A stretch of DNA of 64,000 bases from Candidatus Azobacteroides sp. GTDB lineage: Bacteria; Bacteroidota; Bacteroidia; Bacteroidales; WRGA01. The notes under the pieces were generated by a model. It saw only the letters and a list, made by a program, of their open reading frames with translations. It was not told the origin of the DNA and ran no database searches. A program made the position numbers and the translations under genes. Where the stretch lies: positions 34,607 through 98,606 of the forward strand of contig WRGA01000124.1 of the NCBI GenBank assembly GCA_009787405.1. Direction: 5' to 3'. Below, in pieces: positions 1-64,000 of this stretch (positions are counted from its first letter, which is position 1; each line of letters opens with the position of its first letter).

Positions 1-2
1 GT

Positions 3-1211
3 ATCTCCATCATTGTCATTTATTTGGCGTTGGGGTTGATCATCACGGCGATATTCGGCGCAAGCGCTTTAAATGATTTATCGACTAATGCCGTTTTCAA
101 TTTGTTGTTTTTTGCCCTGCTGATTGTATTTGCCGTTTCGTTTTTCGGAGCGTTTGAGATCACGTTACCGTCGTCATGGACCAATAAAATGAATGATAAG
201 GCCGATAGTTCAATGGGTTTGTTGAGCATTTTTTTCATGGCATTTACGCTTGTCTTGGTGTCGTTTTCGTGTACAGGCCCCATCATCGGCACATTACTGG
301 TGCAGGCGGCATCCATGGGAGCAACCCTCGGGCCGGCAATCGGGATGTTTGGCTTTGCATTGGCTTTGGCCATTCCGTTCACGCTGTTTGCAATCTTCCC
401 GTCGTGGCTGAAAGAATTGCCCAAATCGGGAGGTTGGTTGAATTCGGTGAAAGTCGTTCTCGGATTTTTGGAACTGGCTCTTGCCCTGAAATTTCTCTCG
501 GTCGCCGATTTGGCTTATCATTGGAATATCCTCGACCGGGAAGTGTTTTTGTCTTTATGGATTGCTGTTTTTGCTTTGCTCGGATTTTATCTGCTGGGGA
601 AAATCAAATTCCCGCACGACGGTGAAGTCAAACACGTTTCCATTCCGCGTGTTTTTTTGGCATGGATCACTTTTGCATTTACGATCTATCTTATTCCCGG
701 GTTATGGGGAGCGCCGCTGAAATCGATCAGCGCTTTTTCGCCTCCGTTGTTTACGCAAGATTTTAATTTATACACCGGTCAGGTGCATGCGAAATTCAAT
801 GATTATGAAACGGGAATGGAATATGCGCGAAAAAACGGAAAGCCGGTGATCATCGATTTTTCGGGATATGGGTGTGTCAATTGCCGGAAAATGGAAGCCG
901 CTGTTTGGACTGATTCGAAAGTGAAGGATTTGCTGGAAAAAGATTATGTGTTGATCACTCTTTTTGTCGACGACAAAGCGTTGTTACCGGCTCCGATATC
1001 GGTTGACGACGACGGAAAGAACCGCACGCTCAAAACCGTCGGAGACAAATGGGGGTACCTGCAACGCCATAAATTCGGAGCCAATGCGCAACCTTTTTAT
1101 GTTTTGCTGAATAACGAAGGCAACCCGATCGCCAAATCGTACAGCTACGATGAAAATATCGAGAAATTTGTCACATATTTACAACACGGCTTGAAAGAAT
1201 ACAAAAACTGA
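3..1211 (+). CDS. dsbD: Thiol:disulfide interchange protein DsbD, C-terminal part (5' truncated by window)
   Basis: The reading frame is open from the left edge, so only the last 402 residues are present. They hold several hydrophobic membrane segments of the DsbD/CcdA transmembrane domain, with the conserved FSCTGP motif near nt 270, followed by a periplasmic thioredoxin-like domain with the redox motif CVNC near nt 873-884. DsbD carries electrons from cytoplasmic thioredoxin across the inner membrane to periplasmic thiol-disulfide partners. The N-terminal periplasmic domain is outside the window. The gene ends with an isolated TGA and has no obvious terminator hairpin. Confidence 0.9.
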   Translation: MSIIVIYLALGLIITAIFGASALNDLSTNAVFNLLFFALLIVFAVSFFGAFEITLPSSWTNKMNDKADSSMGLLSIFFMAFTLVLVSFSCTGPIIGTLLVQAASMGATLGPAIGMFGFALALAIPFTLFAIFPSWLKELPKSGGWLNSVKVVLGFLELALALKFLSVADLAYHWNILDREVFLSLWIAVFALLGFYLLGKIKFPHDGEVKHVSIPRVFLAWITFAFTIYLIPGLWGAPLKSISAFSPPLFTQDFNLYTGQVHAKFNDYETGMEYARKNGKPVIIDFSGYGCVNCRKMEAAVWTDSKVKDLLEKDYVLITLFVDDKALLPAPISVDDDGKNRTLKTVGDKWGYLQRHKFGANAQPFYVLLNNEGNPIAKSYSYDENIEKFVTYLQHGLKEYKN

Positions 1212-1687
1212 TAAATACGTTGTTTCGGGATGATTAACAGACATTATATTGATTAAATGATAACTATACTGATTATCAATTTGTTTAATATCTAAAAATT
1301 GCTTATTCTATATAAACTCTAATATCTGCAATAAGCCCGCATTTAATGCCGAAACCACTGTATTTTATTGATTTTCAATACTCTTCCGATGACTCTGACA
1401 CCGCCTGCTGTCAAGCGTCAGCTCTATTATTTTCTCTTTAATTACTTGAGTATATGCATTATAGCGATATTCCCGTTGCAATGAGAGCATAATATTTCGG
1501 GGATATGTATCATTTGGTTTTTTTGAAAAAATAACACCTTTCAGTCAATTTAAGCACTACCTCGGAATCGATGCAAACTACAACCGGTTTTTAAAATAAT
1601 ATTTTTTACGCCGATTCTTCTCCTTTTTAACAATTCTTAAACAAATTTATTTTGATAAACCAAGGAGTTCTCACTACTTTTGCCTCG

Positions 1688-1758
1688 TAATTTTTTCATA
1701 GTATTAGATTTAAGGTTAATAACTAAAGATTGGTTGTCGGGATGACAACCTTTTTTTT
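1688..1758 (+). ncRNA. Small RNA, copy 1 of a tandem family
   Basis: A Bacteroidota promoter (TTTG at 1651-1654, 20-bp spacer, TACTTTTG at 1675-1682) is followed by a conserved core (CATAGTATTAGATTTAAGG) and then a 7-bp hairpin, GGTTGTC/GACAACC (1732-1750), with an eight-T run. Promoter and intrinsic terminator bracket about 70 nt with no usable reading frame, so this is most simply a short transcript. The start site is inferred from promoter spacing. The core resembles repeats I associate with Bacteroidales genomes, but I cannot name a family. It could also act as a terminated leader, though no gene follows directly. Confidence 0.6.
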
Positions 1759-1871
1759 GCCCGTTTTTCATACAATCTGACTCCTATCCTTATTCTCTTC
1801 TTTTTCAGACTGTACCTTATTGATAAAACCTTTGTACAAAATAAGAGAATATGGATGTCGTAAAACCGTTT

Positions 1872-1935
1872 TATATTTTAAACGCCAAGGCACAAAGACG
1901 GAAAGACGCGAAGTTTAAATTCTTTGTGGCTTTCT
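1872..1935 (-). repeat. Dispersed palindromic repeat, copy A (truncated)
   Basis: Contains the family core TTTAAACGCCAAGGCACAAA followed by GACGGAAAGACGCGAAGTTT and an ATTCTTTGTG arm. It is shared in reverse orientation with copies near 9.76, 10.58, 10.94 and 54.09 kb and in the same orientation with copies near 12.53 and 22.88 kb. The element is an imperfect inverted repeat able to fold on itself. It has no coding capacity. Confidence 0.6.
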
Positions 1936-2253
1936 ATCGGACAACATGTCCTTTCGAATGAATAGTGACGGACAACATGTCCGCCACGGCGGGGAAAATA
2001 GGAGTTGTCTATATCCGTTTAACGATGCATTTTCATCAAATACAGCATGAAAGTGCCGGCAAAAGAATAAACTATCTGCCAATATTTTTACATAAAAAAA
2101 GGAAAAATACGTCATAATCGCCCTATTTGAGGCAAAATCAATAAACTTCCCATTAATAGTCAAACAGTATTTAACTTAAAGTACTATATTCATTAACAAT
2201 TTTTAAGGCAATTTTTTTGGAAATACATTCAAATCATGCATACATTTGCACTG

Positions 2254-2321
2254 TGTTTTTCATGGTATTAGATTTAAGGTTAACAAAAGAAGATTGGTTG
2301 TCGGGATGACAACCTTTTTTT
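2254..2321 (+). ncRNA. Small RNA, copy 2 of a tandem family
   Basis: This copy has TTTG at 2216-2219, a 21-bp spacer and TACATTTG at 2241-2248. The core CATGGTATTAGATTTAAGG is followed by GTTAACAAAAGAAG and the same hairpin GGTTGTC/GACAACC (2296-2314) with a seven-T run. Compared with copy 1 only a few bases differ, and both promoter and terminator are intact. Outside these units the flanking DNA is unrelated, which indicates that the transcribed unit itself is the conserved thing. Confidence 0.6.
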
Positions 2322-2411
2322 ATTTATACCGGTTCCGTCATGCTTACTTATTAACAATTATTAGAGTAAAAAATTTTGAAATTCAGACCATCCGGACTTA
2401 CCTTTACAGCG

Positions 2412-2585
2412 TGATTTTTCATGGTATTAGATTTAAGGAATTATCACAAAATAAATAGAACACCTAAAACAGCTAATTACCTGTAAATGTGTAATTTAAT
2501 TTATATAAGTGTTACATTTATTTATTGACAATTCTTAAGGTTAACAAAAAGAAAGATTGGTTGTCGGGATGACAACCTTTTTTTT
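2412..2585 (+). ncRNA. Small RNA copy 3, interrupted by a 96-bp insert
   Basis: The 5' half (core to TTTAAGG, ending at 2438) and the 3' half (TTAAGGTTAAC to the hairpin 2559-2577 and T-run) are separated by 96 bp of unrelated AT-rich DNA. The promoter has TTTG at 2375-2378, a 20-bp spacer and a weakened -7 box TACCTTTA at 2399-2406. The copy is therefore probably damaged, although a transcript of about 170 nt could still form. Confidence 0.5.
2439..2534. mobile_element. MITE-like 96-bp insertion in sRNA copy 3
   Basis: Comparison with copies 1 and 2 defines the insert exactly. It is flanked by a direct TTAAGG duplication (2433-2438 and 2535-2540). Its ends form an imperfect inverted repeat (AATTATCA at the left, TGACAATT at the right; 15 of 18 positions match when extended). 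It is AT-rich and non-coding. These are the marks of a miniature inverted-repeat element, though low complexity weakens the inverted-repeat argument. Confidence 0.45.
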
Positions 2586-2650
2586 GCCCCTACCCTACTC
2601 GATCCGGTTAATTCAACCGTTAATATTTATAGAGAAATCACAAATTATCC

Positions 2651-2658
2651 TATCTTTG
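2651..2658 (+). promoter_or_regulatory. Promoter -7 element for acd
   Basis: TATCTTTG matches the Bacteroidota -7 consensus TAnnTTTG and lies 87 bp before the acd start codon. No good -33 TTTG is visible at the expected distance. The terminator of sRNA copy 3 lies just upstream and isolates this transcript. Confidence 0.5.
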
Positions 2659-2745
2659 TATTTTAATTTCAGGCGGATAAATTACCAAACCACATTCACA
2701 AAATCATTAACCCGGGATCAACAAACACGAACATCATATTGTATT

Positions 2746-4818
2746 ATGGCTAAAATAATGATAAATGATCAATTGATCAACCCCCAAAGCATAGTGGTGG
2801 TCGGAGCTTCAAATGATATTCACAAACCGGGCGGAAAAATCGTGAAAAATCTGCTCGACGGAAAATACGAAGGCCGGTTATATGCCGTCAATTATAAAGA
2901 AACCGAAATCCAAGGCATCCGATCCTACCCGAACATCCATGATATTCCCGACACAGATCTGGCAATTTTAGCTATTCCGGCAGCATCCTGCCCGGAAGTG
3001 ACCGCCGTTTTGGTCAACCGGAAAAACGTCAAAGCCCTTATCATCATATCTGCCGGATTCGGGGAAGAAACTCCCGAAGGCGCCAAACTGGAAGAACAAA
3101 TCCTGAATACCGTCAACCATGCCGGCGCGGCGTTAATCGGCCCCAATTGCATCGGATTGATTACGCCATACCATCACAGTGTATTTTCCCGTCCGATTCC
3201 CGATTTGCACCCTCAAGGCGTGGATTTGATTTCCAGTTCGGGGGGGACGGCTCTTTTCATCATGGAATCGGCCATGAACAAAGGACTTCGCTTCGCATCG
3301 GTATGGTCGGTCGGTAACGCGAAACAAATCGGTGTGGAAGAAGTGCTGGAATATATGGATATTCATTTCGACATCGAAAAGGATTCCAAACTGAAAATGC
3401 TTTACATCGAAAGCATCAAAAATCCCGACAAACTTTTAAAACACGCCTCTTCTCTCATCAAAAAAGGATGTAAAATAGCCGGAATCAAAGCCGGATCAAC
3501 CACATCGGGACAACGAGCGGCGACATCGCATACAGGAGCAATCGCCAATTCCGACTCGGCAGTGGAAGCTTTATTCAGAAAAGCCGGAATCGTTCGTTGT
3601 TACAGTCGCGAAGAATTAACCACGATCGCTTGTGTTTTCACATTGAAAAAATTGACGGGAAAAAACATCGGAATCGTCACCCATGCCGGAGGACCTGCGG
3701 TATTGCTCGCCGACGCCTTGTCGAAAGGAGGATTGAATGTTCCCTTTCTCTCCGGCCTGGTCGCCGACGAACTGAAAAGCAAACTTTTTCCCGGAGCAGC
3801 CGTCGGCAATCCCATCGATATTATCGGAACAGGCACCCCGGAGCATTTGGGAATTGCCATCGATTATTGCGAAAAACGATTCGATAACATTGATGAAATC
3901 ATCGTTATTTTCGGAACACCGGGATTGGTAAAAGTATATGAGGCTTACCGTGTGTTAGACGAAAAAATGAATACTTCGACCAAGCCGATCTTTCCGGTTC
4001 TGCCCTCTGTCACCACAGCAGAAGGAGAAGTAAAAGATTTCATTAAAAAGGGGCATGTCAATTTTTCCGATGAAGTACTTTTGGGAACGGCCATAACGAG
4101 AATTATGCAAACCGCCGGGCCTACGGTCGGAGAAATCGAACTGGACGGTGTGAATATTCCCGAAATCAGACGCATCATCGACTCCATCAATCAACCGGGT
4201 TATATTCCTCCGGCACTCACTCAACAATTGTTAAAATCGGCGGGCATCCCGCTTGTCAAAGAATTTGTCTCTTCCGACAAAAAAGAAATCATTGATTTCT
4301 CCAAAGAAATCGGATTTCCGGTAGTGATCAAAGCCGTAGGCCCCGTTCACAAATCGGATGTCGGGGGCGTTGTTTTGGACATCAAATCGAGCCGCCATTT
4401 AGAATTTGAGTTCGAACGAATAATGAATATTCCCGAAGCGACGGCCGTACTGATCCAACCGATGTTATCGGGAAGAGAACTTTTCATCGGGGCAAAATAT
4501 GAAAATAAATTCGGTCATATCGTACTTTGCGGATTAGGCGGAATTTTCGTCGAAGTGCTGAAAGACATTGCCTACGGATTGGCGCCGTTGAGCTATTCTG
4601 AAGCTTTTTCGATGATCCGGTCGTTGAAATCATACAAAATCATCAAAGGAACCCGCGGACAAAAAGGAATCGACGAAAACGAGTTTGCCGAAATCATTGT
4701 CCGACTATCGACATTGCTGCGTTTCGCAACCGAAATCAAAGAAATCGACATCAATCCGCTTTTGGCAACTCCGACCGGGATTATTGCCGTAGACGCACGA
4801 ATAAGAATAGAAGAATAA
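2746..4818 (+). CDS. acd: ADP-forming acetyl-CoA synthetase (alpha-beta fusion)
   Basis: The 690-residue protein begins with a CoA-binding Rossmann domain (IVVVGASND near the N-terminus), continues with a succinyl-CoA-synthetase-like domain carrying the phosphorylated-histidine motif SHTGA, and ends with an ATP-grasp domain (VIKAVGP, KSDVGGV). This is the order of fused NDP-forming acyl-CoA synthetases, which make ATP from acetyl-CoA (or related acyl-CoA) plus ADP and phosphate. The frame is open upstream to 2557, but that stretch contains the sRNA terminator and promoter, so ATG 2746 is chosen. A role in fermentative ATP formation is inferred; the preferred acyl group cannot be read from the sequence. 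Confidence 0.88.
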   Translation: MAKIMINDQLINPQSIVVVGASNDIHKPGGKIVKNLLDGKYEGRLYAVNYKETEIQGIRSYPNIHDIPDTDLAILAIPAASCPEVTAVLVNRKNVKALIIISAGFGEETPEGAKLEEQILNTVNHAGAALIGPNCIGLITPYHHSVFSRPIPDLHPQGVDLISSSGGTALFIMESAMNKGLRFASVWSVGNAKQIGVEEVLEYMDIHFDIEKDSKLKMLYIESIKNPDKLLKHASSLIKKGCKIAGIKAGSTTSGQRAATSHTGAIANSDSAVEALFRKAGIVRCYSREELTTIACVFTLKKLTGKNIGIVTHAGGPAVLLADALSKGGLNVPFLSGLVADELKSKLFPGAAVGNPIDIIGTGTPEHLGIAIDYCEKRFDNIDEIIVIFGTPGLVKVYEAYRVLDEKMNTSTKPIFPVLPSVTTAEGEVKDFIKKGHVNFSDEVLLGTAITRIMQTAGPTVGEIELDGVNIPEIRRIIDSINQPGYIPPALTQQLLKSAGIPLVKEFVSSDKKEIIDFSKEIGFPVVIKAVGPVHKSDVGGVVLDIKSSRHLEFEFERIMNIPEATAVLIQPMLSGRELFIGAKYENKFGHIVLCGLGGIFVEVLKDIAYGLAPLSYSEAFSMIRSLKSYKIIKGTRGQKGIDENEFAEIIVRLSTLLRFATEIKEIDINPLLATPTGIIAVDARIRIEE

Positions 4819-4824
4819 AAACGA

Positions 4825-6117
4825 ATGAAAAGAACTTTTGCACTGCTTTTATCGATCACCGGTTTTACCGGTTTACATGCTCAACAAAAATTGTCGCAGC
4901 CGGTTAATCCCGACAGCCTGTTCTTCGACAAAAAAGAATACTATCTCCGGTTTTATTATGATACATTAAAATACAACCCGTTGTTCATGCCGTTGGTTTT
5001 TGACGGAAAATGGCTTCCGGATACGCTTTCTTTGGCCCAAAAACCGAAAGCCGCAGCAATACTGCCTGTTCCGGAAACTTCTTTCCGTTCGCTATATACC
5101 GACAGCTCCGACCGAAAATCACAAGACTTCCGGAATTTTATACATCAATCCGCCAAAAATTATATGTATGCCAAATATCCGCAATCTGTCAAATACAACC
5201 GGTCGATGTTGCCGGAAAAAGTTCCGGAACAAAAGAAAATAAAACCGAATACGCTGAAAGATCTTTTCACGCCCGAACCGGATGTCAGACTCAGTGTCGA
5301 TAATATACAAAGAGCCGTTCCCAAAGAAGTATTTTGGTGGAAAACCATCAACAGTACCCTCAATTTCACTCAAAATTATATTTCACCGAATTGGTACAAA
5401 GGAGGAGAAAGCAACAACTCGCTGCTGAATATTCAAAACATAAAATTCGGGTATAATGACAAGAAAAAGATTCAATTTGAAACCGAAATCGAATGCAAAT
5501 TCAGTTTTTACAGTTCTCCGAACGACACCATCCGGTCACTCCGGGTAAGCGATGATGCGACTTTCCTGAAAAGCAAGCTCGGATATAAAGCCGTCGAAAA
5601 CTTCTATTATACTTTCTCGACGGAGTTCAGAACCCAATTATTCAACAACTACAAAGCAAACAGTAGAGAAAGAATCTCGTCCATATTATCGCCCGCAAAC
5701 TTGTATGTCAGCCTCGGAATGGATTATAAGGTAAAAAGCAAAAAAGTAACCCTGTCAGTCATTTTGTCTCCCATATCCTATCGCCTGATACATGTAAAAG
5801 ACCCGGAGGTAAATCCCGTTAATTTCGGAGTAGATGCGGGAAAAACCACAAAAAGCACATTCGGTTCGATGTTGACTTCCGACATGACATGGAGTTTCAA
5901 CAAACAGATTAATTGGGTATCCCGATTGTATTATTATACGACCTATAACAAGGTGGAGGCTGAATGGGAAAACACATTCAATTTTATTTTGAACCGGTAT
6001 CTGGCCACCAAATTCATTGTTCACAGCCGATTCGACGACAGTGTTTCCCGGAATAACGATTTAGGCTATTATCAATTAAGAGAATTGTTAAGCTTCGGAC
6101 TTTCATACAAATGGTAA
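4825..6117 (+). CDS. DUF3078 outer-membrane protein
   Basis: A 430-residue secreted protein with a signal peptide ending at GLHAQ. The motif WWKTINSTLNFTQNYISPNW followed by YKGGESN is typical of DUF3078 proteins of Bacteroidota. The C-terminal half alternates aromatic and polar residues and ends in a strand-like KW, as in outer-membrane beta barrels. The gene starts 6 bp after acd, so it is probably cotranscribed. Function is unknown; no enzymatic motif is seen. Confidence 0.8.
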   Translation: MKRTFALLLSITGFTGLHAQQKLSQPVNPDSLFFDKKEYYLRFYYDTLKYNPLFMPLVFDGKWLPDTLSLAQKPKAAAILPVPETSFRSLYTDSSDRKSQDFRNFIHQSAKNYMYAKYPQSVKYNRSMLPEKVPEQKKIKPNTLKDLFTPEPDVRLSVDNIQRAVPKEVFWWKTINSTLNFTQNYISPNWYKGGESNNSLLNIQNIKFGYNDKKKIQFETEIECKFSFYSSPNDTIRSLRVSDDATFLKSKLGYKAVENFYYTFSTEFRTQLFNNYKANSRERISSILSPANLYVSLGMDYKVKSKKVTLSVILSPISYRLIHVKDPEVNPVNFGVDAGKTTKSTFGSMLTSDMTWSFNKQINWVSRLYYYTTYNKVEAEWENTFNFILNRYLATKFIVHSRFDDSVSRNNDLGYYQLRELLSFGLSYKW

Positions 6118-6157
6118 TTATGCATCACTTGATTTCACACTAAAAATCTTACATAAA

Positions 6158-7345
6158 ATGAATGCTGAAAATAAAATCAAACAAGAAGTCGAAACGATTT
6201 ATCCTGAAATAATAGAAATCTACCGGCATCTTCATCAATATCCGGAACTATCTTATCACGAAAAAAAAACATCCGGGTTCATCCGTGACTTTTTAGACAA
6301 TGAAAACATTCCTTATCGTTCTGATATAGGAGGTTACGGTATTCTGGCACGAATCGAAGGGAAAAACCCTTCTTCCGGAACAATCGCATTGCGGGCGGAT
6401 ATGGATGCTTTACCCATTGGGGAAGAAAACGACATCCCGTACAAATCACAAAATGAGGGCATCATGCATGCCTGCGGACACGACACGCATATAGCATCTT
6501 TACTGGGAACGGCAAAGATTCTCAAGAATATGCGGGATGAATTTTCGGGAACGATCCTGTTGATTTTCCAACCGGGAGAAGAACAACATCCGGGTGGAGC
6601 CCTCCTGATGCTTGAAGACCATATTTTTGAAGGATGCGAACCGGAATTGATCATTGCACAACATTCGTTTATGGACTTGCCTTGCGGAACGGTCGGATTT
6701 AGATCGGGAACGGTTATGGCTTCGGCAGACGAAGTTCATCTGGTCATGAAAGGAAAAGGAGGACATGCCGCCATGCCTCATCTACTGAACGACACCGTGT
6801 TGGCAGCGTCGCAATTGATCGTATCCATGCAACAAGTTGTCAGCCGGAGATCCAATCCGTTTAAACCCATGGTGCTTTCTTTCGGAAAATTCATTGCTGC
6901 CGGAGCCACCAACATCATCCCGAACGAGGTATATATTTCCGGCACGCTCCGATGCATGGATGAAGAAGAAAGGGCGAAAGCCAAAGAAAGCATTTTAGAA
7001 ACGGCAGCCGGTACGGCAAAAGCATACGGTTGTGTTTGCGATATCGAAATAAAACACGGCTATCCTACAGTTGTCAACCATCCGGAAATAACGGAAAAAG
7101 CCGCCCGATTTGCAGAAGAATTTTTGGGAAAAGAAAAAGTTGTCGAATATCCGGTAAGGATGACCAGTGAAGATTTCGGATTTTTCTCGCAAAAATATCC
7201 GTCTGTTTTTTATCGTTTCGGAGTAAGGGGAAAAAACAATCTTTCCAACGGAAGCTTACACACCCCGACCTTTTTAATTGACGAAGAAGCTTTAAAAACA
7301 AGCGTAGGAACATTAGCTTACATCGCCGTACAATTTTCGGCTTAA
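6158..7345 (+). CDS. M20 family amidohydrolase (N-acyl amino acid / hippurate hydrolase type)
   Basis: The 395-residue enzyme shows the M20D metal-binding set: RADMDALPI, HACGHDTHIA and PGEEQHPGG, then a lid domain (KGGHAAMP) and a late His (LHTPTF). Enzymes of this group release amino acids from N-acyl or aromatic conjugates in the cytoplasm. No signal peptide is present. It follows the DUF3078 gene by 40 bp on the same strand. Substrate cannot be assigned; peptidase or acetylated diaminopimelate activity are alternatives. Confidence 0.85.
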   Translation: MNAENKIKQEVETIYPEIIEIYRHLHQYPELSYHEKKTSGFIRDFLDNENIPYRSDIGGYGILARIEGKNPSSGTIALRADMDALPIGEENDIPYKSQNEGIMHACGHDTHIASLLGTAKILKNMRDEFSGTILLIFQPGEEQHPGGALLMLEDHIFEGCEPELIIAQHSFMDLPCGTVGFRSGTVMASADEVHLVMKGKGGHAAMPHLLNDTVLAASQLIVSMQQVVSRRSNPFKPMVLSFGKFIAAGATNIIPNEVYISGTLRCMDEEERAKAKESILETAAGTAKAYGCVCDIEIKHGYPTVVNHPEITEKAARFAEEFLGKEKVVEYPVRMTSEDFGFFSQKYPSVFYRFGVRGKNNLSNGSLHTPTFLIDEEALKTSVGTLAYIAVQFSA

Positions 7346-7381
7346 ACCGCTCAAAATAAACCGGCGTTCAACAAATGTGAA

Positions 7382-7442
7382 AGTTAAAAATTAAAAGTCG
7401 GGAATCGGTATGAGCATATTCCTTGACTTTTAATTTTTAACT
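7382..7442. terminator. Bidirectional terminator hairpin
   Basis: Perfect 18-bp inverted repeat, AGTTAAAAATTAAAAGTC at 7382-7399 against 7425-7442, with a 25-nt loop, between the convergent amidohydrolase and DUF2795 genes. The stem is AT-rich, so it is weaker than a GC-rich terminator. Confidence 0.55.
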
Positions 7443-7456
7443 CTTCCTCCTATCGA

Positions 7457-7678
7457 TTAATATTCTTCCTCGTTGAAAAAGAAATCTTCTTTACTGGGAT
7501 AATCCGGCCAAATATCTTCCATGCATTCATAAACCTCTCCCTCATCTTCCATTTCCTGCAAATTTTCTATCACTTCAAGTGGAGCTCCCGAACGAATAGC
7601 ATAATCAATTAACTCATCTTTTGTTGCAGGCCAAGGAGCATCTTCCAATTTAGACGCCAATTCCAATGTCCAATACAT
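7457..7678 (-). CDS. DUF2795 domain protein
   Basis: A 73-residue acidic protein. The segment WPATKDELIDYAIRSGAP with the following helix is characteristic of the small DUF2795 family common in Bacteroidota and Actinobacteria. The C-terminus is very acidic (EDFFFNEEEY). Function is unknown. It has its own minus-strand promoter, 58 bp upstream. Confidence 0.8.
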   Translation of the reverse strand: MYWTLELASKLEDAPWPATKDELIDYAIRSGAPLEVIENLQEMEDEGEVYECMEDIWPDYPSKEDFFFNEEEY

Positions 7679-7735
7679 AATAAGTTCCTCAAATTTTAAA
7701 TGGTTGTTTTACAGTATGTTTTTCAAAAAGGAGTG

Positions 7736-7743
7736 CAAAAATA
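7736..7743 (-). promoter_or_regulatory. Promoter -7 element for the DUF2795 gene
   Basis: On the minus strand this reads TATTTTTG, matching TAnnTTTG, in the 77-bp gap between the adenosyltransferase and DUF2795 genes. Confidence 0.45.
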
Positions 7744-7755
7744 AAATAAAAATAT

Positions 7756-8313
7756 TTACTTACAAACCTTCTGCCAAAATATTTCATCTACCGAATGATC
7801 TTGGTTCTCTTTTCTTGCCAAAATATAAAAATAATCCGACAGTCGGTTAATAAAAACAAAAGGATTTTCATCCTGCAATGAAAAATGCTCCGACAATGAG
7901 GTCATGCAACGTTCGGCCCTGCGACAAACCGACCGGCAAACATGAGACAATGCGGCTGACTTAGTTCCGCCCGGAAGAATAAAATCATTCACCGGGGGTA
8001 ATTCTTCATCCATCCGATCAATTTGCTGCTCGATTAAAGCAATGTCATTTCCCCAAATACGACTTTCGGGAAGCACATCCGTCCTTTCGGTATCTGTAGC
8101 CAAATAAGAACCGATTACAAACAGTTTTTGCTGGATAAAATCCAAAAAACCGGAGGTTTCTTTTTCTTCAATTTCGGTTTTCAACAATCCGATGAATCCG
8201 CTCAATTCATCAATTGTGCCGTAAGCATCCAATCGGATATGATTTTTTGCGACCCGGGTACCTCCGATCAAACCGGTTGTTCCTTTATCCCCTGTTTTGG
8301 TGTAGATTTTCAT
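7756..8313 (-). CDS. PduO-type cob(I)alamin adenosyltransferase
   Basis: The 185-residue protein starts with the family signature MKIYTKTGDKGTTGLIGG and has DAYGTIDELS plus the ATP-site helix VCRSVCRRAER near the C-terminus. It transfers the adenosyl group of ATP to cob(I)alamin, supplying coenzyme B12, for example to methylmalonyl-CoA mutase in propionate formation (that enzyme is not in the window). It lies 17 bp downstream of the methyltransferase-like gene, suggesting cotranscription. Confidence 0.9.
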   Translation of the reverse strand: MKIYTKTGDKGTTGLIGGTRVAKNHIRLDAYGTIDELSGFIGLLKTEIEEKETSGFLDFIQQKLFVIGSYLATDTERTDVLPESRIWGNDIALIEQQIDRMDEELPPVNDFILPGGTKSAALSHVCRSVCRRAERCMTSLSEHFSLQDENPFVFINRLSDYFYILARKENQDHSVDEIFWQKVCK

Positions 8314-8330
8314 AGAATAATATTTTAAAA

Positions 8331-9053
8331 TTAAAAATAAAGCCGATAATTTTCCTTATTCAATTTTGAAGAAAAAAAAGCAATACCGAATTGTTTCAAA
8401 TCCAACGTTACTGAAACTCCGGGATAATCACATATTTTCTTCCAGTATAAATTCAATGCCCGGGACGAAGAAATATCTTCGACAATAAGCAATGAGTCAT
8501 TGTGTAATTTTGGCGAGACCATAGAAAAAAAATCATCAACGGACATATCCCCATTCCCTGAAAGATATAAAATATCAACAGATGCAATACCGGATAAGAA
8601 TTGTTCTGCGTCAACAACAGAATCAACAGTTTTTAATCCGGATAATTTAACGGAAAGAATTTCCGCTGTACTTTCAACCGCAGGAATAAGATCGAAAGAT
8701 AAATTTATAATATAAACCGATGCGTTAGCATTTGGAGTGGTCAAATAAATGGACGGCAAAGCGGAAGAATTTCCGATTTCAAGAATAACAGATGATTTGA
8801 CATAATTTGCAATTCTAAACAGTAGCCGGTAATATTTCCGAGACTTTATTCGAAGTGGATAATGCTGTCTTTTTAAAGTCCGTCTTATGTTGTCTAATTT
8901 TTGAAAAGAATAATATGCAGAATTACAATTCAAAACTTTTGTGATAAAATTAAACACAAAAGGAGAATGAACCCCAAATCCTTTTTTTGTTTTCAATCGA
9001 AAAAGGGGGTCTAAAAAAATGAAGGGCTTTTTTTTCTGCATAACAGAAATCAT
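8331..9053 (-). CDS. Class I SAM-methyltransferase-like protein
   Basis: The 240-residue protein contains a motif-I-like strand VILEIGNSSALPSIYL where methyltransferases bind S-adenosylmethionine, followed by an acidic strand end. A later segment LLIVEDISSS is in the position of a motif IV/VI strand. The N-terminal part is basic. The motif is imperfect (GNSSALP instead of GxGxG), so activity is uncertain. ATG 9053 is used; an internal Met five codons on is also possible. It forms a unit with DUF1232 (7-bp gap) and the adenosyltransferase. Confidence 0.6.
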   Translation of the reverse strand: MISVMQKKKPFIFLDPLFRLKTKKGFGVHSPFVFNFITKVLNCNSAYYSFQKLDNIRRTLKRQHYPLRIKSRKYYRLLFRIANYVKSSVILEIGNSSALPSIYLTTPNANASVYIINLSFDLIPAVESTAEILSVKLSGLKTVDSVVDAEQFLSGIASVDILYLSGNGDMSVDDFFSMVSPKLHNDSLLIVEDISSSRALNLYWKKICDYPGVSVTLDLKQFGIAFFSSKLNKENYRLYF

Positions 9054-9060
9054 AAAAGCA

Positions 9061-9336
9061 TTAATTCTGTATTTCTTTTGTTTTGAGGGTTCCTATCTTT
9101 TGAATCAAATTTTTCTTTTTGTCAAAGATTCCGATTTCTTTTCCTCTCAAATATTGGATACAACTAAAAAGAAGATACGCAACCAAGCCTTCGTCAATAT
9201 TTCCGATAAAGGGAATATTGTCCGGAATAATTTCAAAAAGACCGGCAGCAGGATTCAACAAATACAAGAAACAAATTATCCCCAATAAAATCACCATTAA
9301 TTTTTTTATATTTTTCACGCCTCTAAAATTAAACAT
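9061..9336 (-). CDS. Small membrane protein with DUF1232 motif
   Basis: A 91-residue protein with one hydrophobic segment (LMVILLGIICFLYLLNP) followed by PDNIPFIGNIDEGLVAYLL, the DUF1232 motif (P-D-x-I-P-x-I-G-x-x-D). The DUF1232 family has no known function. ATG 9336 is preferred because the alternative start 30 bp upstream adds a basic, non-membrane stretch. It is the first gene of a minus-strand trio. Confidence 0.65.
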   Translation of the reverse strand: MFNFRGVKNIKKLMVILLGIICFLYLLNPAAGLFEIIPDNIPFIGNIDEGLVAYLLFSCIQYLRGKEIGIFDKKKNLIQKIGTLKTKEIQN

Positions 9337-9505
9337 TAGAATTCTCTTTTGAACTTTACAGAGCATTAGAGCCCATAAAGTTATATAAAAATATCGGATA
9401 AATCAATTAAAAATCAACCTCAAAACAAAGTTTTATTTTTCTCAAATCCTCATCTAACCCTGTCATAAAGGGGCTTGAAACAACAAAGACTCTCAATCCA
9501 CGAGC

Positions 9506-9519
9506 GTTCCACGTGGAAC
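9506..9519. promoter_or_regulatory. parS-like site 1
   Basis: Perfect 14-bp palindrome GTTCCACGTGGAAC, the core of ParB-binding parS sites of the Pseudomonas type and one change per arm from GTTTCACGTGAAAC. It is one of four in 6.3 kb. Confidence 0.75.
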
Positions 9520-9755
9520 TCATTCGGAAACAACAGCTCATGAATGCAAGATAATATTTCGATTTATAAAGTGTTTGAATTCATAGAATGCAAGCCATAC
9601 AATAAATATCCGCTTTTAATTCCTTACTGACAACATCAGCATAGCGTGATCTCATCCGATGTTTCCTTCCGAAGAACTTAAACAAGAAGTATTATTGTCA
9701 TTTGAAAACTATATTGATTCTTTTGCCTGTAAATCTACATACATATAATTGAAAT

Positions 9756-9869
9756 AAGCACATGACAGCATTTAATGTCTATTATTTCGAACGCAAAGAA
9801 GCAAAACACAAAGTCAAAGAATCTAAACATCGTGTTTTTCTGTTTTTGTCACATGAAATTTAAAATACA
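9756..9869 (+). repeat. Dispersed palindromic repeat, copy B
   Basis: Near full-length copy. It starts with ACATGACAGCATTTAATGTC, runs through GCAAAACACAAAGTCAAAG and ends with TGAAATTTAAAATACAAA. The right half is roughly the reverse complement of the left half. Confidence 0.55.
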
Positions 9870-10583
9870 AACCGTTTTTTGCGACATACTTATAAATATC
9901 AAACAAAAACAATGCATTTATACCAACAAATTTATTAAAAAAAGTACAGAATAGATATAAAATGAACTTGAAAATATCATAAATCTTCTAAAGAATATTG
10001 TCCTTCCCTTCCCCGAGAATTTCACATCTCTATCGGATTATTTTACTTAGATTTACGAAATTCGTACAATTTTATCACACGATTATACCCGATTATCATT
10101 TATGCAAACCAAGAGTCGGAAACAAGTCAGTTTGAAAAACAGAATTTCAACTGTTGCTGATTTTCAATTCATAATCATAGGTCAGCGCTCTATAAACAAA
10201 CAAAGATATCGAAAATCGCCTGAATCAACAGTCTTCAACTAAGGGAAAAAGGCCAAAACAAAAGCCGGAAACGACAACAAGATAGAACAACCTCACGCCT
10301 TTCGGACAGAAGAAAGACCAAGATTTGCATGCCACAGGTCAATATAACCTGCGGTTATAAAAATTCAGTTCTTTCGGGCTGAAACCGGTAATATTCTAAC
10401 TCTTGATTTGTATAAATAAGTATTTTTAAAAATATAATATTCGCTTATAAAAAATTTGATTTATAAGCGAATTTAAGTGTCATAGATTTAGGCAATTTTA
10501 CAAAAATCAGATTTTACTTTTTGCATAGTGATAATATAATATGGATTGAGGTATAAAAACAAACAACTTTATAATTATTTTTA

Positions 10584-10709
10584 AATAAGTAGATGACAGA
10601 ATTTATTGTACTTTATTTTGAACGAAAAGATGCAAAGGCATAACATAGAGTCGTAAAGAATTTACACTTCACATCTTTCCGTCTCTGCGACATAGTGTTT
10701 AAAATATAG
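10584..10709 (+). repeat. Dispersed palindromic repeat, copy C
   Basis: Begins with GATGACAGAATTTATTGTAC, contains GATGCAAAGGCATAACATAG and ends CATAGTGTTTAAAATATA. Same orientation and arrangement as copy B. Confidence 0.55.
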
Positions 10710-10815
10710 GTCGAGCATTCATTAAATAAGGGACTAAAATAGATAAAATACAGCATTAAAAATACACGTAATAAATTGATTTACAGATATTTAATCCCAT
10801 AAGACAGCTTAAAAC

Positions 10816-10829
10816 GTTCCACGTGGAAC
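10816..10829. promoter_or_regulatory. parS-like site 2
   Basis: Perfect GTTCCACGTGGAAC palindrome in non-coding DNA, 1.3 kb from site 1. Confidence 0.75.
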
Positions 10830-10940
10830 TTAAGTAAACGATTAACAATTATTTTTTAACCATATAAATCGACTGTTATATATAGAAGAATATCAGGGCC
10901 TTAAATATCTGGAATTAAACAATTGTAAGTAATTGAAAAT

Positions 10941-11041
10941 AACAGATTTTAATCTATCCTATTTCAATCGCAAAGAGGCAAAGGCACAAAGTCTCAAAGA
11001 ATCTAAATTCCGCATTTTCCGACTTTGCGTTTAAAATATAA
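10941..11041 (+). repeat. Dispersed palindromic repeat, copy D
   Basis: Contains CGCAAAGAGGCAAAGGCACA, then AAGTCTCAAAGAATCTAAA and GACTTTGCGTTTAAAATATA. The left end is more diverged than in copies B and C. Confidence 0.5.
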
Positions 11042-12280
11042 AGTGCTTTTATGAGACATAATATTAGTAGAAAAAGTATGAAAATATTATGAGATGATTT
11101 ATAAATATTTTAAAATCGGTAACATAGCATAAACGAAATATATGGATAAATCAATATGAGGTTTATCTCAATTTATCAGAGCAAAACTTGAATAATAACA
11201 ATACATTATTTCAATTTAAACCATTACATAATTCAAATCATCATAACAGTGAAGTTAATAAAGCAAAATCATTAGTTATTAACCTATCTCTTTCTTATTC
11301 GATTAAGGTCGAGAATAACATTGTTCCGTTAGAAACAAGGTCAAAGCCCCTCTTACAAACAATAACACAAGGTAACATCTTGTCATGTTCAAAAATTTAT
11401 AAAAAGTTGATAGTAAGATAAAAACTCTACTCTAAAAAAGCAAGCTTAGCAGCTAAACAATCATATATCTAACCAGCCAGCCTTTACTTTTTATTAAATT
11501 ATTGTCAATAAGGGAATAAGAAAGAGTTAGAAGGTAATACCGGAACTACTGAGGGCGCTTCCAGAAAATAAAGTTTTACGAAGTAATTAAAATCTTCCGA
11601 ACATGGCCGGGTGATACTCTATGCTATTAATTTAGAAAACTTTCAGACTTAACGACAACTATGATTCAACTCATTATGAAAGCGAGAGATGCAACTTTTT
11701 CCCACTCTTGAGTTATGATTCATTGACTTAAGGTATAATACATTATTCCGAGATAATTAACATTTGCAATAAACACGCAGACAATACAGATGAAACAAGC
11801 AGGTGATAACAAAAGAAATAAATACAAAAATCTACATCCATCCGAATTATCGGTGTTATCTGTATGCTAAAAGGTTTTTTGAACAGTTTCGATTGTAAAT
11901 ATTATCATTACAAAAGAAGAAGTAACTATCTATAAATGAGGATAATAAAAATCATGGACTAAAAGTATAACTTTTTAAGAATATACGATAAAAAAGTCTC
12001 ATCCTCTCAACATGAATATTAAAATCTCAGAAAGATAAAAGTAGTATAAAATAAAAAACTCAATTCATAATAATATATCACCAACAATTCAAGAAAAAAT
12101 AAAATAATCTGAAATAATCTGAATCAAAATACCCCTTTTCATTATTCAATCAAAAGATAATACTTTGGTAGTGGACGTAAAAAGTATGCCTATTACAAAA
12201 GACATATAATCAATCAGTTAGTATTGAATTAACTACTACTTACAATTATCTTAATAGTCCGGATTAGTCACATCTACAAG

Positions 12281-12323
12281 CCCTTATTCCCTTATTATCA
12301 ATCATTTAATAAGGGAATAAGGG
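12281..12323. repeat. Perfect 17-bp inverted repeat
   Basis: CCCTTATTCCCTTATTA at 12281-12297 pairs perfectly with 12307-12323 across a 9-nt loop. A related half (AATAAGGGAATAAG) occurs near 11510. It does not end in a T-run and no gene precedes it, so it is not an obvious terminator. Confidence 0.5.
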
Positions 12324-12532
12324 AAAAAATAGAACGCTGTTTCTTTGCTGCTAAGGGTGATAAGGCAAGTTAAATCATTGTTCGCCGACAAATCAAGCAC
12401 ACTTTTTACATCACCACCAATACTTTTAAAATTCAGCCTTTAAATTTAATATGCAAAACTAAGAATAAAAACATTGTAATAACTTAAAATTCAACTATTT
12501 ACACTAAATTTGCCATAAAAAATGATCTTACT

Positions 12533-12640
12533 TCAAACGCCGGTTGTAAAGATGAAAAGACGCAAAGTTTAAATTCTTTGTGATTTCGTGTCTCCACATC
12601 CTATCTTCATAGTTAAAATAACAGATATTAAATTTAGAAC
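12533..12640 (-). repeat. Dispersed palindromic repeat, copy E (reverse orientation)
   Basis: Reads TTCAAACGCC, GACGCAAAGTTTAAATTC and TTTGTGATTTCGTGTC, and ends with ACAGATATTAAAT. It matches the reverse complement of copy B with several gaps. Confidence 0.45.
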
Positions 12641-12817
12641 ATCATCTTAGTCTTGATAACATACACTGCAGGCTTGATACTATATCTTCCACATATAATA
12701 TCTTTATCTAAACGCAGTATATTTTAATAGATACGAAATATTGAGGGAATAATTCCGGGAGAACTGTTTTCAGAAAGTGGTGCACAAAACATATTCTTTG
12801 GTACAAATTTATCTGTT

Positions 12818-13600
12818 ATGAGATACTTGTCGATTAAGGAAGAATTTGATTGGTTTGAAAATCTCAAACTTAAAATAGAGAATATCATATACAGCATAAG
12901 AGAAATATTTTACAATCCAAATGTAGCCATATCATTAATAGCAAATTGGGCAGCACTGTCAAACATATAATCTAAAACTGCCGGTCTTCGTTTAATTATT
13001 TTCGATACCGGTTTGTTTACCGATGCAGATAAAAAATATTTTTCGAACTCTCTTGAAGCATGATACAAACAAGTAGGATATTTTCCTGAAGAAATACACA
13101 CGCAATTAGAGTGCAGGAGAAAGTCATTGCATCCATAAATGGCACGAAGCACCTATCTGAATTTGAAGTGTAATACGCTTTATCTGTAAGGATGACATGA
13201 TCAAGATCATCAGGTCAAACACAAGCAACTATTGGAAGGTCTATTTATCAACCTGAAAACGAACATAAGAAATCAACCCGGATTTTTTCAAGAACGAAGA
13301 AAAAATTCACCGGCAAGTTGTCTTAAAGCGTGAGCAAGAAGATAGTCGAAAGTATTCACTTTTGAGAATTGAATAGTTGAAATCAAATCCGGATAAGCAT
13401 CCAAATAAAAGAGTATTGAAAAATACTTTTGACGCACTTCTCTATGTTCAGTTTTGTATATTAAGTTCTTTCATCCGATCAATTTAGAACGAAAAAGAAG
13501 AAAAATTTGAAAAAATCAATGATTTTGCCGTTAGCGAATGGAATGAAATGAAAAATCAGTGATATGCATTCGCAAACAGCAAAAATCCACAAAAAGTAAA
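12818..13600 (+). pseudogene. Decayed coding sequence, unidentified
   Basis: Several plus-strand stretches read like protein but are broken by stops and frame changes: MRYLSIKEEFDWFENLKLK at 12818, then TAGLRLIIFDTGLFTDADKK, EINPDFFKNEEKIHRQVVLK near 13270-13330, and KINDFAVSEWNEMKNQ near 13515. I do not recognise the family, and they may come from more than one gene. An 80-codon open frame also exists on the minus strand at 12910-13152 and could be the real remnant instead. Confidence 0.25.
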
Positions 13601-13746
13601 AAATCTACCGAAAATCATAAAAAAGATAAGGATAAAAAATCGTCCGGTTATTATAGCCATCAAATCAACGCCCATAAAAATATATACCTACATTCTTTCA
13701 AATTCATCGAAACGGCTCCAATAAACTAATTCTGCGTCCAAATTCA

Positions 13747-13754
13747 TATCTTTG
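13747..13754 (+). promoter_or_regulatory. Promoter -7 element for mnmG
   Basis: TATCTTTG, a full match to TAnnTTTG, 35 bp before the mnmG ATG. Confidence 0.6.
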
Positions 13755-13789
13755 CAAAATAAAAAGAAATTATTTTAAAGAAAATAAGC

Positions 13790-15664
13790 ATGAAATTCAA
13801 GTATGATGTAATTGTTGTCGGAGCAGGACACGCCGGATGCGAAGCGGCTCATGCCTCGGCAAAGTTGGGGTCTCAAACATTATTGATAACAATGGACATG
13901 CACAAGATCGCTCAAATGAGTTGCAACCCGGCCATGGGAGGTATCGCCAAAGGACAAATAGTACGTGAAATTGATGCACTGGGTGGTCAATCCGGAATTA
14001 TTACGGATAAAACAGCCATTCAATTCCGGATGTTGAATCGTTCAAAAGGCCCTGCCATGTGGAGTCCGAGGTCTCAAAGCGACCGGCAGAAATTCAGCGA
14101 GTTGTGGAGAAATACATTGGAAAACACCGACAATTTATTTATATGGCAAGATGTTGTCAACGAGCTGATCATAAAGGAGAATAAAATAGAAGGAGTAAAA
14201 ACCGGCATGGGCGTAACATTCGAAGCGCGGTCTGTAATATTAACTACCGGAACTTTTATGAACGGACTCATTCATATCGGAAAAACACAAATCAAAGGAG
14301 GACGAATCTCAGAACCTATGTCTACCGGTATTACCGAACAATTGGTCAATTTAGGGTTTACTGCCGGAAGAATGAAAACCGGCACACCGGTCAGAATCGA
14401 CGGAAGAACTATAGACTTCAGTCTTACCGACGAACAAAAGGGAGAAAATGATTTTCACAAGTTTTCCTATCTGGATTATCCTCATCGAGCATTAAAACAA
14501 CTCAGTTGTCGGATTCTTTATACAAATGAAGAGGTGCACGAATGCCTTCGCTCAGGATTAAAAGAATCCCCCTTATACAACGGTCAAATTCAAAGTGTCG
14601 GGCCAAGATATTGCCCGAGTATCGAAACAAAAATTGTAACTTTTGCCGACAAAACACAACATCAACTGTTTTTGGAACCTGAAGGAGAAACAACACAAGA
14701 ATATTATCTGAACGGTTTTTCGTCATCTCTCCCACTCGATATTCAATTAAAAGCATTACAAAAAATTCCGGCATTCAAGAATATTCAAATCTATCGCCCG
14801 GGATACGCCATAGAATACGACTACTTTGATCCGACACAACTTTATCACAATCTCGAAACCAAACAAATAAAAAATTTATTTTTCGCGGGACAAATCAACG
14901 GCACGACCGGATATGAAGAAGCAGCAGGGCAAGGAATCATTGCCGGAATAAACGCACACCTCAAAAGTCACGGAGAAGGAGAGTTCACATTAAAAAGAAA
15001 CGAAGCGTATATCGGAGTGCTTATTGACGATTTGGTAACAAAAGGAGTCGACGAACCTTATCGAATGTTTACATCAAGAGCCGAGTTCAGAATGTTATTA
15101 CGACAGGATGATGCTGACATGAGATTAACAGAAAAATCATATAAAATAGGGTTAGTCGAAAAAAATAGATATGAGTTGTTGCTCGAAAAAAAAGAAGAAA
15201 TAAACAAAATTATAAACACAACAAAAAACATTATCCTAAAACCGGAAAAAATAAACGCCGCATTAGAAGTATTAAAAACAACTCCGATTAAACAACCCAC
15301 AAAATTAATTTCCTTATTAACGAGACCACAAATCACAATCGAAAACATAAAAAATCACATCCCTGATTTAGCCCAACAAATTGAAAAAATTCCAAATCGA
15401 AAGGAAGAAATTACAGAAGCAAGTGAAATTATCATCAAATATTCAGGGTACATTGAACGCGAAAAATTGATTGCGGAAAAAGCCTCAAGATTAGAAAATA
15501 TCAAAATAAAAGGAAAATTTGAATACAATAATATCCAATCTTTATCCACCGAAGCTCGTCAAAAATTAAATAAAATTCAACCGGAAACCATTGCTCAAGC
15601 AAGCAGAATACCGGGAGTATCTCCGAATGACATCAACGTTTTGTTAGTTTTATTAGGAAGATAA
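13790..15664 (+). CDS. mnmG: tRNA uridine 5-carboxymethylaminomethyl modification enzyme MnmG (GidA)
   Basis: The 624-residue FAD protein opens with the dinucleotide fold VIVVGAGHAGCEAAHA and the GidA signatures MSCNPAMGGIAKGQIVREID and GTPVRIDGRTIDFS; a second one, YDYFDPTQL, precedes FFAGQINGTTGYEEAAGQG. Length is as usual for the family. With MnmE it modifies U34 of certain tRNAs. The gene has its own promoter and heads a plus-strand run mnmG-apt-uvrC-dtd. parS-like sites lie on both sides of it. In many bacteria gidA is close to the replication origin, which agrees with those sites. Confidence 0.97.
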   Translation: MKFKYDVIVVGAGHAGCEAAHASAKLGSQTLLITMDMHKIAQMSCNPAMGGIAKGQIVREIDALGGQSGIITDKTAIQFRMLNRSKGPAMWSPRSQSDRQKFSELWRNTLENTDNLFIWQDVVNELIIKENKIEGVKTGMGVTFEARSVILTTGTFMNGLIHIGKTQIKGGRISEPMSTGITEQLVNLGFTAGRMKTGTPVRIDGRTIDFSLTDEQKGENDFHKFSYLDYPHRALKQLSCRILYTNEEVHECLRSGLKESPLYNGQIQSVGPRYCPSIETKIVTFADKTQHQLFLEPEGETTQEYYLNGFSSSLPLDIQLKALQKIPAFKNIQIYRPGYAIEYDYFDPTQLYHNLETKQIKNLFFAGQINGTTGYEEAAGQGIIAGINAHLKSHGEGEFTLKRNEAYIGVLIDDLVTKGVDEPYRMFTSRAEFRMLLRQDDADMRLTEKSYKIGLVEKNRYELLLEKKEEINKIINTTKNIILKPEKINAALEVLKTTPIKQPTKLISLLTRPQITIENIKNHIPDLAQQIEKIPNRKEEITEASEIIIKYSGYIEREKLIAEKASRLENIKIKGKFEYNNIQSLSTEARQKLNKIQPETIAQASRIPGVSPNDINVLLVLLGR

Positions 15665-15671
15665 ATCGTTC

Positions 15672-15685
15672 GTTCCACGTGGAAC
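15672..15685. promoter_or_regulatory. parS-like site 3
   Basis: Perfect GTTCCACGTGGAAC palindrome starting 8 bp after the mnmG stop codon. Confidence 0.75.
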
Positions 15686-15801
15686 GAGTAAAATTATCTC
15701 TCAAAAAAGACTGAAAAATCAATAAAAAAGAATACTTTTGTCAAAATTTCAAAAAAAAATTCGCGAAATCTGACGAAACATCATTAGTAAAAACATCATC
15801 A

Positions 15802-15815
15802 GTTCCACGTGGAAC
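15802..15815. promoter_or_regulatory. parS-like site 4
   Basis: Perfect GTTCCACGTGGAAC palindrome 10 bp before the apt start codon and 130 bp from site 3. Its closeness to apt means an operator role cannot be excluded. Confidence 0.7.
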
Positions 15816-15825
15816 TTCAAAAAAA

Positions 15826-16356
15826 ATGAACACAGACACAATCAAAAAGACAGTCCGAAACGTTCCGGATTACCCTCAAAAAGGCATTATGTTCAGGGAT
15901 TTAACAACTGTATTTAAGGATGCGGAATGCTTACATTTCTTATCAGAATGGATGTATAAAGAATACAAAGACAAAGGAATCACGAAAATTATCGGAATAG
16001 AATCAAGAGGGTTTATTATGGGCCCTATTTTAGCTACGAAGCTAAATGCGGGATTTGTTCCCATTCGAAAAAACGGAAAACTCCCGGCTGAGACCATCAA
16101 AGAGTTTTACAACAAAGAATACGGAACCGATACAATGGAAATTCATAAAGATGCCCTAAACGAAAATGACATCGTGCTAATACATGACGATTTGTTGGCA
16201 ACAGGAGGAACAATGCAAGCGGCATACAATCTCGTAAAAAAATTTAACATAAAAGAGATTTACATGAACTTCATCCTTGAACTGACAGCCCTAAAAGGAC
16301 GTGAAACTTTAAACAGTGAAATCAACGATAAAATAACAAGTTTGATTCAATACTAA
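15826..16356 (+). CDS. apt: Adenine phosphoribosyltransferase
   Basis: The 176-residue enzyme has the adenine-specific N-terminal stretch (PQKGIMFRDLT), the flexible-loop region (RKNGKLPAET) and the PRPP-binding motif VLIHDDLLATGGTMQAA. It salvages adenine to AMP in the cytoplasm. Start ATG 15826 gives the expected family length. It lies 161 bp after mnmG, with two parS-like sites in the gap, and 13 bp before uvrC. Confidence 0.95.
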   Translation: MNTDTIKKTVRNVPDYPQKGIMFRDLTTVFKDAECLHFLSEWMYKEYKDKGITKIIGIESRGFIMGPILATKLNAGFVPIRKNGKLPAETIKEFYNKEYGTDTMEIHKDALNENDIVLIHDDLLATGGTMQAAYNLVKKFNIKEIYMNFILELTALKGRETLNSEINDKITSLIQY

Positions 16357-16369
16357 ACCGAATTATCCC

Positions 16370-18166
16370 GTGGATACAAATTCCCACATAAAAACCATTT
16401 TGTCAGGACTTCCCGAAAAGCCGGGAATATATCAATTTCTTGACACTAATAATACGATCATTTATGTGGGAAAAGCAAAAAGTCTGAAAAAACGAGTTTC
16501 ATCTTATTTCAACAAGCAACACGAATACAGAAAGACACGTGTTCTTGTCAAGAAAATAGCAGATATCGACTACATCATCGTAGAAAATGAAAACGATGCA
16601 TTACTGTTGGAAAACAGCTTGATAAAAAAACACAAGCCGAGATACAACGTCATGCTGAAAGATGATAAAACCTATCCGTCGATTTGCATCACCAACGAAC
16701 ATTTTCCACGTATTTTCAAAACCCGAAAGATCATCCGAAACGGATCACAATATTTCGGGCCATACAGTTCCGTGATAACCATCCACATATTATTGGATTT
16801 AATCAAACAACTTTATCCGATCCGGACATGCAAGTTAGATCTTTCTCCGGAAAAAATACAACAAAGAAAATACAAAGTATGCCTGCAATATCATATAAAA
16901 AAATGCCTCGGGCCTTGTGAATCATTCCAAAAAGAAGAAGATTACAATCGGGATATTTCGAATATTAAAGAGATCCTGAAAGGAAATTCCCAAAAAATTT
17001 CTCAATATCTTTTTAAAGAAATGGAAGAGGCAGCCTCAAAATTAAAATTCGAAGAGGCACAATTCATCAAAGAAAAATACGAAATCATCGAACAATACAG
17101 AAGCAAATCCGTCATTGTAAGCCCGACGATCATTAACGCCGATATTTTTTCCTGTGAAGTCACGGAACAATCCGGATACGTCAACTACCTGCATGTCGTA
17201 AACGGAACCATTGTACAAGCTCATACTTTTGAATACAAAAAGAAGCTGGATGAAAATAAAGAAGAAATTTTAGGATTCGGAATAGCGGAAATTCAAGAAA
17301 AGTTCGAAAGAAAATTCGGAGAAATAATCGTGCCTTTTTTACCGGAAGACCCGGAACTATACCATGCAACGTTCGTCATCCCTCAAAAAGGAGATAAAAA
17401 AAAATTGCTTGATCTTTCCATCCAAAATGTAAAACAATATAAATTTGATATTCTCAAACAGCAGGAAAAATTAAATCCGGAGCAACGTACAATCAGAATA
17501 TTAACCACGCTGCAAAAAGATTTGCATTTAAAAGAACTGCCATGGCACATCGAATGCTTCGACAATTCAAATACACAAGGAACAAACCCTGTCGCCGCCT
17601 GCGTCGTCTTTAAAAAAGCCAAACCGGCAAAAAAAGATTACCGTCATTTCAATATAAAAACCGTTGAAGGCCCCAATGATTTCGCATCCATGAAAGAAGT
17701 TGTTTTCAGGCGTTATAAGCGACTTTCGGACGAAAAACAAGACCTTCCTCAACTCATCATCGTAGACGGCGGAAAAGGGCAATTGAGCAGTGCAAAAGAA
17801 GCGATAAGTGACTTGGGACTTTACGGAAAAATCGGCTTGATAGGAATCGCCAAGCGATTAGAAGAAATCTATTTTCCTGAAGATTCGATTCCCCTCTATT
17901 TAGATAAAAATTCGGAAAGCTTGAAACTCATCCAAAACATGAGGGATGAAGCACATCGATTCGGAATTACTCACCACAGAAACCAACGCACCAAAAAGCA
18001 AGTCGAATCCGAATTAGATCATATCACAGGAGTCGGGCAAAAAACCAAAGAAGCATTACTGAAATATTTTAAAAGTGTAAAAAGAATCAAAGAAGCATCA
18101 AAAGAAGAACTGATCGATTTATTGGGAAAATCGAAAGCAGAGAAAATAATTGACGGGTTACAATAG
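16370..18166 (+). CDS. uvrC: Excinuclease ABC subunit C
   Basis: The 598-residue protein has the GIY-YIG nuclease domain at the N-terminus (PGIYQFLDTN, TIIYVGKAKSLKKRV), a UVR UvrB-interaction helix (AASKLKFEEAQFIKEKYE), the RNase-H-like 5'-incision domain (ECFDNSNTQGTNPVAACVVF, IIVDGGKGQLSSA) and a C-terminal helix-hairpin-helix (ITGVGQKTKEALLKYF). It makes the dual incisions in nucleotide excision repair. The start codon is GTG at 16370, 13 bp after apt, and the frame is closed just upstream. Confidence 0.97.
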   Translation: MDTNSHIKTILSGLPEKPGIYQFLDTNNTIIYVGKAKSLKKRVSSYFNKQHEYRKTRVLVKKIADIDYIIVENENDALLLENSLIKKHKPRYNVMLKDDKTYPSICITNEHFPRIFKTRKIIRNGSQYFGPYSSVITIHILLDLIKQLYPIRTCKLDLSPEKIQQRKYKVCLQYHIKKCLGPCESFQKEEDYNRDISNIKEILKGNSQKISQYLFKEMEEAASKLKFEEAQFIKEKYEIIEQYRSKSVIVSPTIINADIFSCEVTEQSGYVNYLHVVNGTIVQAHTFEYKKKLDENKEEILGFGIAEIQEKFERKFGEIIVPFLPEDPELYHATFVIPQKGDKKKLLDLSIQNVKQYKFDILKQQEKLNPEQRTIRILTTLQKDLHLKELPWHIECFDNSNTQGTNPVAACVVFKKAKPAKKDYRHFNIKTVEGPNDFASMKEVVFRRYKRLSDEKQDLPQLIIVDGGKGQLSSAKEAISDLGLYGKIGLIGIAKRLEEIYFPEDSIPLYLDKNSESLKLIQNMRDEAHRFGITHHRNQRTKKQVESELDHITGVGQKTKEALLKYFKSVKRIKEASKEELIDLLGKSKAEKIIDGLQ

Positions 18167-18229
18167 CAGAAAAAATGTTATGAGTCAAAAATTCAAACAC
18201 AAATCCAGCTTCTAATTCATCATTAAAAA

Positions 18230-18682
18230 ATGAGAGTATTGATTCAACGGGTATCAGAAGCATCGGTAGCAATACACGAAACCATAAAATCCTCCATTCG
18301 TTCAGGACTGCTGGTTTTTGTCGGAATAGAAGACAGTGACAACCCGGAAGATATAACATGGTTATGCAAAAAAATCGTCAATCTGAGAATTTTCGACGAT
18401 GAAAACAGAATCATGAACAAATCCGTCATTGATATAAACGGCGAAATATTAGTTGTCAGTCAATTTACGTTACATGCCTCCACACAAAAAGGGAATCGTC
18501 CTTCCTATATCAGAGCATCCAAACCTGAAAAAGCAATTCCCATGTATGAAATGTTCTGCGTGGAACTTTCCGAAGTGCTCGGCAAAGCAATTCAAACAGG
18601 TGTCTTCGGAGCAGAGATGAAAGTATCATTAATCAATGACGGCCCGGTAAGTATTTGGATTGATTCGAAGCAAAAAGAATAA
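18230..18682 (+). CDS. dtd: D-aminoacyl-tRNA deacylase
   Basis: The 150-residue protein starts MRVLIQRVSEASV and carries the active-site stretch SQFTLHA with a C-terminal GPVSIWID motif (usually GPVT). It removes D-amino acids, and glycine from tRNA-Ala, from mischarged tRNAs. It is the last gene of the mnmG-apt-uvrC-dtd run. In Bacteroides, as I recall, a MazG-like gene and deoC follow dtd; here they appear 12 kb further on. Confidence 0.93.
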   Translation: MRVLIQRVSEASVAIHETIKSSIRSGLLVFVGIEDSDNPEDITWLCKKIVNLRIFDDENRIMNKSVIDINGEILVVSQFTLHASTQKGNRPSYIRASKPEKAIPMYEMFCVELSEVLGKAIQTGVFGAEMKVSLINDGPVSIWIDSKQKE

Positions 18683-18849
18683 AAGAGATTTGCATAGTAT
18701 TCAATCATTCAAAATCCCTCAATATGTTCCACACGAAACATAGGAAAAAAATATCACCCTCATTTTCAATATTTTTATAGATTTTTATTCCGGGAAATAA
18801 TTTTTTTGAAAAAAATCTGCAAAAAAATATCCATATATAAAAAATTATA

Positions 18850-18857
18850 TATATTTG
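18850..18857 (+). promoter_or_regulatory. Promoter -7 element for the first DUF3857 gene
   Basis: TATATTTG, a full match to TAnnTTTG, 42 bp before ATG 18899. A good -33 element at the right spacing is not evident. Confidence 0.5.
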
Positions 18858-18898
18858 ATGCCAAAATAACAACATGTTTAACTTATTTTTAAACAATC

Positions 18899-20923
18899 AT
18901 GAAAAAGCATTTTTTCATAAAAAGTCTGTATACATTTTTAACATTATTTTTCTTAATAAATCAAAATATACAAGCGCAAAATCCGGTTTCAAAATTCGGA
19001 GAAGTCAATGATTATGAAATCAATATGACAAGTTATCCCGAAGACACGACAGCCACAGCCGTAGTCTTATCGGAAAAAGGAGAAACCCGATTTATTTATG
19101 ATGAGCAATCCGGATTTCGTTACAAATACGACTATCAGGTAAAAATAAAAATCTTAAAACCTGAAGGAATAGAAGAAGCGAATGAAACGATCGAATATAC
19201 AAACATAAATTCCAAGTCACGGGAAGAAATTTCGGGACTTTCCGGCACTACTTACAATCTTGAAGATGGAAAAATTGTTAAAGCCAAACTGTCCAAAGAA
19301 TTTATAAACGACGAGAAATATGACGAAAAGTTTTTCCGCAAAAAATTCACCCTGCCGGCCGTAAAAGTCGGTTCAGTCATTGAATATAAATACACCATCT
19401 ACTCCGATTTTTTTTATGATTTAAGGGATTTCCGGTTTCAACACCATATTCCCGTCGTGAAAACTACTTATGATATAATCATTCCGGAATATTACCATTA
19501 TAATATTGAAATGCGCGGTTATGAATCTATCATCTCCAAGCAGGAAGCCGTATCAGAAAAGTTCACCATCCGATACAGCCATATCGAAGAAAACGGACGT
19601 ACCTACCATGAAAGTTACGATATAAACAGCAACAGCAAAAGATACTATTTTGAAGGAAAAAATATTCCGGCACTCAAAGACGAACCGTTTGTCTGGTGTT
19701 TGGATGATTATATTTCAAAAGTAAGCTTCGAACTGCAAAGCATACACTACCCGCAAAGTACCGTCAAAAATTTCAGCAGCGATTGGGCAACTGTAGACAA
19801 AGAATTGCTGGATGCAAGTTCGTTCGGAGGGAATTTGAAAAAAAACGACATGGTTAAAGATCTGGTCAAAGAATTTGACACGATAAGCAATCCGGTATCC
19901 AAAGTCATTCAAATTCAAAACATGATTAAAAGTACGGTCAAATGGAATGAAAAAAACCGGCTTACATCCGATGACATAAAAAATGCACTCAAAACCGGAC
20001 TGGGAAGTAGTGCAGACATGAACTTTTTATTGATTAACGCACTGAATGCCGCCGGAATAGAAGCTTTTCCTGTGGTCATGAGCACCCGCAGCAACGGTAC
20101 ACTTCCTTTCTCTCACCCGTCCATTTCAGCACTCAATTATTTCATCACGGGAATAAAAATCGACACGGTGACTTATTTCACCGACGTATCCGCAAAATCA
20201 GGATCTTTGAACATTTTACCCCAAACGTGTTTAGTAAACAGAGCAAGAAGCATTAAAGAAAACGGACGTTCCCAATGGGTGAATCTAACCAAAGTATCGT
20301 CGGGAAACATTACCAAAAATATCTCATGCAAATTTGAAGACGGTGTTTATACCGCAACAATCAACACTTGGTACAAAGATGAATCTGCGTATGATTTTCG
20401 GTTAAATCAAAACAATTACAAAGACGAAGACGAGTATAGGGAAATTTTAGAGTCAAAATTCGCAGGAGCGATCGACAATTATTCCACAACCGGAATTGAA
20501 AATACATCTGCTCCCATCAATGAAAAATTCAAAGTAAAAACCAATATCGGCACAGGCGGCGAATACATCTACCTGACGGCACTGTTTGAACCGCAATTTA
20601 CAGAAAACAGATTCAAATCGGAAGAACGGAAATTACCGATCGAATTCAATTATCCCATCACCTTCAGAGAAAATATATCGATTGAAATTCCGGAAGGTTA
20701 CACCGTGGAAGACTTACCCAAATCCGAAAAGTACACATTTGACGATGGAAGCAAAATAAGCTGTTTGTATCAAATCATACATCAAGACAACACTATTTTT
20801 TTAAAATACAATTTTACGCAAAAAGAAATCATGTTCATAAATACAGATTACGAACATTTGAAAAATTTCTTTGCCAAAATAGTAAGTAAAAGCGGGGAAA
20901 AAATCATTTTAAAAAAGATGTGA
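18899..20923 (+). CDS. DUF3857 / transglutaminase-like protein, apparently inactive
   Basis: The 674-residue protein has a signal peptide ending at NIQAQ, a DUF3857 beta domain in the N-terminal half, a transglutaminase-like core around residues 345-460 and a C-terminal beta domain. Where the catalytic Cys motif is expected (GxGDC) it reads GLGSSADMNFLL, and the His position reads ALNYFITG. Both catalytic residues therefore look replaced. It probably works as a periplasmic binding or scaffold protein. The second DUF3857 gene follows after 28 bp and keeps the active site. Confidence 0.85.
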   Translation: MKKHFFIKSLYTFLTLFFLINQNIQAQNPVSKFGEVNDYEINMTSYPEDTTATAVVLSEKGETRFIYDEQSGFRYKYDYQVKIKILKPEGIEEANETIEYTNINSKSREEISGLSGTTYNLEDGKIVKAKLSKEFINDEKYDEKFFRKKFTLPAVKVGSVIEYKYTIYSDFFYDLRDFRFQHHIPVVKTTYDIIIPEYYHYNIEMRGYESIISKQEAVSEKFTIRYSHIEENGRTYHESYDINSNSKRYYFEGKNIPALKDEPFVWCLDDYISKVSFELQSIHYPQSTVKNFSSDWATVDKELLDASSFGGNLKKNDMVKDLVKEFDTISNPVSKVIQIQNMIKSTVKWNEKNRLTSDDIKNALKTGLGSSADMNFLLINALNAAGIEAFPVVMSTRSNGTLPFSHPSISALNYFITGIKIDTVTYFTDVSAKSGSLNILPQTCLVNRARSIKENGRSQWVNLTKVSSGNITKNISCKFEDGVYTATINTWYKDESAYDFRLNQNNYKDEDEYREILESKFAGAIDNYSTTGIENTSAPINEKFKVKTNIGTGGEYIYLTALFEPQFTENRFKSEERKLPIEFNYPITFRENISIEIPEGYTVEDLPKSEKYTFDDGSKISCLYQIIHQDNTIFLKYNFTQKEIMFINTDYEHLKNFFAKIVSKSGEKIILKKM

Positions 20924-20951
20924 TCTACTAAAATCCGAGAAAAACAACCAC

Positions 20952-22853
20952 ATGAAAAAATATCTTTTTATTGCCTTATTGGGAATATTTACCGGCCGGC
21001 TTGTAGTTGCCCAAGATTATCCTGTTTTACTCATTCCCGACAGTCTTACAAAAAATGCAAACACTGTTATCAGAAATTATAACATTAATTTTATACAAAA
21101 CGACGTAAACGACGGGATTTCAAAAATATCCAAAACCATAACCATCCTGAACAGTAAAGGCAAAAATGATGCGATGATATACATTCTGCAAGATAAATTT
21201 CATGAATTAACTGATTTTTCCTGTACCATACGAAATTCGGAAGGAATGATATTAAAAAAAGTAAAAAAAGGAGATTTGACCACATCATCATTTTCCGAAT
21301 CATTTGCATCAGATGACAAATATTCTTTCTATGAATGCCAAGCTCCCTCCTACCCGTTCACGATAGAATACAATTATCAAATAAAATATAAAAACGGAAT
21401 CATCGGTTACCCGGTTTTCGATCCGATAAATAACTATGCCCGGTCAGTTGAAACGGCAAATTATCAAATCGAAATTCCGTCAAATATGACCATTCGTTAT
21501 AAAGTTTCAAATTATGACAATCCGATTGACAGCCTCGTCACAAACAACAAAAAAATATATACATGCAATATAGCCGGTCTTAAAGCCCAAAACGAAGAAC
21601 CGCTGTCTCCCCCCATAACCGAATACGTTCCTTATGTAATATTCGGGCCGACAAATTTTTGTTATGACGGATTTTGCGGAAACATGTCCGACTGGAACTC
21701 TTACGGAAAATGGATTTTTCAATTATTAGCGGAAAGAGATCAATTATCCCCCGATTTCAAAGAAAAAATCCGATCATTAACCGAAAATGCAAAATCAGAT
21801 AAAGAAAAGGCGAAAATCTTGTATGAATATTTACAAGCAAACATGCGCTATGTAAGCATACAATTAGGTATCGGCGGATTTCGTCCCGCCTCGGCATCCG
21901 ATGTCCAAAGAACGGGGTTCGGAGACTGTAAGGGTCTCTCAAATATGATGAAAGCCATGTTGAACGCTGTTAATATTCCGTCAATTTATACTGTAATAAG
22001 AATGGATGAAAAAGAAAAACGGATATACACCGATTTCCCGAACTTTATACAATTTAACCATGTCATCCTTTGTGTCCCGTTCAAAAATGATTCCCTTTGG
22101 TTGGAATGCACATCAAAAACAACGCCTTTCGGATATATACACAATGGCATATCAGGACATGATGCACTTCTCATTACCGAAAACGGAGGAAAATTATGCC
22201 GGTTACCCTCTTATCCTGACAGCCTGAACAAGTCCGTCTCCAATCTGAATATCATTTTAACCGAAGATGGTACGGCAACCGGAAAAGTAAGTTATAACTA
22301 TTATTTGGATCAATATGAATCGTCTGTACATACATTCGAAACAAACGATCCCCAAAAACAAAATGATTATCTGACAAAAAGTATGAAATCGGGAAAGGTA
22401 AAAATCCTGAACATCCATTCAAATATCAATAAATCAGCTGATCCTGAAATAAAAATCGATTACGATTTCATTGCCGAAGATTTCGCAAACAGATCTTCAA
22501 ACAGACTATTTTTTCCAATATGCCCGATAAAAAAAATCGATTACAACATATTTTCAAGTTCAAAAAGAGAACATGATATCAAAATAAACAACGGATACAA
22601 TGATTCGGATTCCATCAACATTCAGATACCGGAAGGTTATTCTCCCGAATCATTACCGAACGACATAACAGTAACAACTCCATACGGCATATATATCTCA
22701 AAAATTAAATACGAAGACGGAAAGTTAAAACATTTTCAGAACATTCAAATTTTCCGGAAAAGACATTCTAAAGATGACTATAAAAACATCAAAACCTTTT
22801 TTGAAAAGATAAACGAATCAATAAACCGGAGTGTCGTAATTAAAAAAATATGA
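20952..22853 (+). CDS. DUF3857 / transglutaminase-like protein with intact catalytic site
   Basis: A 633-residue secreted protein (signal peptide ending VVAQ), with the same domain order as its upstream neighbour. The core contains GFGDCKGLSNMMKAML (catalytic Cys), FNHVILCVP (His) and LWLECTS, where an acidic residue completes the triad. It is likely a periplasmic cysteine protease or transglutaminase-fold hydrolase; its substrate is unknown. It is probably cotranscribed with the inactive paralogue. No terminator is seen after it, but a dispersed palindromic repeat lies directly downstream. Confidence 0.87.
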   Translation: MKKYLFIALLGIFTGRLVVAQDYPVLLIPDSLTKNANTVIRNYNINFIQNDVNDGISKISKTITILNSKGKNDAMIYILQDKFHELTDFSCTIRNSEGMILKKVKKGDLTTSSFSESFASDDKYSFYECQAPSYPFTIEYNYQIKYKNGIIGYPVFDPINNYARSVETANYQIEIPSNMTIRYKVSNYDNPIDSLVTNNKKIYTCNIAGLKAQNEEPLSPPITEYVPYVIFGPTNFCYDGFCGNMSDWNSYGKWIFQLLAERDQLSPDFKEKIRSLTENAKSDKEKAKILYEYLQANMRYVSIQLGIGGFRPASASDVQRTGFGDCKGLSNMMKAMLNAVNIPSIYTVIRMDEKEKRIYTDFPNFIQFNHVILCVPFKNDSLWLECTSKTTPFGYIHNGISGHDALLITENGGKLCRLPSYPDSLNKSVSNLNIILTEDGTATGKVSYNYYLDQYESSVHTFETNDPQKQNDYLTKSMKSGKVKILNIHSNINKSADPEIKIDYDFIAEDFANRSSNRLFFPICPIKKIDYNIFSSSKREHDIKINNGYNDSDSINIQIPEGYSPESLPNDITVTTPYGIYISKIKYEDGKLKHFQNIQIFRKRHSKDDYKNIKTFFEKINESINRSVVIKKI

Positions 22854-22880
22854 TTATCTATATACAGATAACATCAACTA

Positions 22881-23020
22881 AGCATGTCATAAAAAATAAT
22901 TTATATTTTAAACACCAAGTCACAAAGACGGAAAGGCGCGAAGTTTAGAATCTTTGTGACGTGGCGTCTTTGCATCTTCGCGTTTAAAATATTAGACATT
23001 AAATTCTGCCATGTACTTAA
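22881..23020 (-). repeat. Dispersed palindromic repeat, copy F (longest)
   Basis: Near complete, in reverse orientation: TATTTTAAACACCAAGTCAC, AAGACGGAAAGGCGCGAAG, GTGGCGTCTTTGCATC, CGCGTTTAAAATATTAGAC and ATTAAATTCTGCCATGTAC. The last part is the complement of the left end of copy B, which shows that the element is about 130-140 bp long. Confidence 0.6.
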
Positions 23021-23086
23021 ACCGGAATTATTATAAATTAAGTATTTTTAAAAGAAAAATCCGATACCGAAATTGAAAAAAAGCCC

Positions 23087-23094
23087 TATATTTG
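23087..23094 (+). promoter_or_regulatory. Promoter -7 element for the hdr-flx cluster
   Basis: TATATTTG, a full match to TAnnTTTG, 140 bp before hdrC and 36 bp before the small signal-peptide reading frame. It is the best promoter in the gap and probably serves the whole seven-gene cluster. Confidence 0.55.
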
Positions 23095-23129
23095 CAGGGA
23101 ATGTTCACTTTTACATTGGCATAAAAACC

Positions 23130-23222
23130 ATGAAACATACAATTTGTACATTTACATTTTTGCATTGTTTGTGTATACTCACTTTTTCCGTGTACGCAAA
23201 CGGAATAAAGAATAAAACATAA
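23130..23222 (+). CDS. Orphan signal-peptide-like small ORF upstream of hdrC
   Basis: 30 codons: MKHTICTFTFLHCLCILTFS, then VYANG and a short polar tail before TAA. A basic start, hydrophobic core and YANG end look like a Sec signal peptide without a mature protein. It starts 36 bp after the promoter and stops 11 bp before hdrC. It may be a leader peptide, the relic of a lost exported gene, or chance. Confidence 0.3.
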   Translation: MKHTICTFTFLHCLCILTFSVYANGIKNKT

Positions 23223-23233
23223 ATCAATCTAAT

Positions 23234-23794
23234 ATGTCATATCGTCCTAACAACTCCCTCTCCGAAGAAGTTCTCGAACACACCAAGGTTAACAGCGCCG
23301 GATGCTACCAGTGCGGCAAATGTTCAGCGGGGTGTCCTTTGGCCGAAGAAATGGACTATACTTCAAGCATGGTCATGCGAATGCTGCAAACGGAAGATAA
23401 AGCAATTGAAAAAGAACTGTTGAAATCGCAAAGCATTTGGTTGTGCTCTTCTTGCGAAATGTGCATTTCCCGTTGCCCGATGTCAATCGATATTCCGAAA
23501 GTCATGGATTACCTGCGGCAAAAATCCGTGAAAGAAGGGCTACAAAACAAAACGGCGGACAAAAACATTGTCGCTTTTCACCGTTCATTTCTGGATATGA
23601 TTCAATTAACAGGCCGTTCGTATGAACCGGGAATGATCATGGACTACAAATTGAGAAGTAAAGATTTCTTCCAAGATTTAACCATGGCACCGAAAATGTT
23701 CAGTCGAGGCAAGTTACCGATTTTTCCCGAATCGGTGAAAAACCGCAAGAATATTCAAGATATTTTCAAAAAAAGTAAAAAAGAAAGTATTTAA
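23234..23794 (+). CDS. hdrC: Heterodisulfide reductase subunit C (HdrC)
   Basis: The 186-residue iron-sulfur protein carries two [4Fe-4S] motifs: GCYQCGKCSAGCP near residue 20 and CSSCEMCISRCPMSIDIP near residue 74. This is the usual HdrC layout. HdrC passes electrons between HdrA and the catalytic HdrB. It is the first gene of a seven-gene cluster and its stop lies only 1 bp before hdrB, so the two are translationally linked. In this organism the partner is unlikely to be CoM-CoB disulfide; a protein disulfide or related thiol is assumed. Confidence 0.92.
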   Translation: MSYRPNNSLSEEVLEHTKVNSAGCYQCGKCSAGCPLAEEMDYTSSMVMRMLQTEDKAIEKELLKSQSIWLCSSCEMCISRCPMSIDIPKVMDYLRQKSVKEGLQNKTADKNIVAFHRSFLDMIQLTGRSYEPGMIMDYKLRSKDFFQDLTMAPKMFSRGKLPIFPESVKNRKNIQDIFKKSKKESI

Positions 23795-23795
23795 C

Positions 23796-24647
23796 ATGAA
23801 AAAGAAATTAGGATTTTACCCCGGTTGTTCCTTGGAAGGAACCTCAAGAGAATACAGTGAATCCGTGATTTCTCTTGCCAAACGATTTGACATCGAATTG
23901 GAGGCTGTCCCCGATTGGAACTGCTGCGGAGCATCCTCCGCTCATAATTTAAACAAAATACTTTCGTTGGCGCTTCCCGCAAGAATATTGGCACAAGCCG
24001 AAAAAGCGGGAATAAAAGAAATTCTGGTTCCCTGCGCGGCTTGTTCGAATCGGTTGATCACCACGCAACACGAATTATTCGAAGAACCCGAATTGAAAAA
24101 AGAAGTGGAAGAAACAACGGGAATGTCCCTCTCTGCTCCGATTCGGATCTTAAATGTGATTCAATTCATTCAGGAATATATCGTTCCCGAATTGCCGAAT
24201 AAAAAAGTCAATGCTTTCGACAAAAAAGTGGCTTGTTATTACGGCTGTCTGCTGGTTCGTCCGCACGATATTTTGCAATTCGACCGTTTGGAAGACCCGC
24301 AAAGCATGGACGAAATCATGAAAACATCGGGAGCCGAACCGATTGACTGGCCGTTCAAAACCGAATGCTGCGGAGCAGGTTTATCGTTAAGCCGAAGCGA
24401 CTTAATCGGAAAATTATCGGGAAAAATCGTTAACGAAGCCACCGAAAGAGGCGCCGAAGCTATTATCGTTGCCTGTCCGATGTGTCATGCCAATCTGGAT
24501 ATGAGACGTCCCGTCATTAATAAATATATGGGTAAAAAACTGAATATCCCTGTTCTTTATATCACACAAGTCATCGGAATGGTTTGCGGATTAAGCCCGA
24601 AAGACACGGGAATCAAACGTCATTTGGTAAAAGTAAATATAAATTAA
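23796..24647 (+). CDS. hdrB: Heterodisulfide reductase subunit B (HdrB)
   Basis: The 283-residue protein has two CCG domains. The first runs from YPGCSLEG through WNCCGASSAHN to CAACSN; the second from CYYGCL through TECCGAGLSLS to CPMCHANL. These cysteines bind the non-cubane iron-sulfur clusters that reduce disulfides in HdrB. It is the catalytic subunit in methanogen HdrABC; in bacteria with FlxABCD the physiological disulfide is a DsrC-like protein or unknown. It lies directly after hdrC and 60 bp before hdrA. Confidence 0.93.
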   Translation: MKKKLGFYPGCSLEGTSREYSESVISLAKRFDIELEAVPDWNCCGASSAHNLNKILSLALPARILAQAEKAGIKEILVPCAACSNRLITTQHELFEEPELKKEVEETTGMSLSAPIRILNVIQFIQEYIVPELPNKKVNAFDKKVACYYGCLLVRPHDILQFDRLEDPQSMDEIMKTSGAEPIDWPFKTECCGAGLSLSRSDLIGKLSGKIVNEATERGAEAIIVACPMCHANLDMRRPVINKYMGKKLNIPVLYITQVIGMVCGLSPKDTGIKRHLVKVNIN

Positions 24648-24648
24648 A

Positions 24649-24700
24649 TAAGTAAACGAAATTCAAGTCCGAAAACTTGTTCATCCGTTTACTCGTCAAC
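24649..24700. repeat. GTAAACGAGTTGAC-type repeat before hdrA
   Basis: Contains AAGTAAACGAAATTCAAGTC and, inverted, CCGTTTACTCGTCAACTG directly before the hdrA start. The same TTTACTCGTCAACT stands before flxD at about 27083-27096. It is part of a repeat family concentrated at 26706-27096. Confidence 0.5.
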
Positions 24701-24707
24701 TGAAATT

Positions 24708-26708
24708 ATGGCACGAATAGGAGTTTTTGTATGTCATTGCGGCGAAAACATTTCGGCGACGGTAGATTGTGAAAATGTATCGGAACGCGCCGCAAAACTG
24801 CCCGGAGTGGTTTACAGCACCGATTACAAATACATGTGTTCCGATCCCGGACAATCGAAAATCAAAGAAGCGATTATCGAACATAAGCTTACAGGAGTCG
24901 TTGTTTCGGCCTGTTCTCCGCGAATGCACGAACCGACTTTCAGAAAAGCCTGCGCCGAAGCCGGTTTAAATCCGTATCTCTGCGAAATGGCCAACATTCG
25001 CGAACAATGTTCATGGGTTCACGAAAAAAGCGAAACAACCACGAATAAAGCCTTTGATTTGGTGCGTATGTTGGTTGAAAAAGTAAAAAATAATCATCCG
25101 CTCGAATCCATTAAAGTACCCGTAAACAAAACGGCAGTCGTTGTCGGCGGAGGCGTTGCGGGAATCCAAACGTCGCTGGACATCGCCAATGCAGGACATA
25201 AAGTCATTTTGGTGGAAAGAGAACCTTCCATCGGCGGACACATGTCGCAGCTTTCGGAAACATTTCCCACGCTGGACTGTTCCCAATGCATTCTTACCCC
25301 GCGAATGGTGGAAGTGGCACAGCATCCGAACATTACACTTTATACATATTCCGAATTAGAACATACGGACGGATTTATCGGAAATTTCAACGTCCGCATC
25401 CGTCGGAAAGCAAGAAGCATAAACGAAAAATTATGTACGGGTTGCGGATTATGCTGTACCAAATGTCCGGCCAAAAAAATAGAAAGCGAATTTGAACAAG
25501 GATTAGCGTACAGAACGGCCATTTATGTTCCGTTTCCTCAAGCCGTTCCGAACAAACCCGTCATCGACAGAGTAAATTGCCGGTATTTCCAAACAGGAAA
25601 ATGTAAAGTCTGCCAAAAACTTTGTCCCACAGGAGCCGTCGATTTCGAACAAAAAGACGAAATCATCGAAGTCAAAGCGGGAGCCATCGTACTTGCAACC
25701 GGGTTTGAAGTCAAAAACACCGATTTCTTCCCTGAATACGGTTTCGGAAAATATAAAGATGTCATCAACGGACTGCAATTCGAACGATTGGCATCGGCAT
25801 CAGGACCGACACAAGGAGAAATCCGACGTCCGTCCGACGGAAAAATCCCCGAAAAAATTGTTTTCGTAGCCTGTGCCGGTTCGCGCGATGTCGCCAAAGG
25901 CATTCCTTACTGTTCGAAAATTTGTTGCATGTACACGGCTAAACACGCCATGTTGTACAAACATAAAGTTCACGAAGGAACACCGTATGTTTTTTACATG
26001 GACATTCGCGCAGCAGGTAAAAACTACGACGAGTTCACACGACGGGCCATTGAAGAAGACGGGGCAAAATACATTCGCGGACGTGTGGCGAACATCTACG
26101 AAAAAAACGGAAAACTGATTGTCAAAGGAGCAGATACTCTAATGAACGGAAGACCCGTCGAAATAGACGCGGATATGGTGGTATTGGCAACCGCCGCTGT
26201 ATCGTGCGAAGGTTCCGAATCATTGGCACAAAAACTACACGTTTCGTACGATTCATATAAATTCTTTGCCGAAGCACATCCCAAATTGAAACCTGTAGAA
26301 ACCAACACAGCAGGAATCTATCTGGCGGGAGCATGTCAAGCGCCGAAAGACATCCCCGAATCCGTTGCCGCAGCATCGGGAGCAGCCGCAAAAGTTATTT
26401 GTCTGTTTGCCGGCAGCGAATTAACGCGCGAACCCATCGTGGCCAAAGTGAACCGCATGCCGCCTCCTATTTTCTCGACTTGCATGGGATGCGGAATGTG
26501 TAAAGAGGTTTGTCCGTATCAAGCCATCGATAAAGAAGAAATCAAAAACAGAAACGGAGAAACCATTAAAACGATTGCCAAAATCAATCCCGGATTATGT
26601 CAAGGTTGCGGAATTTGTGTTTCTTTCTGCAAATCCAAATCCATCGACTTGGAAGGATATTCAAATAAACAGGTGTATGAAGAAGTGTTGGCATTATTAA
26701 ATAGTTAG
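24708..26708 (+). CDS. hdrA: Heterodisulfide reductase subunit A (HdrA), flavin electron-bifurcating subunit
   Basis: The 666-residue protein begins MARIGVFVCHCGENIS, as HdrA does, followed by a cysteine-rich N-terminal domain. An FAD-binding Rossmann fold (VVVGGGVAGIQTSLDIANAG) comes next with an inserted ferredoxin motif CTGCGLCCTKCP, and it ends with two further [4Fe-4S] motifs (CMGCGMCKEVCP, CQGCGICVSFC). In characterised complexes this flavin splits electron pairs between ferredoxin and the HdrB disulfide site. It ends at TAG 26708, and a 393-bp spacer with a gene remnant separates it from flxD, unlike the tight spacing elsewhere in the cluster. Confidence 0.94.
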   Translation: MARIGVFVCHCGENISATVDCENVSERAAKLPGVVYSTDYKYMCSDPGQSKIKEAIIEHKLTGVVVSACSPRMHEPTFRKACAEAGLNPYLCEMANIREQCSWVHEKSETTTNKAFDLVRMLVEKVKNNHPLESIKVPVNKTAVVVGGGVAGIQTSLDIANAGHKVILVEREPSIGGHMSQLSETFPTLDCSQCILTPRMVEVAQHPNITLYTYSELEHTDGFIGNFNVRIRRKARSINEKLCTGCGLCCTKCPAKKIESEFEQGLAYRTAIYVPFPQAVPNKPVIDRVNCRYFQTGKCKVCQKLCPTGAVDFEQKDEIIEVKAGAIVLATGFEVKNTDFFPEYGFGKYKDVINGLQFERLASASGPTQGEIRRPSDGKIPEKIVFVACAGSRDVAKGIPYCSKICCMYTAKHAMLYKHKVHEGTPYVFYMDIRAAGKNYDEFTRRAIEEDGAKYIRGRVANIYEKNGKLIVKGADTLMNGRPVEIDADMVVLATAAVSCEGSESLAQKLHVSYDSYKFFAEAHPKLKPVETNTAGIYLAGACQAPKDIPESVAAASGAAAKVICLFAGSELTREPIVAKVNRMPPPIFSTCMGCGMCKEVCPYQAIDKEEIKNRNGETIKTIAKINPGLCQGCGICVSFCKSKSIDLEGYSNKQVYEEVLALLNS

Positions 26709-26742
26709 TAGACAAGTAAACAAGTTGACGAGTTGGGGTAAG
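26706..26742 (+). repeat. GTAAACGAGTTGAC-type repeat
   Basis: Reads AGACAAGTAAACAAGTTGAC followed by GAGTTGGGGTAAGTC. A sister copy at 26919-26950 reads AGACGAGTAAACGAGTTGAC. The two directly repeated copies flank the remnant of a four-helix-bundle gene. Confidence 0.55.
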
Positions 26743-26769
26743 TCAGGGAAAATAGAAAAATAAGTAAAA

Positions 26770-26922
26770 ATAGCATTAGGTTCAGCTTCCGAATTAGAAA
26801 CTCAACTTATCATTTCTGTAGAGCTTCAATTTATGAATAAAGAAAATTTTGAATTATTAAACAATATGAATAACCAAATAATCAAGATGTTATCATCATT
26901 AATAAAAGCAGTAAGCAAATAG
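26770..26922 (+). pseudogene. 3' remnant of a four-helix-bundle (23S rRNA intervening-sequence) protein gene
   Basis: 50 codons in frame read IALGSASELETQLIISVELQ, continue through FMNKENFELLNN and end IIKMLSSLIKAVSK and TAG. The motif GSxxELETQLI is the hallmark of the four-helix-bundle IVP family (TIGR02436). The N-terminal half is missing: a stop codon (26761-26763) lies just upstream. The fragment sits in the spacer between hdrA and flxD and is bordered by GTAAACGAGTTGAC repeats, so it is likely the debris of an inserted cassette. Confidence 0.7.
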
Positions 26923-27096
26923 ACGAGTAAACGAGTTGACAAGTTAGTGGTAAGTCACATTAACCAATTAAAAATACTGAATTCAGTACTTGTCAATTCG
27001 TTTACGCGCCAACTCGTTTACTAAAAAATATTAATTAACCCGTAAACTTTAAATGAGTCCGAGTTGTCAACTCATTTACTTGTTTACTCGTCAACT
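26919..27096. repeat. Cluster of GTAAACGAGTTGAC-type repeats before flxD
   Basis: One direct copy at 26919-26950 and two inverted copies, about 26990-27021 (ATTCGTTTACGCGCCAACTC) and 27061-27096 (ACTTGTTTACTCGTCAACT), fill the spacer before flxD. The pairs can form long hairpins. The last copy ends 6 bp before the flxD start codon. Confidence 0.5.
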
Positions 27097-27101
27097 AAAA
27101 T

Positions 27102-27533
27102 ATGTTTGAACCGAAAATAGTCGCATTTGTGTGCAACTGGTGCACATACGCAGGGGCTGACCTGACGGGAACCAACCGGATCAAGTATTCACCCGACGTA
27201 AAAATTATTCGTTTTCCGTGTACGGGACGCATTGATTTTATGTTGCTGATAAAAGCATTTTCCAACGGAGCCGACGGAATCATCGTATCGGGATGCCATC
27301 CGAACGATTGTCATTATACGTCGGGAAATTTCCATGCACGCCGCCGCTGGACGATTTTCCGCAGTTTGTTGGATTTTATGGGAATCGATGTCAACCGCAT
27401 TACATTCACGTGGGTATCCGCAGCCGAAGGAGCCAAATGGGCCGAAGTGGTTGATTCAACCGTCGAAAAAATAAAAAAATTAGGCCCGTATAAAGAATAC
27501 CGGCCCATTGCTAACGAAATAGTGGAGGAGTAA
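27102..27533 (+). CDS. MvhD/FlxD-like iron-sulfur subunit
   Basis: The 143-residue protein begins MFEPKIVAFVCNWCTYAGAD and conserves the cysteines of the [2Fe-2S] protein MvhD (CNWC, FPCTGR, SGCHPNDCHY). MvhD-type subunits connect HdrA to its electron-donating module. In FlxABCD this subunit is called FlxD. It is directly followed by the next subunit gene after one base. Confidence 0.9.
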   Translation: MFEPKIVAFVCNWCTYAGADLTGTNRIKYSPDVKIIRFPCTGRIDFMLLIKAFSNGADGIIVSGCHPNDCHYTSGNFHARRRWTIFRSLLDFMGIDVNRITFTWVSAAEGAKWAEVVDSTVEKIKKLGPYKEYRPIANEIVEE

Positions 27534-27534
27534 T

Positions 27535-28338
27535 ATGTCGACAATGATCGAAACGGCAAAAAAATTATTGAAAAACGGAGATGTAAACATCGTCATCGGA
27601 TACAGCGAAGGAAGCCAAGGGCGCGTTCGACCGTTTTTCGCGCGCAACGAAGAAGAAGCGGAAAACCTTGTTTACGATAATCGCTGCACGCAAAACCTCG
27701 CCATGTATGTATCCAAGAAAGAAATCTCAAAATACGGGAAACCTGCTATTGTCGCTAATATTCACACGCTTCGCGGAATCATTCGTCTGGCGGTGGAAAA
27801 CCAAATAAAAGACGGTGATTTAATTGCTTTGCATATAAATGACAAAGATGAAATGACAGTTTGCTCCACGTTGGAGGAAATCGAAACACATTTGGCGACT
27901 GTCACGCCTCAAATCAGCGACGAAGATAAAGTCATGATTGAAAAACTCGATGCAATGTCCCTCACGGAACGCCGGAATTTCTGGGAAAAAGAAATGGAAA
28001 ATTGCATCAAGTGCTATGCCTGCCGTCAAGCATGTCCGTTGTGTTATTGCACTCAATGTACGGTGGAAGTGAATCAACCGCAATGGATCCCCGTCGAAGC
28101 AAGCATCGACGGAAATCTGGAATGGCATATTATGCGCGCCATGCACTTGTCGGGACGTTGCATTTCGTGCGGACAATGCGGCGATGCCTGCCCCGTCGGC
28201 ATTCCCATTCATCTGCTGCCCATGAAACTGTCCCAAGAAGTGAAAAACATTTACGGAAGCATTTCAGGAATGAATCGCAGTGAAGGCTGTGCAATGGCAA
28301 CTTATCAACCCGGCGACAAAGAGAATTTTATCGGATAA
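27535..28338 (+). CDS. FlxC-like iron-sulfur subunit
   Basis: The 267-residue protein has an N-terminal domain without cysteine motifs, apart from a few single cysteines, and then two ferredoxin-like motifs: CIKCYACRQACPLCYCTQC near residue 160 and CISCGQCGDACPVGIPIHLL near residue 222. Its place between the MvhD-like subunit and the second iron-sulfur subunit matches FlxC of bacterial HdrABC-FlxABCD clusters. The exact B/C assignment is by gene order and remains uncertain. It relays electrons from the flavin subunit. Confidence 0.82.
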   Translation: MSTMIETAKKLLKNGDVNIVIGYSEGSQGRVRPFFARNEEEAENLVYDNRCTQNLAMYVSKKEISKYGKPAIVANIHTLRGIIRLAVENQIKDGDLIALHINDKDEMTVCSTLEEIETHLATVTPQISDEDKVMIEKLDAMSLTERRNFWEKEMENCIKCYACRQACPLCYCTQCTVEVNQPQWIPVEASIDGNLEWHIMRAMHLSGRCISCGQCGDACPVGIPIHLLPMKLSQEVKNIYGSISGMNRSEGCAMATYQPGDKENFIG

Positions 28339-28358
28339 CCCGACTCAAACGAAATAAA

Positions 28359-29384
28359 ATGAATACTCAGATAAAAATCCTTAAATCAGCAAACTACATT
28401 AAGCTGCTGCAAAAACTGTTTGATCATAAAAAAAACATATACGGTCCCGTCCGGCAAGGCAAACGGATCGGTTACCAAAAAATCAATTCGGCAAATGAGT
28501 TGGCGACCGATTTCATCATTCCCGATATGTCGGCCAAGTCGTTTGTTTTTCCGTGTATCGAAAAGCTTTTTTCTTTTACGAAAGATAAAGAAAACGTTGA
28601 AATTCAAAATTTAAACTTAGACAATATTCCCGAAAAAATAATTGTCGGCATTCGTCCATGCGATGCATTAGGAATGAAAAGCCTGAAAGCAATTTTCGGC
28701 CGGGACCCTGCCGATTCGATATTCCAAACCCGGCTGGAGCGCACCACTTTCATCGGATACGCTTGCAACCAAGCGGATGATTACTGCTTTTGCACCTCCA
28801 TCAACGGCGGGCCGGGCAACACCGAAGGAAGCGACATTTTATTGACCAAAACAGATTCAGGCGATTACATTGCCGAAATCATCACGCCGAAAGGAGAATC
28901 AATCGTTGCATCAGCACCTGAATTATTCGAAGACGGAAGCGGTTTGGACAAACAAAAATATTTGGCGGATGTTCCCAAACGTTTCGACGATTCAAATCTG
29001 GAAAATAAAATGAAGGCGGCTTTTGATACCAATGTATTCGACGAATACGCCATTCGCTGTATCGGATGCGCCGCATGTGCTTATGTATGCCCGACCTGTG
29101 CCTGTTTCGATATTCAAGACAGAACCAAAGGCAGTAAAGGAGAACGCATCCGCACATGGGACAGTTGTGGTTTAAAGCTTTTCACCTTACACACTTCGGG
29201 ACACAATCCGCGCGAAACACAAGGAGTACGCTGGAGACAACGTTTAATGCACAAATTCTCTTATATGCCCGAACGCTTGGAAGTGAGAGGTTGCGTAGGA
29301 TGCGGACGCTGCTCCCGCCGTTGTCCCGTCGACATGAACATTGCCGAAAGTATCAATATAATAACCGATGAAAATATTATCTGA
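28359..29384 (+). CDS. FlxB-like iron-sulfur subunit
   Basis: The 341-residue protein resembles the beta subunit of sulfhydrogenases and anaerobic sulfite reductase A. The N-terminal domain contains GIRPCDALGMKSL and a cysteine group YACNQADDYCFCTS, and the C-terminal part has two [4Fe-4S] motifs (CIGCAACAYVCPTCACFDI, CVGCGRCSRRCPVDMN). In FlxABCD it lies between the NADH-oxidising flavin subunit and the Hdr module. It begins 20 bp after the previous gene. Confidence 0.85.
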   Translation: MNTQIKILKSANYIKLLQKLFDHKKNIYGPVRQGKRIGYQKINSANELATDFIIPDMSAKSFVFPCIEKLFSFTKDKENVEIQNLNLDNIPEKIIVGIRPCDALGMKSLKAIFGRDPADSIFQTRLERTTFIGYACNQADDYCFCTSINGGPGNTEGSDILLTKTDSGDYIAEIITPKGESIVASAPELFEDGSGLDKQKYLADVPKRFDDSNLENKMKAAFDTNVFDEYAIRCIGCAACAYVCPTCACFDIQDRTKGSKGERIRTWDSCGLKLFTLHTSGHNPRETQGVRWRQRLMHKFSYMPERLEVRGCVGCGRCSRRCPVDMNIAESINIITDENII

Positions 29385-29428
29385 TCAGCAACATTGACAG
29401 ATCAGTAAATGAACACATTAACGAGAAT

Positions 29429-30265
29429 ATGGAACAAAATATATATTTACCGTATCGCATGAAGATTGTGAAAATCACGGAAGAAGCGCCTTTCGTTCGA
29501 ACTTTCCGGTTGGAATTTATAAATCCCGAAGAAGGTGAAAAATTTACGTTTAAAACAGGACAATTTGCCGAATATTCCGTTTTCGGCGAAGGAGAATCCA
29601 CGTTTTGCATTGCTTCGCCGCATACGAGAAAAGGTTACGTTGAATGCACGTTTCGTCAGGCAGGACGAGTAACCACTGCTTTATCTAATTTGGAAGAAGG
29701 AGACCTCATTGGTTTTCGCGGACCCTACGGAAATATTTTTCCCATTGATCAATGGAAGGATAAAAATCTGGTATTCATTGCGGGAGGAATTGCGCTTCCG
29801 CCGATGCGCAGCGTAATCTGGTCGTGTTTGGATAACCGCGGAAATTACAAAGAGATCACCGTATTTTACGGGGCTAAAACCGCAAACGATTTAGTGTATA
29901 AACACGAATTAAAAGAATGGGAAGAACGTCCCGACATAAAACTTTACACCACCGTTGACCCGGGTGGTGAAACTCCCGACTGGAAAGGAGAAGTAGGATT
30001 TGTTCCGGCTATTGTCGATAAATTCGCACCTACTGCGGAAAATACCATTGCCATTGTTTGCGGCCCTCCGGTGATGATTAAAAATACATTTCCCGTATTG
30101 AAAAAATTAGGCTTCGCCGACGAAAACATTTATACCACGCTCGAAAACAGAATGAAGTGCGGTTTCGGAAAATGCGGCCGTTGCAATGTGGGGAAAACCT
30201 ACGTCTGTAAAGACGGACCTGTATTTACGGCAGCTCAATTGGCCGAATTACCGAACGAGTATTAA
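29429..30265 (+). CDS. FlxA-like FAD/NAD(P)H-binding subunit
   Basis: The 278-residue protein belongs to the ferredoxin-reductase / dihydroorotate dehydrogenase electron-transfer group. It has an FAD-binding barrel (KTGQFAEYSVFG), an NAD-binding part (FIAGGIALPPMRSVIW) and a C-terminal [2Fe-2S] motif (MKCGFGKCGRCNVGKTYVC). This would be the NADH entry point: electrons pass through the Flx iron-sulfur subunits to HdrA for bifurcation. It is the last gene of the cluster. Compare NfnA at 53.3 kb, a relative with a different partner. Confidence 0.9.
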   Translation: MEQNIYLPYRMKIVKITEEAPFVRTFRLEFINPEEGEKFTFKTGQFAEYSVFGEGESTFCIASPHTRKGYVECTFRQAGRVTTALSNLEEGDLIGFRGPYGNIFPIDQWKDKNLVFIAGGIALPPMRSVIWSCLDNRGNYKEITVFYGAKTANDLVYKHELKEWEERPDIKLYTTVDPGGETPDWKGEVGFVPAIVDKFAPTAENTIAIVCGPPVMIKNTFPVLKKLGFADENIYTTLENRMKCGFGKCGRCNVGKTYVCKDGPVFTAAQLAELPNEY

Positions 30266-30391
30266 GGCATCTAAAACTTTTTAACGTTAAAATCGTTATA
30301 AATAATAGCAGTCTCAATAAATTTTAATCTTATTAATCAAACTCCGATGCTTCTCTTTGGAAGGAGGAGGGAGCTTTAAAACTAATCGCTC

Positions 30392-30727
30392 ATGGGAAAA
30401 TTTGTTGTAAGTACCCGTAAAAACGGAGAATTTCAATTTGTTTTAAAAGCAGGAAACGGACAAATTATTTTGGTAAGCGAAGGTTATACCACAAAAACCG
30501 CTTGCTTAAAAGGAGTGGAAGCGGTAAAGAAAAATGCTCCGATTGATGAACGATATGAACGTAAAACATCCAAAAACGACAAACATTTTTTCAATTTAAA
30601 AGCAAGCAACGGACAAATCATCGGAACAAGTGAAATGTATGAAAGTAAAGCCGCCTGCGAAAACGGTATCGAATCGGTAAAAAAGAATGCACCCGATGCA
30701 GATGTTGAAGATGAAACCGTAAAATAA
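30392..30727 (+). CDS. DUF1508 (YegP-like) protein, two repeats
   Basis: A 111-residue protein made of two tandem DUF1508 units of about 50 residues (GEFQFVLKAGNGQIILVSEG and DKHFFNLKASNGQIIGTSEM), each followed by a helix ending in VKKNAP. The family is small, cytoplasmic and of unknown function. It lies between the flx genes and the MazG-like gene, on the same strand. Confidence 0.85.
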   Translation: MGKFVVSTRKNGEFQFVLKAGNGQIILVSEGYTTKTACLKGVEAVKKNAPIDERYERKTSKNDKHFFNLKASNGQIIGTSEMYESKAACENGIESVKKNAPDADVEDETVK

Positions 30728-30752
30728 CGGAAAACAAATAATCATTACCGTT

Positions 30753-31082
30753 ATGACCCTCGAAGAACTCCAACGACAAATCGACGACTGGATAAAAGTA
30801 TATGGCGTCCGTTATTTCAGCGAACTGACAAACATGGCTGTTTTAACCGAAGAAGTCGGGGAATTGGCACGAATCATGGCACGTACTTACGGAGATCAAT
30901 CATTTAAAAAAAGCGACGAAAAACACTCGCTGAGCGATGAAATCGCCGATGTGCTTTGGGTATTGGTTTGCATCGCCAATCAAACGGGAGTGAATTTGAC
31001 CGAAGCCATGACAAAAAACATGGAAAAGAAAACGGACAGAGATAAAGACAGACATTTAAATAATAACAAATTACAATCATAA
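30753..31082 (+). CDS. MazG-like nucleotide pyrophosphohydrolase
   Basis: The 109-residue protein has the metal-binding EVGE ... DEIADVLW pattern (ExxE and ExxD helices) of MazG-type NTP pyrophosphohydrolases. Such enzymes remove aberrant nucleoside triphosphates. Its stop is 2 bp before the deoC ATG. In Bacteroides, as I recall, this gene follows dtd; here 12 kb of other genes lie between. Confidence 0.87.
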   Translation: MTLEELQRQIDDWIKVYGVRYFSELTNMAVLTEEVGELARIMARTYGDQSFKKSDEKHSLSDEIADVLWVLVCIANQTGVNLTEAMTKNMEKKTDRDKDRHLNNNKLQS

Positions 31083-31084
31083 AA

Positions 31085-31948
31085 ATGGGAAAATACACCG
31101 ACATCTTAAAAGAATATAAATTCAATCTTTCTGACGAAGAAATCAAGAATGAAATTCAAAAATTACAACCGAAAGTCAATAAAGAAACACTCAAACTATT
31201 GTTCGGGTGTATGGATTTTACCTTCCTGAATACCACCGACAATGCAAGCCATGTCAAAAAAATCACCGAAAAATTAAATGCTTTCGAAAACGAATTTAAT
31301 GAAATGCCCAATGTAGCGGCAGTATGCGCTTATCCTTCATTAATTCAACCTTTGCGGAAATATCTTACGGTAAACGATATTGCAATTGCTTCGGTTGCGG
31401 GTGGTTTTCCGAGCGCTCAAACATTTATCGAAGTAAAAATAGCCGAAACCGCTTTGGCTGTTGCCGAAGGTGCTCAAGAAATAGATGTGGTGATGTCGAT
31501 CGGTAAATTTTTGGAAGGAAAATACGATGAAGTCGGCGAAGAACTGGAAGAAATTAAACATTCCTGCAGAGAAGCCAAATTGAAAGTCATTTTGGAAACA
31601 GAAGTTTTAACATCAGCCGATATTTATAAAGCCTCACTGATCGCCATGTATGCCGGTGCAAACTTCATCAAAACATCTACAGGAAAACTCTCCGTCGGCG
31701 CCACACCCGAAGCGGCATACATTATGTGCAGAAGCATTGCCGATTTTTACAAAAAAACAAATCTGGAAGTAGGATTTAAAGCGTCGGGAGGAGTTGCAAC
31801 AACATCCGATGCGGTTATTTATTATGCCATTGCGGAAAATATTTTAGGAAAAGAACGGGTGAACCGTAACTTGTTCAGAATCGGTGCAAGCCGATTAGCC
31901 AATAATTTATTAAGCAACATTTATGAAAAAACGATCGTTTTCTTTTAA
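31085..31948 (+). CDS. deoC: Deoxyribose-phosphate aldolase
   Basis: The 287-residue class I aldolase contains VILETEVLTSADIYKAS and NFIKTSTGKL with the Schiff-base lysine, then VGFKASGGV with the second catalytic lysine. It cleaves deoxyribose-5-phosphate to acetaldehyde and glyceraldehyde-3-phosphate. The N-terminal extension of about 50 residues is usual for the long Bacteroidota form. It ends 12 bp before the convergent polyprenyl synthase gene, with no visible hairpin between them. Confidence 0.94.
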   Translation: MGKYTDILKEYKFNLSDEEIKNEIQKLQPKVNKETLKLLFGCMDFTFLNTTDNASHVKKITEKLNAFENEFNEMPNVAAVCAYPSLIQPLRKYLTVNDIAIASVAGGFPSAQTFIEVKIAETALAVAEGAQEIDVVMSIGKFLEGKYDEVGEELEEIKHSCREAKLKVILETEVLTSADIYKASLIAMYAGANFIKTSTGKLSVGATPEAAYIMCRSIADFYKKTNLEVGFKASGGVATTSDAVIYYAIAENILGKERVNRNLFRIGASRLANNLLSNIYEKTIVFF

Positions 31949-31960
31949 AAGAAACACGAA

Positions 31961-32938
31961 CTATTTATCTCTTTTAACCAAATATTCCAATAAGTAAACA
32001 AATGAATTTTTAATTTCCCCTTCGGGCATATCCGAAAGTAAATCAAATGTTTTGCGGCGGTAGTCTTCCATGACCTTTTCGGCATAATCGACACCGCCGT
32101 TTTCTTTTGCAAAATTCACGATTTTCCGAATATTTTCTTCCGAAAAATCTTTATGACTAATGATAGTTATAATTTCCTTATTATCAGACTCTTTACTATT
32201 GCGAACAGCATATATGAGAGGTAATGTAACCTTCCCTTCTCTAATATCATTTCCGGTAGGTTTCCCGATATTTTTGTCATCAAAATAATCAAAAATATCA
32301 TCTTTTATCTGGAATATGATCCCTATATTTTCACCCGTTTTCCGCATCAACTCCATCTTTTCATCCGAAGCATTTACAGAAGCCGCACCGGCAGTAGCAC
32401 AAGCCGCAAACAAAGCAGCGGTCTTTTGTCTGATTACATCAAAATAAATATTTTCATCTATAATATTCTGTTTAGATACATTTAATTGATTAATTTCGCC
32501 ATTTGATAAGTCTCTGCCCAAATAAGAAATAATGCGAAGAATCTGCAAATTATCGGTTTCGGTTGCCAAAGTCAACGAAGAAGCCAAAAAGAAATCACCG
32601 GCAAGCACAGCCACTTTATTATCGAAAACCGCATTGATCGAAGATTGTCCGCGACGTTTCATACTGTCGTCCACAACATCATCATGCAAAAGACTCGCCG
32701 TGTGAAGCAATTCCAAAGAAACAGCCACCTCTGTGGTTTTTTTATTCGGTTCGCCACAAAATTTAGCTGAAAGATAAGTCAACATCGGACGAATTCTTTT
32801 TCCGTTTTTATTAAAAACAAAATCAATAACATCGTTCAACAACACATTATTGCTTTTCAACGTTTCGGAAATAATTTCGTCAAAATTTTTCAGTTCGTTT
32901 TCTATCGGCTTTTTAATTAATAAAAGAAATTCGTCCAT
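31961..32938 (-). CDS. Polyprenyl (octaprenyl-type) diphosphate synthase
   Basis: The 325-residue trans-prenyltransferase has both aspartate-rich motifs, LLHDDVVDDSMKRRG (FARM) and FQIKDDIFDYFDD (SARM), which bind Mg and the allylic diphosphate. It makes the isoprenoid chain of menaquinone or a similar lipid. ATG 32938 is preferred to a TTG 24 bp upstream, because the promoter element TAATTTTG on the minus strand (32960-32967) overlaps that alternative start. Confidence 0.92.
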   Translation of the reverse strand: MDEFLLLIKKPIENELKNFDEIISETLKSNNVLLNDVIDFVFNKNGKRIRPMLTYLSAKFCGEPNKKTTEVAVSLELLHTASLLHDDVVDDSMKRRGQSSINAVFDNKVAVLAGDFFLASSLTLATETDNLQILRIISYLGRDLSNGEINQLNVSKQNIIDENIYFDVIRQKTAALFAACATAGAASVNASDEKMELMRKTGENIGIIFQIKDDIFDYFDDKNIGKPTGNDIREGKVTLPLIYAVRNSKESDNKEIITIISHKDFSEENIRKIVNFAKENGGVDYAEKVMEDYRRKTFDLLSDMPEGEIKNSFVYLLEYLVKRDK

Positions 32939-32959
32939 CGGGCATGCAAAATTGAAGCG

Positions 32960-32967
32960 CAAAATTA
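32960..32967 (-). promoter_or_regulatory. Promoter -7 element for the polyprenyl synthase gene
   Basis: The minus strand reads TAATTTTG, matching TAnnTTTG, 21 bp before ATG 32938. Confidence 0.5.
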
Positions 32968-33204
32968 GTAATAAAAAGCAGATAAATGCCTTAAATCACT
33001 ATAAATTAAGTTATGAGTTACAAGTCGGTCAAAAAGTATCACACAAACCATTTATGAAAATATATTTGAAAAATTTAACTGAATTTGATGAACGGATTTT
33101 CCCGAACTGTTTCATCAAGAGAAAATAATTCGTAATTTTGTTTTTTACAAATGATGACCATTCGTACGCTTTGTACTTGTTAATCTGTAATGAATAATTG
33201 AAAA

Positions 33205-35994
33205 ATGAATCCTAAAAAACTATTCTTACTTGATGCTTATGCACTGATTTACAGAGCTTATTATGCATTCATTAAAAATCCGCGCGTCAATTCCAAAGGT
33301 GAAAACACTTCTGCCATATTCGGATTTGTAAATACGTTGGAAGATGTTCTGAAAAAAGAAAACCCTTCCCATATCGCGGTTGTGTTCGACCCTGCCGGAC
33401 CCACTTTCCGCCATGAAATATATGAACAATATAAAGCTCAACGCCAAGAAACACCGGAGGATATTCGGAAGGCCGTGCCGGTCATCAAAGAAATTTTACA
33501 CGCATATAATATTCCCGTCATCGAAGTACCGAAATACGAAGCAGACGATGTTATCGGAACATTATCCATATCAGCCGACAAAGCGGGATACACCGTTTAC
33601 ATGATGACTCCAGACAAAGATTACGGACAATTGGTATCTGAAAACAGATTGATTTACAAGCCGAAACATAACAGTTCCGAATTTCAAATCATGGGAGTGG
33701 AAGAAGTAAAAAAACGATTCGAAATCGAAAATACATCACAAGTAATTGATATATTGGGACTTATGGGAGATAAAAGCGATAATATTCCCGGATGTCCGAT
33801 GGTCGGAGAAAAAACTGCCGTCAAATTAATCGAAGAATTTGAAAATATTGATAATCTGCTTGCCAATACGAACAAACTGAAAGGTGCTCTTAAAAAGAAT
33901 ATTGAAGAAAACAAAGACATCATTCTTTTCAGTAAATTTTTGGCGACCATAAAAACAGATGTCCCGATCGAATTTCATGAAGAAGATTTTTCCCGAAAGG
34001 ATATAAACGAACAAAAATTGAATGACATTTTCGAAGAACTCGAATTTAGAACCTTCATCAACCGAATCATTAACAAAAATAAAATACCTGTTTCTTCTCC
34101 CACGGTAAAAAATATTCCCGTTCAAGGCTCCCTTTTTGATATATTTGAAGGTAACCCGACGGAAGAAAAAAAATATTCAAATCTCAGCGACTTAAGTTCC
34201 ATTCCTCACCAATATTATCTAATTGATAATGAAGAGAAAAGAAGCAATTTAATTACTGAATTATCATGTCAAAAATCGGTGGCATTTGACACAGAAACCA
34301 CCGGAATTTCTCCCATCGAATCGGAAATGGTGGGAATGTCGTTTTGTTTTAAAGAAAATGAAGCCTATTATGTTCCGGTTCCGAAAGAAAAATCGGGAGT
34401 ACAAAAAATTGTTAATGAATTTAAAGATTTTTTTGCCGATGAAACTATTGAAAAAATAGGACAGAACATTAAATATGACATTCTGATTTTAAAAAATTAT
34501 GAGATCGAAGTAAAAGGTAAATTTTTCGATACCATGATCGCTCATTATTTGATTCAGCCCGAATTAAATCACGGTATGGATTATTTGGCAGAAATATATT
34601 TGAAATATAAAACCATTCATATCGAAGAATTAATCGGCCCGAGAGGAAAAAATCAGTTAAATATGCGAAACATTCCCGTCGAAAAGGTGGCGGAATATGC
34701 TGCAGAAGATGCCGATGTGACTTTTAAATTGAAAAATATTTTCAAAAAAGAACTTCAAACAAATAATTTGGAATCGCTGTTTTATGACATAGAAATGCCT
34801 CTTTCAAAGGTTCTTGCGGATATTGAATGGACCGGAGTAAAAATCGACACAGATGCGTTGCACAAATCGTCGAAAACACTGACGAAACAAATGACGGAAA
34901 TCGAAAACGAAATTTATGAAATTGCCGAAACAAAATTCAATGTAAATTCGGCGCGTCAAATCGGTGAAATACTTTTCGACAAGCTCAAGATACAGGAAAA
35001 AGCAAAAAAGACGAAAACAGGGCAATATTCCACCTCTGAAGAAGTATTGGAAAACCTGAAAGGAAAACATCCTATCATCGATAAAATACTGGAATACAGG
35101 ATGCTCAAAAAATTACTGAGTACCTATATTGATGCGCTTCCGTTATTGATCAACAAAAAAACGGGAAAAATCCATACTTCATTTAACCAAACAGTGACCG
35201 CAACCGGAAGATTAAGTTCCACCAACCCGAACCTGCAAAACATTCCCGTCAGAGACGAAATCGGAAAAAAAATCAGAAGAGCTTTCATCGCCGAAGAAGA
35301 ATGCGTTTTTTTCTCTGCCGATTATTCACAAATAGAATTACGGATCATGGCCCATTTAAGCGGAGACGAAAATATGATTTCCGATTTTCTTTCCGATCTT
35401 GACATTCATGCAGCCACAGCCGCAAAAATCTACAAAGTACCGATGAATGAAGTAACACCGGAAATGCGCAGAAATGCCAAAACAGCCAATTTCGGCATTA
35501 TTTACGGTATTTCGGTATTCGGATTGGGAGAACGATTGTCCATCAGCCGGAAAGAAGCACAAGAATTGATCACGGGATATTTCACCGCCTATCCGAAAGT
35601 ACGGGAATATATGGACAAAAGCATCGAAATTGCCCGTGAAAAACATTATGTAGAAACGATTCTTCATCGAAAACGATTTCTATCCGATATTGATTCACGC
35701 AACGCAATCGTTCGCGGATATGCCGAACGAAATGCGATCAATGCGCCCATTCAGGGAAGTGCGGCCGATATTATCAAAATAGCAATGGTCAATATATTCA
35801 ATCGATTCGAAAAAGAAAAATTCCGGTCAAAAATGATCATGCAGGTACATGACGAATTAAATTTTAATATTATAAAATATGAACTTTCAGCAGCAAAAAA
35901 AATCATCATCGAAGAAATGGAAAACGCCTATCCGCTGAATGCTCCTTTAAAAGTTGAATGCGGAGAAGGAAACAATTGGCTGGAAGCACATTAG
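33205..35994 (+). CDS. polA: DNA polymerase I
   Basis: The 929-residue enzyme has all three domains: an N-terminal 5'-3' exonuclease (LFLLDAYALIYRAYYAF, YEADDVIGTLS), a 3'-5' proofreading domain with intact first motif (FDTETTG) and a family-A polymerase with motifs A (FSADYSQIELRIMAHLSGD), B (RRNAKTANFGIIYG) and C (MQVHDELNF). It functions in repair and Okazaki-fragment processing. A loose promoter-like TACGCTTTG lies about 32 bp before the start codon. The DUF4294 gene follows after 41 bp. Confidence 0.97.
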   Translation: MNPKKLFLLDAYALIYRAYYAFIKNPRVNSKGENTSAIFGFVNTLEDVLKKENPSHIAVVFDPAGPTFRHEIYEQYKAQRQETPEDIRKAVPVIKEILHAYNIPVIEVPKYEADDVIGTLSISADKAGYTVYMMTPDKDYGQLVSENRLIYKPKHNSSEFQIMGVEEVKKRFEIENTSQVIDILGLMGDKSDNIPGCPMVGEKTAVKLIEEFENIDNLLANTNKLKGALKKNIEENKDIILFSKFLATIKTDVPIEFHEEDFSRKDINEQKLNDIFEELEFRTFINRIINKNKIPVSSPTVKNIPVQGSLFDIFEGNPTEEKKYSNLSDLSSIPHQYYLIDNEEKRSNLITELSCQKSVAFDTETTGISPIESEMVGMSFCFKENEAYYVPVPKEKSGVQKIVNEFKDFFADETIEKIGQNIKYDILILKNYEIEVKGKFFDTMIAHYLIQPELNHGMDYLAEIYLKYKTIHIEELIGPRGKNQLNMRNIPVEKVAEYAAEDADVTFKLKNIFKKELQTNNLESLFYDIEMPLSKVLADIEWTGVKIDTDALHKSSKTLTKQMTEIENEIYEIAETKFNVNSARQIGEILFDKLKIQEKAKKTKTGQYSTSEEVLENLKGKHPIIDKILEYRMLKKLLSTYIDALPLLINKKTGKIHTSFNQTVTATGRLSSTNPNLQNIPVRDEIGKKIRRAFIAEEECVFFSADYSQIELRIMAHLSGDENMISDFLSDLDIHAATAAKIYKVPMNEVTPEMRRNAKTANFGIIYGISVFGLGERLSISRKEAQELITGYFTAYPKVREYMDKSIEIAREKHYVETILHRKRFLSDIDSRNAIVRGYAERNAINAPIQGSAADIIKIAMVNIFNRFEKEKFRSKMIMQVHDELNFNIIKYELSAAKKIIIEEMENAYPLNAPLKVECGEGNNWLEAH

Positions 35995-36035
35995 AATTAA
36001 AAATTAAGTATTTATTTGAAAGTAAGTATTTTTTA

Positions 36036-36635
36036 ATGAAGGCAAGGTTTTTGATGACAAGTATTTTTTTCTTTTTCTTTGTTTTTTACGAAAAAGCGCA
36101 AAACAAAGAAGGGGAAAATCCGTATATCCATTATTTGGATAGTATTTATATTCATGATACAATTCCGTTAATTTATTTACCGGATTTATATGTTTTCCCG
36201 AAAGTAACTTTCAGGGATAAAGAAGAAGAATTAAAATTTCTTAAGCTTGTAAGGGACGTTAAAAAAACACTTCCTTATGCCAAATTAATATACGGAACAT
36301 TGATGGAAACCTACGAATACATTGAGACATTACCCACACAAAAAGCACGCGAAGCACATTTGAAAAGAATGGAAGCCGATTTATTCGCAGATTATAAACC
36401 GGTACTTAAAAAAATGTCTTATTCTCAAGGAAGGTTATTAATAAAATTAATCAACAGAGAATGTAACCAAAATTCCTACGATTTGATAAAAGCCTTCATG
36501 GGAAACGGCAGAGCCGCTTTTTGGCAAAGCATGGGTCTTGTATTCAATATGAATCTAAAAAGCGAATACGACCCGAAAGAAAAGGACAGAGCGATAGAAG
36601 AAGTAGTGCAAATGGTGGAAGCGGGAGTGTTGTAA
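36036..36635 (+). CDS. DUF4294 protein
   Basis: A 199-residue protein with a signal peptide (MKARFLMTSIFFFFFVFYEK). The conserved DUF4294 part contains LPYAKLIYGTLMETYEYIET and INRECNQNSYDLIKAFMGNG. The frame extends upstream into polA, but the signal peptide fixes ATG 36036. The family is common in Bacteroidota, probably periplasmic, and of unknown function. Confidence 0.85.
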   Translation: MKARFLMTSIFFFFFVFYEKAQNKEGENPYIHYLDSIYIHDTIPLIYLPDLYVFPKVTFRDKEEELKFLKLVRDVKKTLPYAKLIYGTLMETYEYIETLPTQKAREAHLKRMEADLFADYKPVLKKMSYSQGRLLIKLINRECNQNSYDLIKAFMGNGRAAFWQSMGLVFNMNLKSEYDPKEKDRAIEEVVQMVEAGVL

Positions 36636-36692
36636 ATGTTTCGCAAAAACCGTTTTTTTGACGTATATCCTGTTAAAATTACCAAGTTATTT

Positions 36693-37226
36693 TTACATAT
36701 TATTTAATTTATAAAAAAACTCCCAAATAACAATCCCTCCGGCGATGGAAACATTCAGCGAATGTTTTGTTCCGAATTGTGGAATTTCGACGCACCCATG
36801 GCAAATATCGATAACCGATTGTTGAACACCTTTCACCTCATTTCCCAAAACAACAGCATATTTTTTGCCGGCAGACAATTGTAAATCATTCAACATGATC
36901 GATTTTTCAGCCTGTTCCAAAGAAAAAACCGTGTAATCGTTTTCTTTCAAATTATTTACGGCATCTACAGTATCTTCAAAATATCTCCAATTTACGGAAT
37001 ACTCGGCTCCTAAAGCTGTTTTGTGAATTTCGGGATGAGGAGGTATCGAACTGATTCCGCATAAATAAACGGCATCAACCAAAAAAGCATCGGAAGTACG
37101 AAACACAGAACCTATATTATTCAAACTTCGTACATTATCTAAAACAACAACCAACGGTATTTTACCGGTCTGTTTGAATTCATCGATCGAAATCCTGTTT
37201 AATTCGGTAACGTTGAGTTTTCTCAT
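36693..37226 (-). CDS. TrmH/SpoU-family RNA 2'-O-methyltransferase
   Basis: The 177-residue protein has the SPOUT motifs: motif 1 (VRSLNNIGSVFRTSDAF), motif 2 (VLGNEVKGV) and motif 3 (IPQFGTKHSLNVSIAGGI). It binds S-adenosylmethionine in a trefoil knot and methylates tRNA or rRNA ribose; the target is not readable from the sequence. The protein is short and lacks the N-terminal substrate-binding domain of RlmB-type enzymes. It converges with the DUF4294 gene. Confidence 0.9.
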   Translation of the reverse strand: MRKLNVTELNRISIDEFKQTGKIPLVVVLDNVRSLNNIGSVFRTSDAFLVDAVYLCGISSIPPHPEIHKTALGAEYSVNWRYFEDTVDAVNNLKENDYTVFSLEQAEKSIMLNDLQLSAGKKYAVVLGNEVKGVQQSVIDICHGCVEIPQFGTKHSLNVSIAGGIVIWEFFYKLNNM

Positions 37227-37243
37227 TTAAAGTGAATTTTCGA

Positions 37244-37251
37244 CAAAAGTA
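37244..37251 (-). promoter_or_regulatory. Promoter -7 element for the TrmH-family gene
   Basis: The minus strand reads TACTTTTG, matching TAnnTTTG, 17 bp before the start codon. Confidence 0.5.
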
Positions 37252-37519
37252 AACAATTAACAATATCGTAAAAAAGGATGTTGATAATTCCTTGAAAAAC
37301 AACTGACATTATCCCGCATTTATTTTTGCGATTTGAAAACATACCTTATTTTGAAAAAAATCAATTCCATCCAAATTTCGACCTCAAATTTCGAGGTGAT
37401 TTTATAAACACCGGATTTCGCTTTTTTCAAAACAACAAGGCGAAAGAATTATCAATACCAAGAGTTATCACAAGGATGTTAATAAAATCTGTATAGTATA
37501 GAATATCAAAACTTAATCG

Positions 37520-37527
37520 TATTTTTG
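37520..37527 (+). promoter_or_regulatory. Promoter -7 element for nadA
   Basis: TATTTTTG matches TAnnTTTG. It lies 203 bp before ATG 37731, implying a long 5' leader. Confidence 0.5.
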
Positions 37528-37730
37528 CATGTCAATAAAATACCGGTAAAACGGATTCAAATGCTGATAAGTAAAAAAGCAAGTATTCGGATGGCTTTTT
37601 ATTAACTGTTTCAACAATCTATTATCATATTCATACTTTATATTAAAACTCTTTACTTATAATATAAATATTATTCCGGGTTAAAATCCCGGTTGTTCGG
37701 ATTATAGATGTACCGTAAAATCACATTAAA

Positions 37731-38720
37731 ATGAAAACCATTGATTTATCCGAAGGTTATGTCAAAGAGCCGATAGATAAGGCGATAGATTTGGAAGAAG
37801 AAATCAACCGCATGCGGAAAGAAAAAAATGCGGTGATTATGGCTCATTATTATCAAACAGGGGACATACAAGATATTGCCGATTTCGTGGGAGACAGCTT
37901 GGCGTTAGCACAACAAGCGGCAAAAACGGATGCAGACATTATTGTGCTTTGCGGCGTTCATTTTATGGGAGAAACGGCCAAAATCCTTTGCCCCGATAAA
38001 AAAGTAATCATCCCCGATTTAAATGCGGGATGTTCGTTGGCCGACAGTTGTCCGGCCGATGAATTTGAAAAATTCGTGAAAGCCCGGCCCGATCATACGG
38101 TCATTTCATACGTCAATACTTCCGCTGCGGTGAAAGCATTGACAGACGTAGTGGTTACTTCTTCAAATGCACGTCAGATTGTGGATAGTTTTCCCGAAAA
38201 TGAAAAGATCATCTTCGGTCCCGACCGAAACCTCGGGAATTATATAAACAGCATTACAGGCCGCAAAATGTTGCTGTGGGATGGCGCGTGTCATGTACAT
38301 GAGCAGTTCTCTCCGGAAAAAATATTGGAGTTGAAAAAACAATACCCCGACGCATTGGTATTGGCACATCCCGAATGTAAAAAAGTTGTTCTTATCCTTG
38401 CCGATTACATTGGTTCCACTGCTGCTTTGTTGAAATTTGCGGGGAAATCTTCTTGCAACCGCTTCATTGTGGCAACCGAATCAGGTATTATTCATGAAAT
38501 GAAAAAGCAAAATCTGGAAAAAGAATTTATCCCCGCACCGCCGAATGACAGCACTTGCGCATGCAATGATTGCAGTTTCATGCGTTTGAATACCATGAAA
38601 AAACTCTACAATTGTTTAAAATACGAACAACCCGAAATTACGGTTGACGAAGAAATACGAAAAAAAGCCGTAAATTCTATAAAGAGAATGTTGGAAATAT
38701 CGCAAAAGTCAGGATTGTAG
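37731..38720 (+). CDS. nadA: Quinolinate synthase A
   Basis: The 329-residue protein has the NadA features MAHYYQTGDIQDIADFVGDS and LCGVHFMGETAKIL, and a C-terminal cysteine group STCACNDCSFMRLNTMKKL. Three cysteines bind the [4Fe-4S] cluster used to condense iminoaspartate with dihydroxyacetone phosphate to quinolinate in de novo NAD synthesis. Its partners nadB and nadC are not adjacent, so it forms a single-gene unit. A hairpin follows the stop codon. Confidence 0.95.
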   Translation: MKTIDLSEGYVKEPIDKAIDLEEEINRMRKEKNAVIMAHYYQTGDIQDIADFVGDSLALAQQAAKTDADIIVLCGVHFMGETAKILCPDKKVIIPDLNAGCSLADSCPADEFEKFVKARPDHTVISYVNTSAAVKALTDVVVTSSNARQIVDSFPENEKIIFGPDRNLGNYINSITGRKMLLWDGACHVHEQFSPEKILELKKQYPDALVLAHPECKKVVLILADYIGSTAALLKFAGKSSCNRFIVATESGIIHEMKKQNLEKEFIPAPPNDSTCACNDCSFMRLNTMKKLYNCLKYEQPEITVDEEIRKKAVNSIKRMLEISQKSGL

Positions 38721-38733
38721 GTTTATAATAGTA

Positions 38734-38774
38734 ATTTATCGTAATTAAATTATACTATACAAGTTACGATAAAT
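38734..38774. terminator. Putative terminator after nadA
   Basis: 11-bp inverted repeat ATTTATCGTAA / TTACGATAAAT separated by 19 nt, beginning 14 bp after the nadA stop. The stem is AT-rich and no T-run follows on the plus strand, so it is weak. Confidence 0.35.
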
Positions 38775-38922
38775 AAAAAATAACGTTTGAATGCAAATTT
38801 ATTTATAATAAACATTTTAATTTTAAGATAGTCATTAAAAGAGATACTTTGATATATGGACTGGGTAAATGGTATTTGACAACGGTTAAAATAAATGAAA
38901 CTGTTGATATAAACAATTGAAA

Positions 38923-40425
38923 ATGAAAATGAATATTTTAAAAAATAACTATTTATATTTATCCCTTGTCATTATTATTTACTTGGCGATAACCATAGTG
39001 AGTTTGAATCATTGTTATTTTTGGGATAATATACAACAGACTTCCAAAGAAGCACATTGGTATTATAATACTAATTTTTCCCATATTTTACTCCCCTCTT
39101 TTTCCGATTTCTCGGAACAGCCTCTATATCTCACTCCCGGTAAATATGATATTACCGGAACCGGCTATCATCCTCCTTTTACAGGTATAGTAACTGCGTT
39201 GTTATGGAAAATTTTCGGTAAAAGTTTATGGGTTTCCCATATATTTATTTTTTGTTGTTCTTTAATTCTAATTTTTAATGCCTTTAAATTATTTTCCATA
39301 CTTTTCCCTAATAAGCTATATGGCGCATTTATAATGCTTCCGTTGCTTGATCCGTCTTTTTTATCACAATTATCTATTGCAGCACCGGAAATCATATTAA
39401 TGGCTGCTTTTGTTGTTTGTCTCAGAGCAATTGTATGCGGAAAAAAAATATTATTATCCGTCGGATTTATTTTTTTATGTTTGGTGAATGCCAGAGGTAT
39501 TTTTGCTGGAGGTATTATTTTTATTTTTTATTGGTTTTATAAAATATATTGTCTTAAAAATAAATTTTATATAAAATATTTTTTTAAAGAATTAATTTCT
39601 TTTTTACCGGCTTTTGTTATACTGATAATTTTTTTCGCTTATTATTTTTCGCAAAGAGGCTGGTTTTTTTCAGATAAAGATTCTATTTGGGCAAGTGGAT
39701 ATGAAAGGCCTGATTCCTTTCAAGGGTTGATTAAAAACATTTGTGTGTATTTATTTTTATTATTTGAAAACGGAAGAATATTTATATGGTTATTTTTATT
39801 TTTTATGTTAAAAAAAATAATATATAATGGAAAAAATAAAAGAATTAATTTGAATAATATGGAAAAATCATTCCTTTTTTTATTTGTCTTGTTCATACTG
39901 ATGTATCTATATATAGCTTCATCTACTAAAGTTTCTATTATAGCACGGTATTATATGCCTATTTATTTTTTATTGGACATATTATTTTTTATTTTTGCAG
40001 AGAGACTAAAAATAAAGAAGATAAATACTTATGTTTTTGTTTTAATACTTTTTCTGTTGGCAGGAAATCTTTCTGTTTATATTTATCCGGACAAATTAGC
40101 TAAAAACTGGGATTCAACACTCGGACACTTACCATTTTATGAGTTAAGAGATGAATGTTTCGAATATATGGAAGCAAACGGAATTCCCTATGAAAAAACT
40201 TCTGCCGGGTTTACTTTCTGCTGGAATCAAGTTTATGTCGATTTAAAGCCGAAATACAGATTTATTTATAATATGCAACATGTTCAACAGTATGTAATTT
40301 ATTCTAACATATCTAATTTAGAGGACTATATGATTGATGAATTAGCAGATAAGAAAAAGTGGGCAATATTGAAAGATTTCAGAAAAGGGCCGGTTTTTAT
40401 ATCCATTTATAAAAGAGTGGAATAG
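38923..40425 (+). CDS. Polytopic membrane protein, GT-C glycosyltransferase-like
   Basis: The 500-residue protein has about ten hydrophobic segments. A first extracytoplasmic loop contains FWDNIQQTSKEAHWYY and TGYHPPFTG, the type of acidic loop found in GT-C enzymes that use lipid-linked sugars. The C-terminal 120 residues are soluble. Codon use is markedly AT-rich (many TTT, ATA and AAA) compared with nadA and upp beside it, which suggests recent gain. ATG 38923 is chosen; 38929 is equally possible. Exact substrate is unknown. Confidence 0.6.
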   Translation: MKMNILKNNYLYLSLVIIIYLAITIVSLNHCYFWDNIQQTSKEAHWYYNTNFSHILLPSFSDFSEQPLYLTPGKYDITGTGYHPPFTGIVTALLWKIFGKSLWVSHIFIFCCSLILIFNAFKLFSILFPNKLYGAFIMLPLLDPSFLSQLSIAAPEIILMAAFVVCLRAIVCGKKILLSVGFIFLCLVNARGIFAGGIIFIFYWFYKIYCLKNKFYIKYFFKELISFLPAFVILIIFFAYYFSQRGWFFSDKDSIWASGYERPDSFQGLIKNICVYLFLLFENGRIFIWLFLFFMLKKIIYNGKNKRINLNNMEKSFLFLFVLFILMYLYIASSTKVSIIARYYMPIYFLLDILFFIFAERLKIKKINTYVFVLILFLLAGNLSVYIYPDKLAKNWDSTLGHLPFYELRDECFEYMEANGIPYEKTSAGFTFCWNQVYVDLKPKYRFIYNMQHVQQYVIYSNISNLEDYMIDELADKKKWAILKDFRKGPVFISIYKRVE

Positions 40426-40430
40426 TTCTT

Positions 40431-41015
40431 TTATTTCTGATACGTATAATGCCCCGTAATTTTAAACGAAAACAAGCGATCTTCCATAACTTGTCCTGCA
40501 CCGATATTATGGACAATCAAATATCGTTTTCCGTCGGATGATTTTTTATCGACGACAATGCCGATATGACCGATTCCACCTCCTAAATCCCATGTAACAA
40601 TATCTCCGGGAACATAATCGGAAGCATTGTTTGTAATCGGTTTAACCGTTCCTTTTCTTGAAAAGAAAGTCATTAAATTCGGAACCCTCCGATGATCGAT
40701 GTTGGTATCGGTTCCTTTCAATCCCCATTTTTTTGGATATTGACTGAAATTAGCTTTCATGTCTTCATGTACTTCTTTTTGAAGATCAATGCCGAGTTTC
40801 CTGTAAGCGCGAACAACCACATCGCTACAAACCCCACGGTCTGCGGGAACATCACCGTTAGGGTAGGGGATGGTATAATATTTCGGATCGTAAATAACTT
40901 TTACTTTGGTCAGTGAAATGGCGGCATCACCGAGTTTGGTTGAAAAATCGGCATTTTGGGCATACAATCCGGTTGTTGAAATCAACAATAAAAATATCAA
41001 CGCATTTTTTCTCAT
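40431..41015 (-). CDS. DUF1287 protein (NlpC/P60-like secreted hydrolase)
   Basis: A 194-residue protein with a signal peptide (MRKNALIFLLLISTTGLYAQ). The DUF1287 signature is present: GVCSDVVVRAYRKLGID with the likely catalytic Cys, NIDHRRVPNLMTFF, and GDIVTWDLGGGIGHIGIVVD with a likely catalytic His. It is probably a periplasmic amidase-like enzyme; its substrate is unknown. The frame extends upstream into upp, but the signal peptide sets the start at 41015, 17 bp after upp. Confidence 0.88.
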   Translation of the reverse strand: MRKNALIFLLLISTTGLYAQNADFSTKLGDAAISLTKVKVIYDPKYYTIPYPNGDVPADRGVCSDVVVRAYRKLGIDLQKEVHEDMKANFSQYPKKWGLKGTDTNIDHRRVPNLMTFFSRKGTVKPITNNASDYVPGDIVTWDLGGGIGHIGIVVDKKSSDGKRYLIVHNIGAGQVMEDRLFSFKITGHYTYQK

Positions 41016-41032
41016 ATCATTTTGCTTTTTTC

Positions 41033-41683
41033 TTATTCTTTTTCTCCGAATGCCAGATCGCCCGCGTCGCCCAAGCCCGGCATAATATATGCTTCGGGAG
41101 AAAGATCGGGATCGACGGCGCAAAACCAAAAAGTAGTATTTTCCGGAAATTTTGTTTTTACGTATTCCACGGCTTGTTGACTTGCAATAATAGACGCTAC
41201 ATGAATGCAGGCGGGAGTTCCTTTGGTTAAGAGAGCTTTATATGCAAGTTCCATTGAAACGCCGGTTGCTAGCATGGGATCCGTGATGATCAATGTTTTT
41301 CCGTCCAATCTCGGCGAAGTGATGTATTCGATATTAACATCAAATTTAAGAGCGTCTTTGTATTTTCTGTAAGCAGATACAAATGCATTTTCGGCATGAT
41401 CGAAATAACTCAAAAATCCGTAATGAAAAGGTATTCCTGCACGCAATATGGTTGAAATCACGGGATTGCCTGCCGGTAAATTTATTTTTGAAACTCCGAA
41501 AGGCGTATGGACTTCTTCCTGCCGATATTCGAAAGTCCCGCTGATTTCGTAAGCCATTATTTCACCCAGCCGCTGCATATTTTTACGGAAACGTCCGGGA
41601 TCCTTCTGAATGTTCGCATCCCGCATTTCAGCTGTAAAAGAATTGATAAGAGAATTTTTTTCGGAAAAATCAATAATCTTCAT
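41033..41683 (-). CDS. upp: Uracil phosphoribosyltransferase
   Basis: The 216-residue protein has the PRPP-binding motif LIITDPMLATGVSMELAYKA and the uracil-binding C-terminus MPGLGDAGDLAFG. It salvages uracil to UMP. It is the first gene of a minus-strand pair with the DUF1287 gene, and is separated from recX by 45 bp. Confidence 0.95.
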   Translation of the reverse strand: MKIIDFSEKNSLINSFTAEMRDANIQKDPGRFRKNMQRLGEIMAYEISGTFEYRQEEVHTPFGVSKINLPAGNPVISTILRAGIPFHYGFLSYFDHAENAFVSAYRKYKDALKFDVNIEYITSPRLDGKTLIITDPMLATGVSMELAYKALLTKGTPACIHVASIIASQQAVEYVKTKFPENTTFWFCAVDPDLSPEAYIMPGLGDAGDLAFGEKE

Positions 41684-41728
41684 ATCTATTTAATAAATTG
41701 ATAATAAACAAGTTTGTGAACAGATTGC

Positions 41729-42181
41729 TTATTCATTAGACATGATACGCCGGATCTCATCGGATGAAAAGCCTTTGCTTAAAGCGAATCGGAATAATTT
41801 GTTTTGTTCCTCGTAATGATCTTTACTTTTTACGGTTTTACGTTTATTTTTTATCAAATCCGATAAAATATCAAGATACTTGTTTTCATCTATTTCCTCT
41901 AAAGCAGATTGAATGACATCGGATTCTATTTTTTTTTGCTGCAATGCGTGCGCTATTTTTATTTTTCCCCATTTGTTGAAACGGATTTTATCCGATACGA
42001 AGCTTTTGCAATAACGAATTTCATCAATGAATTTTTCTTTTATCAGATATTGAATGATTTTATCAGTTGTTTTCTCATCTGTTTGCCATCCGTCGAGTTT
42101 CTCTTTCACTTCGGATATACATCTTTCAGCGGCGGAGCAATACGTTGCAGCTTTATGCAGTACTTCTTGTTCGTTGATCAT
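41729..42181 (-). CDS. recX: RecX regulatory protein
   Basis: The 150-residue helical protein contains the RecX repeats (YLIKEKFIDEIRYCKSFVSDK, IAHALQQKKI, FALSKGFSSDEIRRIM). RecX binds RecA filaments and limits their activity. recA is not next to it here. It lies 34 bp downstream of prmC on the same strand. Confidence 0.88.
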   Translation of the reverse strand: MINEQEVLHKAATYCSAAERCISEVKEKLDGWQTDEKTTDKIIQYLIKEKFIDEIRYCKSFVSDKIRFNKWGKIKIAHALQQKKIESDVIQSALEEIDENKYLDILSDLIKNKRKTVKSKDHYEEQNKLFRFALSKGFSSDEIRRIMSNE

Positions 42182-42215
42182 GATGATAGAAATTAACCTT
42201 CATTAATCAGATAAA

Positions 42216-43070
42216 TTATGATAAACCTGCCTTTATCATCCTGTCTTTTCCTGAAATATCCGTCTTTAATTCGATATTTTTAAAACCGGTTTTAAGCAGC
42301 AAATCAGCCGTTTCTTTTCCGAAGATGCTGCTCGTCTCGAAAAACAAAAATCCGTTGTTTTGGAGCAAATATAAGGCTAAATTTCCTATTTTTTCATAAA
42401 AAAGCAACGAATTATCATCGGGAACAAATAAAGCGGTGAACGGTTCGTATTCCAAGACGTTTTTGTCCATTTGGTTTTTTTCCCGTTCGGTCACATACGG
42501 AGGATTACTGACGATCACATCAAATTTTTCCGTGATGTCTTTTGAATCGACATGCAAAACATCAATCAGGTCAAAATTAATATGGACATGGTTTTTTTCG
42601 GCATTTTTTCCGGCAATATGTAAGGCATTTTCCGAAATATCCCAGGCGAATACGTCTGCTTTCGGCAGATATTTTGCCAATGATACGGCAATGCAACCGC
42701 TTCCCGTTCCGATATCCAAAATACGCGAGGGCAGGGTAGGGGAGACGCTTTGTAAAATCCAATCCACCAATTCTTCTGTTTCGGGACGAGGAATAAGAAC
42801 CGAAGGATCGACATAAAAATCAAGTCCGTAAAAACCGGTTTCCCCTAAAATATATTGCACCGGTTCATATTTTTGCAAACGCGATACGATTTCACGGATT
42901 TCATCAATTTGTTTTTCGGATAACTGATCATTGTTATTTGAAAAAACATCCATCAAAGAAACTCCGGCAACATGACGGAAAATATGCAGGGCAAAACTTC
43001 GTATTTCGTTTTCGGGATATAAGTTTTCAAGTGCTTGACAGATGTAATGATAAGTTTTCAGCACGGTCAA
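42216..43070 (-). CDS. prmC: Release factor glutamine methyltransferase PrmC
   Basis: The 284-residue protein has the HemK/PrmC N-terminal helical domain, SAM motif I (ILDIGTGSGCIAVSLAK) and the catalytic NPPY motif (VIVSNPPYVTEREK). It methylates the glutamine of the GGQ loop in RF1 and RF2. Its ATG overlaps the stop codon of the upstream MuiA-like gene by 4 bases (ATGA), so they are translationally coupled. The pair continues into recX. Confidence 0.95.
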   Translation of the reverse strand: MTVLKTYHYICQALENLYPENEIRSFALHIFRHVAGVSLMDVFSNNNDQLSEKQIDEIREIVSRLQKYEPVQYILGETGFYGLDFYVDPSVLIPRPETEELVDWILQSVSPTLPSRILDIGTGSGCIAVSLAKYLPKADVFAWDISENALHIAGKNAEKNHVHINFDLIDVLHVDSKDITEKFDVIVSNPPYVTEREKNQMDKNVLEYEPFTALFVPDDNSLLFYEKIGNLALYLLQNNGFLFFETSSIFGKETADLLLKTGFKNIELKTDISGKDRMIKAGLS

Positions 43071-44860
43071 AAATTCAACGTTTTATCTTTCGGGTATTTC
43101 ACGGTGTATTTTACCGTAAATTCTTTGCTTTCTCCCGCTTTCAAAGGAAATATCCATGTCAAAACACCGATTTCCGGATTGACGGAGGCGCTGCTTGATT
43201 CCACCAATTCCACCTCAATATCTTTTTGCATGGAAATCGGATATTGTTCTTTCAATATCATGTTGATGGTCGAACTTTTGGTATTTTTCACGGTCAGTTT
43301 GTAAGCAAATTCCTGTTTTTTGTCTTTGTCGAACATTCTTGTCTTGCTGAAGTCCTGCATTTTCCGGCGGGTGACAATTACCCGTTTATCTTCATTCAAA
43401 GTCAGATTCAAAATATTTTGTGTGGATGACGGGTCGATGGACGATTTTCCGATATACGTTCCGTCGTAAGTGATATTTGCTTCTCCGGGCAACAAATTCA
43501 GATTTTCCCAACCACTGATTTCCGCCATCAGAAAGGCCGATTTATCTAATTTCGGGGCGGAATAATATTTATAAGCTGCAGGCAACGATTGTTCTTTCAG
43601 CACGATAAGCTGTTCCGTTCCGTTACCCAAAATATCATAATTCAAATCAATATCGTAAGAGACATCAATGGAACTTTCGCTTTCCGAGACAAAGTCTTCC
43701 ACGCCGGTTTTCAAAGTAACCACGATTACGCCGTTTGCTCCTCTTGAACCGTACATCGATGTTGCCGAGGCATCCTTCAAGACATCAATACTTTTGATAA
43801 GAGCGGGATCGATGCTGTTGACTTCCCATTCTTCCATCGGCTCGCCATTTACGATATACAAAGGAGAAGAAGATTCTTCTTTTTGTGTTCCGTATCCTGA
43901 AGCAACAACTTTCTCGTCTGCAATTTCCATTAATTCAGGAGAAGCGATCGCTTGTATTGTATTTTGGGAAAATTGATCCCGGCTGTTGTAATCATACGCA
44001 TAGACATAATCCAAAAACCATGTTTTAAAAACAGGAGCGGTTTTGTTCAAATTCGGCATGGCGGTGGAAAGCGTGAGTTTCACTTTTTTCCAGTCCAATC
44101 CCGTAGTTTGTCTGATTTTAGCTTTATACGAAATACCGATGGTTGATTTTTCGGTATTTTCAATATTCAGGTCGTAATACGGATTCCAAGAAGCCAACCG
44201 GGTATAATAAGAAATCGTGAACGTATAAGTTCCGGCTGTCGGGCAAATGGTTTGCAGTGTGAGTTTTCCGAATATTTTGTCGTTTTTGCGGCTTTGCACT
44301 TCCATTTGCTTTTTTAATGCGGTGAGATTCAACGTGAGATCCTTTGATTTTTCGTTTAACGCATTTTTTTCATTTTCCAGTTCCAATGATTTGATTTTGT
44401 AATAATCCATCATTTTTGTCAATTCCGCCACGCTCAAACCGTTTTGAGTTCCCGCAATAGATTTGTTGGCACGCAGCAATTCTCCCAATTCCTTGTTGGT
44501 GTTGAGCTTGGCCTGAACTTGAGACAGTTCTTTTTCATAGTACGAAATACTGTCCTGCAATTTATTCGTATTTTTATCTTCCTGATTTTTAAGATAATCT
44601 TTTGAAAATTCGGATGACATCAATGTTGCATTTCCCGAACATTTCACTTGAATGCTGTTGATTTCCACATCGGAGCTGAGTCCTTCGATAATCACTTCAT
44701 TGTTTCCCTGTTGAAGCACGGCTTTTGCTGTATGCGTCATTTCCGCGCCGATTCTGAAAATATTGACGGAATTTAATTTTGACATCGTGTTTATTTCTTC
44801 CGCAAATGCCTGTACCGATAAAAGTAGCGAAGCAAACAAAATACATGGTATTTTTTTCAT
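43067..44860 (-). CDS. MuiA-like DUF4139 protein with embedded SusC-type plug segment
   Basis: A 597-residue exported protein (signal peptide ending AFAEE) with an N-terminal DUF4140 domain, a coiled-coil stretch around residues 95-195, and a DUF4139 beta domain that is split. Residues about 316-388 hold VVASGYGTQKEES, PLYIVNGEPMEEW and IDVLKDASATSMYGSRGANG, the segment normally found in TonB-dependent SusC-type plug domains. The rest then resumes with DUF4139. No barrel and no TonB box are present. The role is unknown; it is probably periplasmic. Confidence 0.85.
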   Translation of the reverse strand: MKKIPCILFASLLLSVQAFAEEINTMSKLNSVNIFRIGAEMTHTAKAVLQQGNNEVIIEGLSSDVEINSIQVKCSGNATLMSSEFSKDYLKNQEDKNTNKLQDSISYYEKELSQVQAKLNTNKELGELLRANKSIAGTQNGLSVAELTKMMDYYKIKSLELENEKNALNEKSKDLTLNLTALKKQMEVQSRKNDKIFGKLTLQTICPTAGTYTFTISYYTRLASWNPYYDLNIENTEKSTIGISYKAKIRQTTGLDWKKVKLTLSTAMPNLNKTAPVFKTWFLDYVYAYDYNSRDQFSQNTIQAIASPELMEIADEKVVASGYGTQKEESSSPLYIVNGEPMEEWEVNSIDPALIKSIDVLKDASATSMYGSRGANGVIVVTLKTGVEDFVSESESSIDVSYDIDLNYDILGNGTEQLIVLKEQSLPAAYKYYSAPKLDKSAFLMAEISGWENLNLLPGEANITYDGTYIGKSSIDPSSTQNILNLTLNEDKRVIVTRRKMQDFSKTRMFDKDKKQEFAYKLTVKNTKSSTINMILKEQYPISMQKDIEVELVESSSASVNPEIGVLTWIFPLKAGESKEFTVKYTVKYPKDKTLNF

Positions 44861-44884
44861 ACGTTAAATATTTTATTTTTTTAT

Positions 44885-45907
44885 TTATTTGAAAATCATC
44901 GAAAAATACTTTTTACCTTTCAAATAATAATCGAGTAATATACTGTTAGAGTAAATTTCGGGAATTTTTCCACACGTTGTTTTGGAAATATTTTCGCTGC
45001 GGATGTTTTTATATTCGTTTTTCATTTGTTTAAAATCTTTTCTTGCCTTGAAAACCGCTTTGGCATCAGCCGTTTTTCCTTTTAATGCAAAAGAAAAGGC
45101 AGCTGAATAATCCAGGATCCGACGAATTTTGAACACGTGGGATAAATCCTTTTCGGGAAGGTTTTTATAGATCATCAACAAGTTGTTGCGGAAATTCAGA
45201 TAGGTTTTTTGCGGACTTTCGACATTTAACGTTGCAGCTCCGACATGATAAACCCTGCTTTCCGGAAAACAAACAATTCTTTTTCCTCTTGATTTCAACC
45301 GCCAGCATAAATCAATTTCTTCCATGTGTGCGAAAAATCGGGCGTCGAAACCGCCCGCAGCTTTAAAATCGGCCGAACGGATAAACATGCACGCGCCGCT
45401 TGCCCATAAAACATCAATGAGATCATCATATTGCCGGTGATCTTTTTCGACGGTATCCATAATCCGTCCGCGGCAAAACGGGTAGCCGTATTTGTCCAAA
45501 AAACCGCCGCATGCACCCGCATATTCAAAAAAACCGTTGTGCCGTTGAGAAAGTATTTTAGGTTGACAAACGATTATTCCGGGATTTTGATCCATATATT
45601 CGATAACGGGTATCAGCCAATTTTCGGTGACTTCCACGTCCGAATTAAGCAAAATTACATATTCGGTGTCGATTTCGGCCAAAGCCCTGTTATATCCTTC
45701 GGCATAACCATAATTTTTGTCTAAAAGTATAATTTCCGTTTGCGGGAATTTTTCCTGCAAAAAAGCGATCGAATCATCTGTGGAAGCATTATCCGCCACA
45801 ACTGTTTTTGCTGTTTCGGGATCGGTATATGCCAAAACCGAGGGCAAAAACTTTTCCAACAGCGATTTCCCGTTCCAATTAAGTATGACAACTGCCGCTT
45901 TTTGCAT
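44885..45907 (-). CDS. Family 2 glycosyltransferase
   Basis: The 340-residue protein is a GT-A enzyme: VVILNWNGKSLLEKF, VVADNASTDDSIAFL, LLNSDVEV (DxD-like) and SGACMFIRSADFKAAGGFD, with a C-terminal EEIDLCWRLKSRGKRI. This is the rhamnosyltransferase-like group used for cell-surface polysaccharide. Start ATG 45907 is preferred because MQKAAVVILN is the usual beginning, while an upstream ATG overlaps lpxL by 43 bases. It follows the acyltransferase gene closely. Confidence 0.88.
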   Translation of the reverse strand: MQKAAVVILNWNGKSLLEKFLPSVLAYTDPETAKTVVADNASTDDSIAFLQEKFPQTEIILLDKNYGYAEGYNRALAEIDTEYVILLNSDVEVTENWLIPVIEYMDQNPGIIVCQPKILSQRHNGFFEYAGACGGFLDKYGYPFCRGRIMDTVEKDHRQYDDLIDVLWASGACMFIRSADFKAAGGFDARFFAHMEEIDLCWRLKSRGKRIVCFPESRVYHVGAATLNVESPQKTYLNFRNNLLMIYKNLPEKDLSHVFKIRRILDYSAAFSFALKGKTADAKAVFKARKDFKQMKNEYKNIRSENISKTTCGKIPEIYSNSILLDYYLKGKKYFSMIFK

Positions 45908-45924
45908 ATTTTCGATTGTATTTT

Positions 45925-46815
45925 TTAAGTCCGGTTTTGAATACCGATACTCTTTTTGTGTTTCCATTTTCTATGCGTCCACAACCAATAAGCCGGATTG
46001 CGCAGAATGGTTTTTTCCATTTCCCGGGTATATTTTTCGGTAATTTCAAAATCGGCACATTCTTTCGGATGTTCGGTAATCACTTTATATTCAGCTTCAT
46101 AATGTCCGCGATTCAGTTTAATGACATCCAAATAAACGACAATAAAATCCATTTGCCCGGCAATCCGTTCGTAACCTGTGATCATGGGAGTATTCTCCTG
46201 ATTCAAAAAATGAGTCACATAATGAATGTCGTTGTACATCGGACTTTGGTCGGAAATAAATCCGATAATGAATTGTCGGCCGGCCCGTTTCATTTTAACG
46301 ATTTCCCGGAACGTATCGTTTGTCGTGATGTTTTTGGTTCCGAACCTGCCGCGAAGTTTCAACATCAGTTTATCGACGGCTTTGTTGCTCAACGGATGAT
46401 AGATTTGTCCCGTGAAGAAATTTTTTTTCAAATAAAGACAAACAGAAGGCACCCATTCCCAATTTCCGTAATGCCCCAAAAGCATGATGCAAGAACGGTT
46501 GTCGGCCATTATTTGATTGATCAGATCGACATTTTTGAAAATCATCCGTTTTTTCATTTCCTCATCCGAAATATGCGCTAATTTAATGGTTTCCACTATA
46601 TAATCGCAAAAATGACGGTAAAATTTTTTTTCTGTTTCTATGATTTTTTCCGTAGATTTTTCGGGAAAAGAGTCGGTCAAATTTTTTCTGACAATTTTTT
46701 TCCGGTATCCGACAACATAATAAACAACATAAAAAAGAAAATCCGAGAAGACATAAAGTATTCTCAGCGGAAGCAAGGCATGCAAATAAACGAAAGAATA
46801 TATAAGATAATACAT
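45925..46815 (-). CDS. LpxL-family lipid A acyltransferase
   Basis: The 296-residue inner-membrane protein has an N-terminal hydrophobic anchor and the catalytic HX4E motif in LLGHYGNWEW, followed by the phosphate-binding GRFGTKN and later GFISDQSP. It transfers a secondary acyl chain to lipid A. The ATG lies one base after the stop codon of the KilA-N gene remnant. GT2 follows, which suggests a small envelope operon. Confidence 0.9.
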   Translation of the reverse strand: MYYLIYSFVYLHALLPLRILYVFSDFLFYVVYYVVGYRKKIVRKNLTDSFPEKSTEKIIETEKKFYRHFCDYIVETIKLAHISDEEMKKRMIFKNVDLINQIMADNRSCIMLLGHYGNWEWVPSVCLYLKKNFFTGQIYHPLSNKAVDKLMLKLRGRFGTKNITTNDTFREIVKMKRAGRQFIIGFISDQSPMYNDIHYVTHFLNQENTPMITGYERIAGQMDFIVVYLDVIKLNRGHYEAEYKVITEHPKECADFEITEKYTREMEKTILRNPAYWLWTHRKWKHKKSIGIQNRT

Positions 46816-46816
46816 T

Positions 46817-46999
46817 TTATTTCAAGATTTTCCCGCTCTCTTTTTCCATTAAAACTCTCATCTGTTGAGCAGCAATTTGATTTAACTTTATCAAACGTTC
46901 TTGTTGCGATGTAAGTCCGGCAGGGATAAGGTTATGTTTAACGGCGTCGGTGTGAATATAGTAATTGATTTTTGCCGATTCACGTTTTGCCGGCTCGTT
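46817..46999 (-). pseudogene. Remnant of a KilA-N domain protein with internal deletion
   Basis: About 60 codons on the minus strand read AKINYYIHTDAVKHNLIPAG, then LTSQQERLIKLNQIAAQQMR and a short tail ending in TAA. The first block matches the entry of KilA-N proteins of Bacteroidota (INYxIHTDAVKxxLIP) and the second their C-terminal end, so the central part is deleted. A stop lies just upstream. It ends one base before the lpxL start codon. Confidence 0.6.
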
Positions 47000-47001
47000 T
47001 T

Positions 47002-47025
47002 AACCCCCTCATAAATGTGGGGGTT
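47002..47025. terminator. Hairpin downstream of mtaB
   Basis: AACCCCC-type stem (AACCCCC / GGGGGTT) with a 10-nt loop. On the minus strand it is followed by AAAACG rather than a T-run. It is the only GC-rich hairpin between mtaB and the KilA-N remnant. Confidence 0.35.
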
Positions 47026-47105
47026 AATCGTTGTTATTTTTGCCATACTGTCATGTCGCATTTTTAAAATTTGCTTGATTAATTTTTTAAAATTTTTTTT
47101 GAATA

Positions 47106-48413
47106 TTATCCCCGTAACGCGCTTTTTTCTTCATTGAAATCACCTAATATTACTTTCGATACGTTATTCACCGATTCGGGATTGTAAATTCTTTCCACTT
47201 GAATGTAATTCTCTGTAAATCCGTGCATTTTCTTTCCCGACTTCGGTTGTTCGAAAATGACTTTACGTTCCGTTCCGATTTGTGAAGCGTAAAAATTCAA
47301 ACGCTTTTGTTCCGACAAATCCGATAAGATTCTGCTTCTTTCCTTTTTCTCGCCGGCGCTTACCGAATGATCGATCTTCAATGCTTGTGTGCCGTTTCGT
47401 TCGGAATACGTAAATACATGCAATCGGGAGACATCCAGACTTTTGATCAAATCATACGATCGGTTGAAATATTCTTCCGTTTCACCGCGGGCGCCGACAA
47501 TTACATCCACTCCGATAAAAGCGTCGGGCATGGCTTGTTTTATTCGTTGCACTTTGGAAATGAATAAATTCGTGTCGTATTTTCGTTTCATCAGCTTCAA
47601 AACATCATCCGAACCCGATTGCAGCGGCAAATGAAAATGAGGAGCAAAACGGTTGGAAGAGGCGACAAAGTCGATGATTTCATCCGTTAATAAATCGGGT
47701 TCGATCGAAGAAATACGATAACGTTCAATACCGGCCACCTGATCCAACGCTTGAATGAGTTGAAAAAACGTTTCGCCGGTTGTTTTTCCGAAATCACCTA
47801 CATTCACGCCCGTCAATACAATTTCTTTTCCCCCTCTTTCGGCACAATTTTGCGCTTGTTCCGTCAAATCGACGATTTTTCCGTTACGACTTCGTCCGCG
47901 CGCCAGCGGAATGGTGCAGTATGTACAATAATAATCGCAGCCGTCTTGCACTTTCAAAAAATAACGGGTTCGATCACCCTGCGAACAGGAAGGGGAGAAA
48001 GCCGTGATATCTTTGACCGGGGAAACGACGATGTTCGGAACTTTTGAATTATTCAATGGATTCAAATAAGAAAAAATATCCGCTTTTTGACCGGTGCCGA
48101 TTACTAAATCCACTTGCTTCATGCCGGCAATTTCATTTGGTTTCAGTTGGGCATAACACCCGGTGACGACCAGAAAAGAATCGGGATTTTCCTTACGGAT
48201 TTTGCGGATGGCCTGCCGGCATTTTTTATCGGCCAAATCGGTGACCGAACAAGTATTCACAATGCAAATATCGGCTTTTTCTCCTTTTCCGGCTTTCCGT
48301 ATGCCGTTTTCTTCCAATAGTTTACCGATGGATGACGTTTCGGCAAAATTCAATTTACAACCCAATGTATAATAAGCGGCGGATTTATTTTCAAAAACAG
48401 AAATATCAATCAC
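47106..48413 (-). CDS. mtaB: tRNA threonylcarbamoyladenosine methylthiotransferase MtaB
   Basis: The 435-residue radical SAM enzyme has an N-terminal methylthiotransferase domain with three cluster cysteines (LGCKLNFAE, NTCSVTDLA, TGCYAQLKP), the radical-SAM motif CDYYCTYCTIP and a C-terminal TRAM domain. It converts t6A37 to ms2t6A37 in tRNAs. The motif pattern distinguishes it from MiaB and RimO. It is a single-gene unit. 291 bases separate it from lpxL, including the KilA-N remnant. Confidence 0.94.
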   Translation of the reverse strand: MIDISVFENKSAAYYTLGCKLNFAETSSIGKLLEENGIRKAGKGEKADICIVNTCSVTDLADKKCRQAIRKIRKENPDSFLVVTGCYAQLKPNEIAGMKQVDLVIGTGQKADIFSYLNPLNNSKVPNIVVSPVKDITAFSPSCSQGDRTRYFLKVQDGCDYYCTYCTIPLARGRSRNGKIVDLTEQAQNCAERGGKEIVLTGVNVGDFGKTTGETFFQLIQALDQVAGIERYRISSIEPDLLTDEIIDFVASSNRFAPHFHLPLQSGSDDVLKLMKRKYDTNLFISKVQRIKQAMPDAFIGVDVIVGARGETEEYFNRSYDLIKSLDVSRLHVFTYSERNGTQALKIDHSVSAGEKKERSRILSDLSEQKRLNFYASQIGTERKVIFEQPKSGKKMHGFTENYIQVERIYNPESVNNVSKVILGDFNEEKSALRG

Positions 48414-48809
48414 TTTGAATGTACGATTTTACAATTTACGATTTACAATTTGCCCGGTTGACGGCCGTTTTTCGGTGTAATATTATCGAAAACGGGCAAA
48501 AGATTTAATTTTCTGCAAAAGTATATATAAAATCCACGATATTAAGTACATGCCGGCATTTAATGTCTATCATTTCAACCCCGAAAACGCCTTTATGACG
48601 GTAATCTTAAGGCAATCCCGGCTGATATTTTAATAAATTTTTGCATAACGAAACATAAAATACATAATTTTTTTTGGAAGTAAGGGTTGAATAATCGTAT
48701 CTTTGCCGCCGATAAAACTGATTAAGAAGTATTTTTTTAAAGCCGAAAATCGGCAAACCTTTGATTATTAGCGAATAATAAGGTGTTTTTTTTAACTAAA
48801 ACGATTTTT
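48414..48809. other. Intergenic region between mtaB and the thioredoxin-like gene
   Basis: Contains a truncated copy H of the dispersed repeat (48538-48592, starting TTAAGTACATGCCGGCATTT) and a strong promoter at 48673-48705. The rest shows nothing recognisable. Confidence 0.5.
48673..48705 (+). promoter_or_regulatory. Promoter of the thioredoxin-like gene
   Basis: TTTG at 48673-48676, a 21-bp spacer and TATCTTTG at 48698-48705, an excellent match to the Bacteroidota promoter. The ATG is 105 bp downstream. Confidence 0.65.
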
Positions 48810-49310
48810 ATGAGATTTTTAAAGTACGTTTTTGTTGGAGTTTTACTGCTTTTCTTTATTTCTTTTACAGGAGAACAAACTGCAAGATCCTCCGAAGGTT
48901 TGTTTGAAGGTAATAAGGCGCCCGAAATTTCGGTCGATGATTTATCGGGAAAATTGAATTTAAAGGATTTCGAAGGACGTTATGTATTGGTGAATTTTTG
49001 GGCGGCTTATGATGCCCGTTCCCGTGAAAACAATGTAAGCCTTTGGAATGAAGTAAAAAAAATCAACAAAAAAGAAGTGGCAATGGTATCTGTTTCATTC
49101 GACAAATTTGAATCCGTATTCGAAGAAACGGTTAAAATCGACGGAATAGACCAAACAACTCAATTTTATGAGGCAAAAGGAGAAAATTCCGAGCTGTTCA
49201 AAAAGTACCAATTGCAAAAAGGTTTCACAAGTTATCTTTTGGACAAATCAGGAAAGATCCTGGCCAAAGGAGTCCATGCCGAAAATCTGAGAACGTTACT
49301 GAGAAATTAA
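48810..49310 (+). CDS. Thioredoxin-fold (TlpA-like) protein lacking catalytic cysteines
   Basis: A 166-residue protein with a signal or anchor segment (VFVGVLLLFFISFTG) and a TlpA-like domain starting FEGNKAPEISVDDLSG. Where the redox motif WCxxC is expected it reads NFWAAYDARSRENN, without cysteine. A disulfide reductase role is therefore unlikely; a chaperone or binding role is an inference. It has its own promoter and a strong terminator, so it is a monocistronic unit. Confidence 0.82.
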   Translation: MRFLKYVFVGVLLLFFISFTGEQTARSSEGLFEGNKAPEISVDDLSGKLNLKDFEGRYVLVNFWAAYDARSRENNVSLWNEVKKINKKEVAMVSVSFDKFESVFEETVKIDGIDQTTQFYEAKGENSELFKKYQLQKGFTSYLLDKSGKILAKGVHAENLRTLLRN

Positions 49311-49327
49311 TAAGTTCTGCTTTTAGT

Positions 49328-49363
49328 GAAAAAGCCGCTTCCGATTCTCGGAGCGGCTTTTTC
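49328..49363 (+). terminator. Intrinsic terminator after the thioredoxin-like gene
   Basis: Near-perfect stem GAAAAAGCCGCT / AGCGGCTTTTTC with an inner CCGA/TCGG pair and a T-rich 3' side. It is GC-rich and lies 18 bp after the stop codon. Confidence 0.8.
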
Positions 49364-49430
49364 ATTGAGAATAACTGAATGACCGGATGTGCGAATAGTA
49401 ATTATTTAGATGTTAATCTAATTCATTCGT

Positions 49431-51080
49431 TTATGACGGAACATTTAATGTTTTCTTATACAATTCCGGATCGTTCAAAATTTCGATTGCTTTTTTCAAA
49501 TCCTCGTCGTCTTTCAGATTTTCGATGATCTCTCCTTTTTGATAATAGTAACGTTTGACGATTTCAGCGCTCAACATTCTGACAATTTGAGATTTGAATT
49601 TATCCAAATCCCGATCCAAATCGGGAGCCAATTTATTTTCCAATGCGGCAAATTCACTTGACGCAGAATCAAGATAGCCTTCAAATTCGGCAATTTCTTT
49701 CAGATTTTTCAAATATTTTGCCGTTTGTCGGTCATAGGTAAAATCCTTTGATTTGACATATTGTTTAAAATCGTTGTAATCAGCGTCCGACAGCGAAAAA
49801 TTTTCGACGGGAGCAATGAACGGATGCTTGATCGCATATTGAGTGGCGTAATCAAAAATAATATTTTCGGCGACCAGATAATAAGCGATATTTCCCGATT
49901 TTTCGCCTTCCACGGTAAAATCGGGAGTAATGCCTCTGCCGTCCCGGACTTTTCTTCCGCCGGCTGTTGAAAATTCGGTGGTCAGACTGTCGGGAATATA
50001 ATCGGCCGAACCGTTTTCATCCCGGTGGGCATAATCAATGGCCTGAATACAACGTCCGCTCGGAATATAATATTTTGCGATCGTAACCTTTAACGTTCCG
50101 TTATATCCTATTTCGCGGGTGGTTTGTACCAATCCTTTTCCGAAGGTGCGATTACCGACGATAACGGCACGATCCAAATCTTGCAAAGCGCCCGAAACAA
50201 TTTCGGAAGCCGAAGCCGAACTGTTATTCACCAATACCACCAACGGAATATTCGGGGCAATAGGCTCGATCGTTGTCTTATAATTCCGGTTCCATTGTTT
50301 TATTTTCCCTTTTGTGGACATCACATCTTTTCCTTTCGGCACAAAAAAATTGACTGTTTGCACAGCCGACTCCAAAATCCCTCCCAAATTATTTCTCAGA
50401 TCCAGGATTAATTTTTCGGCTTTCCGGTTATTAATCAGATCAAGTATCGCATACCTCAACTCACCTCCGCTTTTATCGGTGAAACCCGAAAGATAAATAT
50501 ATCCTGTTTTATCGTTTACCATTCCGGAATAGGTTACGGAATTGATTTGAATATTTTCCCGTTTGATTTCTTTGATGAAAGGCTTTTTTTCTCCGGGACG
50601 TTCCAATTTAATTTTCACGATGGTACCGGCTTGTCCTTTGAGCTTTGCGCTCACTTCCGAACTCGATTTGCCGACCATGTTTTCTCCGTCGATTTCCAAA
50701 ATAATATCTCCGGCTTTCAACCCTCCTTTTTGGGCCGGCATTCCTTCGTAAGGATCGGAAATGACGACACGGCTGTCTTTTCCGAGCATGATCGTGGAAC
50801 CGATGCCTGCATATTCCCCTGTGGTTAAAAATTTGAAATCATCGGATTCTTTTTCCGAAATGTAATCGGTATATGGATCAAGGCCGCTTAACATGGCATC
50901 GATGCCCGAACGGATAACCTTTTCGGTATTCAACGTATCTACATAAAACATATCCAACTCTTTATACAAAGAATTGAATATATCCAGATTTTTACTTATT
51001 TCAAAATTCCGGTCATCTTGGGCCGAAACAATGAAATGACATATTAAGAAACAAATCCCTGCACTAAAATATCTTCTCAT
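49431..51080 (-). CDS. C-terminal processing peptidase (S41, CtpA-like)
   Basis: A 549-residue exported protein (signal peptide ending IVSAQ). It has an N-terminal helical region, a PDZ domain (GGLKAGDIILEIDGENMVGK) and an S41 catalytic domain with the serine in NNSSASASEIVSGALQDLDR and the lysine in GNRTFGKGLVQT. The C-terminal 120 residues are helical, as in Bacteroidota tail-specific proteases. It cleaves periplasmic proteins near their C-termini. It follows the PfkB gene on the same strand after 34 bp. Confidence 0.93.
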   Translation of the reverse strand: MRRYFSAGICFLICHFIVSAQDDRNFEISKNLDIFNSLYKELDMFYVDTLNTEKVIRSGIDAMLSGLDPYTDYISEKESDDFKFLTTGEYAGIGSTIMLGKDSRVVISDPYEGMPAQKGGLKAGDIILEIDGENMVGKSSSEVSAKLKGQAGTIVKIKLERPGEKKPFIKEIKRENIQINSVTYSGMVNDKTGYIYLSGFTDKSGGELRYAILDLINNRKAEKLILDLRNNLGGILESAVQTVNFFVPKGKDVMSTKGKIKQWNRNYKTTIEPIAPNIPLVVLVNNSSASASEIVSGALQDLDRAVIVGNRTFGKGLVQTTREIGYNGTLKVTIAKYYIPSGRCIQAIDYAHRDENGSADYIPDSLTTEFSTAGGRKVRDGRGITPDFTVEGEKSGNIAYYLVAENIIFDYATQYAIKHPFIAPVENFSLSDADYNDFKQYVKSKDFTYDRQTAKYLKNLKEIAEFEGYLDSASSEFAALENKLAPDLDRDLDKFKSQIVRMLSAEIVKRYYYQKGEIIENLKDDEDLKKAIEILNDPELYKKTLNVPS

Positions 51081-51114
51081 TGATCGTTTTTATTTTTCAT
51101 TCACACAATATCGG

Positions 51115-52095
51115 TTATAATTTCTTTATTTCATCGGAAATTTTCAGCCAACGGTCATCGCTCATTTTAGGTCCCACCACCTCAACAATGTTTCCGGCAA
51201 GAATCGAACCATATTCACCGCAAACAGGAAGCGGTTTTTCCAAAGATAATCCGTGCATAAATCCGGCAGCATACAAGTCGCCGGCGCCGGTGGTATCGAC
51301 GGGAATTGCGGGAATTGTGGCAACATGATGAAAAATATCCTTTTGTTTGATGAAAGCGCCGTCTGCACCAACTTTCACAACTGCGATCTCGCACATGCCG
51401 GCAATTTCGGACAAAGCCTTTTCAGGGTTTTTTCCCGTCAACGCTTTTGCCTCTTCTTCGTTGGCAAAAACAATGTAGGCATAATGCTGAATCAAATGAC
51501 GCAGAAAATCCAAATTGGATTCGACAACATTGTAACTGGCCAAGTCGATTGCGATCCGGATGTCCGCATCTTTCGCTAAAGTCACGGCCCGTTCGATCAA
51601 AGCATGATTTTGAACCAGATAACCCTCGATATAGAAAAAATCGTATCCCGAAAACATCTCGGGAAGCAAATCGTCCGGCTCCAATTCGGCCGCGGCGCCG
51701 AGAAACGTACCGAAAGTTCTTTCACTGTCGGGAGAAATAAAAGCGATGGCCCTTCCCGACGGAGTATTGTTTTTCAATAGCGAAGGAAGAATGCCGCATT
51801 GAACCATATCGTTGAAAAAAACATCGGACAAAGCGTCTTGTCCCGTTTTTCCGATGAATCCGCAAGGATTTCCCAAGCGGGCTAATCCGGCAATGGTGTT
51901 GGCAGCCGAACCTCCCGCCATCAAAGTCGTTTCTTTACCTTCTATTTTTTCATAGATCAAAGACAAACGAGTTTCGTCGATTAATTGCATGCTGCCTTTC
52001 GGAAAATTTAATTCTGCCAACAGATCATCCGATTGAAGACGGATTAAAATGTCGACCAGGGCATTGCCCATTCCTAATACTTTTTTCATTTTCAT
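51115..52095 (-). CDS. PfkB-family carbohydrate/nucleoside kinase (adenosine kinase-like)
   Basis: The 326-residue protein has the PfkB signature 1 (GGSAANTIAGLARLG) and signature 2 with the catalytic base (PVDTTGAGDLYAAGFMHGL). The N-terminus VLGMGNALVDILI is typical of the adenosine kinase branch in Bacteroidota. It phosphorylates a sugar or nucleoside with ATP; adenosine is likely but not proven. A second ATG two codons later (52089) could be used. Confidence 0.87.
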   Translation of the reverse strand: MKMKKVLGMGNALVDILIRLQSDDLLAELNFPKGSMQLIDETRLSLIYEKIEGKETTLMAGGSAANTIAGLARLGNPCGFIGKTGQDALSDVFFNDMVQCGILPSLLKNNTPSGRAIAFISPDSERTFGTFLGAAAELEPDDLLPEMFSGYDFFYIEGYLVQNHALIERAVTLAKDADIRIAIDLASYNVVESNLDFLRHLIQHYAYIVFANEEEAKALTGKNPEKALSEIAGMCEIAVVKVGADGAFIKQKDIFHHVATIPAIPVDTTGAGDLYAAGFMHGLSLEKPLPVCGEYGSILAGNIVEVVGPKMSDDRWLKISDEIKKL

Positions 52096-52196
52096 TCCGT
52101 AAATATTTGTCGGCCTATTTTTATGCTCTTTGGTCTAAAAAAATCTGAACAAATTCATGAACCGGCCTCTTGGTTGCAAAAATTTATGCAAAGATA

Positions 52197-52227
52197 TTGC
52201 ATAATTAGACATTATGCATTACTTTTG
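52197..52227 (+). promoter_or_regulatory. Promoter of the tRNA-Asn pair
   Basis: TTG at 52197-52199, a 20-bp spacer and TACTTTTG at 52220-52227. The spacer holds a perfect inverted repeat TGCATAAT / ATTATGCA. Position 33 bp before the tRNA fits a tRNA promoter. Confidence 0.6.
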
Positions 52228-52260
52228 CACTCGCATTTTAAAGAAATGGATATAAAATCT

Positions 52261-52334
52261 TCTTCCTTAGCTCAGTCGGTTAGAGCATCTGACTGTTAAT
52301 CAGAGGGTCCTTGGTTCAAGTCCAAGAGGAAGAG
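52261..52334 (+). tRNA. tRNA-Asn (GTT), copy 1
   Basis: 74 nt with a full cloverleaf: acceptor TCTTCCT / AGGAAGA, anticodon loop CTGTTAA with anticodon GTT, and T arm CTTGG-TTCAAGT-CCAAG. No encoded CCA. Confidence 0.97.
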
Positions 52335-52370
52335 CGATTAAAAATTTTTATTGTTTTTTTAATAAAATTT

Positions 52371-52444
52371 TCTTCCTTAGCTCAGTCGGTTAGAGCATCT
52401 GACTGTTAATCAGAGGGTCCTTGGTTCAAGTCCAAGAGGAAGAG
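52371..52444 (+). tRNA. tRNA-Asn (GTT), copy 2
   Basis: Identical to copy 1 over all 74 nt and exactly 110 bp further on. The spacer is AT-rich without its own clear promoter, so the two are presumably cotranscribed. Confidence 0.97.
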
Positions 52445-52445
52445 C

Positions 52446-52480
52446 AAAAACCTGCATTTCTTGAATACAGGTTTTTTTTT
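52446..52480 (+). terminator. Intrinsic terminator after the tRNA-Asn genes
   Basis: Stem AAAAACCTG / CAGGTTTTT with a 13-nt loop and a nine-T run, directly after the second tRNA. Confidence 0.8.
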
Positions 52481-52941
52481 GATCACCCGGATCTAACCCC
52501 TGCTTTATTCCCTTCTATGTTATAACCCAAATTTTCGAGTATTATTTAACAAAATTTAATTCTCCACCATGGCGAACATGTTTTCCGATAGAAAGAATAT
52601 ATTTCAATTACAATAAAAAAATATTCTTTGTATATTGTTTTTTTAAAAAGAATTTTTGAGGAAGTCGGACTGTAAGTCCTTTCAAGTAAAAAAGAGGACA
52701 AACAACATGTCCGCCTCGACAGGCTTTCATAAAACTGCTCGCTGGCAGAAATCATTCCCGATGACTTTTTGCAGTCAGGTGATAAAGACATTGCCGGGTA
52801 AAACATCAGATTAAATTTTATAAACCTCCGGTTTCTTAAGTATAAATCGTAATTCTCTGTTAACCACATTGTTGTATAAATTTTCTTTTTTCAAATCGGC
52901 TGTTTCGTCAATAATTAATATAAATTAATAAATAAGTTAAA
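52481..52941. other. Intergenic region between the tRNA-Asn and tRNA-Val genes
   Basis: No gene is recognised. A 107-codon open frame on the minus strand has no family features and biased composition. The stretch near 52695 (ACAACATGTCCGCC) resembles that at 1972 and may be eroded repeat DNA. Confidence 0.45.
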
Positions 52942-52972
52942 TTGTAATTCTTTGACATTTTTATTATTTTTG
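52942..52972 (+). promoter_or_regulatory. Promoter of tRNA-Val
   Basis: TTG at 52942-52944, a 20-bp spacer and TATTTTTG at 52965-52972, 17 bp before the tRNA. Confidence 0.55.
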
Positions 52973-52989
52973 TGCCGCAAAGCAGGTGG

Positions 52990-53064
52990 GAGCTGTTAGC
53001 TCAGTTGGTTTAGAGCATTACCTTGACAGGGTAGGGGTCATCGGTTCGAGTCCGATACAGCTCA
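52990..53064 (+). tRNA. tRNA-Val (GAC)
   Basis: 75 nt. Acceptor GAGCTGT / ACAGCTC, anticodon loop TTGACAG with anticodon GAC, and T arm with GGTTCGAGTCC. No encoded CCA. No terminator follows directly, so readthrough into the nfnA leader is possible. Confidence 0.96.
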
Positions 53065-53148
53065 CTTGAAATAACAAGGATAAAGAAGATAAATAAATTC
53101 AGCCTCATTACCTCATTTGAAAACAAACCTCTGAAAATAAGCGGATAA

Positions 53149-53226
53149 AGGTAAGGTGTAGCTGATGAGTCCCCATACTATTAAGGGGATCTTAAAGCTA
53201 TTATAACTTATTTATTCCTCATACCT
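53149..53226 (+). ncRNA. Putative structured leader upstream of nfnA
   Basis: Three nested stems are visible: AGGTA + AGG (53149-53156) with CCT + TACCT (53217-53226); TAGCT (53159-53163) with AGCTA (53196-53200); and GTCCCC (53169-53174) with GGGGAT (53185-53190), with internal loop GATGA/CTTAA. It ends 64 bp before the nfnA ATG. It contains CTGATGA but lacks the GAAA of a hammerhead ribozyme. No known family is recognised. Confidence 0.35.
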
Positions 53227-53290
53227 GAGAGTTGATTTGTGTCCGTTTAGACACTACTTTGTACATCTTTTTAAATGCTATTCAAACACG

Positions 53291-54082
53291 ATGAATAAAA
53301 TTGTAAGTAAAGAATTTTTCTCCGAAAATGTCGTAAGACTTGAGGTCGAAGCCCCCTTAATCGCCAAAGCACGGAAAGCCGGGCATTTTGTCATTGTCCG
53401 CGTCGGTGAAAAAGGCGAGCGGGTGCCATTGACCATCGCATCCTCCGATGTTCAAAAAGGTACAATCACTTTGGTGGTTCAAAATGTGGGAAAATCATCC
53501 AAAAAAATTTGCGCGTTAAATGAAGGAGATTATTTTACGGATGTAGTGGGGCCTTTGGGAAAAGCGACTCATATTGAAAATTTCGGCACGGTGGTTTGTG
53601 CATGCGGGGGTGTGGGAACGGCACCGATGCTTCCCATTGCCGAGGCCTTGAAAAAAGCCGGAAATAAAGTGATTGTCGTACTTGCGGCACGCACCAAAGA
53701 TTTGATCATTCTGGAAGAAGAAATGAAAAAAAATTCCGATGAAGTGATGGTCATGACCGATGACGGTTCTTACGGAAAAAAAGGGTTGGTGACCAACGGA
53801 GTGGAAGAAGTTATCAATCGTGAAAAAGTTGATCTGTGCGTAACGATCGGGCCGGCAATTATGATGAAATTTGTTTCTCTCCTTACGAAAAAATATAACA
53901 TTCCGACTGTGGCGTCATTAAATACGATCATGGTCGATGGAACGGGAATGTGCGGAGCATGCCGGGTGACGGTCGGCGGAAAAACAAAATTCGTATGCGT
54001 CGACGGTCCCGAATTTGATGCTCACCAAGTGGATTTCGACGAAATGTTGATCCGTCTGACTTCTTATAAAGATTTAGAATAA
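53291..54082 (+). CDS. nfnA: NADH-dependent ferredoxin:NADP+ oxidoreductase subunit A (NfnA / SudB-like)
   Basis: The 263-residue protein is a ferredoxin-NADP reductase-like flavoprotein: FAD barrel (KAGHFVIVRVGEKGERVPLT), nucleotide-binding part (CACGGVGTAPMLPIAEAL) and a C-terminal [2Fe-2S] cysteine set (GMCGACRVTVGGKTKFVCVD). It binds NAD(H) in NfnAB. The frame is open 54 bp further upstream, but MNKIVSKEFF is the usual start. It pairs with nfnB, 142 bp downstream, an unusually wide gap that is filled by a dispersed repeat. Confidence 0.9.
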   Translation: MNKIVSKEFFSENVVRLEVEAPLIAKARKAGHFVIVRVGEKGERVPLTIASSDVQKGTITLVVQNVGKSSKKICALNEGDYFTDVVGPLGKATHIENFGTVVCACGGVGTAPMLPIAEALKKAGNKVIVVLAARTKDLIILEEEMKKNSDEVMVMTDDGSYGKKGLVTNGVEEVINREKVDLCVTIGPAIMMKFVSLLTKKYNIPTVASLNTIMVDGTGMCGACRVTVGGKTKFVCVDGPEFDAHQVDFDEMLIRLTSYKDLE

Positions 54083-54091
54083 TTTCGGGTA

Positions 54092-54186
54092 AGAACATGA
54101 CAGAATTCAATTTATACTATTTTATACACAAAGTCACAAAGAATTAAAACTTCACGTCTTTCTCCCTTTGCGTTTAAAATATAAAC
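54092..54186 (+). repeat. Dispersed palindromic repeat, copy G
   Basis: Reads CATGACAGAATTCAATTTAT, CACAAAGTCACAAAGAATTA and CCCTTTGCGTTTAAAATATA. It fills most of the gap between nfnA and nfnB. Same orientation as copy B. Confidence 0.55.
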
Positions 54187-54224
54187 TATTTTTTCAACAT
54201 TACCGACTTACAGAAAATAAAATA

Positions 54225-55694
54225 ATGACAACGGAAGAATATTTAGCCTCAGAGCGCAATCAGTTTTGGCGCGAAGAATTACGTAAAAATAAAAAAACAA
54301 AAGAACGGGTGGACATTCCCCGGGTGAAAATGCGGGAATTGGATCCCGGATATCGCAGTCACAACAATGAAGAAGTGAATTTGGGATTGACGGTTGATCA
54401 GGCTTTGTCGGAAGCTCAACGTTGCCTGGATTGTGTAAATCCCATGTGCATTACCGGATGTCCGGTGGCGATCAATATTCCGAAATTCATCAAAAACATC
54501 GAGCGCAACGAATTTCTCGAAGCGGCAAAAACGCTGAAAGAAACCAGTGCGTTGCCGGCAGTTTGCGGTCGGGTGTGTCCGCAGGAAAAGCAATGCGAAG
54601 CCAAATGCATGTACATTCAAAAAATGGGGAAAGAGCCGGTTGCCATCGGTTATTTGGAGCGGTTTGCCGCGGATTATGAAAGAGAATCCGGACAAATATC
54701 CGTTCCCGAAACGGCGCCGAAAAACGGGATCAAGATTGCGGTCGTGGGTTCCGGACCTTCCGGATTGTCCTTTGCATTGGATATGGCGAAATTCGGATAT
54801 GACGTGACGGTTTTTGAAGCATTGCACGAAATCGGCGGTGTATTAAAATACGGGATTCCCGAATTTCGATTGCCCAATAAGATTGTGGATATTGAAGTGG
54901 ATGTTTTACGTAAAATAGGCGTGAAATTCATTACCGACTGCATCATCGGAAAAACCTTGATGTATGAAGATTTGCACGAACAAGGATTTAAAGGGATTTT
55001 CATCGGCAGCGGGGCAGGACTTCCGCGTTTTATGAACATTCCCGGAGAAAATCTGAACGGAGTGATGTCGGCCAACGAATATTTGACCCGTGTAAATTTG
55101 ATGGATGCCGCGAATCCCGAATCGGACACGCCTGTTTTAACCGGGAAAAAAGTGGCGGTCATCGGCGGCGGGAATACGGCCATGGATGCGGTGCGCACGG
55201 CGCGTCGTCTGGGAGCCGAACGAGCCGTGATTGTTTATCGCCGTTCGGAAGAAGAAATGCCGGCCCGGATCGAAGAAGTGAAACATGCCAAAGAAGAAGG
55301 CGTGGAGTTTTTTACGCTGCATAATCCCATAGAATATTACGGAGATGAAAAAGGACGGATAAAACAAATGCTGCTTCAAAAAATGACGTTGGGAGAACCT
55401 GATGCGTCGGGGCGGAGAAGTCCGGTTGAACTTCCGGGACAAACCGACCTGATAGATGTCGACCAAGTAATTGTCAGTGTGGGAGTTTCGCCGAATCCGC
55501 TCATTCCCGCTTCGATTTCCGGGTTGGAAGTCACCAACCGTGGAACATTGGTGGTGAATCAAGATAGCATGCAATCCTCTGTGGTCGATATATTTGCCGG
55601 AGGCGATATTATTCACGGAGGCGCAACCGTCATTCTCGCCATGGGCGACGGACGAAAAGCCGCCAAAGCAATGGATGAGTATTTGAAGGGATAA
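54225..55694 (+). CDS. nfnB: NADH-dependent ferredoxin:NADP+ oxidoreductase subunit B (NfnB / glutamate synthase small-subunit-like)
   Basis: The 489-residue protein has the N-terminal iron-sulfur part (CLDCVNPMCITGCPVAIN, CGRVCPQEKQCEAKC), an FAD fold (VVGSGPSGLSFALDMAKFG) and an NADPH-binding fold (VAVIGGGNTAMDAVRTARRLG). NfnB is the bifurcating subunit that reduces NADP+ with ferredoxin and NADH. With no glutamate synthase large subunit nearby, NfnB is preferred over GltD; sulfide dehydrogenase alpha is an equivalent name. ATG 54225 is chosen because the upstream extension contains the repeat. Confidence 0.9.
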   Translation: MTTEEYLASERNQFWREELRKNKKTKERVDIPRVKMRELDPGYRSHNNEEVNLGLTVDQALSEAQRCLDCVNPMCITGCPVAINIPKFIKNIERNEFLEAAKTLKETSALPAVCGRVCPQEKQCEAKCMYIQKMGKEPVAIGYLERFAADYERESGQISVPETAPKNGIKIAVVGSGPSGLSFALDMAKFGYDVTVFEALHEIGGVLKYGIPEFRLPNKIVDIEVDVLRKIGVKFITDCIIGKTLMYEDLHEQGFKGIFIGSGAGLPRFMNIPGENLNGVMSANEYLTRVNLMDAANPESDTPVLTGKKVAVIGGGNTAMDAVRTARRLGAERAVIVYRRSEEEMPARIEEVKHAKEEGVEFFTLHNPIEYYGDEKGRIKQMLLQKMTLGEPDASGRRSPVELPGQTDLIDVDQVIVSVGVSPNPLIPASISGLEVTNRGTLVVNQDSMQSSVVDIFAGGDIIHGGATVILAMGDGRKAAKAMDEYLKG

Positions 55695-55764
55695 GGGGAG
55701 ATGTTTCTCTTTTCGTCGGTAAATGAAACAAGATGAGCATCTTTGCATTATAAAATCGGATTTT

Positions 55765-55945
55765 ATGGAAACGCTTTTAACCGGAATCACCATTAATGTA
55801 AATATATGCAAGGGAAGACCCGCCATTCGAAACATGAAATTTACGGGTTTCACAGCTGTTGGAACTGATCACTTGGGGAATGATATTTGATGAAATTTCG
55901 GCTGATTATCCTTTATGGACAAAAACACATTGCTTCAACGCTTAG
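55765..55945 (+). pseudogene. Frameshifted DUF433 (antitoxin-type) gene
   Basis: The start reads METLLTGITINVNICKGRPA followed by IRNMKFTGF, the N-terminus of DUF433 proteins. After about residue 30 the original frame runs to TGA, but the continuation ELITWGMIFDEISADYP, the family's conserved second half, appears in another frame near 55858-55912. A small indel therefore broke the gene, and its 3' end runs into the next gene. Confidence 0.6.
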
Positions 55946-57375
55946 CGGATATCGAATGGAACGATTTCGAGGTTAAAAAAGCATCATCGGAATTGCCAAA
56001 AGGTGTTTGGGAAACAGTCAGCGCATTTTCCAATACTTCGGGGGGATGGCTTGTGTTGGGTGTTTCGCAAAATGATAAAATGTTTGAAGTTACAGGTGTT
56101 TCCAATCCCGAAAAAATGGAGCAGGATTTGATAACTGCCTTGCGTTCCCGTAACAAATTCAACGTGTTAATTAATCCTGAATGTAAGAAATACACCATTG
56201 ACGACAAAACGATTTTGGCATTTTACATCCCTTCGGCAGAACAAAAGCCTGTCTATTTCAATTCTTTGCAGAATACGTTTATTCGCACGGCAAGCGGCGA
56301 CCAACGTGCCACCGATTATGAAATAAACGTACTTTTGCGGGAACAATCTTTCGGCATTATGTCGGAAAAACCGGTAGAAGGAACAACAGTTCAATCTTTC
56401 AATAAATCTTCTTACAAAAGTTTCCGGGATTATCTGAAACGAATAATACCTGAATTGCCATACAATACGCTTGAAGACGATGAATTCAATCAAAAGTTGC
56501 AATTGGTGAAAGACGGTAAACTAACTTATGGAGGGTTGCTGTTTTTGGGCGACAATGTAGAAATATTAAACCATATATCCGATTTCAGGGTGGATTATTT
56601 GGAAATTCCTGCCACTTCATACGCCGATGCCGAGCCGAGATACACATTTCGTATTCAAGAACAGGAAAATCTTTGGGAATATTATTTTGTACTGTTTCAA
56701 CGCTTGCGTATTTATGCCGATAATCCGTTGTATATCGGCGATATGGGTATCGGGCACGAAGACAGTAAGCAATTAGACGCGCTTCGCGAGGGCTTAATAA
56801 ATATGCTGATTCATTGCGATTATTTCAGTCCGATGAAACCGCGTATTCGTGTTTTTACCAACCGCATTGAGTTTGAAAACCCCGGTACATTGCCTCGCCC
56901 GATAGAAGAATTAATGAAAGAAGACGTTTCAATCCCGCGCAATCCGGTATTGGCAAAATTGTTTCGTATAGCCAGGCTTTGCGAAAATGCCGGTTACGGT
57001 TTTGACAAAATGCTGGTATGGAAAAAAGAAACGCACAAAGACGTTATTTTTGAAACATCTATCGACAAAACCAAAGTAACTTTTATGCTGAAAGACGGAA
57101 AATTGGATATGTCGGGTGGCGAAGAAACAACCGGAAAACCACGTGAAAACACACAGAAAACACACAGAAAACACACAGAAAACGCACAGAAAACGGAAAC
57201 CTTTATTTTGAATTTGTTAAAAACAAATGCAGAAATTTCTCGTACCCAAATAGCCACACAATTAAGTCTGACCGAAGCGCAAGTAATACATTATTTGAGA
57301 GCTATGAAAAGGAATAATATCATTCGCAGAGAAGGTTCGGATAAAGGTGGTAAATGGATTATCATACATCGTTAA
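55915..57375 (+). CDS. AlbA_2 (Schlafen-like) domain transcriptional regulator
   Basis: The 486-residue protein has an N-terminal AlbA_2 divergent AAA_4 domain (EWNDFEVKKASSELPKGVWE, FSNTSGGWLVLGVSQNDK), a GHKL-like HATPase_c_4 segment (DALREGLINMLIHCDY, ENPGTLP), and a C-terminal winged helix (NAEISRTQIATQLSLTEAQV). Between the last two lies a linker encoded by four direct 11-bp repeats (57148-57194). The start ATG follows the DUF433 remnant and lies inside its 3' end. Such proteins are poorly characterised regulators. Confidence 0.82.
   Translation: MDKNTLLQRLADIEWNDFEVKKASSELPKGVWETVSAFSNTSGGWLVLGVSQNDKMFEVTGVSNPEKMEQDLITALRSRNKFNVLINPECKKYTIDDKTILAFYIPSAEQKPVYFNSLQNTFIRTASGDQRATDYEINVLLREQSFGIMSEKPVEGTTVQSFNKSSYKSFRDYLKRIIPELPYNTLEDDEFNQKLQLVKDGKLTYGGLLFLGDNVEILNHISDFRVDYLEIPATSYADAEPRYTFRIQEQENLWEYYFVLFQRLRIYADNPLYIGDMGIGHEDSKQLDALREGLINMLIHCDYFSPMKPRIRVFTNRIEFENPGTLPRPIEELMKEDVSIPRNPVLAKLFRIARLCENAGYGFDKMLVWKKETHKDVIFETSIDKTKVTFMLKDGKLDMSGGEETTGKPRENTQKTHRKHTENAQKTETFILNLLKTNAEISRTQIATQLSLTEAQVIHYLRAMKRNNIIRREGSDKGGKWIIIHR
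57148..57194 (+). repeat. 11-bp tandem repeat in the AlbA_2 gene
   Basis: Four copies of ACACACAGAAA (the last with one change), encoding ENTQKTHRKHTENAQKTE. Because 11 is not a multiple of three, loss or gain of one copy shifts the frame and would remove the C-terminal winged helix. Confidence 0.7.
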
Positions 57376-57379
57376 TTTT

Positions 57380-60300
57380 ATGAAAAGATTAATCCTTATC
57401 CTCAGCTTTGCCGGCAGTTTAAGCGGATTTATTTTTGCTCAAAAGACATACATTTCAGATTATCCGGATCGTCTTTTTGATGAAGGAAAGAAAATGTATT
57501 TTGATCAGAACTACATCGGATGCATAGAACGAATGCAAACATACAAAAACACGGCAACCGATAAAGAATCGATCAAAGACGCGGACTATTATATTATTTC
57601 ATCGGCGTTTGCCAAGAATGATCCCGATGTCGAAAAGTTGATTTTTGCTTTTCTGAAAAATTATCCGTCGTCGCAATATGAAAATCGGGTGAATTTCATG
57701 GCGGCATCGTTGAAATTTTTGCAAAACAACTATCAAGAAGCAATGGCATGGTTTACCAAATCGGATATGTTGTTGTTGTCGAAAGAAGAACAGGAAGATT
57801 ACAGCTATCGTTTTGCCTATTGTTTGTTGCAAACGGGAGATTCACAGCAGGCATTGGCATTTTTTACGGCATTGGCATCCGAAAGCAAAAAATACGGGGA
57901 GCCTGCCGCTTATTACAAAGGATATATTTATTATACCCGCGAAAATTACGATAAAGCGCTGGAGACTTTTATGCCGCTTCAAAAATCGAAAGATTTTAAA
58001 ACCGTTTCGGGATTTTACATCACACAGATTTATTTCATTCAAAAAAGATACGACGATGTCATCGTTTCGGGAAAAAAATTGCTTGCCGGAAATGAATTGA
58101 CGGGCGATAAACGGTTGGAAACCAGACGCATTGTCGGGGAGAGTTATTACAATACGGGAGATTTGACTCAAACGATTCAATATTTGAATGATTATGTCAA
58201 CCATTCGCCCGCACCTTTGCGCAGCAGTTACTACACGTTGGGAACGGCTTATTTCAAACAAAATGATTATTCGGATGCCGTCAAATATTTGCGCCTTGTT
58301 TCGACGGACAACGATGTGATTACACAAAACACGTATTTATTGTTGGGGCAAAGTTATTTGAATCTGAATGATAAAAATAATGCGCGGATGGCTTTTGAAT
58401 CGGCATCGAACATGACTTTCGACAAGCAGATTCAGGAGGTTGCCATGTATAACTGCGGATTGCTTGCGCATGAAACTTCTTATTCCGCTTTCGGGGAATC
58501 GGTTTCGATTTTCGAACGTTTCTTGAATACATTTCCAAATTCGACATATGCCGACAAGGTGAACGACTGTCTGGTCGAAACTTATCTGACGACGAGAAAT
58601 TATCGTGCCGCACTTGCTTCGATCAAAAAAATCAAAAAACCGACGGACAAAATCTTAGAAGCCGAACAAAACATTTTGTTTCAATTGGGAACTCAATATT
58701 TTGCCGACAATGATTTTCAGACGGCATCACAATATTTTACGCAGTCGATGCAGATCGGAAATTACAATGCCGAAACGAAAGCATTGAATTATTTTTGGCG
58801 GGGAGAATCGAACTATCGGTTGAATCGTTATAAAAATGCCGTGACGGATTATGAAACCTATCTGTCTCAAACAACGGGGAAAGACAAAAAGACGGATGTC
58901 GTCGCATGGTATAATTTAGGCTATGCCTACTTCAAACAAAAAGATTATTCTTCGGCATTAAGTAATTTTACGAAATATGTATCGGCGGAACCGAATGTGA
59001 AAAAAGCATCTTATGCCGATGCTTACAACCGGATCGGAGACTGTTATTTTTATTCGCGGAATTTATCGCAGGCCGAAGCGAGTTATGCCAAAGCAGCTTC
59101 GAGTCCAAGCGGAAACGGAGATTATGCCGCTTTTCAAAGGGCTTATGTATTGGGATTGCAAAAAGATTACGCCGGTAAGATCAATACGTTGAATAATATG
59201 ATAAACGCTTATCCGCAATCGGAATATCTGCCTGATGCCTATTTCGAAATGGGTCGCGCTTATGTGATGCTGAATCAAAATAATAAAGCAATTGCCGCCT
59301 TCGGCGAATTGGAAAATAAATATCCGAAAAGTTCGTGGAGCCGGAAAGCCGGATTGCAAAAAGGGATGTTGTATTTAGCCGGCAAAGAGTTGGATCAAGC
59401 CGCGGTTATTTACAAAAAAGTGATTTCGAATTATCCCGGAAGCGAAGAGGCCCAAATTGCCGTTCAGGATTTGAAAACAATTTATCTGGAAAAAAATGAT
59501 ATTCAAGGATATGCGGTTTATGTGAAATCGTTGGGCGGACAAGTGAAATTTGACGTGACGGAGCAGGATTCCCTGACGTATCTTTCCGCCGAAAGATTAT
59601 ACATGCACGGAGACAATGCAAAAGCGAAAGCGGCGTTGACCGGTTATTTGCAAAGTTTTCCGAACGGCGCTTTTTCGGTGAATGCACATTATTATTTGGG
59701 TTCGATGGCTTTTGTCGATAAAAAATATCCGGATGCAGCCGTCGAGTTCGGAAAAGTAGTGAATGCTCCCGATAACAAATTCACCGAAGATGCTTTGGCC
59801 CGCAGCGCCGAAATAGCATATATCCAAAAAGATTACAATAAATCGTTGGGTTATTTTAAATCGTTGGAGGCGAAAGCCGAACAAAAAGAAAATTTGCGGG
59901 CAGCCAAAATCGGAATATTGCGTTGCGCCGGATTGCTGAATAAACCGCAAGAAGTGATTAATGCGGCGGATGAATTGCTGCAAGATAAAAAGCTTTCGCC
60001 CGAATTGGCCGATGAAGCCCTTTTCGGTCGGGCGCAGGCCAATTTAAAACTGAATCCGGCCAAAGCTGTGGAAGATCTGCAAACACTTTCCAAAGATACC
60101 CGGAATGTTTACGGGGCGCAAGCCAAATATTTGTTGGCACAATATTATTTCGACAACAAACAGTCGGATAAAGCCGAAAAAGAAATATTGGATTTCATTC
60201 AAAAAGGGACGCCTCACAGTTATTGGCTGGCCCGCGGATTTATCCTGATGGCCGACATCAACATCGCCGGAAACGATAAATTTCAGGCCGGACAATACCT

Positions 60301-60385
60301 GCAAAGTTTACGCACCAATTATAAAGGAACGAACGACGATATTTCGTCATTGATAGATGACCGGATGAAAAAGATCGGGAAGTGA
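57380..60385 (+). CDS. Large tetratricopeptide-repeat protein
   Basis: A 1001-residue exported protein (signal peptide ending FIFAQ) that consists almost entirely of TPR and Sel1-like helical repeats, with the typical pattern A-x-Y-x-x-G-x-x-Y-x-x-x-x-Y (for example WYNLGYAYFKQKDYSSALSN, AYFEMGRAYVMLNQNNKAI). It likely scaffolds other envelope proteins in the periplasm. The next gene, an outer-membrane barrel, starts 71 bp downstream on the same strand; this pair recurs in Bacteroidota as I recall. ATG 57380 sits 4 bp after the stop of the previous gene. Confidence 0.85.
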   Translation: MKRLILILSFAGSLSGFIFAQKTYISDYPDRLFDEGKKMYFDQNYIGCIERMQTYKNTATDKESIKDADYYIISSAFAKNDPDVEKLIFAFLKNYPSSQYENRVNFMAASLKFLQNNYQEAMAWFTKSDMLLLSKEEQEDYSYRFAYCLLQTGDSQQALAFFTALASESKKYGEPAAYYKGYIYYTRENYDKALETFMPLQKSKDFKTVSGFYITQIYFIQKRYDDVIVSGKKLLAGNELTGDKRLETRRIVGESYYNTGDLTQTIQYLNDYVNHSPAPLRSSYYTLGTAYFKQNDYSDAVKYLRLVSTDNDVITQNTYLLLGQSYLNLNDKNNARMAFESASNMTFDKQIQEVAMYNCGLLAHETSYSAFGESVSIFERFLNTFPNSTYADKVNDCLVETYLTTRNYRAALASIKKIKKPTDKILEAEQNILFQLGTQYFADNDFQTASQYFTQSMQIGNYNAETKALNYFWRGESNYRLNRYKNAVTDYETYLSQTTGKDKKTDVVAWYNLGYAYFKQKDYSSALSNFTKYVSAEPNVKKASYADAYNRIGDCYFYSRNLSQAEASYAKAASSPSGNGDYAAFQRAYVLGLQKDYAGKINTLNNMINAYPQSEYLPDAYFEMGRAYVMLNQNNKAIAAFGELENKYPKSSWSRKAGLQKGMLYLAGKELDQAAVIYKKVISNYPGSEEAQIAVQDLKTIYLEKNDIQGYAVYVKSLGGQVKFDVTEQDSLTYLSAERLYMHGDNAKAKAALTGYLQSFPNGAFSVNAHYYLGSMAFVDKKYPDAAVEFGKVVNAPDNKFTEDALARSAEIAYIQKDYNKSLGYFKSLEAKAEQKENLRAAKIGILRCAGLLNKPQEVINAADELLQDKKLSPELADEALFGRAQANLKLNPAKAVEDLQTLSKDTRNVYGAQAKYLLAQYYFDNKQSDKAEKEILDFIQKGTPHSYWLARGFILMADINIAGNDKFQAGQYLQSLRTNYKGTNDDISSLIDDRMKKIGK

Positions 60386-60456
60386 GAAGAACAAAAATCA
60401 AAACTTGGAAGTGTGTAAGATCGTAATTGTCAAATTGTATCTTAAAAAAGCGTTTT

Positions 60457-62262
60457 GTGGAAAGAAATAATATACGGGAAATCAGGAAAACAATATTTAT
60501 CCGTTCAGCCGGCGTAGTTTGCATGGCCGTTGTGTTTTCGGGAACTCTTTTCGGAAAAGATTTGAATACGGCTCAAAAAGACAGTACATTGAGGCGGGAA
60601 ATGCTTCTGGAGGGAGAATATACTCCGACCATCCGGGATGCGGATAAAATAAATATTTTGCCCGAAGTCGAAGACCTCAAACCGACGAAAGCGACGATTC
60701 AATATTCATCGTGGTCGACAAGCACGACGCCTCCGACGGAATCGGCCCGGTTGCAGGCCGAACATTTCGGCACCGGACCGATGTTATACGGCAAACGTGG
60801 TTATGTGACATTGGGCGGCGGGAATTTACTCAATATCAGAGGTGCTGCCGGATACGAATTTCTGAATACCGAAAACGATTATTTGCGTGTTTCAGGCAAT
60901 CATTTTTCCACCAACGGGAATGTTACTTATTTGCAGGATGATTCGAAGAAAAAAGCAAAATTGAATGACAATCTTTTCAATGCTTTTTATAAGCACCGGT
61001 TTGATTATTTTAATCTGAATGTCTCGGCAAATTACGGATATACCGGCTTCAATTATTACGGATACGATTTTATGATAAATCCTGACGGTACGATTCCTGA
61101 CCGGACGCAGGTTTTTCAACGGATTAATCCGGGTATCGGCATTAAATCGACACATGACGACGGAATAAACTATGAGGTACAAATTGATTATTCCTATTTT
61201 ACGGAGAAATACGGAACAGGGGAAGGTCATAACGGCCTTTCCGAAAGTGACGTGTTTACCCGGTTTGATTTGAATAAAAGATTGGAACAGATTACGCCGG
61301 GAATTAAGGCAGAAATGCATAATCTTTTTTATACGGCAAAAAATTCGGCAGACCCGATCAGCAATTACACGAACGTGGCAGTGAGTCCGTATTTTGAAAT
61401 GGGAGGAAACGGCGAAAATTGGAAACTCCATGTCGGAGCTACATTGAATTGTGCTACTGAAGGCGACAAAAAATTTACGATTGCACCCGATTTTTCGGTT
61501 GAATACGATCTGTCGAAAGGAACTTGGCTTTACGCGGAAGCAGGCGGAAGAAAAGAAGTGTATACGAAATCGCGCATCGCCGAAGAAAATCGTTATCTCA
61601 GTCCCGGCATCAAAGTACCCGATGCCGAATGTCCGTTGGATGCACGGCTGGGAATTAAATCAAGCGAATTGAATTACTGGTTTTTCAATGCGTATGTGCG
61701 GTACAAGATAGTCAACGACATGCATTATTATTTCCGGAATGCGGATTATACGACGGGATACGACGAATATTATTTCCCCGGTGCATTTGAATACGGGCTG
61801 TATGATAAAGAAAATCTGTTTCAGGCTGGCGGACAAATTACCTGCAATTATCAAGACCGAGTCGGCATTTCGCTCAAATTGGCGAAAAACTTTTGGGACA
61901 CCGGATTGAAAGGTGGGAATAACGAAACGGCCACAAAGCCGGTGAATATTCCCGATTTCGAAGTGAATGCCTCGGTTGATGTGCTCCTATTGCCTCAATT
62001 AAAAATGAATATCGGATATGAATTGCAAACCGGAAGATACGGATTGTTGCAAACCATGTTTTCACAAATCCGCCCTCCGTTCAATTTGCAAGAAAAAATG
62101 AAAGACATTCAAAACGTGACAGGGGGAGTAAATTACATGTTCAACAAATCATTTTCCGTTTACCTGCAAATGAATAACCTGCTGAATCAAAAATACGAAT
62201 ACCGGTATACCTATCCCGAACAATCGATAAGCGCAATGGCAGGATTTACGTATCTGTTTTGA
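60457..62262 (+). CDS. Outer-membrane beta-barrel protein, TonB-receptor-like without plug
   Basis: About 601 residues with a hydrophobic N-terminal segment (RSAGVVCMAVVFSGTLFG) and then many strand-like repeats of alternating polar and aromatic residues. The end MNNLLNQKYEYRYTYPEQSI and terminal phenylalanine are as in TonB-dependent receptors. No plug domain or TonB box is visible. Start is uncertain: GTG 60457 is chosen for the signal peptide, with ATG 60523 as an alternative. The conserved role is unknown. Confidence 0.7.
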   Translation: MERNNIREIRKTIFIRSAGVVCMAVVFSGTLFGKDLNTAQKDSTLRREMLLEGEYTPTIRDADKINILPEVEDLKPTKATIQYSSWSTSTTPPTESARLQAEHFGTGPMLYGKRGYVTLGGGNLLNIRGAAGYEFLNTENDYLRVSGNHFSTNGNVTYLQDDSKKKAKLNDNLFNAFYKHRFDYFNLNVSANYGYTGFNYYGYDFMINPDGTIPDRTQVFQRINPGIGIKSTHDDGINYEVQIDYSYFTEKYGTGEGHNGLSESDVFTRFDLNKRLEQITPGIKAEMHNLFYTAKNSADPISNYTNVAVSPYFEMGGNGENWKLHVGATLNCATEGDKKFTIAPDFSVEYDLSKGTWLYAEAGGRKEVYTKSRIAEENRYLSPGIKVPDAECPLDARLGIKSSELNYWFFNAYVRYKIVNDMHYYFRNADYTTGYDEYYFPGAFEYGLYDKENLFQAGGQITCNYQDRVGISLKLAKNFWDTGLKGGNNETATKPVNIPDFEVNASVDVLLLPQLKMNIGYELQTGRYGLLQTMFSQIRPPFNLQEKMKDIQNVTGGVNYMFNKSFSVYLQMNNLLNQKYEYRYTYPEQSISAMAGFTYLF

Positions 62263-62351
62263 AAATTATTGACTCAATAAGTCTTGATTTAAATCGGTTA
62301 ATCGCGACATTCCGGCAAGCGATAAAATATTGGAGTAAGCCGTTATCAGTA

Positions 62352-63326
62352 TCATGCCTGACGAGTTGAAAAACAGTTGCGGAGTGCTTTGACCGCTGCG
62401 CGTATCCAAGGACGATTTCCTTTTGAGATTGTAAAATAAGGTTTTTGAAGGGCACCGAATGAGCGAAAGACCCGTTCTACACCCGGTATCATGGACCCTT
62501 CGAAATCGAATGAAGCGGAAACATTCGATACTGCGCGGATCGCTTCTGACAGGACGAGAAGATGAGCTCCCGATTTTCGCCCTATCGGATCGCTTCCTCC
62601 GGCAATATAATACGCGCAGTTTTCCTGCCATACGACGAAGACGGCTGCATGCAACCGTCCGTCCGGATCAAAAGCGCCCCATGTGTTTCCTTGATTTCTT
62701 GCATAAGCTGTTTCAATCAATCGACGCAATATCTTGGATTGATACGCCTTTTTCCTTTGCCGTTCGTAGGTTTTAGCATTTATTTCCAAAAACGAATCCG
62801 CCGAAAGCCGGGATTTCATTTCCATTTGATACTTCGTCCGGGCTTTGTGTATATTCTGACGGATATTGTAGCTCCGATTTTTTTCTATTTCGGCGATATT
62901 CTGTATATCCGGCAAGATGTAAGTGTATCGGGTCGTTTGGCGGTAGCCTTTCCAATAAAAAGGCAGCCAATCCGTAAACAGGTAGTGAAAATTTTGAATG
63001 AAATAGGTGTGTTCCGGTAAATTCCGGATCAACTGTTCGCAAATGTTTTGTTTTCGCAATAAATTCTTGGAATAGTTTTCCTTCCCGAAATTCGGATTAA
63101 ACCAAATACCCATCGTCTGCGTAAAAGCCGGCATGGTAATTCCTTTCTTATAAGGAGTATAAAAAGGAAAAGCAGCTTCAATTGCTTCGGGACAGCCATC
63201 GGAAAAATACAACAGAACATCCCATTGATTTTCTCCGCAAACACAATCCAGCCACCAATCCCTTGAAAAAATGGGAATGGACGGTTCTTTGGTGCATAGC
63301 TCCCGGTATTGTTCTTTATCGGTCAT
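62352..63326 (-). CDS. FemAB/GNAT-like acyltransferase
   Basis: The 324-residue protein has a tandem GNAT-like (FemAB/BioF2-like) fold. It contains YNIRQNIHKARTKYQ, GNTWGAFDPDGRLHAAVFVV, CAYYIAGGSDPIGRKSGAHL and SFDFEGSMIPGVERVFRSFG, the last resembling the family's C-terminal signature. It could transfer an acyl or amino-acyl group in envelope or polysaccharide synthesis. It is a single gene on the minus strand, converging with the barrel gene. The substrate is not identifiable. Confidence 0.72.
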   Translation of the reverse strand: MTDKEQYRELCTKEPSIPIFSRDWWLDCVCGENQWDVLLYFSDGCPEAIEAAFPFYTPYKKGITMPAFTQTMGIWFNPNFGKENYSKNLLRKQNICEQLIRNLPEHTYFIQNFHYLFTDWLPFYWKGYRQTTRYTYILPDIQNIAEIEKNRSYNIRQNIHKARTKYQMEMKSRLSADSFLEINAKTYERQRKKAYQSKILRRLIETAYARNQGNTWGAFDPDGRLHAAVFVVWQENCAYYIAGGSDPIGRKSGAHLLVLSEAIRAVSNVSASFDFEGSMIPGVERVFRSFGALQKPYFTISKGNRPWIRAAVKALRNCFSTRQA

Positions 63327-63371
63327 GAAGAAAATTTCGGTAAATATACGCTTTTTTTCTATGTTATTGTT

Positions 63372-63379
63372 TACTTTTG
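63372..63379 (+). promoter_or_regulatory. Promoter -7 element upstream of the GH2 gene
   Basis: TACTTTTG, a full match to TAnnTTTG, 43 bp before a small signal-peptide ORF and 167 bp before the GH2 start. Confidence 0.5.
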
Positions 63380-63422
63380 CGACTAAATCTTTTTTGTTGA
63401 CATCGTAATTAAATATATCTGC

Positions 63423-63503
63423 ATGAAGAAATATGGATTACTAATCGTAATTTCATTTCTTATATCCATATTTTCAGAATATTCTGCGAATGATACAAAT
63501 TAA
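63423..63503 (+). CDS. Orphan signal-peptide-like small ORF upstream of the GH2 gene
   Basis: 26 codons: MKKYGLLIVISFLISIFSEY, then SANDTN and TAA. It resembles a secretion signal that stops right after its cleavage region. It lies between a good promoter and the exported GH2 enzyme. It may be a leader, a truncated gene or chance. A similar arrangement precedes hdrC. Confidence 0.3.
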   Translation: MKKYGLLIVISFLISIFSEYSANDTN

Positions 63504-63546
63504 GTGGTGAATTAAAGTAGAATTAATATCCTGTAAAAAAATAAAT

Positions 63547-64000
63547 ATGAGAAAAATATTAATATTGTTGACACTTTTAACAGTCGTTTGGCCGGTTGAA
63601 GCTCAAAGGCGGATCAATTTCGATTTCGAGTGGAGATTTATTCAAGATGATAATCCAAAATTTGCCGAACCGGATTATGTGGACCGGCAATGGGAAGAGG
63701 TGCAGTTACCGCACGACTGGAATATCAAGATGAAATTCGACAAGTCGGCAGAAGGGTCGGCAGCCTACTTGCCGGGGACCGTCGGCTGGTATCGCAAAAG
63801 TTTTATGATTCCCAAGTCTTATGCAGGGAAGCAGGTAACCATATTATTCGCCGGAATTTTTCACCAAAGCGATGTGTATGTCAATGGCCGGCATTTGGGT
63901 TTCCGCCCCTATGGTTTTTGCAGCATTGAATACGATTTGACCCCATATTTAAATATAGGAGCAGAAAACATAATTTCAGTGCGGGTCAATTGCACCGGAG
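63547..64000 (+). CDS. Glycoside hydrolase family 2 enzyme, N-terminal part (3' truncated by window)
   Basis: The first 151 residues are visible: a signal peptide (MRKILILLTLLTVVWPVEAQ) and the GH2 sugar-binding domain (INFDFEWRFIQDD, VQLPHDWNIKMKF, GTVGWYRKSFMIP, SDVYVNGRHLGFRPYGF). This is the beta-galactosidase-type N-terminal jelly-roll domain. The catalytic barrel lies outside the window, so substrate cannot be deduced. It is an exported polysaccharide-degrading enzyme, as expected in Bacteroidota. Confidence 0.9.
   Translation, partial: MRKILILLTLLTVVWPVEAQRRINFDFEWRFIQDDNPKFAEPDYVDRQWEEVQLPHDWNIKMKFDKSAEGSAAYLPGTVGWYRKSFMIPKSYAGKQVTILFAGIFHQSDVYVNGRHLGFRPYGFCSIEYDLTPYLNIGAENIISVRVNCTG

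Follow-up and report, generated by a model that had tools for sequence, protein, structure and literature searches.

The window analyzed in this work, that is, the whole stretch of 64,000 nucleotides from a contig of Candidatus Azobacteroides sp., harbors in a region of about 900 bp located 5' of an acd-like gene an array composed of two intact small RNA units and a split one (Table 1). A repeat search of the window placed unit 1 at 1692-1757 and unit 2 at 2256-2321 (92% identical) and recovered unit 3 as two pieces, 2415-2438 and 2519-2584; the sequence TAGATTTAAGG forms the core of all three, and each ends in the hairpin GGTTGTC/GACAACC followed by a T-run. Each unit is preceded by its own promoter, as judged against the published sigma-ABfr consensus (-33 TTTG/-7 TAnnTTTG). 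When the window was scanned with Rfam 15, units 1 and 2 were assigned to RF04319 (BTncRNA_FopS), defined as a "family of paralogous sRNAs", both exceeding the curator-set gathering score of 56 bits with E-values far past chance, while unit 3 was recovered as two fragments only, in a permissive scan. The matches begin 4-5 nt 3' of the respective -7 box, which places TAGATTTAAGG in the seed region of the RNA and not in the promoter. The description given in an earlier note on this DNA, which proposed an autonomous small RNA gene in three tandem units with individual promoters, a common core and terminator, the first two being intact and the whole array lying directly upstream of acd, is thus borne out by the repeat search and by the covariance search of Rfam that it had recommended. 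The acd-like product exhibits the Pfam domains CoA_binding_2, Succ_CoA_lig, and ATP-grasp_5, with NCBIfam scores below their cut-offs.

Table 1. Features of the small RNA array and of the adjacent gene (positions refer to the window).
Feature	Position	Strand	Basis
Upstream element of unit 1, TTAACAATTCTTAA	1627..1640	+	Sequence, repeat family D2
Unit 1 promoter: -33 TTTG (1651-1654), -7 TACTTTTG (1675-1682), 20-nt spacer	1651..1682	+	Sequence, sigma-ABfr consensus
FopS sRNA unit 1: seed ~1692-1715, TAGATTTAAGG 1705-1715, hairpin 1732-1750, T-run 1751-1758	1687..1760	+	RF04319, 69.0 bits, E 1.3e-9
Upstream element of unit 2, TTAACAATTTTTAA	2193..2206	+	Sequence, repeat search
Unit 2 promoter: -33 TTTG (2216-2219), -7 TACATTTG (2241-2248), 21-nt spacer	2216..2248	+	Sequence
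FopS sRNA unit 2: TAGATTTAAGG 2269-2279, hairpin 2296-2314, T-run 2315-2321	2253..2324	+	RF04319, 82.5 bits, E 3.3e-12
Upstream element of unit 3, TTAACAATTATTAG	2351..2364	+	Sequence, repeat search
Unit 3 promoter: -33 TTTG (2375-2378), -7 TACCTTTA (2399-2406) with one mismatch, 20-nt spacer	2375..2406	+	Sequence
FopS unit 3, 5' part: seed intact, TAGATTTAAGG 2428-2438, TTAAG end 2433-2437	2411..2437	+	RF04319 partial match 2411-2439, 32.2 bits
97-bp insert in unit 3, MITE-like, 25-bp terminal inverted repeats (20/25)	2438..2534	+	0/20,000 shuffles
FopS unit 3, 3' part: TTAAG 2535-2539, linker, hairpin 2559-2577, T-run 2578-2585	2535..2585	+	RF04319 match 2509-2587, 37.4 bits
acd-like gene, acyl/acetate-CoA ligase (ADP-forming), separate from the sRNA	2746..4818	+	Pfam domains

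FopS was described in 2025 in Bacteroides thetaiotaomicron, where it is present in 14 copies of about 65-70 nt, is transcribed from canonical sigma-ABfr promoters, is induced by bile salts and represses the translation of SusC by pairing with the region of the start codon, a repression opposed by RbpB, which binds FopS (PMC11697453). Judging from its sequence, the array is a further example of this already named and characterized family. Indeed, the 5' R1' seed of the units, intact also in unit 3, matches positions ~1-27 of the FopS consensus, with minor deviations at the 5' end and an A/G variation at a single position, and the units resemble those of B. thetaiotaomicron in layout, in the sigma-ABfr-type promoter, in the 3' intrinsic terminator (which covaries across the family) and in the multi-copy habit, given that the genome (2.8 Mb, 125 contigs, 91% complete) carries two further intact copies on other contigs, that is, four intact and one split. 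They differ in that the host lies outside Bacteroides, in that two intact units and a split one are gathered within 900 bp, and in the 97-bp insert of unit 3. GibS (RF04182) begins with the R1 seed as well, but the units of the window possess neither its R2 region nor its PM2 promoter, and the array scores 41.2 and 33.1 bits against a gathering score of 115. The multi-copy sibling sRNAs LhrC, Qrr, and OmrA/B, as listed in PMC11697453, likewise comprise several near-identical copies with overlapping targets, although FopS is unrelated to them in sequence, phylum, and chaperones.

As regards the targets, the reverse complement of the FopS seed reads ...AUCUAAUACC AUG AAAAA... and therefore spans a start codon. 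The base pairing with target mRNAs that the earlier note suggested looking for was found as computed complementarity to SusC start regions: the 5' end of FopS gave a median z of -2.95 over eight full-length SusC genes, some with uncertain start codons, against +0.06 for 47 ORFs of the window (one-sided P = 0.0007, scored against shuffled seeds and ignoring mRNA structure). The best value for a SusC start region was that of a gene on contig C112 (z -4.5). Shorter TonB-dependent receptors of the same genome displayed little or no pairing signal. Perfect target sites are absent from the genome, and a search for near-perfect ones retrieved, outside the sRNA genes, 3-mismatch sites only, mostly not at gene starts. 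Two RRM_1 proteins are encoded in the genome. We consider it very probable that the locus is a tandem FopS array, two units intact and one split, producing SusC-repressing sRNAs. According to this model, each unit would be transcribed from its own housekeeping-type promoter into a short RNA whose 5' end is the single-stranded seed GUGUUUUUCAUGGUAUUAGAUUUAAGG and whose 3' end is a terminator hairpin; this seed would pair around start codons, chiefly those of mRNAs for SusC-type glycan transporters, blocking their translation, an RRM-1 protein of the RbpB type would oppose this repression, and the presence of several copies would raise the dose. In this organism we observed the membership of the family, the promoters, the seed, the terminator, and the complementarity to SusC; transcription, repression, and the action of RbpB we infer from B. 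thetaiotaomicron. Within the window, the best pairing falls on the start region of a DUF3857/transglutaminase-type gene (18899-20920; z -3.8).

The third unit deserves separate consideration. The earlier note regarded it as damaged; it is indeed interrupted by the insert, which is flanked on either side by TTAAG 5-bp direct repeats, but the term is too strong, because promoter, seed, and terminator survive. The two 25-bp ends of the insert are inverted repeats of each other (20 of 25 positions), and in our view it resembles a MITE-type insertion. We also considered whether two units had fused via TTAAGG and rejected this reading, since the insert is no closer to the upstream regions of the units than shuffled sequences (386/500 and 74/500); an insertion fits better, as the ends of the insert form a 25-bp inverted repeat bordered by a 5-bp target repeat. 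A MITE with sister copies was sought as well, and no second copy was found in the assembly, the two weak matches of 18-21 nt being chance-like. Since the insert lies between seed and terminator, the unit could give rise to one RNA of ~175 nt, rather than 70, made up of seed, long hairpin, and terminator. It might even be speculated that unit 3 encodes an active paralogue of greater length whose stability or binding differs, somewhat in the manner of GibS, a reading confined to this unit, compatible with that of a FopS array and in agreement with the retention of promoter, seed, and terminator and with the predicted fold of the RNA, surpassed by only 1 of 200 shuffles (z -3.3). We are inclined to doubt it, because the low fold energy is a plain consequence of an inserted inverted repeat, the -7 box bears a mismatch, the GibS score of the array is far under the cut-off (41 versus 115 bits) and no relatives carrying the insert were found.

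FopS is spread across the order. The family is present in both genomes of the same genus and, of 247 genomes sampled evenly from the order, 54 yield a match at E 0.001 and 44 exceed the cut-off; ten named Bacteroides and Parabacteroides genomes contain 6-14 matches each and one Tannerella MAG contains one. Same-strand neighbors within 1 kb occur in at least seven of the tabulated genomes, and in one case (G219:C21:15920-16857, locus L153) four copies follow one another in steps of 288-289 nt, as in a fresh-looking tandem duplication. Tandem arrays are a habit of the FopS family, common in the order. The seed hardly varies among 217 unique FopS-like sequences, most of its 20 nt being conserved at 0.97-1.00 with one A/G position, and the terminator hairpin is present in 214, with stems showing many two-sided, compensated changes (e.g., GGTTGTC/GACAACC and GGAGTAC/GTACTCC); this covariation is descriptive and carries no significance test, as related sequences are included and the hairpin finder selects paired stems. 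A near-invariant seed combined with a compensated terminator stem points to selection on the transcript, which the earlier note had named, with duplication, as one of two possibilities. A FopS-like sequence, unannotated, is also found in the Bacteroides phage BX-TP2 (PQ571285.1, 44785-44851; locus L362, 974-1040), induced from Bacteroides xylanisolvens, where it adjoins a DNA methyltransferase gene and shares 86% identity with unit 2.

A different role for the units might be sought in their neighborhood, i.e., they might represent a cis-acting leader or attenuator of acd and not trans-acting sRNAs. The array lies just 5' of this gene on the same strand, and FopS is located directly 5' of acd also in the termite-gut Tannerella sp. 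(locus L104; FopS 3814-3887, acd from 4001) and in a Parabacteroides (locus L094; FopS 3450-3532). Nevertheless, every unit ends in its own strong terminator; in the same-genus genome G002, acd is present and the only FopS match is on another contig; of 80 relatives covered by a simple seed scan, just two had FopS close to acd, and neither the two other copies in the genome of the window nor dozens of copies elsewhere are linked to this gene. More generally, the copies occur in many contexts, tandem arrays included, so that the situation which the earlier note considered adverse to its proposal, namely, homologues always sitting as leaders of protein genes, is not the one observed. We therefore consider a leader function very improbable. 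The phylogenetic tree of the acd proteins placed the gene of the window beside sequences of the Parabacteroides/Tannerellaceae type (support 99/92), while that of G002 grouped with termite-gut Tannerella and Azobacteroides; by this placement, the host belongs to the Bacteroidales, outside Bacteroides. The idea that the array is mobile or repetitive DNA, non-coding, with a chance terminator and no regulatory function, which could appeal to the multiplicity of FopS, its occasional location at phage loci and the MITE-like insert of unit 3, is scarcely credible in the face of a near-invariant seed, a covarying terminator and a promoter spacing conserved across the order, and of the function proven in B. 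thetaiotaomicron (PMC11697453).

A further question concerns the regulator of these sRNAs, since the authors who described FopS left its activator unknown and did not link it to Cur (PMC11697453). In 64 of 131 FopS upstream regions, aligned on the -7 box, we found the palindrome ATGTTnnnnAACAT with no more than one mismatch (mean of 1.7 in shuffles, 1 in reversed sequences), which corresponds to the published consensus of the Cur/BT4338 operator, TATGTTnTAnAACATA (PMC3878776, PMC6989115). The latter is present at up to two mismatches of 14 in 59 of 130 copies (0.3 in shuffles). The motif thresholds were set after the first set had been seen, and the named Bacteroides set was fetched later: among these 80 mostly Bacteroides copies, two of which are probably spurious matches, 24 carry it at up to two and 45 at up to three mismatches (0.2 and 1.4 in shuffles, respectively). 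The survey embraced about 200 FopS promoters, read in genomes other than that of B. thetaiotaomicron. The sites are located at -23/-24 or at -56 from the -7 box, that is, 32 bp or three helical turns apart, and those at -23/-24 replace the TTTG (-33) box, which is absent from those promoters. The density of operators is 1.63 per kb near FopS, against 0.011 in the flanks and 0.057 in AT-rich flanks. Upstream regions bearing an operator are found among loci L002, L007, L016-L038, L163-L228, and L289-L361. In 15 genomes, 15 of the 42 exact ATGTTnnnnAACATAAA sites fall at FopS copies, counted by position; others precede gapA, aldose epimerase, and metA, named by eye from the translations. The genome of the window contains a single perfect operator, which belongs to the FopS copy of contig C76, and encodes three Crp-type proteins; an autoregulatory Cur site was sought at the three corresponding genes and none was found. 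The operator wwwTATGTTnTAnAACATAwww is absent from the three units of the window, which have canonical -33 boxes instead. PM2 was also considered as an explanation of the palindrome and discarded on the basis of the published assignments: PMC11697453 reserves PM2 for GibS and describes FopS promoters as canonical, and the sequence of the palindrome coincides with the published Cur consensus.

On the whole, these promoter data make it reasonably probable that Cur, a Crp-type protein with the role of master regulator for the use of carbohydrates, directly activates a large part of the FopS family through TATGTTnTAnAACATA, placed at -33 or 32 bp further upstream, and that the copies of the window would be Cur-independent. 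This connection, not drawn in the openly licensed literature searched, may be regarded as a strong computational lead and not as a demonstration. It is in agreement with the activation by Cur of another sRNA of B. thetaiotaomicron, MasB (PMC10994844), a precedent among these bacteria for the activation that we propose for many copies of FopS, even though FopS is a different RNA with a different target and the units of the window have no Cur-like site. If the idea were correct, carbon starvation would act through Cur and the FopS sRNA to switch SusC transporters off, and FopS would be a catabolite-control sRNA family with a role opposite to the known one of Cur as a PUL activator. The promoter survey names a concrete candidate, Cur, for the activator missing from the FopS paper, and makes FopS a candidate for the sRNA or RNA-binding protein under Cur control that PMC10294740 postulates without identifying it. 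Besides this lead, the comparison adds the order-wide spread of FopS, its frequent tandem arrays and the acd-adjacent copies, and it places the recently described network outside Bacteroides.

Lastly, the statement of the earlier note that the DNA between the units is unrelated requires some correction. Each unit is preceded, about 60 nt 5' and ahead of the promoter, by the element TTAAcaattnTTA (repeat family D2, starting at 1627, 2193, and 2351), whose form TTAA-N6-TTA is common to all three, and the upstream regions align with each other better than shuffles do (5, 0, and 2 of 500 reach the observed value). In 131 upstream regions from the whole order, GTTAA peaks twice, in the bins at -65 and -55 before the -7 box; in the units of the window, the spacing of the element is kept and its position is nearer than the order-wide peaks. 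As a guess, TTAA-N6-TTA might be an UP-like sequence or the site of a regulator. The same intergenic DNA embeds a 19-nt inverted repeat (89%) with a 33-nt spacer directly 3' of unit 1 (1786-1804/1838-1856) and, between units 1 and 2, two identical copies of the palindrome-like CGGACAACATGTCC (1938-1951 and 1969-1982), 31 nt apart.
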